This document shows positions 1 through 43,248 of a stretch of DNA of 43,248 bases, piece after piece. Position 1 is the first letter of the stretch; every line of letters starts with the position of its first letter. The translations under genes were made by a program, and so were the position numbers. The notes under the pieces are model-generated. The model saw nothing but the letters and a program-made list of their open reading frames with translations. It did no database searches and had not been told where the DNA came from. Source of the DNA: an uncultured Ruminococcus sp. (lineage in GTDB: Bacteria > Bacillota > Clostridia > Oscillospirales > Acutalibacteraceae); assembly GCA_902761375.1 (NCBI GenBank), contig CACWKB010000012.1:1-43248 (forward strand). Reading direction: 5' to 3'.

Positions 1-2
1 AG

Positions 3-158
3 ATAGCCGTATCGTCGCCACGCTGTCTCGACGGCAAACGATATCAGATGATCGAAATCTATTACAAAGGCGTCGGCATCATCAATATCCAAACGCCCGA
101 TGAATTTGAAAGGGACTTCCAAGCCCATTTGAAACAGCGCAGACAAAAGTCTGCATAA
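3..158 (+). CDS. C-terminal tail of a probable large serine recombinase (partial)
   Basis: An open frame enters from the left edge and stops at TAA 156-158, giving about 51 residues. It reads ...GKRYQMIEIYYKGVGIIN... and ends in a basic tail. A 'R-x-Q-x-I-x-I-Y-Y-x-x-V-G' strand pair near the C-terminus is what I associate with large serine recombinases of the TnpX/TndX type (DUF4368 end), which integrate and excise mobile elements. The catalytic resolvase domain would lie upstream, outside the window, so the call rests only on this tail. If right, an integrative element probably ends just downstream. A different DNA-binding protein cannot be excluded. Confidence 0.5.
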   Translation: MAVSSPRCLDGKRYQMIEIYYKGVGIINIQTPDEFERDFQAHLKQRRQKSA

Positions 159-167
159 CACAAAGAA

Positions 168-200
168 AACTACGGCATAGCATTAAGCCGTGCCGTAGTT
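168..200. terminator. Hairpin downstream of the recombinase tail
   Basis: A perfect 10-bp inverted repeat (168-177 with 191-200, AACTACGGCA/TGCCGTAGTT) with a 13-nt loop lies 9 nt after the stop codon. The following ATAATAA is AT-rich but not a clean U-run, so it is either a weak terminator or a structural element end. Confidence 0.45.
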
Positions 201-231
201 ATAATAACATTCGATTTACAAGAGCCGCCCG

Positions 232-277
232 TTAGGGTGTAACTTCCTTACGAAGTACACCCTAAGGTGCCTTTTTG
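232..277 (+). terminator. Rho-independent terminator-like hairpin
   Basis: TTAGGGTGTA (232-241) pairs perfectly with TACACCCTAA (256-265). An inner CTTC/GAAG (243-246 with 252-255) extends the stem past a single bulged A. The stem is followed after a few bases by CCTTTTTGTTTT. It separates the recombinase tail from the promoter at 374. The rest of the 159-439 gap holds a small palindrome (TAGAAT-TAT-ATTCTA, 331-345) and that promoter; I see no gene in it. Confidence 0.65.
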
Positions 278-373
278 TTTTGGCGAAAAGATAGAATAGG
301 TAGCAGGCAGGAATAACGCTTTGTTTATAATAGAATTATATTCTAATAATATCTGCGGTAACAGTTAATTAGA

Positions 374-402
374 TTGACATTGTATCCGTTTTGATATAGA
401 AT
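374..402 (+). promoter_or_regulatory. Sigma-A type promoter for the 440-2065 genes
   Basis: TTGACA at 374-379, a 17-nt spacer and TAGAAT at 397-402: one mismatch to consensus with optimal spacing. Predicted transcription start is near 409, leaving a leader of about 30 nt with a GGAGG ribosome-binding site at 428-432. Confidence 0.8.
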
Positions 403-439
403 TAAAAATATAAATATTCTGTCGATCGGAGGCTGAAAG

Positions 440-1315
440 ATGAAGAAGGCGGATATGTGCGGCGGCGTCACCCGGAGAATTGACTCGAAGGCTCCCAAGC
501 AGATCAAATCTACCGATATGGTGCTGTTCAGCGCGGATTCTGCGCTTCAGCCTTCTGTCGGAGAGAGCCTCGATGACTGCGCAAACGGCCGGATAGACTA
601 CATCTCGGGCTATGCCGCAAAGCTCGAGGGCGGCTGCTTTCTTATCCTGGACGCGCGAAACAGATTCGGCAGGGAGGAATTTGCCAAGGCTTTTGTAACG
701 GCGGATATTTTCCCGAGCCTTGTCAAGATGACCGACGAGGCTCAGCTTGCCGCGCATAACGGTATACACAGCTTTACACACGGCCTGCCGATGAATTTCG
801 GAGGCAGTGTAAGGATAGATTACGCTGACGGTGAGCAGATAGCTTATTCAGCCAATCAGTCCCCGGTTTTCGGAGTCAGGTTCGGGATTGGGCTATATGA
901 GCTGTTTTCCGATTATATGGGCAAGGAAAGGGTAAAGCTACCGGACGTTCGGCAGATCACAGCCGTTAGCCTATACAGCGAAAGCAGCTTTGACACAGTG
1001 AGCCTTGATCTGATACCCGATACCGACGGGGGATATGTTATCAATAAGCGCTATAAATTTGAGGAGCCGAAGGTTTTCAGGTATTCCGACAAGGTGCCGG
1101 ACACTGTTATCGAATCGGTCAGAAGCAAGGTCGCCGAGAGCTATATGCTCATCTGGGACAGGTTCCCAAAGGGCGGTCTGCAGCCCATAAAAAAGACCCT
1201 TACGCTTGTTTTTGCCGACGGGAGCAGGTTTTGCGTAGAGAACGACAGAGCTCTGCCTCTGCTGTTTTCCTCAGCTTTTCAGGAGCTCGAATCAATCCTG
1301 ACAACGAAGTATTGA
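440..1315 (+). CDS. Uncharacterised 291-residue protein
   Basis: I do not recognise this family with confidence. The ATG at 440 follows GGAGG (428-432) with 7-nt spacing and a strong promoter, so it is very likely expressed. There is no signal peptide or membrane segment, so it is probably cytoplasmic. Its C-terminal third (from about residue 180) has a WDRF...F-x-DGS-x-F...L pattern that resembles the order of motifs in the next gene (WDGF...F-x-L...G...GSNNYP), suggesting a shared domain. The next gene begins 2 nt after this stop, so the two form a tight pair. Neighbourhood next to a recombinase tail leaves open that it is accessory DNA. No function is assigned. Confidence 0.7.
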   Translation: MKKADMCGGVTRRIDSKAPKQIKSTDMVLFSADSALQPSVGESLDDCANGRIDYISGYAAKLEGGCFLILDARNRFGREEFAKAFVTADIFPSLVKMTDEAQLAAHNGIHSFTHGLPMNFGGSVRIDYADGEQIAYSANQSPVFGVRFGIGLYELFSDYMGKERVKLPDVRQITAVSLYSESSFDTVSLDLIPDTDGGYVINKRYKFEEPKVFRYSDKVPDTVIESVRSKVAESYMLIWDRFPKGGLQPIKKTLTLVFADGSRFCVENDRALPLLFSSAFQELESILTTKY

Positions 1316-1317
1316 CT

Positions 1318-1725
1318 ATGAGAATCAGAATGTTGTTTTCTAAACAAAAAATCGAATCCTTTGATTCGGTTCGGCTCACAGTCACCGGGATGAGGTGCGC
1401 GCAGGAGTTCGAGCTGCTGTGCAAGGGCGACAAGACCGAGGTCGCCTTGTACGACCTCATCTATACCGACGGAGAGAAAGTGCGCAGGCTAAATAAAAGC
1501 GTCGCCGTCGACACCGCAGATGTGCTTTCGCTTCTAAATGAATGCTGCCTTTTGAAATGGGACGGCTTCTGCGGAGCTAACCCTCGGGGAGTGTGCGACG
1601 GATATATGTTTGAGCTCAGGGCAGAGGTCAACGCAGGCAGAACGATCGGCGCTCACGGCTCTAATAATTATCCGAGGCGCTATCATCAGCTTAAAAACGG
1701 GATAATGCAAATGCTTAACAAATAA
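1318..1725 (+). CDS. Uncharacterised 135-residue protein with a GSNNYP motif
   Basis: The ATG at 1318 lies 2 nt after the upstream stop. An upstream in-frame start at 1231 would overlap the previous gene by 85 nt, so 1318 is preferred. The C-terminal half reads KWDGF... then a beta-strand-like FELRAEV, then G-x-x-GSNNYP and a terminal helix. A strand followed by 'GSN-x-YP' and a helix is a pattern I have seen in small Gram-positive proteins of unknown function, but I cannot name a family. The protein is cytoplasmic by appearance, with no signal or membrane segment. It is probably co-transcribed and perhaps translationally coupled with the 440 gene, and may be a partner or a split paralogue of it. 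Confidence 0.7.
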   Translation: MRIRMLFSKQKIESFDSVRLTVTGMRCAQEFELLCKGDKTEVALYDLIYTDGEKVRRLNKSVAVDTADVLSLLNECCLLKWDGFCGANPRGVCDGYMFELRAEVNAGRTIGAHGSNNYPRRYHQLKNGIMQMLNK

Positions 1726-1744
1726 ATTAAAGGTGAGGGTAATT

Positions 1745-2065
1745 ATGGCATCGGGAAAGGATTATTTGGAATTTATCATGGAACAGCTCAACACGCTTGA
1801 CGACGTCAGCTACAGGGCTATGATGGGCGAGTACATACTCTACTGTAACGGCAAGGTCGTAGGCGGTATTTATGACAACAGACTGTTGATCAAGCAGACC
1901 TCCGCCGCAAAACGGCTGATACCGGACGCTCCGCTTGAGCTGCCTTATGAGGGAGCCAAGGAGATGTATATGGTCGAGGACGTCGATGACCGCGAGCTGC
2001 TTTGCGAGCTTTTTCCGGCAGTAGCCGACGAGCTGCCTGCACCTAAGAAAAAGAAAGCAAAGTAA
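1745..2065 (+). CDS. TfoX N-terminal-domain protein
   Basis: A protein of 106 residues with the TfoX/Sxy N-terminal domain layout: a first helix (YLEFIMEQL), then 'VSYRAMMGEYILYCNGKVVGGIYDNRLLIK', split by Arg-x-Met-Met-Gly and Gly-Gly-Ile-Tyr, and a later 'MYMVEDVDD'. In Proteobacteria TfoX/Sxy promotes competence gene expression; stand-alone N-domain proteins in Firmicutes have no settled role. The C-terminus ends in a run of lysines. ATG 1745 is chosen because AGGTGAGG (1731-1738) sits 6 nt upstream; a GTG at 1733 would lie inside that site. It is 19 nt after the preceding gene and probably in the same transcript. Confidence 0.8.
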   Translation: MASGKDYLEFIMEQLNTLDDVSYRAMMGEYILYCNGKVVGGIYDNRLLIKQTSAAKRLIPDAPLELPYEGAKEMYMVEDVDDRELLCELFPAVADELPAPKKKKAK

Positions 2066-2115
2066 GTTCGACTGACCGATCATTATATAAATCAATCATT
2101 ATTCGGAGTGAGAGT

Positions 2116-3852
2116 ATGAGCAAATTTAAACGTATCCTCTGCGGATGCCTGACCTTTGCGGTAGTTGTGTCGGGCATCGGCGTGTTGAACGCCTCTGCTG
2201 AGGAAGCGCAGCTCTGTATTGTGGGCGATACGGACGGCAACGGCGTCGTTGATATTTCCGACGCTACCTTGCTGCAAATGCACATCGCCGACGGAAGCGG
2301 TTTGATTTTGCAGCGCGACGATACCAACCGCGACGGGTCGGTTGATATCTCGGACGCGACCTATATCCAGATGTATGTCGCCGAGCTTTTCGATGAAACA
2401 ACGCCCATCGGAAAGCCTGCCGAAGAAGCGCCTGCCGCCGAAACGACCGACCCCGAGTCGCCTTATTCACTGAACGCGGATAGGCTGACGCTCGGCGTCG
2501 GTGAGAAGTTTTTGCTTGAAACCGACTCCTCGTCATTGATCGCGCCTGCTTTTGCTTCGGATTCTCCCGAGACTGCTTCGGTCGACGAGAGCGGCTTGAT
2601 CACCGCCAATGCGGTAGGTACCGCGGCGGTGACCTGCGATATCGGCGGTCAGACCCGCACCTGCGAGGTCGAGGTCTGTCCTTTTGCTAAAACGCTCAGA
2701 CTCAACAAGGAGAGCCTGACGCTCGGCGTCGGCGAGGTTTACGATCTCAACAGCTATGTCGAGGAAGGCTCCGCCGCCTATTTCAGAGCGTATTCCTCGG
2801 ATAATGAGAAAATCGCCTCCGTTACCGAGGAAGGAGGATATGTCACCGCAAACTCCGTCGGCAAGGCTAAGATAATCTGCGCCTTGTCCGATGGGGTAAA
2901 AGCGGTCTGCGAGGTGACCGTCAAGCCGATGGCGACCTCGCTTTCGCTGAATAAAAACGTCCTCACGGTCGAGACAGGAGACAGCTTTGATTTCAACAGC
3001 ACTGTCCCGTCAGATACCGCCGCGTATTTCCGCGACTATTACTCCGAGGACGAATCCGTTGTTCAAATCGAAAAAAGCGGCGGACTGATGACCGCCGTCG
3101 GAGAGGGCTCAACTCGGGTATACTGTGAGCTCGGGAACGGCACCCGAGCCTACGCCGAGGTCACGGTCACTCCGAGGTCTCTCGTCAGGGCTGCGATGAT
3201 AGATTATCTGCATAAGCAGCTCGGTAAAAACAACCGCAGCTATATCAAGTATATCAACAGCCATTCCTCTTACAAAACCGACAATTACACAGCCTGGTGC
3301 GCGATTTTCGCCTGGTGCTGTCTTGACGTATTCGCCGATCAAAACGGTTATAAAAACAGCATTAAGCCGCAGATTTACGTCAGCGATATCGCCGACGAGG
3401 CGAAAAAACAGGGCGCGCTTCGCAATTATGCCGATACAGGCTATATCCCGAAGCCCGGTGATCTTTTCCTTACCGCCTACAAAAAGCATCCGATCAACGG
3501 CGAGCGCTGCCATATCGGTTACGTCGAGTATGTCGAGACCGATAAAAACGGCAAGCTGACCGCGATCCATACGATCGAGGGCAATTACAATTGGGAAAAC
3601 GAGTCCGCATACTATACAAAGGTCACACGCGGAGTCTGGAAGCCTAATAAATACGACGCATACGGAGCTATCGTGAGCGAATTTATCGATCTCGCCGCTC
3701 TGTATCCCGACAGACCCGCCGAGCCCTTGCCGGAGCCCGTCGAGGAGCCGACAGAGCCGCCTATCCAGCCTACATCTCAGACTGCGACGGAGCCTTTCTC
3801 CACGGAGCCTCCGACGACGGAAGCCGTTCAGCCGACCGAAAACAGAAGCTAA
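2116..3852 (+). CDS. Secreted dockerin / Ig-like / CHAP-like protein
   Basis: The 578-residue protein has a signal peptide (1-28, cut after NASA). A type I dockerin follows at about 36-90, with two calcium loops, DTDGNGVVDISD and DTNRDGSVDISD, in the ruminococcal style. About three bacterial Ig-like (BIG2) repeats (117-350) each carry LTLGVGE or similar. A CHAP/NlpC-P60-like hydrolase region (about 356-525) has TAWCAIFAWCC with candidate nucleophile Cys395, His466 in HIGYVEY and Asn490 in GNYNW. A Pro/Thr/Glu-rich tail (530-578) ends it. Such domains cleave peptidoglycan peptide or amide bonds. The dockerin would dock to a cohesin on a cell-surface scaffold. There is no LPXTG or membrane anchor. 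No clear promoter was seen in the 50-nt gap upstream. Confidence 0.85.
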   Translation: MSKFKRILCGCLTFAVVVSGIGVLNASAEEAQLCIVGDTDGNGVVDISDATLLQMHIADGSGLILQRDDTNRDGSVDISDATYIQMYVAELFDETTPIGKPAEEAPAAETTDPESPYSLNADRLTLGVGEKFLLETDSSSLIAPAFASDSPETASVDESGLITANAVGTAAVTCDIGGQTRTCEVEVCPFAKTLRLNKESLTLGVGEVYDLNSYVEEGSAAYFRAYSSDNEKIASVTEEGGYVTANSVGKAKIICALSDGVKAVCEVTVKPMATSLSLNKNVLTVETGDSFDFNSTVPSDTAAYFRDYYSEDESVVQIEKSGGLMTAVGEGSTRVYCELGNGTRAYAEVTVTPRSLVRAAMIDYLHKQLGKNNRSYIKYINSHSSYKTDNYTAWCAIFAWCCLDVFADQNGYKNSIKPQIYVSDIADEAKKQGALRNYADTGYIPKPGDLFLTAYKKHPINGERCHIGYVEYVETDKNGKLTAIHTIEGNYNWENESAYYTKVTRGVWKPNKYDAYGAIVSEFIDLAALYPDRPAEPLPEPVEEPTEPPIQPTSQTATEPFSTEPPTTEAVQPTENRS

Positions 3853-3899
3853 AAAAAATCAGCACAGATATCGTCTGAAACGGTATCTGTGCTTTTTTG
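3853..3899. terminator. Bidirectional terminator between convergent genes
   Basis: A 13-bp stem (3861-3873 with 3881-3893, AGCACAGATATCG/CGGTATCTGTGCT, one G-U pair) is flanked by A8 on the left and T6 on the right. It can end transcription of both the dockerin gene and the convergent CobW-type gene. Confidence 0.85.
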
Positions 3900-3906
3900 A
3901 ATATAT

Positions 3907-5184
3907 TTATTTTGCTTTGTCTGAGATGCAGTCGTCAAGAAGCTTGATTATGCCGTGCTTGTCCATATTCTTGCCGATGAACACCAGCTTGTTCACACGG
4001 TCGCCGTAAACGGGATGCCAGTCGGCGGCGATGTCGGGATTCATCGCGAGTATCTCGCGGCGATCCTTTTCGGGGAAGGCTGCGATCCAGTCTCCGTCGT
4101 CTGTTGCGATCTTCTGCTTGCCGCTCTGCTCAAAGATATAGGCGGTGTTGGGATTCTCGATGATCCAGAACAGACCCTTGGCTCTGATGACCTCCTTGGG
4201 CCATTTTTTGAACACGAATTCCTCGAATTTAGCCTTGTCAAAGGGCTTCACGTTTTGATATACAAAGGTGGAAATGCCGTACTCCTCGGCTTCGCCCTCT
4301 TCGTGATGATGGTGGTGATGATGTCCGTGATCCTCATGCTCATGATCATGATCTTGATCGTCGTCATGGTGATGGTGCTCGTGATGCTCGTCATGCTCAT
4401 CGTCGTCATCGTCATCGTCGTGAAGATCGTCGGAGTTTTCGCCCTTGAGCTCCATGGCGCGCAGCCAGCCTGCGCTCTGAGCTACCTTGCGGAAATCGAA
4501 TTTGCCGGTCTCGAGTATCTCCGAAACGTCGACCTTGCCGAAGGTGGTCTCGATGATCTTTGCTTCGGGCTGAAGCGCCTTGATGACCTCGATGACCGCC
4601 GCCTTTTCCTCCTCGGTGACCTCGTCGGTCTTGTTGAGGATGATCGTGGTGCAGTATTCGATCTGCTGGATCAGCAGGTTTTCGATATCCTCCTCGTCAA
4701 GATCGTCCTTGAGCAGATTGCTGCCCGAGCCGAACTCGTCCGCCATGCGCTTGGCGTCGACGATGGTGGTGATGCTGTCGAGATATGCCACGGCAGGGAG
4801 ATTGGCGGATTTTTCGGTGCCGTCCAGCATACAGATGGAGCCGGCGATGGGACCGGGCTCGCAAATGCCCGAAGCCTCGATGAGGATATAATCAAATCTG
4901 CCAGACTGCGCAAGCTCTATGATCTGCTTCATCAGGTCGACCTTCAGAGTGCAGCAGATGCAGCCGTTTGAAAGCGGAACGAGGTTTTCGTCCTTCTGAG
5001 TTACGGCTCCGCCCTTTGCAATAAGCGAGGCGTCGATGTTGACCTCGCCGATGTCGTTAACGATCACCGCGACCTTGTAGCCCTGCTGGTTGGCGAGAAC
5101 GTGGTTGAGTACGGTGGTTTTGCCCGCTCCGAGATAGCCGGTGAGCAGGGAGACGGGGATCAGCTTTTTCTTCTTGTGAAACAT
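3907..5184 (-). CDS. CobW/G3E-family P-loop GTPase, His/Asp-rich metallochaperone
   Basis: The 425-residue protein starts with a P-loop GYLGAGKTT (16-24), then the family metal site GCICC (Cys75, Cys77, Cys78), and later the NKTD base-specificity motif (184-187). The C-terminal CobW domain ends near 'GDRVNKLVFIGKN'. G3E GTPases of this type deliver zinc or other metals to client proteins. A low-complexity insert at residues 252-299 is almost entirely His, Asp and Glu, which would bind metal in the linker. The ATG at 5184 has an AGGAGG site and its own promoter. Zinc is the likeliest metal by family, but cobalt or nickel remain possible. I found no Zur-box palindrome upstream. Confidence 0.9.
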   Translation of the reverse strand: MFHKKKKLIPVSLLTGYLGAGKTTVLNHVLANQQGYKVAVIVNDIGEVNIDASLIAKGGAVTQKDENLVPLSNGCICCTLKVDLMKQIIELAQSGRFDYILIEASGICEPGPIAGSICMLDGTEKSANLPAVAYLDSITTIVDAKRMADEFGSGSNLLKDDLDEEDIENLLIQQIEYCTTIILNKTDEVTEEEKAAVIEVIKALQPEAKIIETTFGKVDVSEILETGKFDFRKVAQSAGWLRAMELKGENSDDLHDDDDDDDEHDEHHEHHHHDDDQDHDHEHEDHGHHHHHHHEEGEAEEYGISTFVYQNVKPFDKAKFEEFVFKKWPKEVIRAKGLFWIIENPNTAYIFEQSGKQKIATDDGDWIAAFPEKDRREILAMNPDIAADWHPVYGDRVNKLVFIGKNMDKHGIIKLLDDCISDKAK

Positions 5185-5218
5185 ATGTCCTCCTGAAATA
5201 ATATGATTATCGCTTAAT

Positions 5219-5247
5219 ATGATACTTCATTTGATAAAAAATTTCAA
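5219..5247 (-). promoter_or_regulatory. Promoter of the CobW-type gene
   Basis: On the minus strand TTGAAA (5247-5242), a 17-nt spacer and TATCAT (5224-5219) form a good sigma-A type promoter, about 35 nt before the start codon. Confidence 0.75.
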
Positions 5248-5250
5248 GTG

Positions 5251-5281
5251 GCAAAAAGCGCGGCGAAAAATCCGCCGCGCT
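5251..5281 (-). terminator. Terminator after tadA
   Basis: A GC-rich 9-bp stem (5257-5265 with 5273-5281, AGCGCGGCG/CGCCGCGCT) lies just past the tadA stop and is followed on the minus strand by TTTTT. It isolates tadA from the CobW-type gene's promoter. Confidence 0.8.
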
Positions 5282-5290
5282 GAATTCGCT

Positions 5291-5737
5291 TTATCTGAGC
5301 TTTTTAAAAAACTCTCTGATTATCTCCGCGCATTCCTCTTTGAGCAATCCGCCCTCATATGACGGATGGAAGGTGAAGCCCATTTCAAATAGATTAGCAA
5401 CCGAGCCGCAGGCTCCGTTTTTGAAGTCGTCCGCGCCGTAGTAAACCGTCGGCAGGTGGGCGTTGATTATCGCTCCTGCGCACATCGGACACGGCTCAAG
5501 CGTGACGTACAGCTCGCAGTTCCACAGCCGCCAGCCGCCGAGGGCTCTGCAGGCGTTTTGGATAGCGTCGAGCTCGGCGTGCATCAGCGCGTTTTTAGCG
5601 GTCTCGCGGCGGTTCCGTCCGGTCGCGACGATCTCGCCGTTTCTGACGATCACAGCCCCTACGGGCACCTCGCCGTCATCGAACGCCTCGCGCGCAAGCT
5701 CTAACGCGCGGCGCATATATTCCTCTTTGCCGTTCAT
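5291..5737 (-). CDS. tadA: tRNA-specific adenosine deaminase TadA
   Basis: The 148-residue protein is a full-length member of the zinc cytidine/adenosine deaminase family. It has the catalytic HAE (His53-Ala-Glu55) and the zinc-binding PCPMC (Cys83, Cys86), with the TadA-type spacing and N-terminal 'MRRALELAREA' helix. TadA deaminates A34 to inosine in tRNA-Arg(ACG), allowing CGU, CGC and CGA to be read. Its ATG overlaps the stop of the upstream CPBP protease gene by 4 nt (ATGA), so it is probably translated by coupling from that gene's transcript. Confidence 0.95.
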   Translation of the reverse strand: MNGKEEYMRRALELAREAFDDGEVPVGAVIVRNGEIVATGRNRRETAKNALMHAELDAIQNACRALGGWRLWNCELYVTLEPCPMCAGAIINAHLPTVYYGADDFKNGACGSVANLFEMGFTFHPSYEGGLLKEECAEIIREFFKKLR

Positions 5738-6864
5738 CCCCTCAACGCCTTAAAGATATCAGTCCAGAAGTTTTCCGGCAGTAGGTAATTGATCGTCAGC
5801 ATCAGGAATGAAACTAAAGAGATGATCACGCCGGGATTCTTGATGAAGGTGTTGACCTTCTCCTTGAAGGTGAGAACGTGAACATTCGGATATTCCGAGC
5901 GGTCTCTGTCGCTGAGACGCATAAAGCCCTTGTCGCGCTTTGTAAGGTAAATATAGCTCAGCAGACCTCCGAGACAGAATACGACAACGACCCCGAGATA
6001 GAGGATGTAGAACAGTGACATATCGATGTTAGTCTGGTTCTGCAGCACGTCAAATATCACCGCGTAAAAGTTGTTGAGGAAGTGTCCTACGATCGAGGGT
6101 ATGATCGAATCGGTGAGGCAGTCGACGTAGCCGAACAGCAGACCGAGGAAGAAGGTGAAAACTATCTGGGTGGTGTTTGCGTGCATCGCGCTGAACATTA
6201 TCGCGGAAGCGACTATGGCAAACGCGTCGCCGTATTGCCTGAGCCTGCCCATGATGATGCCTCTGAAGCCGAATTCCTCGGCAAACGCGGGAACGATCGC
6301 TACAGCTATCACGTAAAGAACTATCTGAAACGGGCTGAGCGTTGAATCCGCCGTCATGCTGAGGTGGTTCTGGATGCCGAAGAAATCGAGCTCCTGAATA
6401 AACAGGTCGGCAGCGGCGTTTGCAAGCATGGCGACGGCCATGCAGATCAGCGTTACCGGGATCAGCGTCGTCAGACCGACCCTGCCTTTTTTGAAGAAGG
6501 GGGTGCGCCTGCGGCGCGTAATCAAAAGATACGCGACTCCGGGGATGAGCGACGCGCCGACGCTCGCCGCGATGTCGAGCAGATACTCCGCGGTCGAATC
6601 CGAGCTGACGTCGATACTGAATAAAAGAAAGAAAATCTCAACGACGATAACGATACCGTACATGGCGAAATGATACGCCAGTACAAAGAAGCCTAAACCG
6701 TTCGAGATGCGGCGCAGCTTGCTCATTTCGGTGCGCCTGAGCTGCTCCTTCGGGTCAATCGGAGGCTTTGGAGGCGGGGACGGAGGGTATACCCTTTGGT
6801 TATAGGAATAGCCGCCGTACTGCGGCGGAGCCTGATTCGGCATGGGATTATAATAATTTTGCAA
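5734..6864 (-). CDS. CPBP-family intramembrane metalloprotease
   Basis: The protein has an N-terminal cytoplasmic region rich in Pro, Tyr and Gln (about 1-55), then roughly eight hydrophobic segments. The CPBP (Abi/CAAX protease-like) motifs are present in order: EEFGFRG (Glu-Glu-x3-Arg), SAMHAN (His) and HFLNNFY (His). Members are membrane-embedded proteases, with roles from prenyl-protein processing to bacteriocin immunity; the substrate here is unknown. Start choice: a TTG at 6864 has GGAAGTG 6 nt upstream, giving 376 residues. The ATGs further upstream (up to 6957) lie within about 15 nt of the predicted transcription start or before it, with no ribosome-binding site. It is coupled to tadA downstream. 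Confidence 0.85.
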   Translation of the reverse strand: MQNYYNPMPNQAPPQYGGYSYNQRVYPPSPPPKPPIDPKEQLRRTEMSKLRRISNGLGFFVLAYHFAMYGIVIVVEIFFLLFSIDVSSDSTAEYLLDIAASVGASLIPGVAYLLITRRRRTPFFKKGRVGLTTLIPVTLICMAVAMLANAAADLFIQELDFFGIQNHLSMTADSTLSPFQIVLYVIAVAIVPAFAEEFGFRGIIMGRLRQYGDAFAIVASAIMFSAMHANTTQIVFTFFLGLLFGYVDCLTDSIIPSIVGHFLNNFYAVIFDVLQNQTNIDMSLFYILYLGVVVVFCLGGLLSYIYLTKRDKGFMRLSDRDRSEYPNVHVLTFKEKVNTFIKNPGVIISLVSFLMLTINYLLPENFWTDIFKALRG

Positions 6865-6898
6865 GAAATTCACTTCCATAGTATTCATTATTGTACTT

Positions 6899-6927
6899 AT
6901 ATTATCATAAAACAACCGTAATTTCAA
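6899..6927 (-). promoter_or_regulatory. Promoter of the CPBP protease-tadA transcript
   Basis: On the minus strand TTGAAA (6927-6922), 17 nt, TAATAT (6904-6899). Predicted transcription start is about 6892, which favours the TTG start at 6864. It diverges from the plus-strand promoter at 6967. Confidence 0.75.
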
Positions 6928-6966
6928 GTCATTTCGCCGAATGTTGTGCGTTAACAAGAATGTAAA

Positions 6967-6995
6967 TTGACAAAACGTGATGTTGGTGGTATTTT
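6967..6995 (+). promoter_or_regulatory. Promoter of the 7033-8851 gene pair
   Basis: TTGACA (6967-6972), 17 nt, TATTTT (6990-6995). The -35 is perfect and the -10 weak. It lies back to back with the CPBP promoter, about 40 nt between the two -35 boxes, so one regulator could affect both. Confidence 0.6.
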
Positions 6996-7032
6996 TTAAA
7001 TGTTATGTAATATATGAAAAGGAGAGTGTACT

Positions 7033-7773
7033 ATGGTAACCGCGATGCTGTTTGCCGGCGGAATCGGCGCGCGTATGCAGTCCTCCGATCTGCCCAAGCA
7101 GTTTTTGGAGGTGGGCGGCAAGCCCATCATCATCCATACTATGGAGCATTTCTCCAAGCACCCCATGGTCGACGCGATTGTTGTCGCCTGCAAGGAGGAC
7201 TGGATAGATTATCTCGTCGAGCTCGTCGAGCGCTATTCGGTCAAGAAGGTGCGCTCTATCGTACCGGGAGGCGCGACGGGCTTCGGCTCGATACGCAACG
7301 GCGTAAGGGCTGTCTCGGGCTTTGCCCGCAATAACGACGACCTCATCCTGATCTGCGACGGTGTGCGCCCGATGCTGACTCCGCGGCTGATAACCGACTG
7401 CATCGAGCACACCAAAAAATATTCCACGGCGGTCCCGGTCACACCGAGCATTGACTCGCTGCTCTACTCAATCGACGGCGAAAGCTGCGGCAAAAGCTAT
7501 GACCGCAACACAATGTATATAACTCAGGCGCCTCAGGGCTACACGATGGAGAAGATCCTTTGGGCGCACAGCGAAGCCGACCGCAGAGGGATAACCAACC
7601 CGATATCCTCGAGCGAGCTGCTGATTGAGCTCGGCGAAAGCGTGCATCTGTTTCGCGGAGAGCGCTTCAATATCAAGGTGACCACTCCCGAGGATCTTGT
7701 GCTGCTTCGAGCTCAGTATTATTACGAGAACTACAAGAAATTTGCCAAGGAAGAGTTGAAATATGGACTATAG
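7033..7773 (+). CDS. IspD/TarI-like cytidylyltransferase
   Basis: The 246-residue protein has the nucleotidyltransferase signature near its N-terminus (FAGGIGARM, then LPKQFLEVGGKPII). It belongs to the IspD/TarI group, which make CDP-alcohols such as CDP-methylerythritol or CDP-ribitol from CTP. The usual HDAARP motif is changed to CDGVRP: the Asp, Arg and Pro remain but His and both Ala are replaced, suggesting a divergent substrate. ATG 7033 follows AAAGGAGAG. Its end overlaps the next gene by 11 nt, so the two enzymes are probably made together and act on the same CDP-linked product. Whether it serves a wall polymer or isoprenoids cannot be decided from sequence alone, but context favours a polymer. 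Confidence 0.8.
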   Translation: MVTAMLFAGGIGARMQSSDLPKQFLEVGGKPIIIHTMEHFSKHPMVDAIVVACKEDWIDYLVELVERYSVKKVRSIVPGGATGFGSIRNGVRAVSGFARNNDDLILICDGVRPMLTPRLITDCIEHTKKYSTAVPVTPSIDSLLYSIDGESCGKSYDRNTMYITQAPQGYTMEKILWAHSEADRRGITNPISSSELLIELGESVHLFRGERFNIKVTTPEDLVLLRAQYYYENYKKFAKEELKYGL

Positions 7774-8851
7774 CGTTCAGAGCTGCTTAAAGCCCATCGA
7801 ATACAACGACGTTCTTCAGGTCGCTCAAGCGCAGCTTCCGTGGGAAGCGCTCGTCAACAGCCATGTGCTTATCACGGGAGCGGGCGGTTTTATCGGCTCT
7901 CTGCTCGTCAGGGCGCTGCTGCTGCGCAACGATCTTTTTAATGCGAATATTTCGGTAACGGCGCTGGTGCGCAACGGCGAAAAGGCGAAGAGGCTTTTCG
8001 GAGGTCTGCTTTCAAGGGGCGACCTGAGGCTGTGCGTGCAGGACGTGACAGAGCCGATAAGGGCAGATAAAGCGGATTATGTGATCCACGCCGCGAGCCA
8101 GGCGAGCAATATCCAGTTCGAGAACGACCCCGTCGGTACGATCTGCGCAAACCTGACCGGCACCGCAAACGTGCTCGACTTTGCAAAGGAGAGCCAAAGC
8201 AAAGCCGTGCTGATAATCTCGAGCCTCAAGGTATACGGGACTCTCTACACCGGAAAGCCGTCGATCTCCGAGGAGAATATGGGCTACCTCGATATCACCT
8301 CATATAAAAACTGCTACGCCATGGGCAAGCGCGCCTCTGAGACGCTTGCCGCGAGCTATTTCCGCGAGTACGGGCTCAACGTCAAGATCGCCCGTCCCTC
8401 ATACATTTACGGAGCCGCTGGAATGGACGACGACAGGGTATGGGCGCAGTTCCTTGCGAACGCGGTCAGGGGAGAGGATATCCGCCTGAAATCGGACGGC
8501 AGAGTCAGACGCTCGTTCTGCTATGTCACCGATACCGCCGAGGCGCTGCTCACTATCCTGCTGAAGGGCGAAGCCAACACGCCGTACAACATCGCCGATA
8601 CGGACTCAAACGTGCGCATCCGCGATTTTGCCCAAACGGTAGCCGACGTGTTCCCCGAGAAGAAGCTTCGCCGGTTCTTTGTGGATCCCGCCGACGCTCC
8701 CGAGCCCGAGGAGCTGATCACTCCGCTGACCCCGACCCCGGAGGTCCTCGACGGCACAAGGCTGAGAGCTCTCGGCTGGGCTGCGAAGGTCAGCCTGCGC
8801 GAGGGCATAACGCGCTCCTGCGCGATCCTCTGCGAACGCAAAAACGGCTGA
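7763..8851 (+). CDS. Extended SDR, NAD-dependent epimerase/dehydratase
   Basis: The 362-residue protein has the Rossmann motif GAGGFIG near residue 37, the active-site YAMGK (Tyr-x3-Lys), a Ser-rich strand LIISSLKVYG and the substrate-side RPSYIYGA. This is the layout of extended short-chain dehydrogenases that modify nucleotide sugars (epimerases, 4,6-dehydratases). It overlaps the upstream cytidylyltransferase by 11 nt, so a CDP-linked sugar or alcohol is the natural substrate guess. The N-terminal 30 residues before the Rossmann fold are longer than usual, as in some CDP-sugar enzymes. No terminator follows, but a new strong promoter starts 4 nt after the stop. Confidence 0.85.
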   Translation: MDYSVQSCLKPIEYNDVLQVAQAQLPWEALVNSHVLITGAGGFIGSLLVRALLLRNDLFNANISVTALVRNGEKAKRLFGGLLSRGDLRLCVQDVTEPIRADKADYVIHAASQASNIQFENDPVGTICANLTGTANVLDFAKESQSKAVLIISSLKVYGTLYTGKPSISEENMGYLDITSYKNCYAMGKRASETLAASYFREYGLNVKIARPSYIYGAAGMDDDRVWAQFLANAVRGEDIRLKSDGRVRRSFCYVTDTAEALLTILLKGEANTPYNIADTDSNVRIRDFAQTVADVFPEKKLRRFFVDPADAPEPEELITPLTPTPEVLDGTRLRALGWAAKVSLREGITRSCAILCERKNG

Positions 8852-8854
8852 TTA

Positions 8855-8883
8855 TTGACACTTTTCGGTTGATATGGTATTAT
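8855..8883 (+). promoter_or_regulatory. Promoter of the 8930-13141 operon
   Basis: TTGACA (8855-8860), 17 nt, TATTAT (8878-8883): a near-consensus sigma-A promoter, giving the second glycopolymer operon independent expression. Confidence 0.8.
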
Positions 8884-8929
8884 TATAGAAGATAAACACA
8901 ACCTATTCTTTTACGGAAACGAGGGTATT

Positions 8930-9625
8930 ATGAACACCGCAATAATTCTCGCAGGCGGCGTAGGAAGCCGCATGATGATCGACCGTCCCAAGCAGTTCCT
9001 GATGGTTCAGGACAAGCCCATCATCTCGTATTGCTTCGACATCTTCCAGAAGCACGCGGATATCGACGCTATGGTCGTCGTTGTCAGCGAGGAGTGGCAG
9101 GGCTTTGTTGAGGAATACGCCGAAAAATACGGCGTGACCAAGATCGTCGGCTACGCTCCCGCCGGAAAATCCCGTCAGCACTCGATCTACAACGGTCTCA
9201 AATGCATAGATGAAAACGCACCGGAGACCGATATCGTCATCGTCCACGACGCGGCGCGTCCGCTCGTTTCCGACGAGATAATCTCCGACTGCATCCGGGG
9301 CGCTACGGATTATGACGGCGCGATGCCCGTCATTACGGTCAAGGATACCGTTTATCAAAGCGCCGACGGCTCAAAGATCGACTGCCTGCTCAAACGCAGC
9401 GAGCTTTTTGCGGGTCAGGCTCCCGAGAGCTTTCGCTTCCGCAAATACTTTGACATCCACAACTCGGTCAGCGACGAGGAGATCGGAGCTACCGCCGGCA
9501 GCAGCGAGATAGCCTATCGCCACGGCATGGAGATACGCATGGTGAAGGGCAGCGAGCGAAATCTGAAAATAACCACCATCGAGGATCTTGAGACCTTTGA
9601 AACCATTTTGAAAGGCGGTAATTAA
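8930..9625 (+). CDS. TarI/IspD-like cytidylyltransferase (probable ribitol-5-phosphate)
   Basis: The 231-residue protein has LAGGVGSRM, RPKQFLMVQDKPII and an intact HDAARP, as in IspD and TarI. It transfers CMP from CTP to a phosphorylated alcohol. The operon (dehydrogenase, ribulose-phosphate epimerase, TagF-like polymerase) points to D-ribitol 5-phosphate and so CDP-ribitol, not methylerythritol phosphate. The sequence alone does not exclude IspD. The following gene starts directly after its stop codon. It is clearly a paralogue of the 7033 gene but differs in the HDAARP region. Confidence 0.8.
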   Translation: MNTAIILAGGVGSRMMIDRPKQFLMVQDKPIISYCFDIFQKHADIDAMVVVVSEEWQGFVEEYAEKYGVTKIVGYAPAGKSRQHSIYNGLKCIDENAPETDIVIVHDAARPLVSDEIISDCIRGATDYDGAMPVITVKDTVYQSADGSKIDCLLKRSELFAGQAPESFRFRKYFDIHNSVSDEEIGATAGSSEIAYRHGMEIRMVKGSERNLKITTIEDLETFETILKGGN

Positions 9626-10675
9626 ATGGACACTATGAAAGCAAGAGTTCTCCGCGCGGTCGGAGATTTGGAATACTGCGATTACCCCATGCCCGAGGTC
9701 GCGCCGGACGAGGTGCTCTTCAGGGTGAGAGCCTGCGGCATCTGCGGCTCGGACATCCCCCGTATTTTCGTAAACGGCACCTATCACTTTCCGACGATCC
9801 CGGGGCATGAATTCTCGGGCGAGGTCGCGGCAGTAGGCAGTGAAGAGAACAAGGACCTTATCGGAATGCGCGCGACCGTATTTCCGCTCATCCCCTGCAA
9901 AAAGTGCGAGAACTGCAACGACGGCAGCTATGAGATGTGCAAGAGCTACGATTACCTCGGCTCGCGCAGCGACGGAGCCTTTGCCGAGTATGTGCGCGTT
10001 CCCGTGTGGAACCTCGTTCCGATCCCCGACAGCCTCTCCTTCGAGGAGGCGGCGATGACCGAGCCCTGCGCCGTTGCGCTCCACGCTCTGCGCCGCGCTC
10101 AGATCGAGGTAGGGGACAACGTGGTGATCTTCGGACCCGGCACCATCGGAATGCTGATAGCTCAGTGGGCGAGGCACTGGGGCGCGCGTGTGCTGCTCGT
10201 CGGCACCGACGCCAATAACTGGGACTTCATCGAGGGCCTCGGCTTTACCGAATACTGCAATTCCTCCCATGAGGACGCTATCGCGTGGGTCAGGGAGATG
10301 ACCAACGGTGTCGGCGCCGATATCGCTATCGAGGCGGTCGGTATACCGCTCACCGCCTGTAACTGCCTCGAGGCTGCCGCTTCGGGCGGAAAGGTGATTT
10401 TCGTCGGCAATCCCCACGGAGATTTTACCTTCCCGCAGAACACCTACTGGCAGATACTCAGAAAGCAGCTCTCGATCTTCGGCACGTGGAATTCAGCCTA
10501 CAGCGATACCCACAAGAGCGACTGGAACCTTGTGGTCTCGGCGATGGCGAACGGAGCTATCAACGCCAAGGGGCTGATCACCCATCAGTTCAGCCTTGCC
10601 GACATGGACAAGGGACTTGAGATCATGAGAGACAACACCGAGTTCTTCGCAAAGATCCTTGTGGTAAACAAATAA
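9626..10675 (+). CDS. Zinc-dependent alcohol dehydrogenase (TarJ/GatD-like)
   Basis: The 349-residue protein is a medium-chain dehydrogenase. Catalytic zinc ligands lie in ACGICGSD and GHEFSGEV. The structural zinc loop has four Cys with spacing C-x2-C-x2-C-x7-C. The nucleotide-binding motif is GPGTIG. It most resembles polyol-phosphate dehydrogenases such as galactitol-1-phosphate dehydrogenase. In this operon it would reduce ribulose 5-phosphate to ribitol 5-phosphate, the TarJ role; that step is inferred from neighbours. ATG 9626 follows the preceding TAA directly and has AAAGGCGG upstream; an ATG at 9635 is possible. Confidence 0.85.
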   Translation: MDTMKARVLRAVGDLEYCDYPMPEVAPDEVLFRVRACGICGSDIPRIFVNGTYHFPTIPGHEFSGEVAAVGSEENKDLIGMRATVFPLIPCKKCENCNDGSYEMCKSYDYLGSRSDGAFAEYVRVPVWNLVPIPDSLSFEEAAMTEPCAVALHALRRAQIEVGDNVVIFGPGTIGMLIAQWARHWGARVLLVGTDANNWDFIEGLGFTEYCNSSHEDAIAWVREMTNGVGADIAIEAVGIPLTACNCLEAAASGGKVIFVGNPHGDFTFPQNTYWQILRKQLSIFGTWNSAYSDTHKSDWNLVVSAMANGAINAKGLITHQFSLADMDKGLEIMRDNTEFFAKILVVNK

Positions 10676-10684
10676 GAGGTGCTT

Positions 10685-11350
10685 ATGAGAGGAATGCTTT
10701 CTCCTTCGCTGATGTGCGCCGACGCGCTCAACCTTCAGACTGAGCTTGAGACGCTTGAAAGCCTCGGCGTACCCTTTATTCATCTTGATTTTATGGACAA
10801 CCATTTTGTCCCGAATATAACGCTCGACACCGCTCTGATCCGCAAGGTCAAGACCGTGCTGCACGGCATGAGGCGCGATATCCACATCATGGCTTACAAG
10901 CCCGAGCAATACTTTGAGCCCATGGATATCGGCGAGGGCGATATCGTCGCCGTCCATTACGAGGCGTGCGACGACCTGCACGCGACCGTCGCGGCTGTCC
11001 GCGAGAGAGGAGCCTCTCCCTTTATCGCTATCAGCCCCGATACCGAGCCCGAGGTGCTGAAAGATTACCTCGACGAGATCGACGGCGTGCTGGTCATGAC
11101 CGTGTATCCCGGCTTTGCCGGACGCCCCATGGTCGAAGGCAGCTTTGAGAAGATCGCCGCGGTCAGAAGTCTGATCGACGCGCACCGTCCGGGGCTTCTG
11201 CTCGAGGTCGACGGTCACGTGAGCTGGGATTTCTGCAAAACTATGCGCGAGCGCGGCGGAGATATGTTCGTCGCGGGCTCGTCCTCGATCTATCAAAAGG
11301 GTCTCGACATCAAAGAGGCTGTAGCGCGGATGAACGAGCTTATCAAATAA
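10685..11350 (+). CDS. rpe: Ribulose-phosphate 3-epimerase family protein
   Basis: The 221-residue TIM barrel has the Rpe landmarks: SPSLMCAD at the start, HLDFMDNHFVPN (metal-binding His and Asp), VYPGFAG phosphate loop, EVDGH and VAGSSS. Rpe interconverts xylulose 5-P and ribulose 5-P. Two positions differ from textbook Rpe (DFMDNH for DVMDGH, EVDGH for EVDGG), so a related epimerase such as allulose-6-P 3-epimerase is possible. Placed between the dehydrogenase and the polymerase, it could feed ribulose 5-P to ribitol-phosphate synthesis. ATG 10685 is preferred to GTG 10679 because AAGAGG overlaps the latter. Confidence 0.85.
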   Translation: MRGMLSPSLMCADALNLQTELETLESLGVPFIHLDFMDNHFVPNITLDTALIRKVKTVLHGMRRDIHIMAYKPEQYFEPMDIGEGDIVAVHYEACDDLHATVAAVRERGASPFIAISPDTEPEVLKDYLDEIDGVLVMTVYPGFAGRPMVEGSFEKIAAVRSLIDAHRPGLLLEVDGHVSWDFCKTMRERGGDMFVAGSSSIYQKGLDIKEAVARMNELIK

Positions 11351-11365
11351 CTAAGAGGTGTAATT

Positions 11366-13141
11366 TTGGAGTACAGTTTAGATATCAAGGAGCTTGTGAT
11401 CAAGGAAAACAAGCTGACGCTCACGATCATGGGAGCGATTATCGACAAGACCATCAATTCGCATTTTCTTTCAAACCCCAAGCTGGTTTTACATTTTAAT
11501 AACGGCAAAGAGGACAGACGCATCCCGTTTGTCCTTTCCAATGTGACTCACATTCAGGGAAAATGCTTCTTTTCGGGTCAGTATACCTATCGTCTCGATC
11601 TTCTGTTCTGGAAGACACGCAGGGACTGTCTGCCGTTCGATATGTACTTTAACCTCGGCTTCGCTGATTTCTATCAGGAAAAGATACCTGTGGAGATCAA
11701 GCCCGAGCTGTTTGAGGCGGACGAGCGCAATTACAAGCTGACCGTCGGCGAAGGCAAGCTGAGCTTTGTACCCGACAAAAGGCGCATTTACCATCTTCCT
11801 TTCACCCGTTTTCTGGTGGGACTCGGCAACTTTTTGGTAAAGACCGTCTGCTTCCTGATCGCTGCGGCGATGCTGCCGCTGTTCGTGATCGAAGCTATCC
11901 TCAGAATGACCGGCGTTATCAATCTGCCGGCGCGCTTTAACGATGAAAGCGCGGTAAAGCGGTTTTTGGCTTACGTATTCTGGAGATTTTCGCGCGTTTC
12001 AACAAACAACGTCTCGCTCTGGACGGCTAAGCGCTTCATTTTCGTGAACTTTTATAAATTCTACAAGCTTTTCTGCAAGGTGAAGCCCAACCGCATCACC
12101 TTTATCTCCCTGCGCCGCGACGATCTTTCCGGCAACTTTGCCTTTGTGTATGAAAAGCTCAAGGACGACAAGAGCCTCGACATCCGCTTCATACTCAACG
12201 AGCACACGATCTCAGAGATGTCGCTCGGCGAGATCTCCGCGTTCACCAAGGCGTGCGCCACCAGCAAGGAGATCATTCTCGACGAATTCACTCCGCAGAT
12301 CCACTATATCGATCTGCGCAGTCAGACTAAGCTGTTCCAGCTTTGGCATGCCTGCGGAGCTTTCAAGACCTTTGGCTTTACCCGACTTTCAAAGCCCAAG
12401 GGCTCACCCCAGCCCACTCATAACCACCGCAGCTACGATTTCGTGACGGTAAGCTCCACCTACTGCAAGAAGTGCCATTCCGAGGGCTTCGGTATCGCTA
12501 CCGACAATGTTGTGGCTACCGGCATCCCGCGCACTGATGTGTTCTTTGACGAGGCTTATAAAGCCAAGGCGAGAAAGAAGTTCTATGATGCTCACCCGAC
12601 CTTTAAGGGAAAGAGGATCATCCTCTTTGCGCCTACCTTCCGCGGAATGGTCAAGGAGACCGCGTTCTATCCGACCGAGATGTTCGACGTCGCGGACGTA
12701 TGCAGCCGCATCCCCGAGGATTACGCGATCATCATCAAGCATCATCCGTTCGTCAAGGATGTGCAGCCCGTGCCGGAGACCCTTGCCGACAGGGTGATCG
12801 ACCTCTCCTCGGACAACGAGCTCAACGACCTGCTCTTTGTCACCGACGTGATCATCACCGACTACTCCTCGCTGGTGTTCGAGGCTTCGTTGATCGATAT
12901 CCCTATGATATTCTATGTTTTCGACCTCGAGAAGTATATCAACGAGCGCGATTTCTATTTTGACTTCAAGCTCTACGCGCCCGGCAAGATAGTTTACTCC
13001 ACCGATCAGCTTGTGGACGCGATCAACTCGGAGGATTACTGCACCGAGAGGATAGCTCCGTTTGCGGATATGTTCTTTGATAACCGCGACGGCAAGTCCA
13101 CGGAGCGCGTCGTAAAATTAATCTACGATAATTTAAAATAA
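11366..13141 (+). CDS. CDP-glycerol/ribitol glycerophosphotransferase family (TagF/TarL-like)
   Basis: The 591-residue protein starts on TTG 11366, with AAGAGGTG 5 nt upstream. An N-terminal beta-rich domain (about 1-135) is followed by a hydrophobic stretch (about 150-185) that may be a membrane hairpin. The polymerase domain (about 235-590) has HACGAFKTFG, TGIPRTDVFFD, IIIKHHPF and TDYSSLVFEASL, all typical of TagF/TarL enzymes that polymerise glycerol- or ribitol-phosphate from CDP-precursors at the inner membrane face. With the three upstream genes the likely product is a poly(ribitol phosphate)-type polymer. Poly(glycerol phosphate) remains possible because glycerol enzymes share the fold. 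No terminator is evident after it. Confidence 0.85.
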   Translation: MEYSLDIKELVIKENKLTLTIMGAIIDKTINSHFLSNPKLVLHFNNGKEDRRIPFVLSNVTHIQGKCFFSGQYTYRLDLLFWKTRRDCLPFDMYFNLGFADFYQEKIPVEIKPELFEADERNYKLTVGEGKLSFVPDKRRIYHLPFTRFLVGLGNFLVKTVCFLIAAAMLPLFVIEAILRMTGVINLPARFNDESAVKRFLAYVFWRFSRVSTNNVSLWTAKRFIFVNFYKFYKLFCKVKPNRITFISLRRDDLSGNFAFVYEKLKDDKSLDIRFILNEHTISEMSLGEISAFTKACATSKEIILDEFTPQIHYIDLRSQTKLFQLWHACGAFKTFGFTRLSKPKGSPQPTHNHRSYDFVTVSSTYCKKCHSEGFGIATDNVVATGIPRTDVFFDEAYKAKARKKFYDAHPTFKGKRIILFAPTFRGMVKETAFYPTEMFDVADVCSRIPEDYAIIIKHHPFVKDVQPVPETLADRVIDLSSDNELNDLLFVTDVIITDYSSLVFEASLIDIPMIFYVFDLEKYINERDFYFDFKLYAPGKIVYSTDQLVDAINSEDYCTERIAPFADMFFDNRDGKSTERVVKLIYDNLK

Positions 13142-13144
13142 TGC

Positions 13145-13173
13145 TTGACAAGAAGAAAAAGCTGTTATATAAT
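13145..13173 (+). promoter_or_regulatory. Consensus promoter of infC-rpmI-rplT
   Basis: TTGACA (13145-13150), 17 nt, TATAAT (13168-13173): a perfect consensus promoter starting 3 nt after the previous stop codon. Predicted start of transcription near 13180. Confidence 0.92.
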
Positions 13174-13179
13174 AGCTTA

Positions 13180-13313
13180 GTAAAATAAAGCAAAGCAGAA
13201 ATGCTTTCACCTGTGGGGTGTCGTCTGCACGGGTCAATACCTTTCAAGCTATTTGGAGTATTGCGTGCGGACGGATGTATTTCTGTCCGCATTTATTTAT
13301 GTTTTTTATGTTT
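13180..13313 (+). promoter_or_regulatory. infC leader with mutually exclusive terminator/antiterminator (L20 leader-like)
   Basis: The leader first forms a GAAA-capped hairpin (13192-13197 with 13202-13207). A long stem pairs 13223-13231 with 13264-13272 and 13235-13240 with 13258-13263. A terminator pairs 13266-13275 with 13282-13291 and is followed by a T-rich tract with T6 at 13302-13307. The long stem and the terminator share bases 13266-13272, so they cannot coexist. This is the logic of the Firmicute L20 leader, where L20 binding favours termination before infC. That L20 is the ligand here is inferred from gene order. Confidence 0.8.
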
Positions 13314-13332
13314 TCTTTGGAGGTGCTTAACC

Positions 13333-13854
13333 ATAGGCAAGAAAGATAACAACGTACAGATCAACGAAGAGATTCGAGACAAAGAGCTTAGAGTCATAAG
13401 CGCTGACGGTCAACAGCTCGGCATCATGTCCGCAAAGGAGGCTCTTGCCATCGCGGAGCAGAGAAACCTTGACCTCGTCAAGATCGCTCCCCAGAGCAAG
13501 CCGCCCGTATGCAAAATCATGGATTACGGCAAATACCGTTTCGAGCAGGCAAAGAGAGAAAAGGAAGCCAGAAAGAATCAGCATACAGTTGAGATCAAGG
13601 AAGTGCGCCTTTCGCTCAATATCGACACGCATGACTTCAACACCAAGCTCAACAACGCTCTCAAGTTCATTAATCACGGCGACAAGGTAAAGGTATCTAT
13701 CCGCTTCCGCGGCCGTGAGATGGGTCATCCCGAGATCGGTCTTGAGACCATGAAGCGCTTTGCCGAGGCGTGCGCCGAGGTAGCTACGGTCGAGAAGCCC
13801 GCAAAGCTTGAGGGTCGTAATATGCTTATGTTTCTTGCGCCAAAGACAAAGTAA
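13333..13854 (+). CDS. infC: Translation initiation factor IF-3, starting on ATA
   Basis: The 173-residue product has the IF3 N-domain (VQINEEIRDKELRVI, then LGIMSAKEALAIAEQ), the lysine-rich linker and the C-domain (VEIKEVRLSLNIDTHDF...KVKVSIRFRGREM). IF3 binds the 30S subunit and proofreads the start codon. No ATG, GTG or TTG lies in a plausible place. ATA 13333 sits 7 nt after a perfect GGAGGTG (13319-13325) and gives the exact family length. infC genes often use a near-cognate start (AUU in E. coli) so that IF3 limits its own translation; AUA fits that logic. The frame runs open upstream into the leader, but that part is untranslated. Confidence 0.93.
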   Translation: MGKKDNNVQINEEIRDKELRVISADGQQLGIMSAKEALAIAEQRNLDLVKIAPQSKPPVCKIMDYGKYRFEQAKREKEARKNQHTVEIKEVRLSLNIDTHDFNTKLNNALKFINHGDKVKVSIRFRGREMGHPEIGLETMKRFAEACAEVATVEKPAKLEGRNMLMFLAPKTK

Positions 13855-13903
13855 GCGATGATCCGCTTACACAAGCAGCAATCAATTAAGGGAGGATATA
13901 AAA

Positions 13904-14101
13904 ATGCCTAAAATTAAAACACACAGCGGTGCTAAAAAGCGTTTCAAACTGTCGAAGAACGGTAAGGTTATTCGTGCTCACGCTAACAAAAGCCACATCC
14001 TGAACAAGAAGAACAGAAAGCGCAAGAGAGGTCTGCGCCAGACTGTCGTAGCCGACAGAACCAATACGCCGCAGATGAAGCGCCTGATCCCCTATAAATA
14101 A
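13904..14101 (+). CDS. rpmI: Ribosomal protein L35
   Basis: The 65-residue basic protein begins MPKIKTHSGAKKRFK and contains the KRKRGLR core of L35, a late-assembling protein of the 50S subunit. Length is standard. A GGGAGG site precedes the ATG. It lies between infC and rplT as in most Firmicutes and would be controlled by the leader at 13180. Confidence 0.97.
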   Translation: MPKIKTHSGAKKRFKLSKNGKVIRAHANKSHILNKKNRKRKRGLRQTVVADRTNTPQMKRLIPYK

Positions 14102-14156
14102 TTTCGGATAATTATCGGGACAGCAACTTAATTTGAAAAATTCGGAGGTAATATAA

Positions 14157-14507
14157 ATGGCACGAGTAAAAGGTGCGATGATGACTCGCAAAAGAAGAAA
14201 AAAGACATTAAAGCTCGCTAAGGGCTATTGGGGTGCAAAATCCAGACACTTCAAGATGGCGAAGCAGGCGGTTATGAAGTCCGGCAACTATGCCTACATC
14301 GGCCGCAAGCAGAGAAAGAGAGATTTCCGCCGTCTTTGGATCACCCGTATTTCCGCAGCCTGCAAGGCAAACGGTACCAACTATTCGTCCTTTATGAACG
14401 GTCTCAAAAAAGCCGGCGTCGTTCTCAACCGCAAGATGCTTTCCGAGATCGCCATCGCGGATCCCGCAGCCTTTACCGCTCTCGTAGAGCAGGCAAAGAA
14501 CGCATAA
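14157..14507 (+). CDS. rplT: Ribosomal protein L20
   Basis: The 116-residue protein begins [16 protein letters not shown] and contains [19 protein letters not shown] and [12 protein letters not shown], all diagnostic of L20. L20 is needed for early 50S assembly by binding 23S rRNA. In Firmicutes it also represses its own operon by binding the infC leader. Standard length, CGGAGG ribosome-binding site. It is the last gene of the operon, with a strong terminator downstream. Confidence 0.97.
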
Positions 14508-14533
14508 TTTCGGATATTATTCACAGCATATAC

Positions 14534-14561
14534 AGCGTTTGGTTCTATCCAAACGCTTTTG
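14534..14561 (+). terminator. Terminator of the infC operon
   Basis: A perfect 9-bp stem AGCGTTTGG (14534-14542) / CCAAACGCT (14549-14557) with a 6-nt loop, followed by TTTT. Confidence 0.8.
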
Positions 14562-14569
14562 CTGTATTT

Positions 14570-14581
14570 ACTAATATTAGT
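14570..14581. promoter_or_regulatory. 12-nt perfect palindrome before the RNA methyltransferase gene
   Basis: ACTAATATTAGT is perfectly self-complementary and sits 3 nt before the GGAG site of the next gene. It could be an operator or arise by chance; no promoter was recognised near it. Confidence 0.25.
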
Positions 14582-14595
14582 AACGGAGTGTGCCT

Positions 14596-15378
14596 ATGCA
14601 AACGCTCACAAGTAAAGACAATCCCGCGGTCAAATACGCGGTGAAGCTTCGCAAAAGCGCGAGGTTTCGCAGGGAAGAGGGTCGGTTCATCGCCGAGGGC
14701 ATGAGGATCTGCCTCGACGCTGTCAAAAGCGGCGCCGAGCTCGACACGCTTTTTCTTAGCGAGGACGCGCTGAAAAAGTATCCGGAGCAGTGCGATGTTC
14801 TGATCTCGGCGGCTGATAAAACGCTTGCCGTCTCAGCCTCGCTTTTTGCCGTGCTCAGCGACACGCAGACCCCTCAGGGCGCGCTTTGCGTAATAAAAAC
14901 ACTTGACAAAAGCTCTCATTTTGATACAATTAAGATTAGCGGAAAATTTCTCGCGCTTGAAAACATTCAGGATCCGAACAATCTCGGCACCGTATTGCGG
15001 TCTGCCGAGGCTCTCGGCGTTTCCGGAGTGATACTCAGCGATGACTGCTGCGACGTCTATAATCCCAAGGTCGTGCGCGGCAGCATGGGCGCGGTTTTCA
15101 GGATGCCCTTTTTGACAGTCGAAAGCATTCCCGCTTTTCTTGCGAGCAATCCCGGGCTTCATTCCTATGCCGCCGTAGTGGATCCCGCCGCAAAGCCCGT
15201 CACGCAGGTGAGCTTTACCGAGCCTTGCGCGGCGGTTATCGGAAATGAAGGAAACGGACTGCGCGCAGAGACCGTCGCAGCCTGCACCGAGGCTGTCACC
15301 ATCCCCATGAGGGGCAAGGCGGAATCGCTCAATGCCTCCGCAGCGGCGACAATATTGATTTGGGAAATGATCAGATGA
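14596..15378 (+). CDS. TrmH/SpoU-family RNA 2'-O-methyltransferase
   Basis: The 260-residue protein has an N-terminal substrate-binding domain (TSKDNPAVKYAVKLRKS, then RFIAEGMRIC) and a C-terminal SPOUT knot. Motifs 1 to 3 are visible: ENIQDPNNLGTVLRSAEALG, IGNEGNGL and IPMRGKAESLNASAAATILIWE. These transfer methyl from SAM to a ribose 2'-OH in rRNA or tRNA; the target base cannot be told from sequence. ATG 14596 is chosen over GTG 14590 because GGAG (14585-14588) is 7 nt away. Its TGA overlaps the dprA ATG by 4 nt. Confidence 0.9.
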   Translation: MQTLTSKDNPAVKYAVKLRKSARFRREEGRFIAEGMRICLDAVKSGAELDTLFLSEDALKKYPEQCDVLISAADKTLAVSASLFAVLSDTQTPQGALCVIKTLDKSSHFDTIKISGKFLALENIQDPNNLGTVLRSAEALGVSGVILSDDCCDVYNPKVVRGSMGAVFRMPFLTVESIPAFLASNPGLHSYAAVVDPAAKPVTQVSFTEPCAAVIGNEGNGLRAETVAACTEAVTIPMRGKAESLNASAAATILIWEMIR

Positions 15379-16619
15379 ATTCACCGAACGCTAAATTCTG
15401 GATATGGCTTTCTCAGGCGTTGGGCTACGATACGCCCAAGGTCAAGGTACTGCGCGGCCTTTATCCTGATATAGCGGTGTTTTATTCGGGCGGCGAGCGC
15501 GAATGGCGCTATTGCGGCAAGCTCAGCGAGAAGGATATAGCAAGTCTTTCCAAGACGCCGCTTTCCGTCGCCGAGTCGATACTCGAGAGCTGCGCGCGTT
15601 TCGGATACTCGGTTCTCGCCATAGACGATCCCAATTATCCCAAGTGCCTTTACAATATCTACGACCCGCCTGCGGTTCTTTATATCGAGGGCAAGCTGCC
15701 CGATGTGGATCACCGGCTGACGATCGGGATCGTAGGTACAAGACGGGCTACGGAATACGGCGTAAGCAATTCCTATAAGATAGGCTACGCGCTCGGCAAG
15801 TACGGAGTCTGCACAGTAAGCGGCGGCGCTTTGGGCGTCGACTGCGCAGCGCACAGGGGAACTCTCGCGGCTGACGGGACGACGATCTGCGTCCGCGGCT
15901 GCGGAATAAACTGCTCATACCTCAGCGAAAATGCCGGTATGCGCCGCACCATAACCCAAAAAGGAGCGGTGATCTCCGAATACCCTCCGTACACCGAGCC
16001 GAGAAGCTTTCATTTCCCGGCGCGCAACCGCATAATCTCCGCTTTGTCGGACGGAGTGGTGATCATTGAATCCGGCAAGCGCAGCGGCTCGCTCATCACG
16101 GCGAACCTTGCGCTCGAGCAGGGTAAGGAGGTTTTTGCGCTGCTCGGCAACAACAGCCCCCAGAACGAGGGCTCGAATGCCCGCATTAAGGAGGGCAGCG
16201 CGATCCCTATCACCGACTTTATGGATATACTTAACGCCTTTGACGGTCTGTATCTAACAGACGAGGAGGAAAAGGTGATCGTCGATCTCGACAGTATATC
16301 CTTAGCCGATATAAACGCTGTGCCCATCAAGGGCAAACGGCAGACTCCTGCCGAGCCCATCCACGAGCTCTTCAAAACTGCTCGCTCCCGTACAAAACAA
16401 ACAGAACAACCAAAGCCGACTGCGGTCCACCGCGTCGACGTTAAACTTGAAGGTGACATGGCGGCGGTCTACCGTGTTTTGACCGATCAGCCTGTTAACA
16501 TAGATGATATTTCACGGCAGCTTTCGCTTCCCGTATACAGGGTGATCACGGCGATGACTCAGCTCCAGATGAAGGATCTGGTCAACTCGTATCCGGGAAG
16601 AAAATTCAGTCTGAAATAG
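15375..16619 (+). CDS. dprA: DNA-processing protein DprA
   Basis: The 414-residue protein has the Rossmann-like DprA core: YPKCLYNIYDPPAVLYIEG, GIVGTRRATEYG, VSGGALGVDCAAHRG, FPARNRIISALSDGVVIIE and SGSLITANLALEQGKEVFA. After a linker (about 305-350) a winged-helix DprA_WH-like domain closes the protein. DprA loads RecA on incoming single-stranded DNA in natural transformation and is widely kept even where competence is unknown. The ATG overlaps the preceding stop (ATGA), so coupling is likely. It sits directly before topA, as in many Firmicutes. Confidence 0.95.
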   Translation: MNSPNAKFWIWLSQALGYDTPKVKVLRGLYPDIAVFYSGGEREWRYCGKLSEKDIASLSKTPLSVAESILESCARFGYSVLAIDDPNYPKCLYNIYDPPAVLYIEGKLPDVDHRLTIGIVGTRRATEYGVSNSYKIGYALGKYGVCTVSGGALGVDCAAHRGTLAADGTTICVRGCGINCSYLSENAGMRRTITQKGAVISEYPPYTEPRSFHFPARNRIISALSDGVVIIESGKRSGSLITANLALEQGKEVFALLGNNSPQNEGSNARIKEGSAIPITDFMDILNAFDGLYLTDEEEKVIVDLDSISLADINAVPIKGKRQTPAEPIHELFKTARSRTKQTEQPKPTAVHRVDVKLEGDMAAVYRVLTDQPVNIDDISRQLSLPVYRVITAMTQLQMKDLVNSYPGRKFSLK

Positions 16620-16654
16620 CAGTATAAGGTATATGAAACCATAGGAGGAATACC

Positions 16655-18748
16655 GTGTCAGATCTGGTTATTGTGGAGTCCCCCGCAAAAGCAAAAACCA
16701 TAAAAAAATACCTCGGCTCAGGCTATGAGGTTATCGCCTCGATGGGTCACGTCCGCGACCTGCCCAAGGCGAGACTGAGCGTTGACATAAAGAACCGGTT
16801 CACGCCCAAATACGACATCATAAAGGGCAAGGAAAAGCTCGTCAAGGAGCTCAAAAGCCTTGCCGATAAAAGCGACAGCGTTTATCTCGCGACCGACCCC
16901 GACCGCGAGGGCGAGGCGATCTCCTGGCATTTGGCGTATATCCTCGGACTTCCCGACGATTACTGCAAGCGCGTGGAGTTCAACGAGATCACAAAAACCG
17001 GCGTTCAGCAGGGAATGGCTAATCCGCGCTCGATAAACATTGACCTCGTCAACGCCCAGCAGGCGCGCCGCGTGCTCGACCGTCTTGTGGGCTACAAGCT
17101 CAGCCCGTTCATCTCACAGAAGATACGCCGCGGCCTGTCCGCAGGCAGGGTGCAGTCCGTCGCGCTGCGCATTATAGTCGACAGAGAGAACGAGATACGC
17201 AAATTCAAGCCCGAGGAGTACTGGACTATAGACGCAAAGTTCATTCCCAAGGGCAGCCGCAGGGCATTTGCAGCCTCGCTTTACTCTGACGCCAAAGGCA
17301 AGATCAAGATCACCGACGCCGCTCAGGCGGATAAAATAGAGAGCGACCTTCAGGGAGCCGAGTACACGGTAACCAAGGTCAAGCACGGTACGCGCAAAAA
17401 ATCCCCGGCACCTCCGTTCATCACCTCAACGCTCCAGCAGGAGGCCTCGCGCAAGCTCGGCTTCCAGTCCCGCCGCACGATGAAGGTTGCTCAGGAGCTC
17501 TATGAGGGAGTCGAGGTCCAGGGCATGGGCGCGACCGGTCTTATCACCTATATGCGTACGGACTCGCTGCGTATCTCTAACGTGGCGATAGCCGAGGTAA
17601 CAAAATATATCGAGGGCGCATACGGCAGCGACTATCTGCCCGATAAGCCGCGACACTTCAAATCGCGCAAGAACGCGCAGGACGGACACGAGGCGATCCG
17701 CCCCTCGATGCCCTCGCTCACACCCGAACAGGTCAAGTCGAGCCTCACCCTCGATCAGTATAAGCTCTATAAGCTGATCTGGAGCCGCTTTACCGCAAGC
17801 CAGATGGCTGACTGCGTCCAGAAAACCACTCAGGCTGACATCGAGGCGAACGGCTACACCTTTAAGGCTTCGGGCTACTATGTGGATTTCCCGGGCTTCA
17901 CGGCGCTTTATGTAGAGAGCAAGGACGAGGCTGAGGAAAAGACCTCCCAGCTTCCTCCGCTTGAACAGGGTATGCCCGTTCGCTGCAAGGAGCTGCAGAA
18001 AAATCAGCACTTCACTCAGCCGCCTGCTCGCTTCACCGAGGCTTCGCTCATTAAGATGCTCGAGGAGAACGGCATCGGCAGACCTTCGACCTACGCCGCG
18101 ACCATTACCACGCTCACCGGCAGGGAATACGTCAGCCGCGAGGGCAAAACGCTTGTTCCCACAGAGCTCGGCGAGGTGATCACCGGTCTGATGAAGGAGC
18201 GCTTCCCGAAGATCGTCAACGTCAAGTTCACCGCCCAGATGGAGGATGAGCTCGATATGGTCGAGCACGGCGACGTTGCATGGGTCGACCTGCTCGACGA
18301 GTTCTACGGCGATTTTGAAAAGACCCTCAAGGAGGCAAAGTCCGACATGGAGGGCGTCAAGCTCCAGCTCAAGGAGGACGAGACCGACATCATCTGCGAG
18401 AAATGCGGCAGAAGAATGGTGGTCAAGGTCGGACGCTACGGCAAGTTTATCGCCTGCCCCGGCTATCCCGAGTGCAAGAACATCAAGAAGTTCGTTGAAA
18501 AATCAGGAGCCGTCTGTCCCAAGTGCGGCGGCGACGTGATCGTTAAGCATACTAAAAGCAAGAGGGTCTTTTACGGCTGCTCCAATTATCCCGAATGTGA
18601 TTTTGTGAGCTGGAACGAGCCGACCAACGAGAAATGTCCGCAGTGCGGAGAGATCCTTTATAAAAAGAAAGGAAAGAAGCCCGTCCTGTTCTGTGAGAAC
18701 AAGGATTGCGGATATACCCGCTCGGGCAAATCGGAAGAAAAGGAATGA
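16655..18748 (+). CDS. topA: DNA topoisomerase I
   Basis: The 697-residue type IA topoisomerase starts on GTG 16655 behind AGGAGG. The TOPRIM domain has VIVESPAKAKTIKKYLG and DPDREGEAI. The nucleophile is Tyr299 in GLITYMRTDSL. Three C-terminal zinc ribbons follow (CEKCG...CPGYPEC; CPKCG...CSNYPEC; CPQCG...CENKDC). It relaxes negative supercoils by single-strand passage. Its stop overlaps the trmFO start by 4 nt, matching the dprA-topA-trmFO order of Bacillus. Confidence 0.97.
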   Translation: MSDLVIVESPAKAKTIKKYLGSGYEVIASMGHVRDLPKARLSVDIKNRFTPKYDIIKGKEKLVKELKSLADKSDSVYLATDPDREGEAISWHLAYILGLPDDYCKRVEFNEITKTGVQQGMANPRSINIDLVNAQQARRVLDRLVGYKLSPFISQKIRRGLSAGRVQSVALRIIVDRENEIRKFKPEEYWTIDAKFIPKGSRRAFAASLYSDAKGKIKITDAAQADKIESDLQGAEYTVTKVKHGTRKKSPAPPFITSTLQQEASRKLGFQSRRTMKVAQELYEGVEVQGMGATGLITYMRTDSLRISNVAIAEVTKYIEGAYGSDYLPDKPRHFKSRKNAQDGHEAIRPSMPSLTPEQVKSSLTLDQYKLYKLIWSRFTASQMADCVQKTTQADIEANGYTFKASGYYVDFPGFTALYVESKDEAEEKTSQLPPLEQGMPVRCKELQKNQHFTQPPARFTEASLIKMLEENGIGRPSTYAATITTLTGREYVSREGKTLVPTELGEVITGLMKERFPKIVNVKFTAQMEDELDMVEHGDVAWVDLLDEFYGDFEKTLKEAKSDMEGVKLQLKEDETDIICEKCGRRMVVKVGRYGKFIACPGYPECKNIKKFVEKSGAVCPKCGGDVIVKHTKSKRVFYGCSNYPECDFVSWNEPTNEKCPQCGEILYKKKGKKPVLFCENKDCGYTRSGKSEEKE

Positions 18749-20091
18749 TAGTCAACGTCATCGGCGCGGGACTTGCGGGCTGCGAGGCGGCAATGCAGAT
18801 CGCAAACCGCGGAGTCGAGGTTCGTCTGATCGAGATGAAGCCTCAGAAAAAGACCCCCGCTCATAAAAGCGACCTTTTCGGCGAGCTCGTCTGTTCAAAT
18901 TCGTTCAAGGCGATGAGGATAGAGAGCGCCGCAGGCTTGCTCAAGGAGGAAATGCGCCGCCTTGATTCCTTTCTCATGCGCTGCGCGGACAGGTGCAGGG
19001 TACCGGCAGGAGGAGCTCTCGCGGTCGACAGGGAGCAGTTCGCTCTCCTTGTGACCGAGGGGATAACCAATCATCCCATTATCCGGGTAGAGCACCGCGA
19101 GCTGACCGAGATCCCGGACGAGGGCGTTACGATCATCGCGACCGGACCTCTGACCTCGGATGCACTGGCTTCCGCTGTCGAAAGGCGTTTCGGTGCTTCG
19201 CTGTCCTTCTTTGACGCGGCGGCTCCCATCGTCAGCGCGGACAGCGTGGATATGGATCTTGCCTTCACCGCCTCGCGTTATGAGCGCGGCGGCGAGGACG
19301 ACTACATCAACTGCCCCATGAACAAGGAGGAGTACGAAAACTTCTACTCAGCCCTTGTTTCGGCACAGCGCGCTCCGCTTCACGATTTCGACGTTAACAA
19401 CCCAAAGGTTTACGAGGGCTGTATGCCGGTCGAGGTGATGGCGCAAAGGGGAGAGGGTACGCTTCGATTCGGACCGATGAAGCCCGTCGGACTAGTGGAT
19501 CCGCGGACGGGTCACCGTCCGTGGGCGGTGCTTCAGCTCCGAAAGGAGAACGCCGCAGGCACGATGTACAATCTCGTTGGCTTTCAGACTAACCTGAAAT
19601 TTGCCGAGCAGAAGCGCGTGTTTTCGCTCATTCCCGCTCTGCACGACGCCGAGTTCCTGCGCTACGGCGTCATGCACCGCAACACCTTCCTCTGCTCGCC
19701 TCAGATACTTGACTCTGATTTTTCCGTAAAAGAAAATAAAAACCTGTTCTTCGCAGGACAGATAACTGGCGTGGAGGGCTACATGGAAAGCGCCGCTTCG
19801 GGCATTATGGCGGGTATCAACGCCGTTCGTTATTTGAAAAACAAGCCGACGCTTACCCTTCCCGCCGATACCATGATAGGCGCGCTCTCGCGCTATATCT
19901 CGGATCCGACAGTCAAGAAATTCCAGCCCATGGGCGCGAATTTCGGAGTGCTTCCCGAGCTTGAGCAAAGACCGCGCGATAAAAAGGAACGCGCCGCGTC
20001 ATACGCTGCCCGCGCGCTTGATTCCCTCGGCGAATATCTTACCTATATAAAAGAAACTGATGAAGGTGACTACTATGAAAATCATTGTTGA
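18745..20091 (+). CDS. trmFO: tRNA uracil-54 C5-methyltransferase, folate-dependent
   Basis: The 448-residue flavoprotein begins with the FAD motif VIGAGLAGCEAA, followed by ELVCSNSFKAM, VDREQF, CPMNKEEY and the C-terminal GQITGVEGYMESAASG. TrmFO uses methylene-tetrahydrofolate and FAD to make ribothymidine at position 54 of tRNA. The ATG at 18745 overlaps the topA stop (ATGA); an in-frame start at 18706 would run inside topA and is rejected. Its last 17 nt overlap plsX. Confidence 0.96.
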   Translation: MIVNVIGAGLAGCEAAMQIANRGVEVRLIEMKPQKKTPAHKSDLFGELVCSNSFKAMRIESAAGLLKEEMRRLDSFLMRCADRCRVPAGGALAVDREQFALLVTEGITNHPIIRVEHRELTEIPDEGVTIIATGPLTSDALASAVERRFGASLSFFDAAAPIVSADSVDMDLAFTASRYERGGEDDYINCPMNKEEYENFYSALVSAQRAPLHDFDVNNPKVYEGCMPVEVMAQRGEGTLRFGPMKPVGLVDPRTGHRPWAVLQLRKENAAGTMYNLVGFQTNLKFAEQKRVFSLIPALHDAEFLRYGVMHRNTFLCSPQILDSDFSVKENKNLFFAGQITGVEGYMESAASGIMAGINAVRYLKNKPTLTLPADTMIGALSRYISDPTVKKFQPMGANFGVLPELEQRPRDKKERAASYAARALDSLGEYLTYIKETDEGDYYENHC

Positions 20092-21055
20092 CGCGTTCGG
20101 AGGCGACAACGCCCCGCTTGAGATCATCAAGGGCTGCGCCCTTGCGGTTCAAGAGTCCGGAGTGGATTTCATCCTCACGGGCGACGAGCAGATCATCCGC
20201 AAAACCGCCGAGGAGAACAGCATTTCCCTCGATCATATCGAAATCGTCCACTGCGACGAGGTAATCACGATGGAGGACGACGCGCTCTCGGTGCGCAAGT
20301 CAAAGAAAAACAGCTCCATGGCGGTCGGACTCCGCCTGCTCAACGAGGACAGTGGCGACGCCTTTATCAGCGCGGGCAACAGCGGCGCGCTCTGCGTCGG
20401 CGCTACCACGATCACGGGCAGGATCAAGGGCGTAAAGAGAACCGCCTTTGCTCCCGTGCTTCCCGCAGAGCAGGGCTTCTTCATGCTGCTCGACGGCGGC
20501 GCGAACGTCGACTGCCGCCCCGAGTTTCTCTATCAGTTCGCGCTGATGGGCTCGATCTACATGAACCGCGTAATGGGCGTCGAGAATCCGCGCGTCGGAC
20601 TTGCCAACGTCGGCACAGAGGATCACAAGGGTACCGAGATGTATCAGGAGACCTATAAGCTGCTCAAGGAAAGCAAGCTCAACTTCATCGGAAACGTCGA
20701 GGGCAGAGACCTTCCCAAGGGCGCAGCTGACGTTGTGGTCTGCGACGGCTTCACGGGCAACCTTATCCTCAAAACCTACGAGGGCGCTGCCGCCGTGCTG
20801 ATGAAGCAGATCAAGCACATGTTTGCCGACAGCACCCGCGGAAAGCTTGCCGCGGCGCTGGTAATGAAGGATATCAAGGCGTTCAAGGTGCGCTTTGACT
20901 ACAACACCTACGGCGGAGCGCCGATCCTCGGCTCCTCAAAGCCCGTGTTTAAGGCTCACGGAGACGCCAAGGCGAACACGCTCAACAACGCTATAAAGCT
21001 GATCGTAAACTATGTAAATGCAAAGGCGATCGACGAGATCTCGTCCTCGCTGTGA
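20075..21055 (+). CDS. plsX: Phosphate acyltransferase PlsX
   Basis: The 326-residue protein has the PlsX start IIVDAFGGDNAP, SAGNSGALC, LDGGANVDC and VCDGFTGN. PlsX converts acyl-ACP to acyl-phosphate for phospholipid synthesis at the membrane. ATG 20075 is preceded by AAGGTGA at 5-nt spacing; an ATG at 20060 lies before that site and is less likely. It overlaps trmFO by 17 nt. In many Firmicutes fabD, fabG and acpP lie between plsX and rnc; here rnc follows directly. Confidence 0.96.
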   Translation: MKIIVDAFGGDNAPLEIIKGCALAVQESGVDFILTGDEQIIRKTAEENSISLDHIEIVHCDEVITMEDDALSVRKSKKNSSMAVGLRLLNEDSGDAFISAGNSGALCVGATTITGRIKGVKRTAFAPVLPAEQGFFMLLDGGANVDCRPEFLYQFALMGSIYMNRVMGVENPRVGLANVGTEDHKGTEMYQETYKLLKESKLNFIGNVEGRDLPKGAADVVVCDGFTGNLILKTYEGAAAVLMKQIKHMFADSTRGKLAAALVMKDIKAFKVRFDYNTYGGAPILGSSKPVFKAHGDAKANTLNNAIKLIVNYVNAKAIDEISSSL

Positions 21056-21070
21056 TTTTGGTGAATCCTT

Positions 21071-21748
21071 ATGTCTGATCTCGAGACCGTAATCGGTTAT
21101 CAATTCAAAAACAAGGAGCTTTTGCGCGAGGCGCTGACCCATTCCTCATACGCCAACGAGCGCAAATCCAAGCATATAAAATACAACGAGAGGCTGGAGT
21201 TTCTCGGAGACGCCGTGCTCTCCATCATTGTCTCGGACTACATATTCAAAAACTGTCCCGAGCTCCCCGAGGGCGAGCTAACAAAGCTGCGCGCGTCCCT
21301 TGTCTGCGAGCGTTCGCTTTTTGAATTTGCCAAGAAGATCAACCTCGGCAGCTATCTTTTGCTCAGCAAGGGCGAGCATCACAACGGAGGCGCAGACCGC
21401 CCCTCAATAGTATCCGACGCTTTTGAGGCGCTCATAGCCGCTATCTACATAGACGGAGGCATAGAGCCTGCCTCAAAGCACATCCTTAACTTTGTGATTC
21501 CCGCCATCAAGAGCTCAAAGAAAAAGAAGGTCAATGACTTTAAAACCACCCTTCAGGAGATTGTCCAGAAAAATCCCGGCGAGCAGCTCGAATACGTTCT
21601 GGTCGGCGAGAGCGGACCCGATCACAACAAGCACTTCGTGGTCGAGGTTCACCTCAACTCGAACGTGATCGGCAAGGGCGGCGGCAAGAGCAAAAAGGAA
21701 GCCGAGCAGCAGGCTGCGCGGGTCGCATTGGAGCTGATGGGCTATTAA
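21071..21748 (+). CDS. rnc: Ribonuclease III
   Basis: The 225-residue protein has the RNase III signature NERLEFLGDAVLS, the catalytic DAFEALIAAIYIDGG and a C-terminal double-stranded-RNA-binding domain (about 155-225, ending KKEAEQQAARVALELMGY). It cuts double-stranded RNA in rRNA precursors and mRNAs. It is placed between plsX and smc as is usual in the phylum. Its last codons overlap the start of the radical SAM gene. Confidence 0.97.
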   Translation: MSDLETVIGYQFKNKELLREALTHSSYANERKSKHIKYNERLEFLGDAVLSIIVSDYIFKNCPELPEGELTKLRASLVCERSLFEFAKKINLGSYLLLSKGEHHNGGADRPSIVSDAFEALIAAIYIDGGIEPASKHILNFVIPAIKSSKKKKVNDFKTTLQEIVQKNPGEQLEYVLVGESGPDHNKHFVVEVHLNSNVIGKGGGKSKKEAEQQAARVALELMGY

Positions 21749-22736
21749 GCACGGAAATATCTCTATTTTCATTCCGCATAACGGCTGTCCGCATCAGTGC
21801 AGCTTTTGCAATCAGAAGAACATCACGGGTCAGCAGACGCAGCCTTCGCCGGGCGAGGTCGCGGCAGTGCTTGATCGCGCGGTCTCCGATCTCGGAGACA
21901 GGACGCGTTTTGCCGAGATCGCATTTTTCGGCGGCAGCTTCACGGCTATCGACCGGGACTATATGCGCGCTCTGCTCGAGGCGGCACAGCCCTACCTTGA
22001 CCGCTTCTCGGGGATCAGGATATCCACCCGTCCCGACGCGATAGACGAAGAGGTGCTGGCGCTGCTGAAGCTCTGCGGAGTCACCTCCATAGAGCTCGGC
22101 GCTCAGTCGATGGATGATGCTGTTCTGAAAGCAAACGACAGGGGACATACGTCCTCCGATGTGGAAACCGCCTTCGCTTTGATAAGAAGCTTCGGATTTT
22201 CGGCGGGTCTGCAAATGATGACCGGGCTGTATATGTCCGATCCGCAGAGGGATTATCAAACCGCGCTCGAATTCGTCAGGCTCCGCCCCGACACGGTACG
22301 GGTCTATCCGACGGTCATTCTCAGGGGGACGCACCTTGAGGAGCTTTATCTTTCCGGCGAGTTCAAGCCATATTCACTCGAGGAATCGGTCGAGCTTTGC
22401 TCGCGGCTGATAAAGCTGTTTGACGACGAGGGGATTCCTCTTATCCGCCTCGGGCTGCACTATTCCGACAGCCTGATACAAAACAGTCTCGGCGGCTATT
22501 ATCATCCCGCATTCAGGGAGCTGTGCGAGTCAAAGCTTTTTTTTGATTCTTTTTTAGAAAAAACGCGCGACTTTACGGATAAAAAGGTCACGGTTACGCT
22601 CAACAGGCGTTCGCTGTCCAAGTTTCTCGGACAGAAAAAATCAAATCTCATACGCCTTTCCGGGCTGGGCTATGAGATTAAGCTTCAGTATGAAGATTCG
22701 CTCGGAAAGTATGAGTTCATCGTAAAACAGGGGTAA
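21744..22736 (+). CDS. Radical SAM protein (Elp3-like), apparent ATT start
   Basis: The frame gives (M)KHGNISIFIPHNGCPHQCSFCNQ, with the cluster motif C15-x3-C19-x2-C22, then the radical SAM barrel (FGGSFTAIDRDY, GIRISTRPDAID, IELGAQSMDD) and a C-terminal domain. Function is unknown, though members often sit next to rnc or smc in Clostridia. No ATG, GTG or TTG lies between the in-frame TGA at 21735 and the cysteines. The first possible canonical start, GTG 21867, would delete the cluster site. ATT 21744 aligns with the usual MKH start, and ATTAA overlaps the rnc stop the way ATGA overlaps do elsewhere here. Length is then 330 residues, spaced 2 nt from smc. Confidence 0.85.
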   Translation: MKHGNISIFIPHNGCPHQCSFCNQKNITGQQTQPSPGEVAAVLDRAVSDLGDRTRFAEIAFFGGSFTAIDRDYMRALLEAAQPYLDRFSGIRISTRPDAIDEEVLALLKLCGVTSIELGAQSMDDAVLKANDRGHTSSDVETAFALIRSFGFSAGLQMMTGLYMSDPQRDYQTALEFVRLRPDTVRVYPTVILRGTHLEELYLSGEFKPYSLEESVELCSRLIKLFDDEGIPLIRLGLHYSDSLIQNSLGGYYHPAFRELCESKLFFDSFLEKTRDFTDKKVTVTLNRRSLSKFLGQKKSNLIRLSGLGYEIKLQYEDSLGKYEFIVKQG

Positions 22737-22738
22737 AG

Positions 22739-25700
22739 ATGAGATTAAAATCATTGGAAGTACAGGGCTTCAAAACCTTTCCCGATAAAACCAAGCTCAG
22801 CTTTGAGCAGGGCATAACCTCGGTAGTGGGTCCGAACGGCTCGGGCAAGAGCAACATCAGCGACGCTATCCGTTGGGTGCTCGGCGAGCAGTCGCCCAAA
22901 AGCCTGCGCTGCTCCAAGATGGAGGACGTGGTGTTCAACGGCACCGATACGCGCAAGCGCACCGGCTACGCCGAGGTCACGCTGAATATAGATAATTCCG
23001 ACCGCTTTCTCGACTATGGCGGCGACGAGATCGCCGTCACTCGGCGATACTACCGCAGCGGAGAGAGCGAGTATCTGATAAACAAGGCTGCGGTCAGACT
23101 CAGGGATATCAACGAGCTGTTCATGGATACAGGTCTCGGCAGAGACGGCTATTCCATGATCGGTCAGGGCAAGATCGACAGCATCGTCTCCTCCAAGAGC
23201 GAGGACAGGCGTGAGATATTCGAGGAGGCAGCCGGTATATCGCGCTACCGCTACCGCAAGCTCGAAGCCGAGCGCAGGCTTAAAAACACCGAGGACAATC
23301 TTCTCAGACTGCGCGATATCGTCAGCGAGCTCGAGGAGAGGGTAGGTCCTCTTAAAAAGCAAAGCGAGAAGGCGCAGCAGTTTTTGACCTTGTCCGAGGA
23401 AAAACGCGGACTTGAGATCGGCTTGTGGCTGATGAACCTCGAAAAGTTCCAGGACAGCCTCAAGGCTCAGGACGAAAAGATAGCAATTTCCAGATCGCAG
23501 TATGACGACGCCGAGCGCACGCTTGCCGAGATTGCCGCTGAGACCGAGGAGATATATGAAAAAAACGGCGCGCTCGCCTCAAAGATCGAGAGCATCCGCG
23601 CGCAGATATCCTCGATAGACGGCGAGATCGCGCAGAAAAACGCGCAGATCTCCGTCGCAGAAAACGACATTTCACATAATAATGAGAATATAAAGCGCAT
23701 ACAAAGCGAGATCGCCCAAGCTGAAAAGGGCGCCGAGGAGCTTGACAAAACCATTGCAGACAAGCAGCAGAAGATATCTGTCCTTGACGCTCAGATCACC
23801 GGCAAGCAGCGCGAATACGCCAAGGTCTCCGAGCAGCTCAACTCGATCAATATGGATTCGAGCAAGAGCGGCGACGAGCTCCAGGAGCTGACCGCCCTGC
23901 TGTCATCGCTGACCTCGAGGTCGGCGGACGCCCGCGTAGTCGACATGACCTCCGACAGCAGCATCAACGAGCTTACTTCGAGGATAGCTTCCGTCAGGGA
24001 GAGCGAGAGGGAAAAGCGTGAGCAGTTAAAGCAGCTCGAGGAGCTTTCCGCGGATTACGCCTCCGACGTCGCTCAAACCGGGGATGAAATAGCCTCGCTT
24101 AAAAACGCGATTGACGGTCTCGAGCTCAAGCTCTCGGCAAAGGACAGAAAAAGAGCCGAGCTCAGGGAGAAAAGCGACAAGCTCGGGCTCGACGTCAGAG
24201 AGCACAGGCGCAAGATCGACTTTCTCGAGAACCTTGAACGAAATCTCGAGGGCTTCTCAAAGAGCGTCAAGGTCGTGGTCAACGCCTCAAAGAGCGGCAG
24301 GCTGAAGGGCGTGTACGGTCCGGTTTCCCGAGTCATCTCGGTACCGTCCGAATACGCGCTCGCCATTGAGACCGCCCTCGGAGCCGCTATGCAGAACATC
24401 GTGGTCGAGACCGACGAGGACGCCAAGCAGGCGATCCGATATCTGAAATCCACCGACGGAGGAAGGGCGACCTTCCTGCCGCTTAACACGATAAAAACCC
24501 GTGAGCTCAACGAAAACGGGCTCGACGACTGTTACGGCTTTGTCGGCGTAGCGAGCAGGCTTTGCACTTGTGACAGCAAATTCTCCTCGATACTCGGCTC
24601 GCTGCTCGGCAAGATTGTCATAGCGGAGGATCTTAACAGCGCGGCTTCGATCGCAAAGCGCTACTCCTACCGATTCAAGGTAGTCACGCTCGACGGTCAG
24701 GTCGTCAACGCCGGAGGTTCGCTCACAGGCGGCTCACAGATCCGCAACACGGGCGTTCTGAGCCGCGCCTCCGAGATCGCTCAGCTCAAATCACTGACGG
24801 ACGGCTTGCTCGAAAAAGCCCGCGCGGCGGAAAAGCTCACCGAGCAGCTCCAGTCCGAATACGCCGCCATAGAGGCTCAGCTTCTCGGAACACGAGCCGA
24901 GCTTTCGCTGAAGCAGCAGGATATGGCGCGGCTTCAGGCTGAACAGAGGGCGTGCGCCTCGGAGCTCGAGGGAGCAAAGGAATATCTCGCGTCCGCCGCC
25001 TCTGAGTTCGAGGAAAATCTCGGCAGGATCGAGGCTTTGAAAAGTGACAGGCAGGAGGCGAGAGAGCTTCTTGCAAAGCTCAACACCCAGATCGCCGACA
25101 CCGAGGAAAAGGTCAACGCCGTCACGGGCAGCCGCGCTCAGCTCACCAAGCAGCGCGAGGAGCTTTCCGTCCGACTGCAGAACATCAGACTTAATATCGT
25201 CGCCGCGCAAAAGGACGTCGACGCGCTCAACGCCGAGATCGTTACCGCGCGCGGAACCGGAATGGATAACGAGGAAAAAAAGCGCGAGCTGAATCTGCAG
25301 ATAGAACGGCTGCGCGGCGCTGTTGACGATTCAGGTAAACTGATCGCTCGCATCCGCGACGAGATCGCCGCGCTGCGGCGCACTCAGGAGTCGCTGGCAA
25401 AGCAGATAGAGGCTGTGAACGAACAGCGCGACCGGCTTGAAAAACGGGGCGTAGAGATACGCAGATCGGAACGCGACAAGACCGCCGAGCGCGAGGCTTC
25501 GGGCAGGGAGCTTGCCCGCCTTGAGGAGCGCAAGATAAACATCCAAAAGGAATACGACGGCATAATCTCAAAGCTTTGGGACGAATATGAGCTGACAAGG
25601 CGTGAAGCCGAGCGCGTCGTCGGAAGGATAGAGGAGCCGTCAAAGGCTCAGAAAAGGCTCAACGAGCTCAAACAGAGCATCCGCTCTCTCGGCAACGTCA

Positions 25701-26314
25701 ACGTCAGCGCGATCGAGGAATACAAAGAGGTTTCCGAGCGCTATGAATTCATGAGCGTCCAGGTCGCCGACGTAGAAAAATCCAAGGCTGAAATAGAAAA
25801 GCTAATCGCAAATCTGACAAAGCAGATGAAGGAGGTCTTTGTTGAGAGCTTCGACAGGATCAACCAGAATTTCACCGGCACCTTCAAGGAGCTTTTCGGA
25901 GGAGGCACGGCGTCTCTTGCACTCTCCGACCCCGAAAACATTCTGACGAGCGGGATAGATATCCTCGTTCACCCGCCCGGAAAGATAGTTGTCCACCTTG
26001 ACGCGCTGTCGGGCGGTGAAAAGGCGCTCGTGGCAATAGCGCTGTACTTCGCCATCATGAAGGTGCGTCCCGCGCCGTTCTGCGTGATGGATGAGATCGA
26101 GGCGGCGCTCGACGACGTCAACGTGTACCGTTTTGCGGCCTATCTGCGCCGAATGTGCGACAAAACCCAGTTTATACTTATCACTCACCGACGCGGCACT
26201 ATGGAGGAGGCGGACGTGCTCTACGGCGTAACGATGCAGGACGAGGGCATTTCCAAGCTCCTTGAGCTGCACACCTCCGAGGTTGCCTCAAAGCTCGGTA
26301 TGAATACAAAATAA
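22739..26314 (+). CDS. smc: Chromosome segregation protein SMC
   Basis: The 1191-residue protein has Walker A GPNGSGKSNISDAI (around 32) and a long coiled coil from about 170 to 500. A hinge region follows at about 520-640 (GVYGPVSRVISVP...GGSLTGGS). A second coiled coil runs to about 1020, and the C-terminal head has the LSGGEKAL signature and Walker B VMDEIEAALDD. With ScpA and ScpB it forms the condensin complex that loops and segregates the chromosome. It is full length and follows the radical SAM gene by 2 nt, then ftsY by 12 nt. Confidence 0.98.
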   Translation: MRLKSLEVQGFKTFPDKTKLSFEQGITSVVGPNGSGKSNISDAIRWVLGEQSPKSLRCSKMEDVVFNGTDTRKRTGYAEVTLNIDNSDRFLDYGGDEIAVTRRYYRSGESEYLINKAAVRLRDINELFMDTGLGRDGYSMIGQGKIDSIVSSKSEDRREIFEEAAGISRYRYRKLEAERRLKNTEDNLLRLRDIVSELEERVGPLKKQSEKAQQFLTLSEEKRGLEIGLWLMNLEKFQDSLKAQDEKIAISRSQYDDAERTLAEIAAETEEIYEKNGALASKIESIRAQISSIDGEIAQKNAQISVAENDISHNNENIKRIQSEIAQAEKGAEELDKTIADKQQKISVLDAQITGKQREYAKVSEQLNSINMDSSKSGDELQELTALLSSLTSRSADARVVDMTSDSSINELTSRIASVRESEREKREQLKQLEELSADYASDVAQTGDEIASLKNAIDGLELKLSAKDRKRAELREKSDKLGLDVREHRRKIDFLENLERNLEGFSKSVKVVVNASKSGRLKGVYGPVSRVISVPSEYALAIETALGAAMQNIVVETDEDAKQAIRYLKSTDGGRATFLPLNTIKTRELNENGLDDCYGFVGVASRLCTCDSKFSSILGSLLGKIVIAEDLNSAASIAKRYSYRFKVVTLDGQVVNAGGSLTGGSQIRNTGVLSRASEIAQLKSLTDGLLEKARAAEKLTEQLQSEYAAIEAQLLGTRAELSLKQQDMARLQAEQRACASELEGAKEYLASAASEFEENLGRIEALKSDRQEARELLAKLNTQIADTEEKVNAVTGSRAQLTKQREELSVRLQNIRLNIVAAQKDVDALNAEIVTARGTGMDNEEKKRELNLQIERLRGAVDDSGKLIARIRDEIAALRRTQESLAKQIEAVNEQRDRLEKRGVEIRRSERDKTAEREASGRELARLEERKINIQKEYDGIISKLWDEYELTRREAERVVGRIEEPSKAQKRLNELKQSIRSLGNVNVSAIEEYKEVSERYEFMSVQVADVEKSKAEIEKLIANLTKQMKEVFVESFDRINQNFTGTFKELFGGGTASLALSDPENILTSGIDILVHPPGKIVVHLDALSGGEKALVAIALYFAIMKVRPAPFCVMDEIEAALDDVNVYRFAAYLRRMCDKTQFILITHRRGTMEEADVLYGVTMQDEGISKLLELHTSEVASKLGMNTK

Positions 26315-26326
26315 AGGAATGATATT

Positions 26327-27247
26327 ATGGGCCTGTTCAGTAAAATCAAGGAAGGTCTCAAAAAGACCCGCAACGCAGTCATGGGTCAGATCGACTCCAT
26401 GCTCAAATCCTTCACTAAAATAGACGAGGAGCTGTTCGAGGAGCTCGAGGAGCTTCTTGTGATGGGCGACGTAGGCTATGATACCGCCGAGCAGATCTGC
26501 GGCGAGCTGCGTTACCGCGTCAAGCAGAGGGGCATCACCGACCCCTCCAAGATAAACGACATCCTCGAGGAGGTCATCGCTGAGATGCTTCAGGGGGAAG
26601 AGGAGCTCGATATCTCCACTTCGCCCTCGATCATCCTTGTGATCGGCGTCAACGGCGTCGGCAAAACCACCACCATCGGCAAGCTTGCCTACGCGCTCTC
26701 CAAGCAGGGCAAGCACGTTATCCTCGCCGCTGCCGATACCTTCCGCGCAGCCGCGATAGATCAGCTCGATATCTGGGCTCAGCGCAGCGGCTGCGAGATT
26801 ATCAAGCAGGCTGAGGGCAGCGATCCCGCCGCGGTCATCTTCGACGCGATCTCTGCGGCAAAAGCCCGGCACGCCGACGTCATCATCTGCGACACCGCGG
26901 GACGTCTGCACAATAAAAAGCATCTCATGGACGAGCTTGCCAAAATCAACCGCGTAATCGACCGCGAGCTTCCCGACGCTGCAAAGGAAAAGCTGCTCGT
27001 ACTCGACGCGACCACAGGTCAGAACGCCGTCAATCAGGCGGAGCAGTTCCGTCAGGCGACTGGCATCACAGGCATCGTGCTCACAAAGCTCGACGGCACC
27101 GCAAAGGGCGGCGTGGTGCTCAACATCAAGAACGGCCTGGGCATCCCCGTAAAATACATCGGAGTCGGCGAGCAGATCGACGACCTCCAGCCCTTCAGCG
27201 CCAACGACTTCGCAAGGGCGTTGTTCGCTAAAGGCGATAACGAATAA
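26327..27247 (+). CDS. ftsY: Signal recognition particle receptor FtsY
   Basis: The 306-residue GTPase has the N-domain four-helix bundle and the G-domain motifs [28 protein letters not shown] and [10 protein letters not shown]. FtsY docks SRP-ribosome complexes at the membrane. The long acidic A domain of enterobacteria is absent, as is normal for Firmicutes. It follows smc by 12 nt, the standard smc-ftsY order. Confidence 0.98.
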
Positions 27248-27259
27248 AGGAATAACAGT

Positions 27260-27859
27260 ATGAAATTCATTATAGCAACCGGTAATCCGAACAAGATCAG
27301 AGAGATGGAGCGCATCCTCGCTCCGCTCGGGATAGAGGCTGTCTCTGCCAAGGAAGCGGGCGTTGTGCTCGGCGAGGTCGAGGAGACCGGAACCACCTTC
27401 GCCGAGAACGCCTTCTTAAAGGCTAACGCCGCTTATATCAAAACCGGAATGCCCGCGGTCGCCGACGATTCTGGTATCTGCATCGACGCCTTCGACGGCG
27501 CGCCCGGTATATTCTCCTCGCGCTATCTCGGCGAGGACACCCCTTACGACGTCAAAAACGGCATAATCCTCGACAAGCTCAGGGATGTTCCTGATGATAG
27601 GCGCGGCGCTCATTACACCTGCGCGATCTGCTGCATCCTTCCGGGCGGCGAAAGGCTGGACATCGAGGAGATATGCGAGGGCAGGATCGGCTATGAACAG
27701 CTCGGAAACGGCGGCTTCGGCTACGACCCGATCTTCGTATGCGGAGACGACGGCAAGACCTTCGCCCAGCTTTCGGCAGAGGAAAAGGACAGGCTCAGTC
27801 ACCGCGGAAAAGCGCTGAGGTCGCTTGTAGACCGGCTAAAAACCTATATGGAGAGATAA
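27260..27859 (+). CDS. rdgB: XTP/dITP diphosphatase (RdgB/HAM1 family)
   Basis: The 199-residue protein has IATGNPNKIREME, GTTFAENAFLKA, ADDSGICIDAFDGAPGIFSSRY, NGGFGYDPIF and LSHRGKAL, all typical of RdgB. It hydrolyses non-canonical purine triphosphates (ITP, dITP, XTP) to keep them out of nucleic acids. It is 12 nt after ftsY and is followed directly by yhbY, so it is likely part of one long transcript. Confidence 0.95.
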   Translation: MKFIIATGNPNKIREMERILAPLGIEAVSAKEAGVVLGEVEETGTTFAENAFLKANAAYIKTGMPAVADDSGICIDAFDGAPGIFSSRYLGEDTPYDVKNGIILDKLRDVPDDRRGAHYTCAICCILPGGERLDIEEICEGRIGYEQLGNGGFGYDPIFVCGDDGKTFAQLSAEEKDRLSHRGKALRSLVDRLKTYMER

Positions 27860-28168
27860 ATGATGCTTACAGGAAAACAACGCGCGTATCTTCGCAGTCT
27901 TGCCAACGGGATCGATACTATCCTTATGATCGGCAAGGGCGAGATCACCGATAACGTGATAATGCAGGCGGACACCGCTCTGACCGCGAGAGAGCTTATC
28001 AAGGGCAAGGTCCTTGAAAACAGCGCCTACTCCTCGCGCGATGCCGCCGATCTGCTCGCCGAACGCTGCTCGGCTGAGGTAGTTCAGGTGATCGGTTCGA
28101 AATTCGTTCTATACCGAAATAACCCTGACGAGCCCAAGATCATCCTGCCGAAGGCAAAGAGATCATGA
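27860..28168 (+). CDS. yhbY: YhbY-type (CRM domain) RNA-binding protein
   Basis: The 102-residue protein has the CRM domain pattern MLTGKQRAYLRSLAN, the GKGEIT loop and KFVLYRN strand. YhbY proteins bind 50S precursors and are thought to aid ribosome assembly. Two adjacent ATGs (27860, 27863) are both possible starts; the second fits the family better. The stop overlaps the yqeK start by 4 nt. In many Firmicutes nadD follows, but it is absent here. Confidence 0.9.
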   Translation: MMLTGKQRAYLRSLANGIDTILMIGKGEITDNVIMQADTALTARELIKGKVLENSAYSSRDAADLLAERCSAEVVQVIGSKFVLYRNNPDEPKIILPKAKRS

Positions 28169-28734
28169 GCGGCGCAGATTATAAGGCGATAATCCGCAGC
28201 ATGATGGGCGATTACCGCTATACCCACAGCGTCAATGTAGCCGCCGAGGCGGACGAGCTTGCGCGGCTGTACGGCGAGGACGAGCATAAGGCGTATGTCG
28301 CCGGTATACTGCACGATATCACCAAGGAGATCCCAAAGGAAGAACAGTTGCAAATCATCCGCGAAGGTGGTATAATCTTAGACGGCGTTCAACAAAATGC
28401 GCCTAAGCTCTGGCACAGCATCAGCGGCAGCGTGTACGTCCTGCGCCTCGGGATAGAGGACGAGGACATCATAAACGCGATCCGCTATCATACGACCGGC
28501 AGAGCAGGCATGAGCAGACTTGAGAAGATAATCTTCATCGCCGATTTTACCGCTGCGGAAAGATCATACCCGGGCGTTGAGACAATGCGCGAAAAGTCCC
28601 GGCAGTCGCTCGAGAAGGCTATGCTTTACGCGATGCAGTTTACGCTGAGCGATCTTTCACGGCGCGAGCTTGCGATACACCCGGATGAGGTGCATTGCTA
28701 TAACGAAATTGTTTTGAATAAAACGAAAGGATAA
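28165..28734 (+). CDS. yqeK: YqeK-type HD-domain hydrolase
   Basis: The 189-residue protein has the HD-domain residues H in THSVNVAAEA, HD in GILHDITKE, H in IRYHTTGR and D in IIFIADFTA. YqeK-family proteins hydrolyse diadenosine tetraphosphate symmetrically to ADP. ATGA overlap with yhbY and 4-nt spacing to rsfS show operon membership. The yhbY-yqeK-rsfS order supports the call. Confidence 0.92.
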   Translation: MSGADYKAIIRSMMGDYRYTHSVNVAAEADELARLYGEDEHKAYVAGILHDITKEIPKEEQLQIIREGGIILDGVQQNAPKLWHSISGSVYVLRLGIEDEDIINAIRYHTTGRAGMSRLEKIIFIADFTAAERSYPGVETMREKSRQSLEKAMLYAMQFTLSDLSRRELAIHPDEVHCYNEIVLNKTKG

Positions 28735-28738
28735 CGAT

Positions 28739-29098
28739 ATGACATCTTACGATCAGGCTGTCCTCGCCGCAAAGGCGCTCGACGGCAAAAAAGGTCTTGA
28801 TATTCAGGTCATCGAGATCAGCGACATCTCAGTGCTGGCTGATTACATGGTCATTGCGACCGGCAGCAGCTCCACCCATGTAAAGGCGCTTGCCGACGAG
28901 GTGGAGTATCAGCTCGACAAGGCGGGCGTTTCGGTCAGCCATATCGAGGGCTACCGTTCAAACACATGGATCCTGCTCGATTACGTCGATGTGATCGTCA
29001 ATGTGTTTGACGACGAGGCGAGGCATTTCTATGACCTCGACCGTCTGTGGCAGGACGGCAAGCCCGTTGACCTTACGGGCATTATCGACCCGGAATAA
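28739..29098 (+). CDS. rsfS: Ribosome silencing factor RsfS
   Basis: The 119-residue protein has [34 protein letters not shown], and the [20 protein letters not shown] core of the RsfS/Iojap family. It binds L14 on the 50S subunit and blocks joining of the 30S in starvation. Follows yqeK by 4 nt; leuS starts 31 nt downstream. Confidence 0.95.
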
Positions 29099-29129
29099 TA
29101 AACGGTATAATTATTTGGAGGGATTCAGG

Positions 29130-31500
29130 TTGAAATACAATCACAAAACCGTTGAGCCTAAATGGCAGAGCATCTGGGAGGAAAAGGGCGTTTTCCACGC
29201 GGATGAGCACAGCGATAAGGAAAAATTCTACGCCCTGATCGAGTTTCCCTATCCTTCGGGTCAGGGACTCCACGTCGGTCATCCGCGCCCTTACACCGCG
29301 CTTGACACCGTAGCCAGAAAGAGAAGGCTCCAGGGCTTCAACGTGCTCTATCCGATCGGCTGGGACGCCTTCGGTCTGCCCACCGAAAACTACGCGATCA
29401 AGAACCACATCCACCCCGAGATCGTAACCAAAAACAACATCGCGCGCTTTAAAAAGCAGATTCAGTCGCTCGGTATCTCCTTCGACTGGAGCCGCGAGAT
29501 CAACACCACCGATCCCGATTACTATAAATGGACGCAGTGGATCTTCATTCAGCTCTTCAAGCACGGGCTCGCCTATAAAAAAGAGATGAACGTCAACTGG
29601 TGTACCTCCTGCAAGTGCGTGCTTGCCAACGAGGAGGTCGTCAACGGCGTCTGCGAGCGCTGCGGCAGCGAGGTGGTTCACCGCGTAAAGTCACAGTGGA
29701 TGCTCAAGATCACCGAGTACGCCGACAGGCTTATCAACGACCTCGACCTCGTCAACTACCCCGACCGCGTCAAGGCTCAGCAGAAGAACTGGATCGGCAG
29801 GAGCACCGGTGCCGAGGTGGACTTCACCACCACTACGGGCGACACCCTCACGATATACACGACCCGCGCCGACACGCTTTACGGCGCGACCTATATGGTA
29901 ATCTCACCCGAGCATCCGCTGATCGAAAAGTGGGCGGATATCCTCGCAAACATCGACGATATCCGCGCTTATCAGGCGGCGGCTGCGCGCAAATCCGACT
30001 TTGAGCGCACGGAGGTCGCAAAGGAAAAGACCGGCGTTATGCTCGACGGCGTCCGCGCGGTCAATCCCGTCAACGGCAAGGAGATACCGATCTTCATTTC
30101 CGATTACGTGCTTGTGTCCTACGGCACCGGCGCGATAATGGCTGTGCCCGGTCACGATACCCGCGACTGGGAATTCGCCAAGAAATTCAACCTTCCCATC
30201 ATCGAGGTCGTCAAGGGCGGCAACGTCGAGGAGGAGGCTTTCACGGACTGCGCCACCGGTATAATGGTCAACTCCGGTATGCTCGACGGTCTCACCGTGG
30301 ACGAGGCAAAGGTCAAGATCATCGACTGGCTCACCTCCGAGGGCAAGGGTCATGCCAAGGTCAATTATAAGCTCCGCGACTGGGTATTCTCACGTCAGCG
30401 TTACTGGGGCGAGCCGATCCCGATCGTGCATTGCGACAAGTGCGGCTTTGTTCCCCTCGACGAGAGCGAGCTTCCGCTCAGGCTGCCCATGGTCGAATCC
30501 TATGAGCCGACCGACAACGGCGAGTCTCCGCTCGCCAAGATGACCGACTGGATCTCGACTGCCTGTCCCAAATGCGGCGCGCCCGCAAAGCTGGTACTAT
30601 CTGCGCTACATGGATCCCCACAACAGCGAAGCACTCGCCTCAAAGGAAGCCCTCGATTATTGGTCGCCCGTAGATTGGTACAACGGCGGTATGGAGCACA
30701 CCACGCTCCATCTGCTCTACAGCCGCTTCTGGCACAAGTTCCTCTATGACATCGGCGTTGTTCCGACTCCGGAGCCCTATGCCAAGCGCACCTCTCACGG
30801 AATGATCCTCGGCGAAAACGGCGAGAAGATGAGCAAGTCCCGCGGAAATGTCGTAAATCCCGACGATATCGTCAACGAGTATGGCGCTGACACCATGCGC
30901 CTTTATGAGATGTTCATCGGCGATTTTGAGAAGGCTGCTCCCTGGAGCCAGGCGAGCATCAGAGGCTGCCGCCGCTTTATCGAGCGTTACTGGAACCTGC
31001 AGACCTGCCTGATCGACGGCGACGCTATCCGTCCCGAGCTCGAGATCGCCTTCCACAAGGCAATCAAGAAGGTCGGCGATGATATAGAGAACATCAAATT
31101 CAACACCGCTATCGCAGCGCTTATGGCTCTCATCAACGATATTTCGGCGGTCAAGAATATAAACAGGGAAGAGCTCAGAGTATTTTCGATTCTGCTCAAT
31201 CCCTTTGCCCCTCACATCACCGAGGAGGTCTATGAGGCGTGCAAGCTCGGAGAGGGCATCCTCGCCGAGGCGAGCTGGCCGGAGTACGACGAGTCCAAGT
31301 GCGTCGACGAGACCATCGAGATCGTAGCTCAGGTCAACGGCAAGATCAAGGCAAAGCTCAACGTTCCCGTTGACGCGACCAAGGAGCAGCTTCTCGAGCT
31401 TGCGAAATCCGACGAAAAAGTTAAGTCCGCAATCGAGGGAAAGACCGTATTCAAGGAGATCGTCGTTCCCAAAAAGCTTGTAAATCTTGTCGTTAAATAA
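29130..31500 (+). pseudogene. leuS: Leucyl-tRNA synthetase, frameshifted by an internal deletion
   Basis: The gene starts on TTG 29130, with GGAGGGA at 29117-29123. The first frame carries HVGH (48-51, the HIGH box), two Cys4 zinc modules and the editing domain, up to CPKCGAPAK (ending 30590). One base later the correct sequence resumes in another frame as [11 protein letters not shown] (tgg at 30592), and continues through KMSKS (30826-30840) to a normal C-terminus at 31500. The roughly 13 residues expected between (family pattern E-T-x-T-M...SS) are missing, a net loss of about 38 nt. The first frame ends at a stop near 30749. LeuRS charges tRNA-Leu and is essential, so an assembly error or a second leuS should be considered before calling it dead. 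Confidence 0.85.
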
Positions 31501-31564
31501 GCTATTTTGTCTTTTGCGGGCAATAATGCGCACAATAGCTTAATAAAACGACAGAATTGTACCG

Positions 31565-31598
31565 TATAAAATTTTATAAATAAAAATTTTATAAAATT
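31565..31598. repeat. AT-rich direct repeats upstream of the rpsU promoter
   Basis: AAAATTTTATAAA occurs at 31568-31580 and again at 31583-31595, 15 nt apart. TATAAAATTTTATA (31565-31578) is also a perfect palindrome. The block lies just upstream of the -35 box and could be an UP element or an operator. Confidence 0.5.
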
Positions 31599-31609
31599 CT
31601 ACAATCCTA

Positions 31610-31638
31610 TTGACATTATTACTCGCATATTGTATAAT
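31610..31638 (+). promoter_or_regulatory. Consensus promoter of rpsU
   Basis: TTGACA (31610-31615), 17 nt, TATAAT (31633-31638). A second perfect-consensus promoter in the window, as expected for a ribosomal protein gene. Confidence 0.92.
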
Positions 31639-31694
31639 GGCAATGCAAATTATGCAAATTACCCATGCCACATGGCAGATGGGAGGGAAGATAG

Positions 31695-31871
31695 ATGGCA
31701 GAGATAAGACTCAAGGAGAACGAATCACTCGAAAGCGCATTGAGAAGATTCAAGAAGCAGTGTGCCAGAGCCGGCGTTATTGCTGAGGTACGCAAGAGAG
31801 AAGCTTACGAAAAGCCCTCGGTAAAGCGTAAAAAGAAATCCGAAGCAGCTCGCAAACGCAAATATAGGTAA
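31695..31871 (+). CDS. rpsU: Ribosomal protein S21
   Basis: A 58-residue basic protein, [19 protein letters not shown] onward, with KKQCARAG, then a lysine/arginine-rich C-terminus ending KRKYR. This is the full S21 pattern and length. S21 is a 30S protein near the anti-Shine-Dalgarno site. GGGAGGGA precedes the ATG. It stands alone as a single-gene unit, with its own consensus promoter and terminator. Confidence 0.96.
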
Positions 31872-31878
31872 AGGCAAG

Positions 31879-31905
31879 GCGGACAGAGCTATTCTGTCCG
31901 CTTTT
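31879..31905 (+). terminator. Terminator of rpsU
   Basis: A perfect 9-bp stem GCGGACAGA (31879-31887) / TCTGTCCGC (31893-31901) with a 5-nt loop, then TTTT. Confidence 0.88.
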
Positions 31906-31949
31906 AGTTTTAGTTGTTTAACATTGTCGTGAAAATATCAGGTGATCTC

Positions 31950-32384
31950 ATGAAAAAAATCTTAGTTTTGCTCGGTCCCAACCTCAATATGGTAGGGGTC
32001 AGAGAAAAGGGGATATACGGCGCCGAAACCGCCGACAGCATCGAGCTTCAGATCAAGGAGCGCGCCGAGGCAGCGGGCTTCTGCGCCGAGGTCTATCAAT
32101 CCAACCACGAGGGCGATCTTATTGATATGATCCACGCCTCAAGAGAGAGCTTCAGCGGCGCGATCATTAACGCCGGGGCGCTCACCCACTACAGCTATGC
32201 GCTGCGCGACGCCATCGCCTGCGTGAGCATCCCGTACGTCGAGGTGCATATGAGCAATATCCACGCCCGCGAGGAGTTCAGACACACCTCTGTAATCGCG
32301 CCCGTCTGCGCGGGACAGATCGCGGGCTTCGGAAAATACAGCTATTTTCTCGCAATTGAGGCATTAAAGGATTTGATGAAATGA
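31950..32384 (+). CDS. aroQ: Type II 3-dehydroquinate dehydratase
   Basis: The 144-residue protein has GPNLNMVGVREKGIYG, SNHEGDLIDMIH, NAGALTHYSYALRDA and EVHMSNIHAREEFRH, which carry the catalytic Tyr, the loop Arg and the His of type II enzymes. It removes water from 3-dehydroquinate in the shikimate pathway. ATG 31950 follows AGGTGATC; a TTG at 31914 would sit in the rpsU terminator tail and lacks a site. Its stop overlaps the peptidase start by 4 nt. Confidence 0.95.
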   Translation: MKKILVLLGPNLNMVGVREKGIYGAETADSIELQIKERAEAAGFCAEVYQSNHEGDLIDMIHASRESFSGAIINAGALTHYSYALRDAIACVSIPYVEVHMSNIHAREEFRHTSVIAPVCAGQIAGFGKYSYFLAIEALKDLMK

Positions 32385-33469
32385 TTAGTACCTTTGAAAA
32401 AAGAATCAACGCTGTCCGCGGCGTACTTCAAAACGATGACGAGGCTGCCGTGATCACCAATGAGGTGAATATCGGCTATTTTACCGATTTTTTCCACAGC
32501 GAGGGTCTGCTGCTGATAACCGCGGGCAAGGCTGTCCTGCTCGTCGACTTCCGCTATCACGAGGCGGCGTCAGAGAAGGCAAAGGGCTGCGAGGTGGTCT
32601 GCTTTTCCCGTTTGGGAGAGGAGCTCTCAAAGCTGCTTTCCGACAACGGCGTAGCAAACGTCATCTTTGAAGCCGAAAACATGACCTACGCGCGGTATGA
32701 CAGCTTCAAGACGAAGTTTGCCGAGCACGGCATCGACTGCGTATGCTCAAAAAAGCTCGACCAGGCGATCGCCGATTCGCGCGTTATCAAGTACAAAAGC
32801 GAGCTCGACAAGATCATAACCGCTCAGAAGATAGCCGAGAAGAGCTATCTTGACGTGCTCAATTTCATCCGCCCCGGCAGGACCGAGCGCGAGATCGCCG
32901 CACGGCTGCAGTATATGATGAGACTGAACGGAGCCGAGGACGTGTCCTTCAGCCTTATCACCATCACCGGCACAAAGACCTCGCTTCCTCACGGCGTACC
33001 CGGCAGCGAGGCTATCCAGGAGGGCGATTTCTTCACCTGCGACTTCGGAGCTATGTACGAGGGCTATCACAGCGATACCACGCGCACCGTCGCCGTAGGC
33101 AGCGTGACCGAGGAGATGCGCGAGGTCTACGACATCGTACTCAGAGCTCAGCTCGCCGCCCTGAATGTGATCAAGCCCGGCGTCAAGTGCAGCGACGTCG
33201 ACAGGGCTGCCCGCACCGTGATCGAACGCGCGGGCTACGGAAAGTATTTCGGTCACTCGACCGGCCACGGAGTAGGTCTCGATATCCACGAGGCTCCGGC
33301 GGTATCCTCGCGCTGCGATACCGAGCTCAAGCTCGGCATGGTCATCACCGACGAGCCGGGCATCTATCTGCCCGGAAAGTTCGGGGTCAGGATCGAGGAT
33401 ATGCTCTCCGTCACGGACGACGGCTTTTGCAATTTCGTGAGCCTTCCCAAGGAGCTTGTGGTTTTATAA
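32381..33469 (+). CDS. M24-family metallopeptidase (Xaa-Pro aminopeptidase-like)
   Basis: The 362-residue protein has a creatinase N-domain (about 1-130) and the pita-bread M24 fold with metal ligands in DFGAMYEGYHSDTTRT, HSTGHGVGLDIHE, ITDEPGIY and RIEDM. These cleave N-terminal residues before proline (PepP) or Xaa-Pro dipeptides (PepQ); the length fits both. ATGA overlap with aroQ gives the aroQ-pepP-efp order common in Firmicutes. Confidence 0.92.
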   Translation: MISTFEKRINAVRGVLQNDDEAAVITNEVNIGYFTDFFHSEGLLLITAGKAVLLVDFRYHEAASEKAKGCEVVCFSRLGEELSKLLSDNGVANVIFEAENMTYARYDSFKTKFAEHGIDCVCSKKLDQAIADSRVIKYKSELDKIITAQKIAEKSYLDVLNFIRPGRTEREIAARLQYMMRLNGAEDVSFSLITITGTKTSLPHGVPGSEAIQEGDFFTCDFGAMYEGYHSDTTRTVAVGSVTEEMREVYDIVLRAQLAALNVIKPGVKCSDVDRAARTVIERAGYGKYFGHSTGHGVGLDIHEAPAVSSRCDTELKLGMVITDEPGIYLPGKFGVRIEDMLSVTDDGFCNFVSLPKELVVL

Positions 33470-33489
33470 GCTAATATTCGATAAAAGAC

Positions 33490-33518
33490 TTGCTTTTTTC
33501 CGCGATATCCAGTATAAT
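33490..33518 (+). promoter_or_regulatory. Promoter of efp
   Basis: TTGCTT (33490-33495), 17 nt, TATAAT (33513-33518). The perfect -10 and spacing support it. A small leader hairpin (GCCG-A-GGTA with TACC-CGGC, 33531-33553) precedes the AGGAGG site. Confidence 0.7.
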
Positions 33519-33573
33519 AGTTTTATCATAGCCGAGGTATGTGAGTACCCGGCGTCAACAGGAGGTAATACCA

Positions 33574-34131
33574 ATGATTTCAGCAGGTGATTTCAGAAAC
33601 GGCGTTACGTTTGAAATGGACGGACAGGTTGTTTCCATCATCGAGTTTCAGCACGTTAAGCCCGGCAAGGGCGCTGCCTTTGTAAGAACAAAGATCAGAA
33701 ATGTAATTACGGGCGCGGTTGTTGAAAAAACTTTTAACCCCAACGATAAGTACCCCACCGCCTTCATCGAGAGAAAGGACATGGAGTACAGCTATTCCGA
33801 CGGTGATCTTTACTATTTCATGGACACCGAGACCTGGGAGCAGATCCCCATCAACAAGAATGTTCTCGGCGACAACTTTAAGTTCGTCAAGGAGAACATG
33901 GTTTGCAAGATCCTCTCCTACAAGGGCAATGTATTCGGCGTGGAGCCGCCCAACTTTGTTGAGCTTCAGGTCACCAAGACCGATCCCGGCTTCAAGGGCG
34001 ACACCGCTACCAACGCCACCAAGCCCGCTACTCTCGAGACCGGCGCCGAGATCAAGGTTCCGCTGTTCATCGACGAGGGCGAGGTTATTCAGATCGATAC
34101 CAGAACAGGCGAGTACATGGGAAGAGCCTGA
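33574..34131 (+). CDS. efp: Elongation factor P
   Basis: The 185-residue protein has three beta-barrel domains. The domain I loop reads [11 protein letters not shown] with Lys32 at the usual modification position, and the C-terminus has [21 protein letters not shown] relieves stalling at polyproline. ATG 33574 follows AGGAGGTAAT; a GTG at 33541 would lie within the leader hairpin and is rejected. The Pro-rich proteins of this window (MutL linker, CPBP N-terminus, dockerin protein tail) would be natural clients. Confidence 0.97.
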
Positions 34132-34148
34132 TCCCAAAGGAGTTTGCT

Positions 34149-34640
34149 ATGAACCTTACCGAAAAAATTTCCTACATCAAGGGTCTTGCCGAGGGCCTGG
34201 CGCTGGATGACAGCAAGCCCGAGGTAAAGGTCATCAACGCGATCATTGATCTGCTTGATGATATCGCTTACGACGTAAAGGATATGGAAGACCTCTATGA
34301 CGAGCTCAGCGAGCAGGTCGACGAGATCGATCAGGATCTTGCCGATTTAGAGGACGATTTCTATGACGAGGAATGCGACTGCTGCGACGAAGATGACGAC
34401 GAGCTTTTTGACGAAGACGAGGACAACCCTTTTTATGAGGTGACCTGCGGCGCCTGCGGACAGAAGCTCAATATCTCCGAGGACGTGCTCCTCGAGGGCG
34501 AGATCGAGTGTCCCAACTGCGGCGAGCTGCTCGAGTTCGACTTCTCCGATCTTTATGACGGCGACGAGCTTGACTGCGACCTCGACTGCGAAAACTGCGA
34601 CGGCTGTGCCGACGAGGACGAAGCCGAAGACGCTGAATAA
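34149..34640 (+). CDS. CD1247-type acidic zinc-ribbon protein
   Basis: The 163-residue protein has an N-terminal helical domain (about 1-70, ISYIKGLAEGLALDD then a coiled-coil-like stretch) that matches the CD1247 N-terminal family of clostridia as I recall it. A very acidic linker with CDCC follows. A zinc ribbon (CGACG...CPNCG, about 100-125) and an Asp/Cys-rich tail close it. No biochemical role is established. It starts 17 nt after efp and likely shares its transcript, and is followed by a strong terminator. It is intracellular by appearance. Confidence 0.8.
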   Translation: MNLTEKISYIKGLAEGLALDDSKPEVKVINAIIDLLDDIAYDVKDMEDLYDELSEQVDEIDQDLADLEDDFYDEECDCCDEDDDELFDEDEDNPFYEVTCGACGQKLNISEDVLLEGEIECPNCGELLEFDFSDLYDGDELDCDLDCENCDGCADEDEAEDAE

Positions 34641-34656
34641 AAATCTCACATTTTTC

Positions 34657-34693
34657 ACACCTCTCGTATACGATATACGAGGGGTGTTTTTTT
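34657..34693 (+). terminator. Strong terminator that also covers the yunB ribosome-binding site
   Basis: A 14-bp stem (34657-34670 with 34674-34687, ACACCTCTCGTATA/TATACGAGGGGTGT, one G-U) has a CGA loop and is followed by a T-run ending at 34693. The right arm contains AGGGGTG, the only ribosome-binding site for the yunB start at 34692. Confidence 0.88.
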
Positions 34694-35336
34694 GCTTGCA
34701 CATCACAGGAGACGCAGGCGCGGACTGCTGCTCGTACTGCTTTCGCTGCTGTTTTTCGCTTTCTTCCTGATCAGGGCGTTCGAGAGTCATATCTCCGATT
34801 TCAGCTACGGCTATATCCCGAATTCTGCGCAGCGCACCGCTACAAAGGCGGTCTGCATGGCGGTTGAGGATTATCTGTCAGCGAATCCGGTGAGCTACGG
34901 CGATCTCGCAAGAATTAACTGCGGAGAAAACGGCTCCGTGACCTCGGTGGAAACCGACTCTGCGAAAATCAATCTGCTTAAAGCCGAGATAACCGAAGCG
35001 GCTCAGACCGAGATGGAAAAGATCAAGACCTCCACGGCGAAGATACCGCTCGGAGCGTTTACGAAGCTGAGTCTGCTGTCAAACTGGGGGCCGGACATAA
35101 ACCTGAACTACAGCCTGATGGGAAGCGTATCGTCCGAGATAGAGTCCAGCTTTGAATCCGCGGGGATAAACCAGACCGTTCATCATCTGCGCCTTGTGGT
35201 CACGGTCAAGGTGATCACCGCCTCGCTCGATTACAGGGGAGAGATGAGCTTCAAAACGGATTTCGAACTCGCTCAGTCCGTAATTGTGGGCAAAGCTCCC
35301 GACATTACCGGCGGATATCTCTGCTCAAAGCCTTGA
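34692..35336 (+). CDS. yunB: Sporulation protein YunB
   Basis: The 214-residue protein has an Arg/His-rich N-terminus, one membrane helix (about 12-28, GLLLVLLSLLFFAFFLI) and the YunB domain (INCGENGSVTSVETDSAKINLLK, then IPLGAFTKLSLLSNWGPDI). YunB is a mother-cell sporulation protein of poorly known function. It indicates a spore-forming lineage. The only start before the membrane helix with a ribosome-binding site is TTG 34692, whose site lies inside the preceding terminator stem. I could not identify a sigma-E type promoter. Confidence 0.85.
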   Translation: MLAHHRRRRRGLLLVLLSLLFFAFFLIRAFESHISDFSYGYIPNSAQRTATKAVCMAVEDYLSANPVSYGDLARINCGENGSVTSVETDSAKINLLKAEITEAAQTEMEKIKTSTAKIPLGAFTKLSLLSNWGPDINLNYSLMGSVSSEIESSFESAGINQTVHHLRLVVTVKVITASLDYRGEMSFKTDFELAQSVIVGKAPDITGGYLCSKP

Positions 35337-35373
35337 TTTACTTCATTTTTGGAAAAAATTCCGCTCAAACTTA

Positions 35374-35402
35374 TTGAAAAACGCTATATTTTGTGTTATA
35401 AT
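35374..35402 (+). promoter_or_regulatory. Promoter of miaB
   Basis: TTGAAA (35374-35379), 17 nt, TATAAT (35397-35402). Predicted start near 35409, shortly before the GAGGAGG site of miaB. Confidence 0.82.
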
Positions 35403-35438
35403 ACGTTAGTTATACAAAATGGGTGAGGAGGCGTTCGT

Positions 35439-36851
35439 TTGACCGAAATGCCATTCAGATCGGAAACGCTGTCCGAAAAGCAGCGCGAATATATGAAGCT
35501 TATCGCCGAGATCATGGAGATCCGCAAGCGCGGCGAGCGTCCGCTTGCCTTTGTGCGCACCTACGGCTGCCAGCAAAACGTCGCTGACAGCGAGCGCATC
35601 AAGGGGATGCTTGAGGGCTCGGGCTTCGGGTTTACCGATACTCCCGACGACGCCGACTTCATTCTTTTCAATACCTGCGCTGTGCGCGAGCACGCCGAGG
35701 ACAGGGTATTCGGCAATGTCGGCGCGTTGAAGAATCTTAAACGCCGCCATCCGCAGATACTGATCGCCCTTTGCGGCTGCATGATGGAGCAGGAACACGT
35801 CGCCGAGCGCATTTACAACAGCTTTCCGTTCGTGGGACTGGTGTTCGGAACGCATTCGCTGCATCATTTTCCCGAGCTGCTGTACAGCAACCTCGTGGAC
35901 GGCAGACGAGTTTTCGAGCGCGGCGTCGACGATAAAAAAGTATACGAGGGCATTCCGGTTCACCGCGACGGCAGCTTCAAGGGCTGGCTGCCGATCATGT
36001 ACGGCTGCAACAACTTCTGCACCTACTGCATAGTTCCCTATGTTCGCGGACGCGAGCGCAGCAGAGAAAAGGACGTGATCCTTTCCGAGGCGTCACAGAT
36101 GATCAAAAGCGGCTACAAGGACATCACGCTGCTCGGTCAGAATGTCAATTCCTACGGAAAAACTCTTGAAACTCCCGTCACCTTCGCAAGTCTCTTAGGC
36201 AAGATAGACGAGATGGACGGAGACTACTGGCTCCGCTTCATGACCTCTCATCCCAAGGACTGCTCAAGGGAGCTGATCGACACGATCGCGGGCGGCAAGC
36301 ACATAAGCCGCCACCTTCATCTGCCGTTCCAGAGCGGCTCGGACAGGATACTGAAGGCGATGAACCGCCATTACGACCGAAAAAAATACCTTGAAACCGT
36401 CAATTACGCCAAGGAGAGAATCGAAAACGTTTCGCTCACCAGCGATATTATCGTCGGCTTCCCCGGTGAGACCTACGAGGATTTCAAGCAGACGCTTTCG
36501 CTTATCCGCGAGGTTGAGTTCACCTCGCTGTTCACCTTCATCTTTTCACCCCGAAAAGGCACTCCCGCCGAGAAAATGGACGACCCGATCCCGGCTTCGG
36601 AAAAATCGAAGTGGTTCCGCGAGCTGCTCGACGTTCAGGAGGAGATCGCCGCTAAGCGCTGTGCCTCGATGGTCGGACAGACCGAGCGCGTGCTGATCGA
36701 GGGCGAAAAGGAAAAGACAGGCGAGCTGAACGCCCGGACAAGCGGCAACATCATTGTTGAGCTGGAGGGCGATCCCGAGCTTATCGGCACTTTCCAAAAC
36801 GTAAAGATAACACAGGCGCGCAACTGGATACTAAAGGGCGAATTGATATAA
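35439..36851 (+). CDS. miaB: tRNA-2-methylthio-N6-dimethylallyladenosine synthase MiaB
   Basis: The 470-residue protein has the MTTase N-domain with cluster cysteines (TYGCQQN, FNTCAVRE, CGCMMEQ). The radical SAM motif is CNNFCTYC, and a TRAM domain lies at the C-terminus. It adds the 2-methylthio group to i6A37 of tRNA, acting after MiaA, which is encoded downstream. It starts on TTG 35439 with GAGGAGG 7 nt upstream. The miaB-ylbF-mutS order matches Bacillus. A possible repeat remnant fills the 109-nt gap after it. Confidence 0.96.
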   Translation: MTEMPFRSETLSEKQREYMKLIAEIMEIRKRGERPLAFVRTYGCQQNVADSERIKGMLEGSGFGFTDTPDDADFILFNTCAVREHAEDRVFGNVGALKNLKRRHPQILIALCGCMMEQEHVAERIYNSFPFVGLVFGTHSLHHFPELLYSNLVDGRRVFERGVDDKKVYEGIPVHRDGSFKGWLPIMYGCNNFCTYCIVPYVRGRERSREKDVILSEASQMIKSGYKDITLLGQNVNSYGKTLETPVTFASLLGKIDEMDGDYWLRFMTSHPKDCSRELIDTIAGGKHISRHLHLPFQSGSDRILKAMNRHYDRKKYLETVNYAKERIENVSLTSDIIVGFPGETYEDFKQTLSLIREVEFTSLFTFIFSPRKGTPAEKMDDPIPASEKSKWFRELLDVQEEIAAKRCASMVGQTERVLIEGEKEKTGELNARTSGNIIVELEGDPELIGTFQNVKITQARNWILKGELI

Positions 36852-36945
36852 GGGCATCCCGAAGTATTCTTGACGCATTCGGTCTTTTGACAGATATTTT
36901 AAAAAATCCGCACTCTGATAAAACAAAGGTTTTCAGAGAAGCTGT
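36852..36945. repeat. Possible decayed relative of the 42937-43104 element
   Basis: This block begins GGGCATCCC right after the miaB stop and contains TTTTGACA (36892-36899) and ATCCGCACTCTGA, the same words in the same order and spacing as in the right half of the MITE-like element (TTTTGACA then ATCCGCACCTCTGA). Both end in a hairpin based on CTCTGA/TCAGAG or CACCTCT/AGAGGTG. The outer ends no longer pair, so it is either a decayed copy or a chance likeness. The TTTTGACA also hints at a promoter, but no good -10 is spaced from it. Confidence 0.4.
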
Positions 36946-36960
36946 AAAGGAGAAATAACA

Positions 36961-37365
36961 ATGGATGTAATCACACTTGCAAGAGAATTGGGCAGAGCTA
37001 TCCAGAAGGAGGAGAGCTACATAAAGCTGCATGAGGTACAGGCTCTCGCCGACGCCGACACCGAGCTTCAGCAGCTCATCGGCGAGTTCAACCTCAAACG
37101 CCTCGCCATCAACGAAGAAGCCTCTAAGCAGGACAGAGATCAGGAAAAGCTCACTCGTCTTAACCGCGAGATGCGTGAGGTATATTCGAACATCATGTCC
37201 AACGAGAATATGATCGCCTACAACGAGGCGAAAATCGAGTTTGAAAAGGTTTCAAACCGCGTCACTGCCATCGTTCAGCAGTCTATCGACGGCGTCGATC
37301 CCGAGATCGCCGATTACACCGAAAGCTGCTCCGGAAGCTGCAGCACCTGCGGCGGCTGCGGCTGA
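36961..37365 (+). CDS. YlbF/YmcA-family regulator with Cys-rich tail
   Basis: The 134-residue protein has the mostly helical YlbF/YmcA (Com_YlbF) domain (about 4-108) and a C-terminal tail CSGSCSTCGGCG. In Bacillus, YlbF and YmcA join YaaT in a complex that affects RNase Y cleavage, competence, sporulation and biofilm, and carries iron-sulfur clusters. The tail may bind a cluster or metal. Position between miaB and mutS matches ymcA. AAAGGAG precedes the ATG. Confidence 0.88.
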   Translation: MDVITLARELGRAIQKEESYIKLHEVQALADADTELQQLIGEFNLKRLAINEEASKQDRDQEKLTRLNREMREVYSNIMSNENMIAYNEAKIEFEKVSNRVTAIVQQSIDGVDPEIADYTESCSGSCSTCGGCG

Positions 37366-37398
37366 GAATCAGAAACATAAAGGAAGGGAGGAGAGCGC

Positions 37399-39990
37399 AT
37401 GGCGGAATTATCTCCGATGATGAAGCAATATTTTGAGATCAAGGAGCAGAACAAGGACTGCATCCTGTTCTACCGTCTCGGCGATTTTTACGAGATGTTT
37501 TACGACGACGCCAAGCTCGCCTCCAGAGAGCTTGAGCTGACGCTTACCGGTCGTGACTGCGGTCAGGAGGAGAGGGCGCCGATGTGCGGCGTGCCCTTCC
37601 ATAGCTGCGAGGGCTACATAGCAAGACTCGTTGCCAAGGGCTACAAGGTCGCTATCTGTGAGCAGACCGAGGATCCCAAGGCGGCAAAGGGACTTGTCAA
37701 GCGCGAGATCATCCGCATAATAACCCCCGGCACGGTCATGGAGCAGAGTATGCTCGACGAGGGCAAGAACAACTACATCTGCTGTATGTACAGTGAGAAT
37801 AAACGCATCGGACTTTGCTTCTGCGATATTTCTACAGGAGAATTATACGCGACCGAGATCAGCGGAAAGGATTCCCTGAATCTGCTTATAAATCAGCTTT
37901 CAAGCTATAATCCGCGCGAGATACTGCTCGGCGGCGACGTTATAAAAATACGCGAGCTCCCCTCGTTCATAAAAAATCACCTCTCTGCCGGAGTTGAAAT
38001 GCTCGAGGACAGCAAATTCGACATATCGGAATGCATGAATGCCGTCAGGCGGCAGTTCAGCGCCGAGACCGATAAAATATGCGACTCCGCCGTGACCGTC
38101 TGCGCGGTCGGCGCTCTGCTTTGTTACCTCAACGAGACCCAGATGACCGGGCTTGAGCGCATTCGCCATATCGAACGGTACACCGAGGAGCAGTATATGC
38201 GTCTCGGCTACAATACCCAGCGAAATCTCGAGCTGACTCAGACCATGCTCTCAAAGGAGAAGCGCGGCTCTCTGCTCTGGGTGATAGATAAGACAAAAAC
38301 CGCTATGGGCAAGCGGCTGATCCGCTCGTGGCTCGAGCATCCGCTGATGAATATCTCCACTATCAATAACCGCCAGAGCGCGGTCGAGGAGCTTGTCAAC
38401 GACAATATGCTCCGCGCCGAGCTTACCGAGGAATTGAGCGGGATATTCGATATAGAGCGCCTGATGACGCGCATCGTTTACGGCTCCGCAAACGCCCGTG
38501 ACCTGCGCTCGCTGTGTTCGGCACTGTCAGCTCTGCCTCAGCTAAAGGAGCTCATCAGGGATTGTCATTCTTCTCACCTGAGAAGGGTAAACAAGAATTT
38601 AGACACGCTCGAGGACGTTTCCTCACTGATCGACAAAGCGATTGTAAATGAACCGCCGTTTACCGTCCGCGAGGGCGGTATGATCCGCGAGGGCTACAAC
38701 TCCGAGCTCGACAGCCTGACGGTCGACATGGACAGCTCAAAGGATATCCTCACAAAGCTCCAGAACGACCAGCGCGAAAAGACCGGCATCCCAAAGCTGA
38801 AGGTCGGCTACAACCGCGTATTCGGCTACTATATCGAGGTTTCCAACTCCTACAAGAGCATGGTGCCCGAAAATTATATCCGCAAACAGACGCTTGCCAA
38901 CTGCGAGCGATACATAACCCCCGACCTCAAAGAACTCGAGGCGAGGATACTCGGCGCAAAGGATCGCTCGGTCGCGCTGGAGTATCAGCTTTTCGACTCC
39001 GTCCGTCAAGCCACGGCGGGTCAGCTTGAACGCATCCAGAATACCGCGAAGGCAGTCGCAACCCTCGACGTGCTCGTTTCGCTTGCGAATGTGGCGAGCG
39101 ACAACCGCTATGTGCGCCCCGAAGTCAACCAATCTACCGCAATATTCATCAAGGATTCGCGCCATCCTGTTGTCGAGGCGCTTCTAAGGGACACACCATT
39201 TGTTCCGAACGACGTTTCGCTTGACAGCAGGGGAGACCGCGTGGCGATAATCACAGGTCCCAATATGGCGGGAAAATCCACTTATATGCGCCAGGTCGCC
39301 CTGATAGTCCTGCTCGCTCAGATGGGCAGCTTCGTGCCTGCTTCAAGCGCACGTATCGGTCTTGTGGACAGTATTTTCACCCGTGTAGGCGCTTCGGACG
39401 ATCTTGCTTCGGGTCAGTCCACCTTCATGGTCGAGATGACCGAGGTCGCAAATATCGTTACCACAGCCACCTCACGCAGCCTGCTGATCCTCGACGAGAT
39501 CGGCAGAGGAACCTCGACCTTCGACGGCATGAGCATAGCGAGAGCGGTGCTCGAATTCTGCGCCGACAGGAAAAAGCTCGGAGCCAAAACGCTGTTCGCC
39601 ACTCATTACCATGAGCTCACCGTGATGGAGGAGCTTTTGGAGGGAGTTAAAAACTACAACATCGCCGTCAAAAAGCGCGGCGACGACATAACCTTCCTGA
39701 GAAGGATCGTCCCCGGGGGCGCAGACGACAGCTATGGCATAGAGGTCGCAAAGCTCGCCGGAGTCCCCAACTCGATAATCAAACGAGCCAAGGAGATACT
39801 TGCCGAGCTCGAAAGCGGACAGGCTCAGACCATCGTAAAGGAAAGGATCGTCGAGCCGGACGCGCAGCTTTCGATGCTTACCGCTGCCGAGAGCAGCCCG
39901 GTGATCGACAGGATCAAATCGGTCGATCTCAATACGCTGACCCCGATCGAGGCGATGAACCTGCTCTATGAGCTCAAAAGTATGACATAA
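37399..39990 (+). CDS. mutS: DNA mismatch repair protein MutS
   Basis: The 863-residue protein has the mismatch-reading GDFYEMF (Phe-x-Glu), the lever and clamp domains, Walker A GPNMAGKSTYMRQ, Walker B LLILDEIGRGTSTFDG and a helix-turn-helix C-terminus. It recognises mismatches and recruits MutL. Start ATG has GGGAGGAGAG upstream. Full length for the family. mutL follows after 33 nt. Confidence 0.98.
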   Translation: MAELSPMMKQYFEIKEQNKDCILFYRLGDFYEMFYDDAKLASRELELTLTGRDCGQEERAPMCGVPFHSCEGYIARLVAKGYKVAICEQTEDPKAAKGLVKREIIRIITPGTVMEQSMLDEGKNNYICCMYSENKRIGLCFCDISTGELYATEISGKDSLNLLINQLSSYNPREILLGGDVIKIRELPSFIKNHLSAGVEMLEDSKFDISECMNAVRRQFSAETDKICDSAVTVCAVGALLCYLNETQMTGLERIRHIERYTEEQYMRLGYNTQRNLELTQTMLSKEKRGSLLWVIDKTKTAMGKRLIRSWLEHPLMNISTINNRQSAVEELVNDNMLRAELTEELSGIFDIERLMTRIVYGSANARDLRSLCSALSALPQLKELIRDCHSSHLRRVNKNLDTLEDVSSLIDKAIVNEPPFTVREGGMIREGYNSELDSLTVDMDSSKDILTKLQNDQREKTGIPKLKVGYNRVFGYYIEVSNSYKSMVPENYIRKQTLANCERYITPDLKELEARILGAKDRSVALEYQLFDSVRQATAGQLERIQNTAKAVATLDVLVSLANVASDNRYVRPEVNQSTAIFIKDSRHPVVEALLRDTPFVPNDVSLDSRGDRVAIITGPNMAGKSTYMRQVALIVLLAQMGSFVPASSARIGLVDSIFTRVGASDDLASGQSTFMVEMTEVANIVTTATSRSLLILDEIGRGTSTFDGMSIARAVLEFCADRKKLGAKTLFATHYHELTVMEELLEGVKNYNIAVKKRGDDITFLRRIVPGGADDSYGIEVAKLAGVPNSIIKRAKEILAELESGQAQTIVKERIVEPDAQLSMLTAAESSPVIDRIKSVDLNTLTPIEAMNLLYELKSMT

Positions 39991-40023
39991 CGCTATATCA
40001 ATCACAGAAGGGCGGTGATGCAA

Positions 40024-42009
40024 ATGGGAATAATCAATGTGCTTGACAAGCACGTCGCGGAGCTTATAGCCGCCGGAGAGGTCGTCGAACGGCCTGCCTC
40101 GGTCATAAAGGAGCTCGTTGAAAACGCGATAGACGCCGGCGCAAAGAATATCACCGTTGAGATCAAAAACGGCGGCACAACCTTTATGCGCGTCACCGAC
40201 GACGGCTGCGGTATCGCGCGCGACGACGTCAGGGTCGCCTTTCTGCGCCACGCGACCAGCAAGGTGCTCAATGAAAACGATCTCGACTGCATCTCGACCC
40301 TCGGCTTCCGCGGCGAGGCGCTCGCCTCGATTTCCGCCGTATCGCGGCTACAGCTTATCACACGCAACCGCGATGAGGAGATCGGCACCTCCTATGTGAT
40401 CGAGGGCGGCGAGGAGCTGTCGCTCGACGACGCAGGCTGCCCGGTCGGCACCACCTTTATCATACGCGATCTCTTTTACAACATCCCGGCAAGAGCCAAG
40501 TTTTTGAAAAAGGATGTTTCCGAGGGAATCAGCGTTTCCAACATCGTTGATAAAGCCGCGCTCTCTCATCCCGAGACAGCGTTTACATACATCCGCGACG
40601 GAAAGCAGACCTTGCGTACCTACGGCGACGGCAAGCTGCTCTCGGCGGTTTTCGCGGTGTTCGGCAAGGAATTTGCCCACGGTCTTATCCCCGTGGAATA
40701 TGAGCTGAACGGCGTCTCGGTCTCAGGCTATGTCTCAAAGCCCGTATACGCCCGTCCCAACCGCAATATGCAGAATTTCTTCATAAACGGAAGATACGTC
40801 AAATCTCGAACCGCCATGGCGGCTCTCGAGGAGGCTTTTAAAGGCTCGGTCATGGTCGGAAAATTCCCGTCCTGCGTGCTGAACCTGAGCCTGCCCTACG
40901 AGATGATCGACGTAAACGTCCACCCCGCAAAGATCGAGGTGCGCTTCGTAAACGAACGACCTGTTTTTGACGCCGTGTATCACGCGGTAAAGTCGTCGCT
41001 GATGAAAAACGACACCGCAAAGCAGGCTTCCTTCAAGAACCCCTCGGCTGTCCGCGAGGCAGGCAGCTTCAACCCGTTTCGGAACGCGAACGCGATAATC
41101 AATAAGCCAAAGCCCGTCCAAGCTCCGCACGAGCCTAAAAAGCCCGAGCCGGTAAAGGATGAGTTAGACCCGTTCTCAGCGCTCGACGTCCCTGCTCCCG
41201 TCATTGCGGAGAAAAAGCCGACGATTGGAGCTGTCCGGGTTTCCGAGCCGTCCAATCCGTTTGATATCTATTCAAAGCAGGCGGTAAAGCATGAAAAGAA
41301 GCAGGAGGAGCTCAAGGAGCGCTTAGCGGAGCAGAAGCGAGATGAGCTTTTGAATGAGCTTATCACTGAGCCTGCTGCGGAAGAGCCTGCTCCCGTGAGC
41401 TCAGAGCCGACAGAGCCTATCCTGTTTGAGCAGCCGAAGGACGAGCTGACCTTTGTCGGCGAGCTCTTCAAAACATATATCATTGTGGAGCGCAACAAAA
41501 AAGAGATGCTCCTGATCGACAAGCACGCCGCGCATGAGCGGATAATATACGAAAAGCTGAAAAGCGAAAAGGCGGGCGCCGCCGCGCAGCTCCTGCTGGC
41601 TCCGATAACGGTCACGCTCGGCAAGAACGAGTACAGCGCGACTATCGACAACCTCGATTTGTTCGCCGAGTGCTCCTTTGAGGTCGAGGACTTCGGTAAC
41701 AGCTCGGTCATAGTCCGCGCGGCTCCCCAGTACATCGACGCAGCCGAGATCCACGACTGCATAGCCGAGATGGCGGGTTATCTCGCCCTCGGAAAAAACG
41801 ATATATTCACCGAAAAGATGGAGTGGTTTTACTCGAACGTCGCCTGCCGCAGCGCGATCAAGGCGGGTAACACCAATTCTCCCGCAGAGCTGATGGAGAT
41901 CGTCCGTCAGCTTGATGAAAATAAATCGATCCGTTATTGTCCTCACGGCAGACCTGTCTGCATCGTGATGACCAAAAACGAGATAGAAAACCAGTTTGGC
42001 AGGGTGTGA
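40024..42009 (+). CDS. mutL: DNA mismatch repair protein MutL
   Basis: The 661-residue protein has the GHKL ATPase motifs KELVENAIDAGAK, DDGCGI and GFRGEALASI. A Pro/Lys/Glu-rich linker (about 335-475) follows. The C-terminal endonuclease site DKHAAHERIIYE (499-510, the DQHA-x2-E-x4-E motif) and CPHGRP indicate that MutL nicks DNA itself, as expected without MutH. ATG 40024 is preferred because GGGCGGTG lies 5 nt upstream and family alignment starts there; ATG 40018 is possible. Confidence 0.96.
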   Translation: MGIINVLDKHVAELIAAGEVVERPASVIKELVENAIDAGAKNITVEIKNGGTTFMRVTDDGCGIARDDVRVAFLRHATSKVLNENDLDCISTLGFRGEALASISAVSRLQLITRNRDEEIGTSYVIEGGEELSLDDAGCPVGTTFIIRDLFYNIPARAKFLKKDVSEGISVSNIVDKAALSHPETAFTYIRDGKQTLRTYGDGKLLSAVFAVFGKEFAHGLIPVEYELNGVSVSGYVSKPVYARPNRNMQNFFINGRYVKSRTAMAALEEAFKGSVMVGKFPSCVLNLSLPYEMIDVNVHPAKIEVRFVNERPVFDAVYHAVKSSLMKNDTAKQASFKNPSAVREAGSFNPFRNANAIINKPKPVQAPHEPKKPEPVKDELDPFSALDVPAPVIAEKKPTIGAVRVSEPSNPFDIYSKQAVKHEKKQEELKERLAEQKRDELLNELITEPAAEEPAPVSSEPTEPILFEQPKDELTFVGELFKTYIIVERNKKEMLLIDKHAAHERIIYEKLKSEKAGAAAQLLLAPITVTLGKNEYSATIDNLDLFAECSFEVEDFGNSSVIVRAAPQYIDAAEIHDCIAEMAGYLALGKNDIFTEKMEWFYSNVACRSAIKAGNTNSPAELMEIVRQLDENKSIRYCPHGRPVCIVMTKNEIENQFGRV

Positions 42010-42013
42010 TCAC

Positions 42014-42952
42014 TTGCAGGGCAAAATCAAGGTCGTTTCCATAGTCGGACCGACAGCTTCGGGAAAAACCAAGCTCTCGGTCGCTTTGGCTCAGCACTTT
42101 GACGGCGAGATAGTCTCCGCGGACTCAATGCAGATCTACAGGGAAATGCAGATCGCCACGGCAAAGCCCGACCGCCAAGAGATGGGCGGCGTACCTCACC
42201 ACCTGATGGATTTTCTGCCTCCCGACAGGGCGTATTCCGTCGCCGATTTTGTTTCCGACGCAAGGAAGGCTATAGAGGATATCGCCTCGAGAGGCAAGCT
42301 TCCCTTCATCGTCGGCGGCACGGGGCTTTATGTCGACTCGCTGCTCAACAATGTGAAATTCACGGAGGCAAAGCGCGACGAGGCGGAGTCGGCGCGTTTG
42401 CGCGCGCTGTACGATGAAAAGGGCATAGATCATTTGCTCGCTATCCTCGCGGAATTTGACAGGGAATCCGCCGAAAGACTCGCCGAGGAGCGCAACCCCA
42501 AGCGAATAATCCGCGCCATAGAGGTGTACCGGACGTCCGGCGTTACCCTCACCGAGCAGAACAGGCTTTCGCGCGCCGAGGAGTCACCGTATTCCCCAAT
42601 AAAGCTCGGATTATTTTTCAGAGACCGCGAAAAGCTCTACAGCCGCATCAATTTGCGGGTCGATATGATGCTCAGTCAAGGGCTTATCGACGAAGCCCGC
42701 GAGGTGCTTTCGAGGCCGCTCAGCGACACCGCTGTGATGGCGATAGGCTATAAGGAGCTCGCGCCTTTTATCCGTGGAGAGCTTCCTCTTGACGAATGCG
42801 TCGAGACCTTGAAGCGCGAGACCAGACGTTACGCCAAGCGCCAGATCACGTGGTTCAAGCGCGACCCGGAGATAAACAGGCTGTACGCGGACGATTATAC
42901 CTCCTTTGAGGAGCTGTACCTCGCCGCGGAAAGCATAATTGGGCACCTTTAA
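42014..42952 (+). CDS. miaA: tRNA dimethylallyltransferase MiaA
   Basis: The 312-residue protein has GPTASGKT, SADSMQIYREM, GGTGLYVDSL and TRRYAKRQITWFKRD. It adds the dimethylallyl group to A37 of tRNAs reading UNN codons, the substrate step for MiaB. The TTG 42014 start has AGGGTG (42001-42006) 7 nt upstream, in the last codons of mutL. The last codons and stop (IGHL*) come from the left inverted repeat of the adjacent MITE-like element, so the natural C-terminus may have been replaced. Confidence 0.95.
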   Translation: MQGKIKVVSIVGPTASGKTKLSVALAQHFDGEIVSADSMQIYREMQIATAKPDRQEMGGVPHHLMDFLPPDRAYSVADFVSDARKAIEDIASRGKLPFIVGGTGLYVDSLLNNVKFTEAKRDEAESARLRALYDEKGIDHLLAILAEFDRESAERLAEERNPKRIIRAIEVYRTSGVTLTEQNRLSRAEESPYSPIKLGLFFRDREKLYSRINLRVDMMLSQGLIDEAREVLSRPLSDTAVMAIGYKELAPFIRGELPLDECVETLKRETRRYAKRQITWFKRDPEINRLYADDYTSFEELYLAAESIIGHL

Positions 42953-43104
42953 AACTCATTACTGCCCATAGTCACAAATCTTTCACAGCATATTTCTGCC
43001 AAGACTCCTCGTTATACGTCAGTATGACTTCGTCGTTTTGACAAAAATCTACTATAAAATATCCGCACCTCTGAACAACAGGGAGTTTTTAGAGGTGCCC
43101 AATT
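42937..43104. mobile_element. MITE-like element with 18-nt terminal inverted repeats
   Basis: AATTGGGCACCTTTAAAA (42937-42954) and TTTTAGAGGTGCCCAATT (43087-43104) are inverted repeats matching at 17 of 18 positions. They bound 168 bp without an open frame. An inner repeat GCACCTCT (43065-43072) pairs with AGAGGTGC (43091-43098). Short non-coding DNA with long terminal repeats is typical of MITEs mobilised by a transposase elsewhere. I could not see a clear target-site duplication. An RNA hairpin role is an alternative. Confidence 0.65.
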
Positions 43105-43120
43105 GAAAAAGGACTGAATT

Positions 43121-43248
43121 ATGGATAAGCTGTTGTTAAGACGAATACTGATCGCCGCGCTGACTGTTTTGGCACTGGTATATGTAGCGTATTTGCTGAT
43201 CAGCGCGAATTTTGAGATGTACCCGACCGAAAACGCGGTCAGGGCGAC
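43121..43248 (+). CDS. N-terminus of a single-pass membrane protein (partial)
   Basis: The frame opens at ATG 43121, MDKLLLRRILIAALTVLALV and onward, and leaves the window after 42 codons. Residues 8-27 form one membrane helix with a basic N-terminal flank, so the protein is anchored with its bulk probably outside. HlyD-type adaptor proteins often look like this at their start, and one is my best guess, but too little is visible. An AAAAGGA site precedes it. No convincing promoter was found; the upstream region is the MITE-like element. Confidence 0.6.
   Translation, partial: MDKLLLRRILIAALTVLALVYVAYLLISANFEMYPTENAVRA

Follow-up and report, generated by a model that had tools for sequence, protein, structure and literature searches.

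The window analysed here is a stretch of 43,248 nucleotides of contig CACWKB010000012.1 from an uncultured Ruminococcus sp., whose assembly (GCA_902761375.1) is a 78-contig draft of 1.59 Mb, probably metagenome-assembled and with a completeness of 78.85%. Within it a gene for a radical-SAM enzyme lies between rnc, the gene for RNase III, and a downstream gene which was named by eye and is presumably smc (Table 1). The rnc frame ends with ...TTG GAG CTG ATG GGC TAT TAA, while the radical-SAM frame, displaced by +1 base relative to rnc, reads TGA TGG GCT ATT AAG CAC GGA AAT..., and the two genes share one base, the last T of ATT being the first base of the rnc TAA. The last codons of rnc hold the likely Shine-Dalgarno (SD) sequence of the radical-SAM gene and two thirds of its putative start codon, and the rnc stop holds the remaining third.

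A first-pass annotation of this DNA had described the frame as closed by a TGA on its 5' side, with ATT as the start candidate and a GTG past the cluster site as the first canonical codon in frame, and these positions were confirmed. In fact, only the codons TGG, GCT and ATT stand between the TGA and the Lys-His pair, and no ATG, GTG or TTG was found in the radical-SAM frame from that TGA to the GTG. The annotation had also likened the ATTAA overlap to ATGA overlaps elsewhere in the window. One of these was checked, at 18745-18748, where an ATG at 18745 and a stop at 18746-18748 join two genes, by eye presumably topA and trmFO; it has the ordinary overlap form, and the comparison holds for it.

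Table 1. Features of the window that bear on the start of the radical-SAM gene
Feature	Position	Strand	Remarks
infC (IF3)	13333..13854	+	start ATA 13333 by position; PF00707 match at 13588-13845
rnc (RNase III), upstream gene	21071..21748	+	TIGR02191, 269.8 bits vs cut-off 166.25
GGAG, likely Shine-Dalgarno sequence	21730..21733	+	10 nt 5' of ATT
In-frame TGA	21735..21737	+	closes the radical-SAM frame on its 5' side
ATTAA overlap	21744..21748	+	putative ATT start 21744-21746, rnc stop TAA 21746-21748
Elp3-like radical-SAM gene	21744..22736	+	330 codons and stop, from the putative ATT start
CxxxCxxC iron-sulphur cluster site	21786..21809	+	residues 15, 19 and 22; C,C,C in 87/87 ATT loci
GTG, first canonical in-frame codon	21867..21869	+	a start there would lose the cluster site
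smc (presumed), downstream gene	22739..26314	+	ATG start

The enzyme and its cluster site

Elp3 is a radical-SAM/GNAT enzyme that acts on U34 of tRNA. The 330-aa protein encoded in the window contains the CxxxCxxC motif and the radical-SAM core domain (PF04055, 70.7 bits versus 29.5), and in a domain profile search at E up to 0.01 it matched only PF04055 and PF16199, with no GNAT domain found. Elp3 itself (TIGR01211) was rejected as an identity, since the protein scored 104.3 bits versus a cut-off of 350 and differs from Elp3 in this missing domain. MnmL/YtqA (TIGR01212) was likewise rejected at 75.9 bits versus a cut-off of 180, and a separate MnmL is encoded elsewhere in the genome (L003, 325.8 bits). 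The fold is thus like that of Elp3 but lacks the GNAT domain, and a function resembling that of Elp3, in which the enzyme would act on tRNA, is suggested. What had first been called an unknown enzyme is narrowed to this fold.

The cysteine codons of the cluster site begin at 21786, 21798 and 21807, and F9, P11, C15, C19, F21, C22 and Q24 were invariant in 50 aligned sequences. These residues bear on the reading that translation starts at GTG 21867, giving a truncated product without the cluster, or that the gene has decayed, which is the result that a start rule limited to ATG, GTG and TTG would return. It was rejected because the cluster site is conserved, being intact in every locus of a relative with ATT at this place, yet lies upstream of that codon, and because in 78 of these 87 loci CxxxCxxC precedes the first canonical codon; this reading is considered extremely improbable. 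In 7 of the 87 a GTG or TTG within the conserved N-terminus would retain the cluster site. The locus therefore presents a hazard for annotation, in that choosing the first downstream ATG, GTG or TTG drops the iron-sulphur site from most of the ATT loci and makes a real enzyme look broken.

The start codon among relatives

Relatives were collected by a contig scan that kept 80 out of 285, mostly Ruminococcus-type, and by four genome searches, each of which gave loci for its best 30 matches at most, with 100 further places fetched by hand. At the order level 128 genomes had a match, a minority of which was read, and a scan of viral contigs found no relative. From the 293 loci analysed, 24 were dropped (22 duplicates and 2 at contig edges), leaving 269 distinct loci; a second tree of 97 rows combined a hand-picked and a random sample, and its counts are no survey.

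The gene is present in 22 of the 23 other same-genus genomes searched. Alignment of orthologues at the junction, which the first-pass annotation had named as the check on its proposal, returned TGA TGG GNT ATT at all 22 same-genus loci and ATT at 87 of the 269 distinct loci, with ATT present in several genera. The named strain R. bromii YE282 has this junction as well. A sequencing or assembly error concealing a true ATG, in whose favour only the fragmented and incomplete state of the draft genome can be named, was rejected because the 22 same-genus loci and R. bromii YE282 all have ATT. Moreover, an ATG would abolish the rnc stop, and the probability of such an error is taken to be negligible.

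The start states over the 269 loci were ATG (97), ATT (87), TTG (64), GTG (11), CTG (6) and ATC (4). By rule, ATG, GTG and TTG are all absent from the stretch that runs from the upstream stop to the conserved His codon in 95 of the loci, and a further locus has only far ones. Since ATG is the commonest state, the weak start is a trait of lineages and the family does not need it. The ATG-initiated relatives L028 and L114 read ATG AAG CAC at the aligned position, in agreement with the earlier claim that the ATT occupies the family's usual M-K-H start. On a FastTree of the 269 rows ATT needs 9 changes, at least 3 of them forced by supported branches, which implies repeated gain or loss. Furthermore, a canonical codon stood at the expected place of the neighbouring genes in the same loci in 253 of 256 rnc, 162 of 162 smc and 65 of 65 plsX, the remaining 3 rnc having one further upstream. 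This control was scored leniently, any ATG, GTG or TTG at most 8 codons from the expected place being accepted; 9 rnc and 165 plsX matches lost their anchor, and the smc score covers 162 loci.

Relatives often start with a TTG lying one base on, within TATTGA, which is one single-base indel away from TATTAA; removal of the G gives TATTAA with its ATT. The main rival explanation builds on this closeness, holding that AUU is the true start yet a frozen accident: a one-base deletion turned TTG into ATT, a return from ATT to ATG would destroy the rnc stop, and the low output is tolerated. The commonness of the TTG overlap in relatives and the repeated gain or loss of ATT on the tree speak for it, as do L113 and L149, in which the TATTAA junction is kept and ATT is followed two or three codons later by an ATG in frame, possibly as natural escapes from a weak start. 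Against it, none of the rnc, smc and plsX genes scored was without a canonical codon, and weak starts persist where no overlap bars ATG.

The latter point comes from loci in which the gene is set apart from rnc, as it often is in a sister genus. At the 30 loci where the start lies at least 10 nt past the rnc stop, it is ATG in 11, CTG in 7, TTG in 5, ATC in 4 and GTG in 3. The four ATC starts stand behind GGAGG or a similar stretch and the seven CTG starts behind GAGGTG or GGGAGAG, and in each case one substitution would give ATG. Since 11 of the 30 use ATC or CTG, the overlap alone does not account for weak starts. The rival is weakened by these lineages and is viewed as less likely than not. 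In both trees a single branch sets the ATC loci off from the rest, with support of 75 on the 269-row tree and 98 on the 97-row tree. Two loci were labelled by hand: L094 was changed from TTG to ATC, its TTG adjoining the SD, and L256 is GTG by rule among the 269 and CTG in the 30-locus count, its GTG falling inside the SD.

The loci of the sister genus that lie away from rnc with an SD-like stretch of their own are L094, L096, L101 and L110 (present again as L233-L236) for ATC, and L243, L248, L252, L254, L256, L260 and L278 for CTG; in L248 the rnc stop lies far upstream. In another relative (G080:C22:95383-96318) the radical-SAM frame was reported open over 1531 codons.

Codon choice and the Shine-Dalgarno sequence at the end of rnc

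The codons of rnc and of the radical-SAM gene were aligned in 86 ATT loci, a set that omits L010, where rnc is broken upstream in the assembly, and also the CTG locus L248. The rule may have misplaced the rnc stop of L186. In L010 (genome G006) the rnc frame ends early, some 254 nt upstream of the first Cys codon of the cluster site, through a deletion or an assembly fault, and the 3' end of rnc and the ATT junction are intact. Amino-acid conservation of at least 95% was found in 195 columns, 105 in rnc and 90 in the radical-SAM gene, and at only 2 of them was a single codon used in all 86 loci. These were the terminal TAT of rnc, whose AT together with the T of the stop makes up ATT, and the Glu codon GAG at -5, which makes the GGAG lying 10 nt before ATT. 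Other columns conserved to at least 85% used TAT for Tyr in 46-86% and, in rnc, GAG for Glu in 19-81%. The chance that 2 random columns out of 195 would be this pair is about 5e-5, a figure which kinship among the loci makes only a guide.

Circularity was avoided by redefining the ATT class without the Tyr codon, as loci with no canonical start and with the rnc stop near. All 86 loci of the redefined class end in TAT, with TAA (84) or TAG (2) as the stop, and the ATTAA or ATTAG overlap is present in 86 of 86, an arrangement shared with stop-start coupled gene pairs. The terminal Tyr codon was TAC in 23 of 40 loci starting elsewhere, versus 0 of 86 ATT and 0 of 53 TTG-overlap loci. Similarly, the final 21 nt of rnc contained GGAG in 86 of 86 ATT and 51 of 59 TTG-overlap loci, being without it in the other 8; the frequency fell to 8 of 81 among other near loci and 2 of 38 among distant ones. 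The spacing from GGAG to ATT was 10 nt in 87 of 87 ATT loci. Phylogenetically independent pairs on supported branches numbered 5, too few to reach significance (for TAT as for GGAG, the median p was 0.5); the direction was never opposite for TAT and was opposite in a few pairings for GGAG. Taken together, the orthologues, the constraint at synonymous sites and the TTG and ATG starts that relatives have near this place strongly support the earlier proposal of a start on ATT.

A programmed frameshift at the end of rnc, yielding an RNase III-radical-SAM fusion with no separate start, was also weighed. A frame closed just upstream, the lack of a canonical start and the conserved TAT and GGAG are what a stimulated shift site might display; however, the frame offset is 2 in 86 of 86 ATT loci and 1 at all 59 near TTG loci, which would require shifts in opposite directions. 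Inspection of the codons indicates that tRNA-Tyr on UAU is unable to re-pair with AUU, and where the gene is set apart from rnc it has an SD and a start of its own. The fusion was rejected, as no single frame relation is fixed, and it is highly improbable.

Predicted initiation on AUU and its relation to IF3

The window also contains infC, on the same strand as the radical-SAM gene and 8.4 kb upstream of it, and the SD of infC, a GGAG at 13319-13322, has a 10-nt spacer, the same spacing as in the radical-SAM gene. When read by eye, 32 of 33 infC loci had ATA, ATT or ATC after the SD, the other being unreadable and one genome being present twice; some of the loci also have an in-frame GTG or TTG inside the SD. 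Such starts of infC across loci make it very likely that the ribosomes of this group start on AUH codons. Rfam at gathering scores gave no match at 13180-13330 before infC, such as an L20 leader, nor anywhere in the window. According to excerpts of the two sources, infC starts on AUU in E. coli and AUC in Streptomyces (PMC5472188) and on AUA in S. aureus (PMC13009471), and the same excerpts link in vivo use of AUU, AUA and GUC starts to IF3.

For the radical-SAM gene, initiation at AUU 21744 is very probable, and a mechanism can be proposed from the arrangement of the junction. Ribosomes ending rnc at UAUUAA would be held nearby by the GGAG in the final rnc codons, and a fraction of them, with any 30S subunits recruited directly, would begin on AUU with initiator tRNA, so that the expected first residue is Met. 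AUU would mispair in part with the initiator anticodon and IF3 would discriminate against it; the level of the enzyme would be a small fraction of that of rnc, rising as IF3 becomes scarce relative to 30S and falling with an excess of IF3, the direction of change being that of the AUA-start infC. As a whole, the explanation of a coupled, low-yield AUU start with output falling as IF3 rises is held with good confidence. Coupled, low-yield initiation, taken by itself, is likely, and IF3-responsive control as the reason for its conservation is put forward tentatively.

Published behaviour of such starts is compatible with this proposal. IF3 represses them in E. coli and Streptomyces according to excerpts of PMC5472188, AUU and AUA starts give about 10% of AUG output in S. 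aureus in the excerpted part of PMC13009471, and in an E. coli reporter described in an excerpt of PMC2268962 excess IF3 lowered re-initiation almost threefold. Control of the radical-SAM gene by IF3 would be consistent with this behaviour and with the ATA, ATT or ATC of infC.

The gene looks built for weak translation and in this resembles the gene for IF3. Three findings go beyond the first-pass annotation: the presence of ATT throughout the genus and again in other genera, the GGAG within the final rnc codons, and the use of ATC or CTG by sister lineages in which the genes do not overlap. An AUU kept across many species within a stop-start overlap, with AUC and CUG in relatives, makes selection for weak initiation separable from the constraint of the overlap. 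A further proposal, regarded as rather unlikely, is that in this bacterial family the start has been selected to stay weak, with AUU, AUC, CUG and UUG interchanging whether or not rnc overlaps; a read-out of the ratio of IF3 to 30S, beside infC, would tie a tRNA-acting enzyme to ribosome content, and termination of rnc would add the coupling.

The pcnB gene of E. coli encodes a poly(A) polymerase, unlike the radical-SAM enzyme. Its AUU start was reportedly described by Binns and Masters in 2002. It resembles the present gene as a second gene with an AUU start whose yield is limited by that start, as cited in excerpts of PMC1780047 and PMC13009471. According to the excerpted part of PMC5472188, AUU-type starts are documented for few genes other than infC, and a search of one open-access library found no paper on this AUU-start radical-SAM gene. 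With infC, pcnB, sigR and cvfC1 the gene shares two features of the class of IF3-discriminated non-canonical starts, in that a canonical start is absent from its sequence, initiation at the non-canonical codon being predicted, and that the trait is conserved across relatives (87 ATT, 4 ATC and 6 CTG of 269 loci).

The likeness to infC lies in the AUH class of start and in the GGAG with its 10-nt spacer at both genes of the window, kept in relatives; unlike the radical-SAM gene, infC has no overlapping stop and encodes the regulator itself. Streptomyces sigR, with a GTC start, is another non-infC gene in which a rare start sets the dose, and it differs in codon, function and architecture; excerpts of PMC5472188 present the IF3 effect as demonstrated for sigR, and for the radical-SAM gene it is predicted. 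Two S. aureus genes, cvfC1 (AUU) and ccpN (AUA), are alike in having a start of this type conserved in the genus, and their starts reduce the yield to about 10% of AUG in reporters, with ccpN reaching as much as 30% in rich medium, according to excerpts of PMC13009471. In the same excerpts cvfC1 and ccpN depend on extended SDs, whereas the radical-SAM gene shows only GGAG, with its putative start placed within the stop of the preceding gene.
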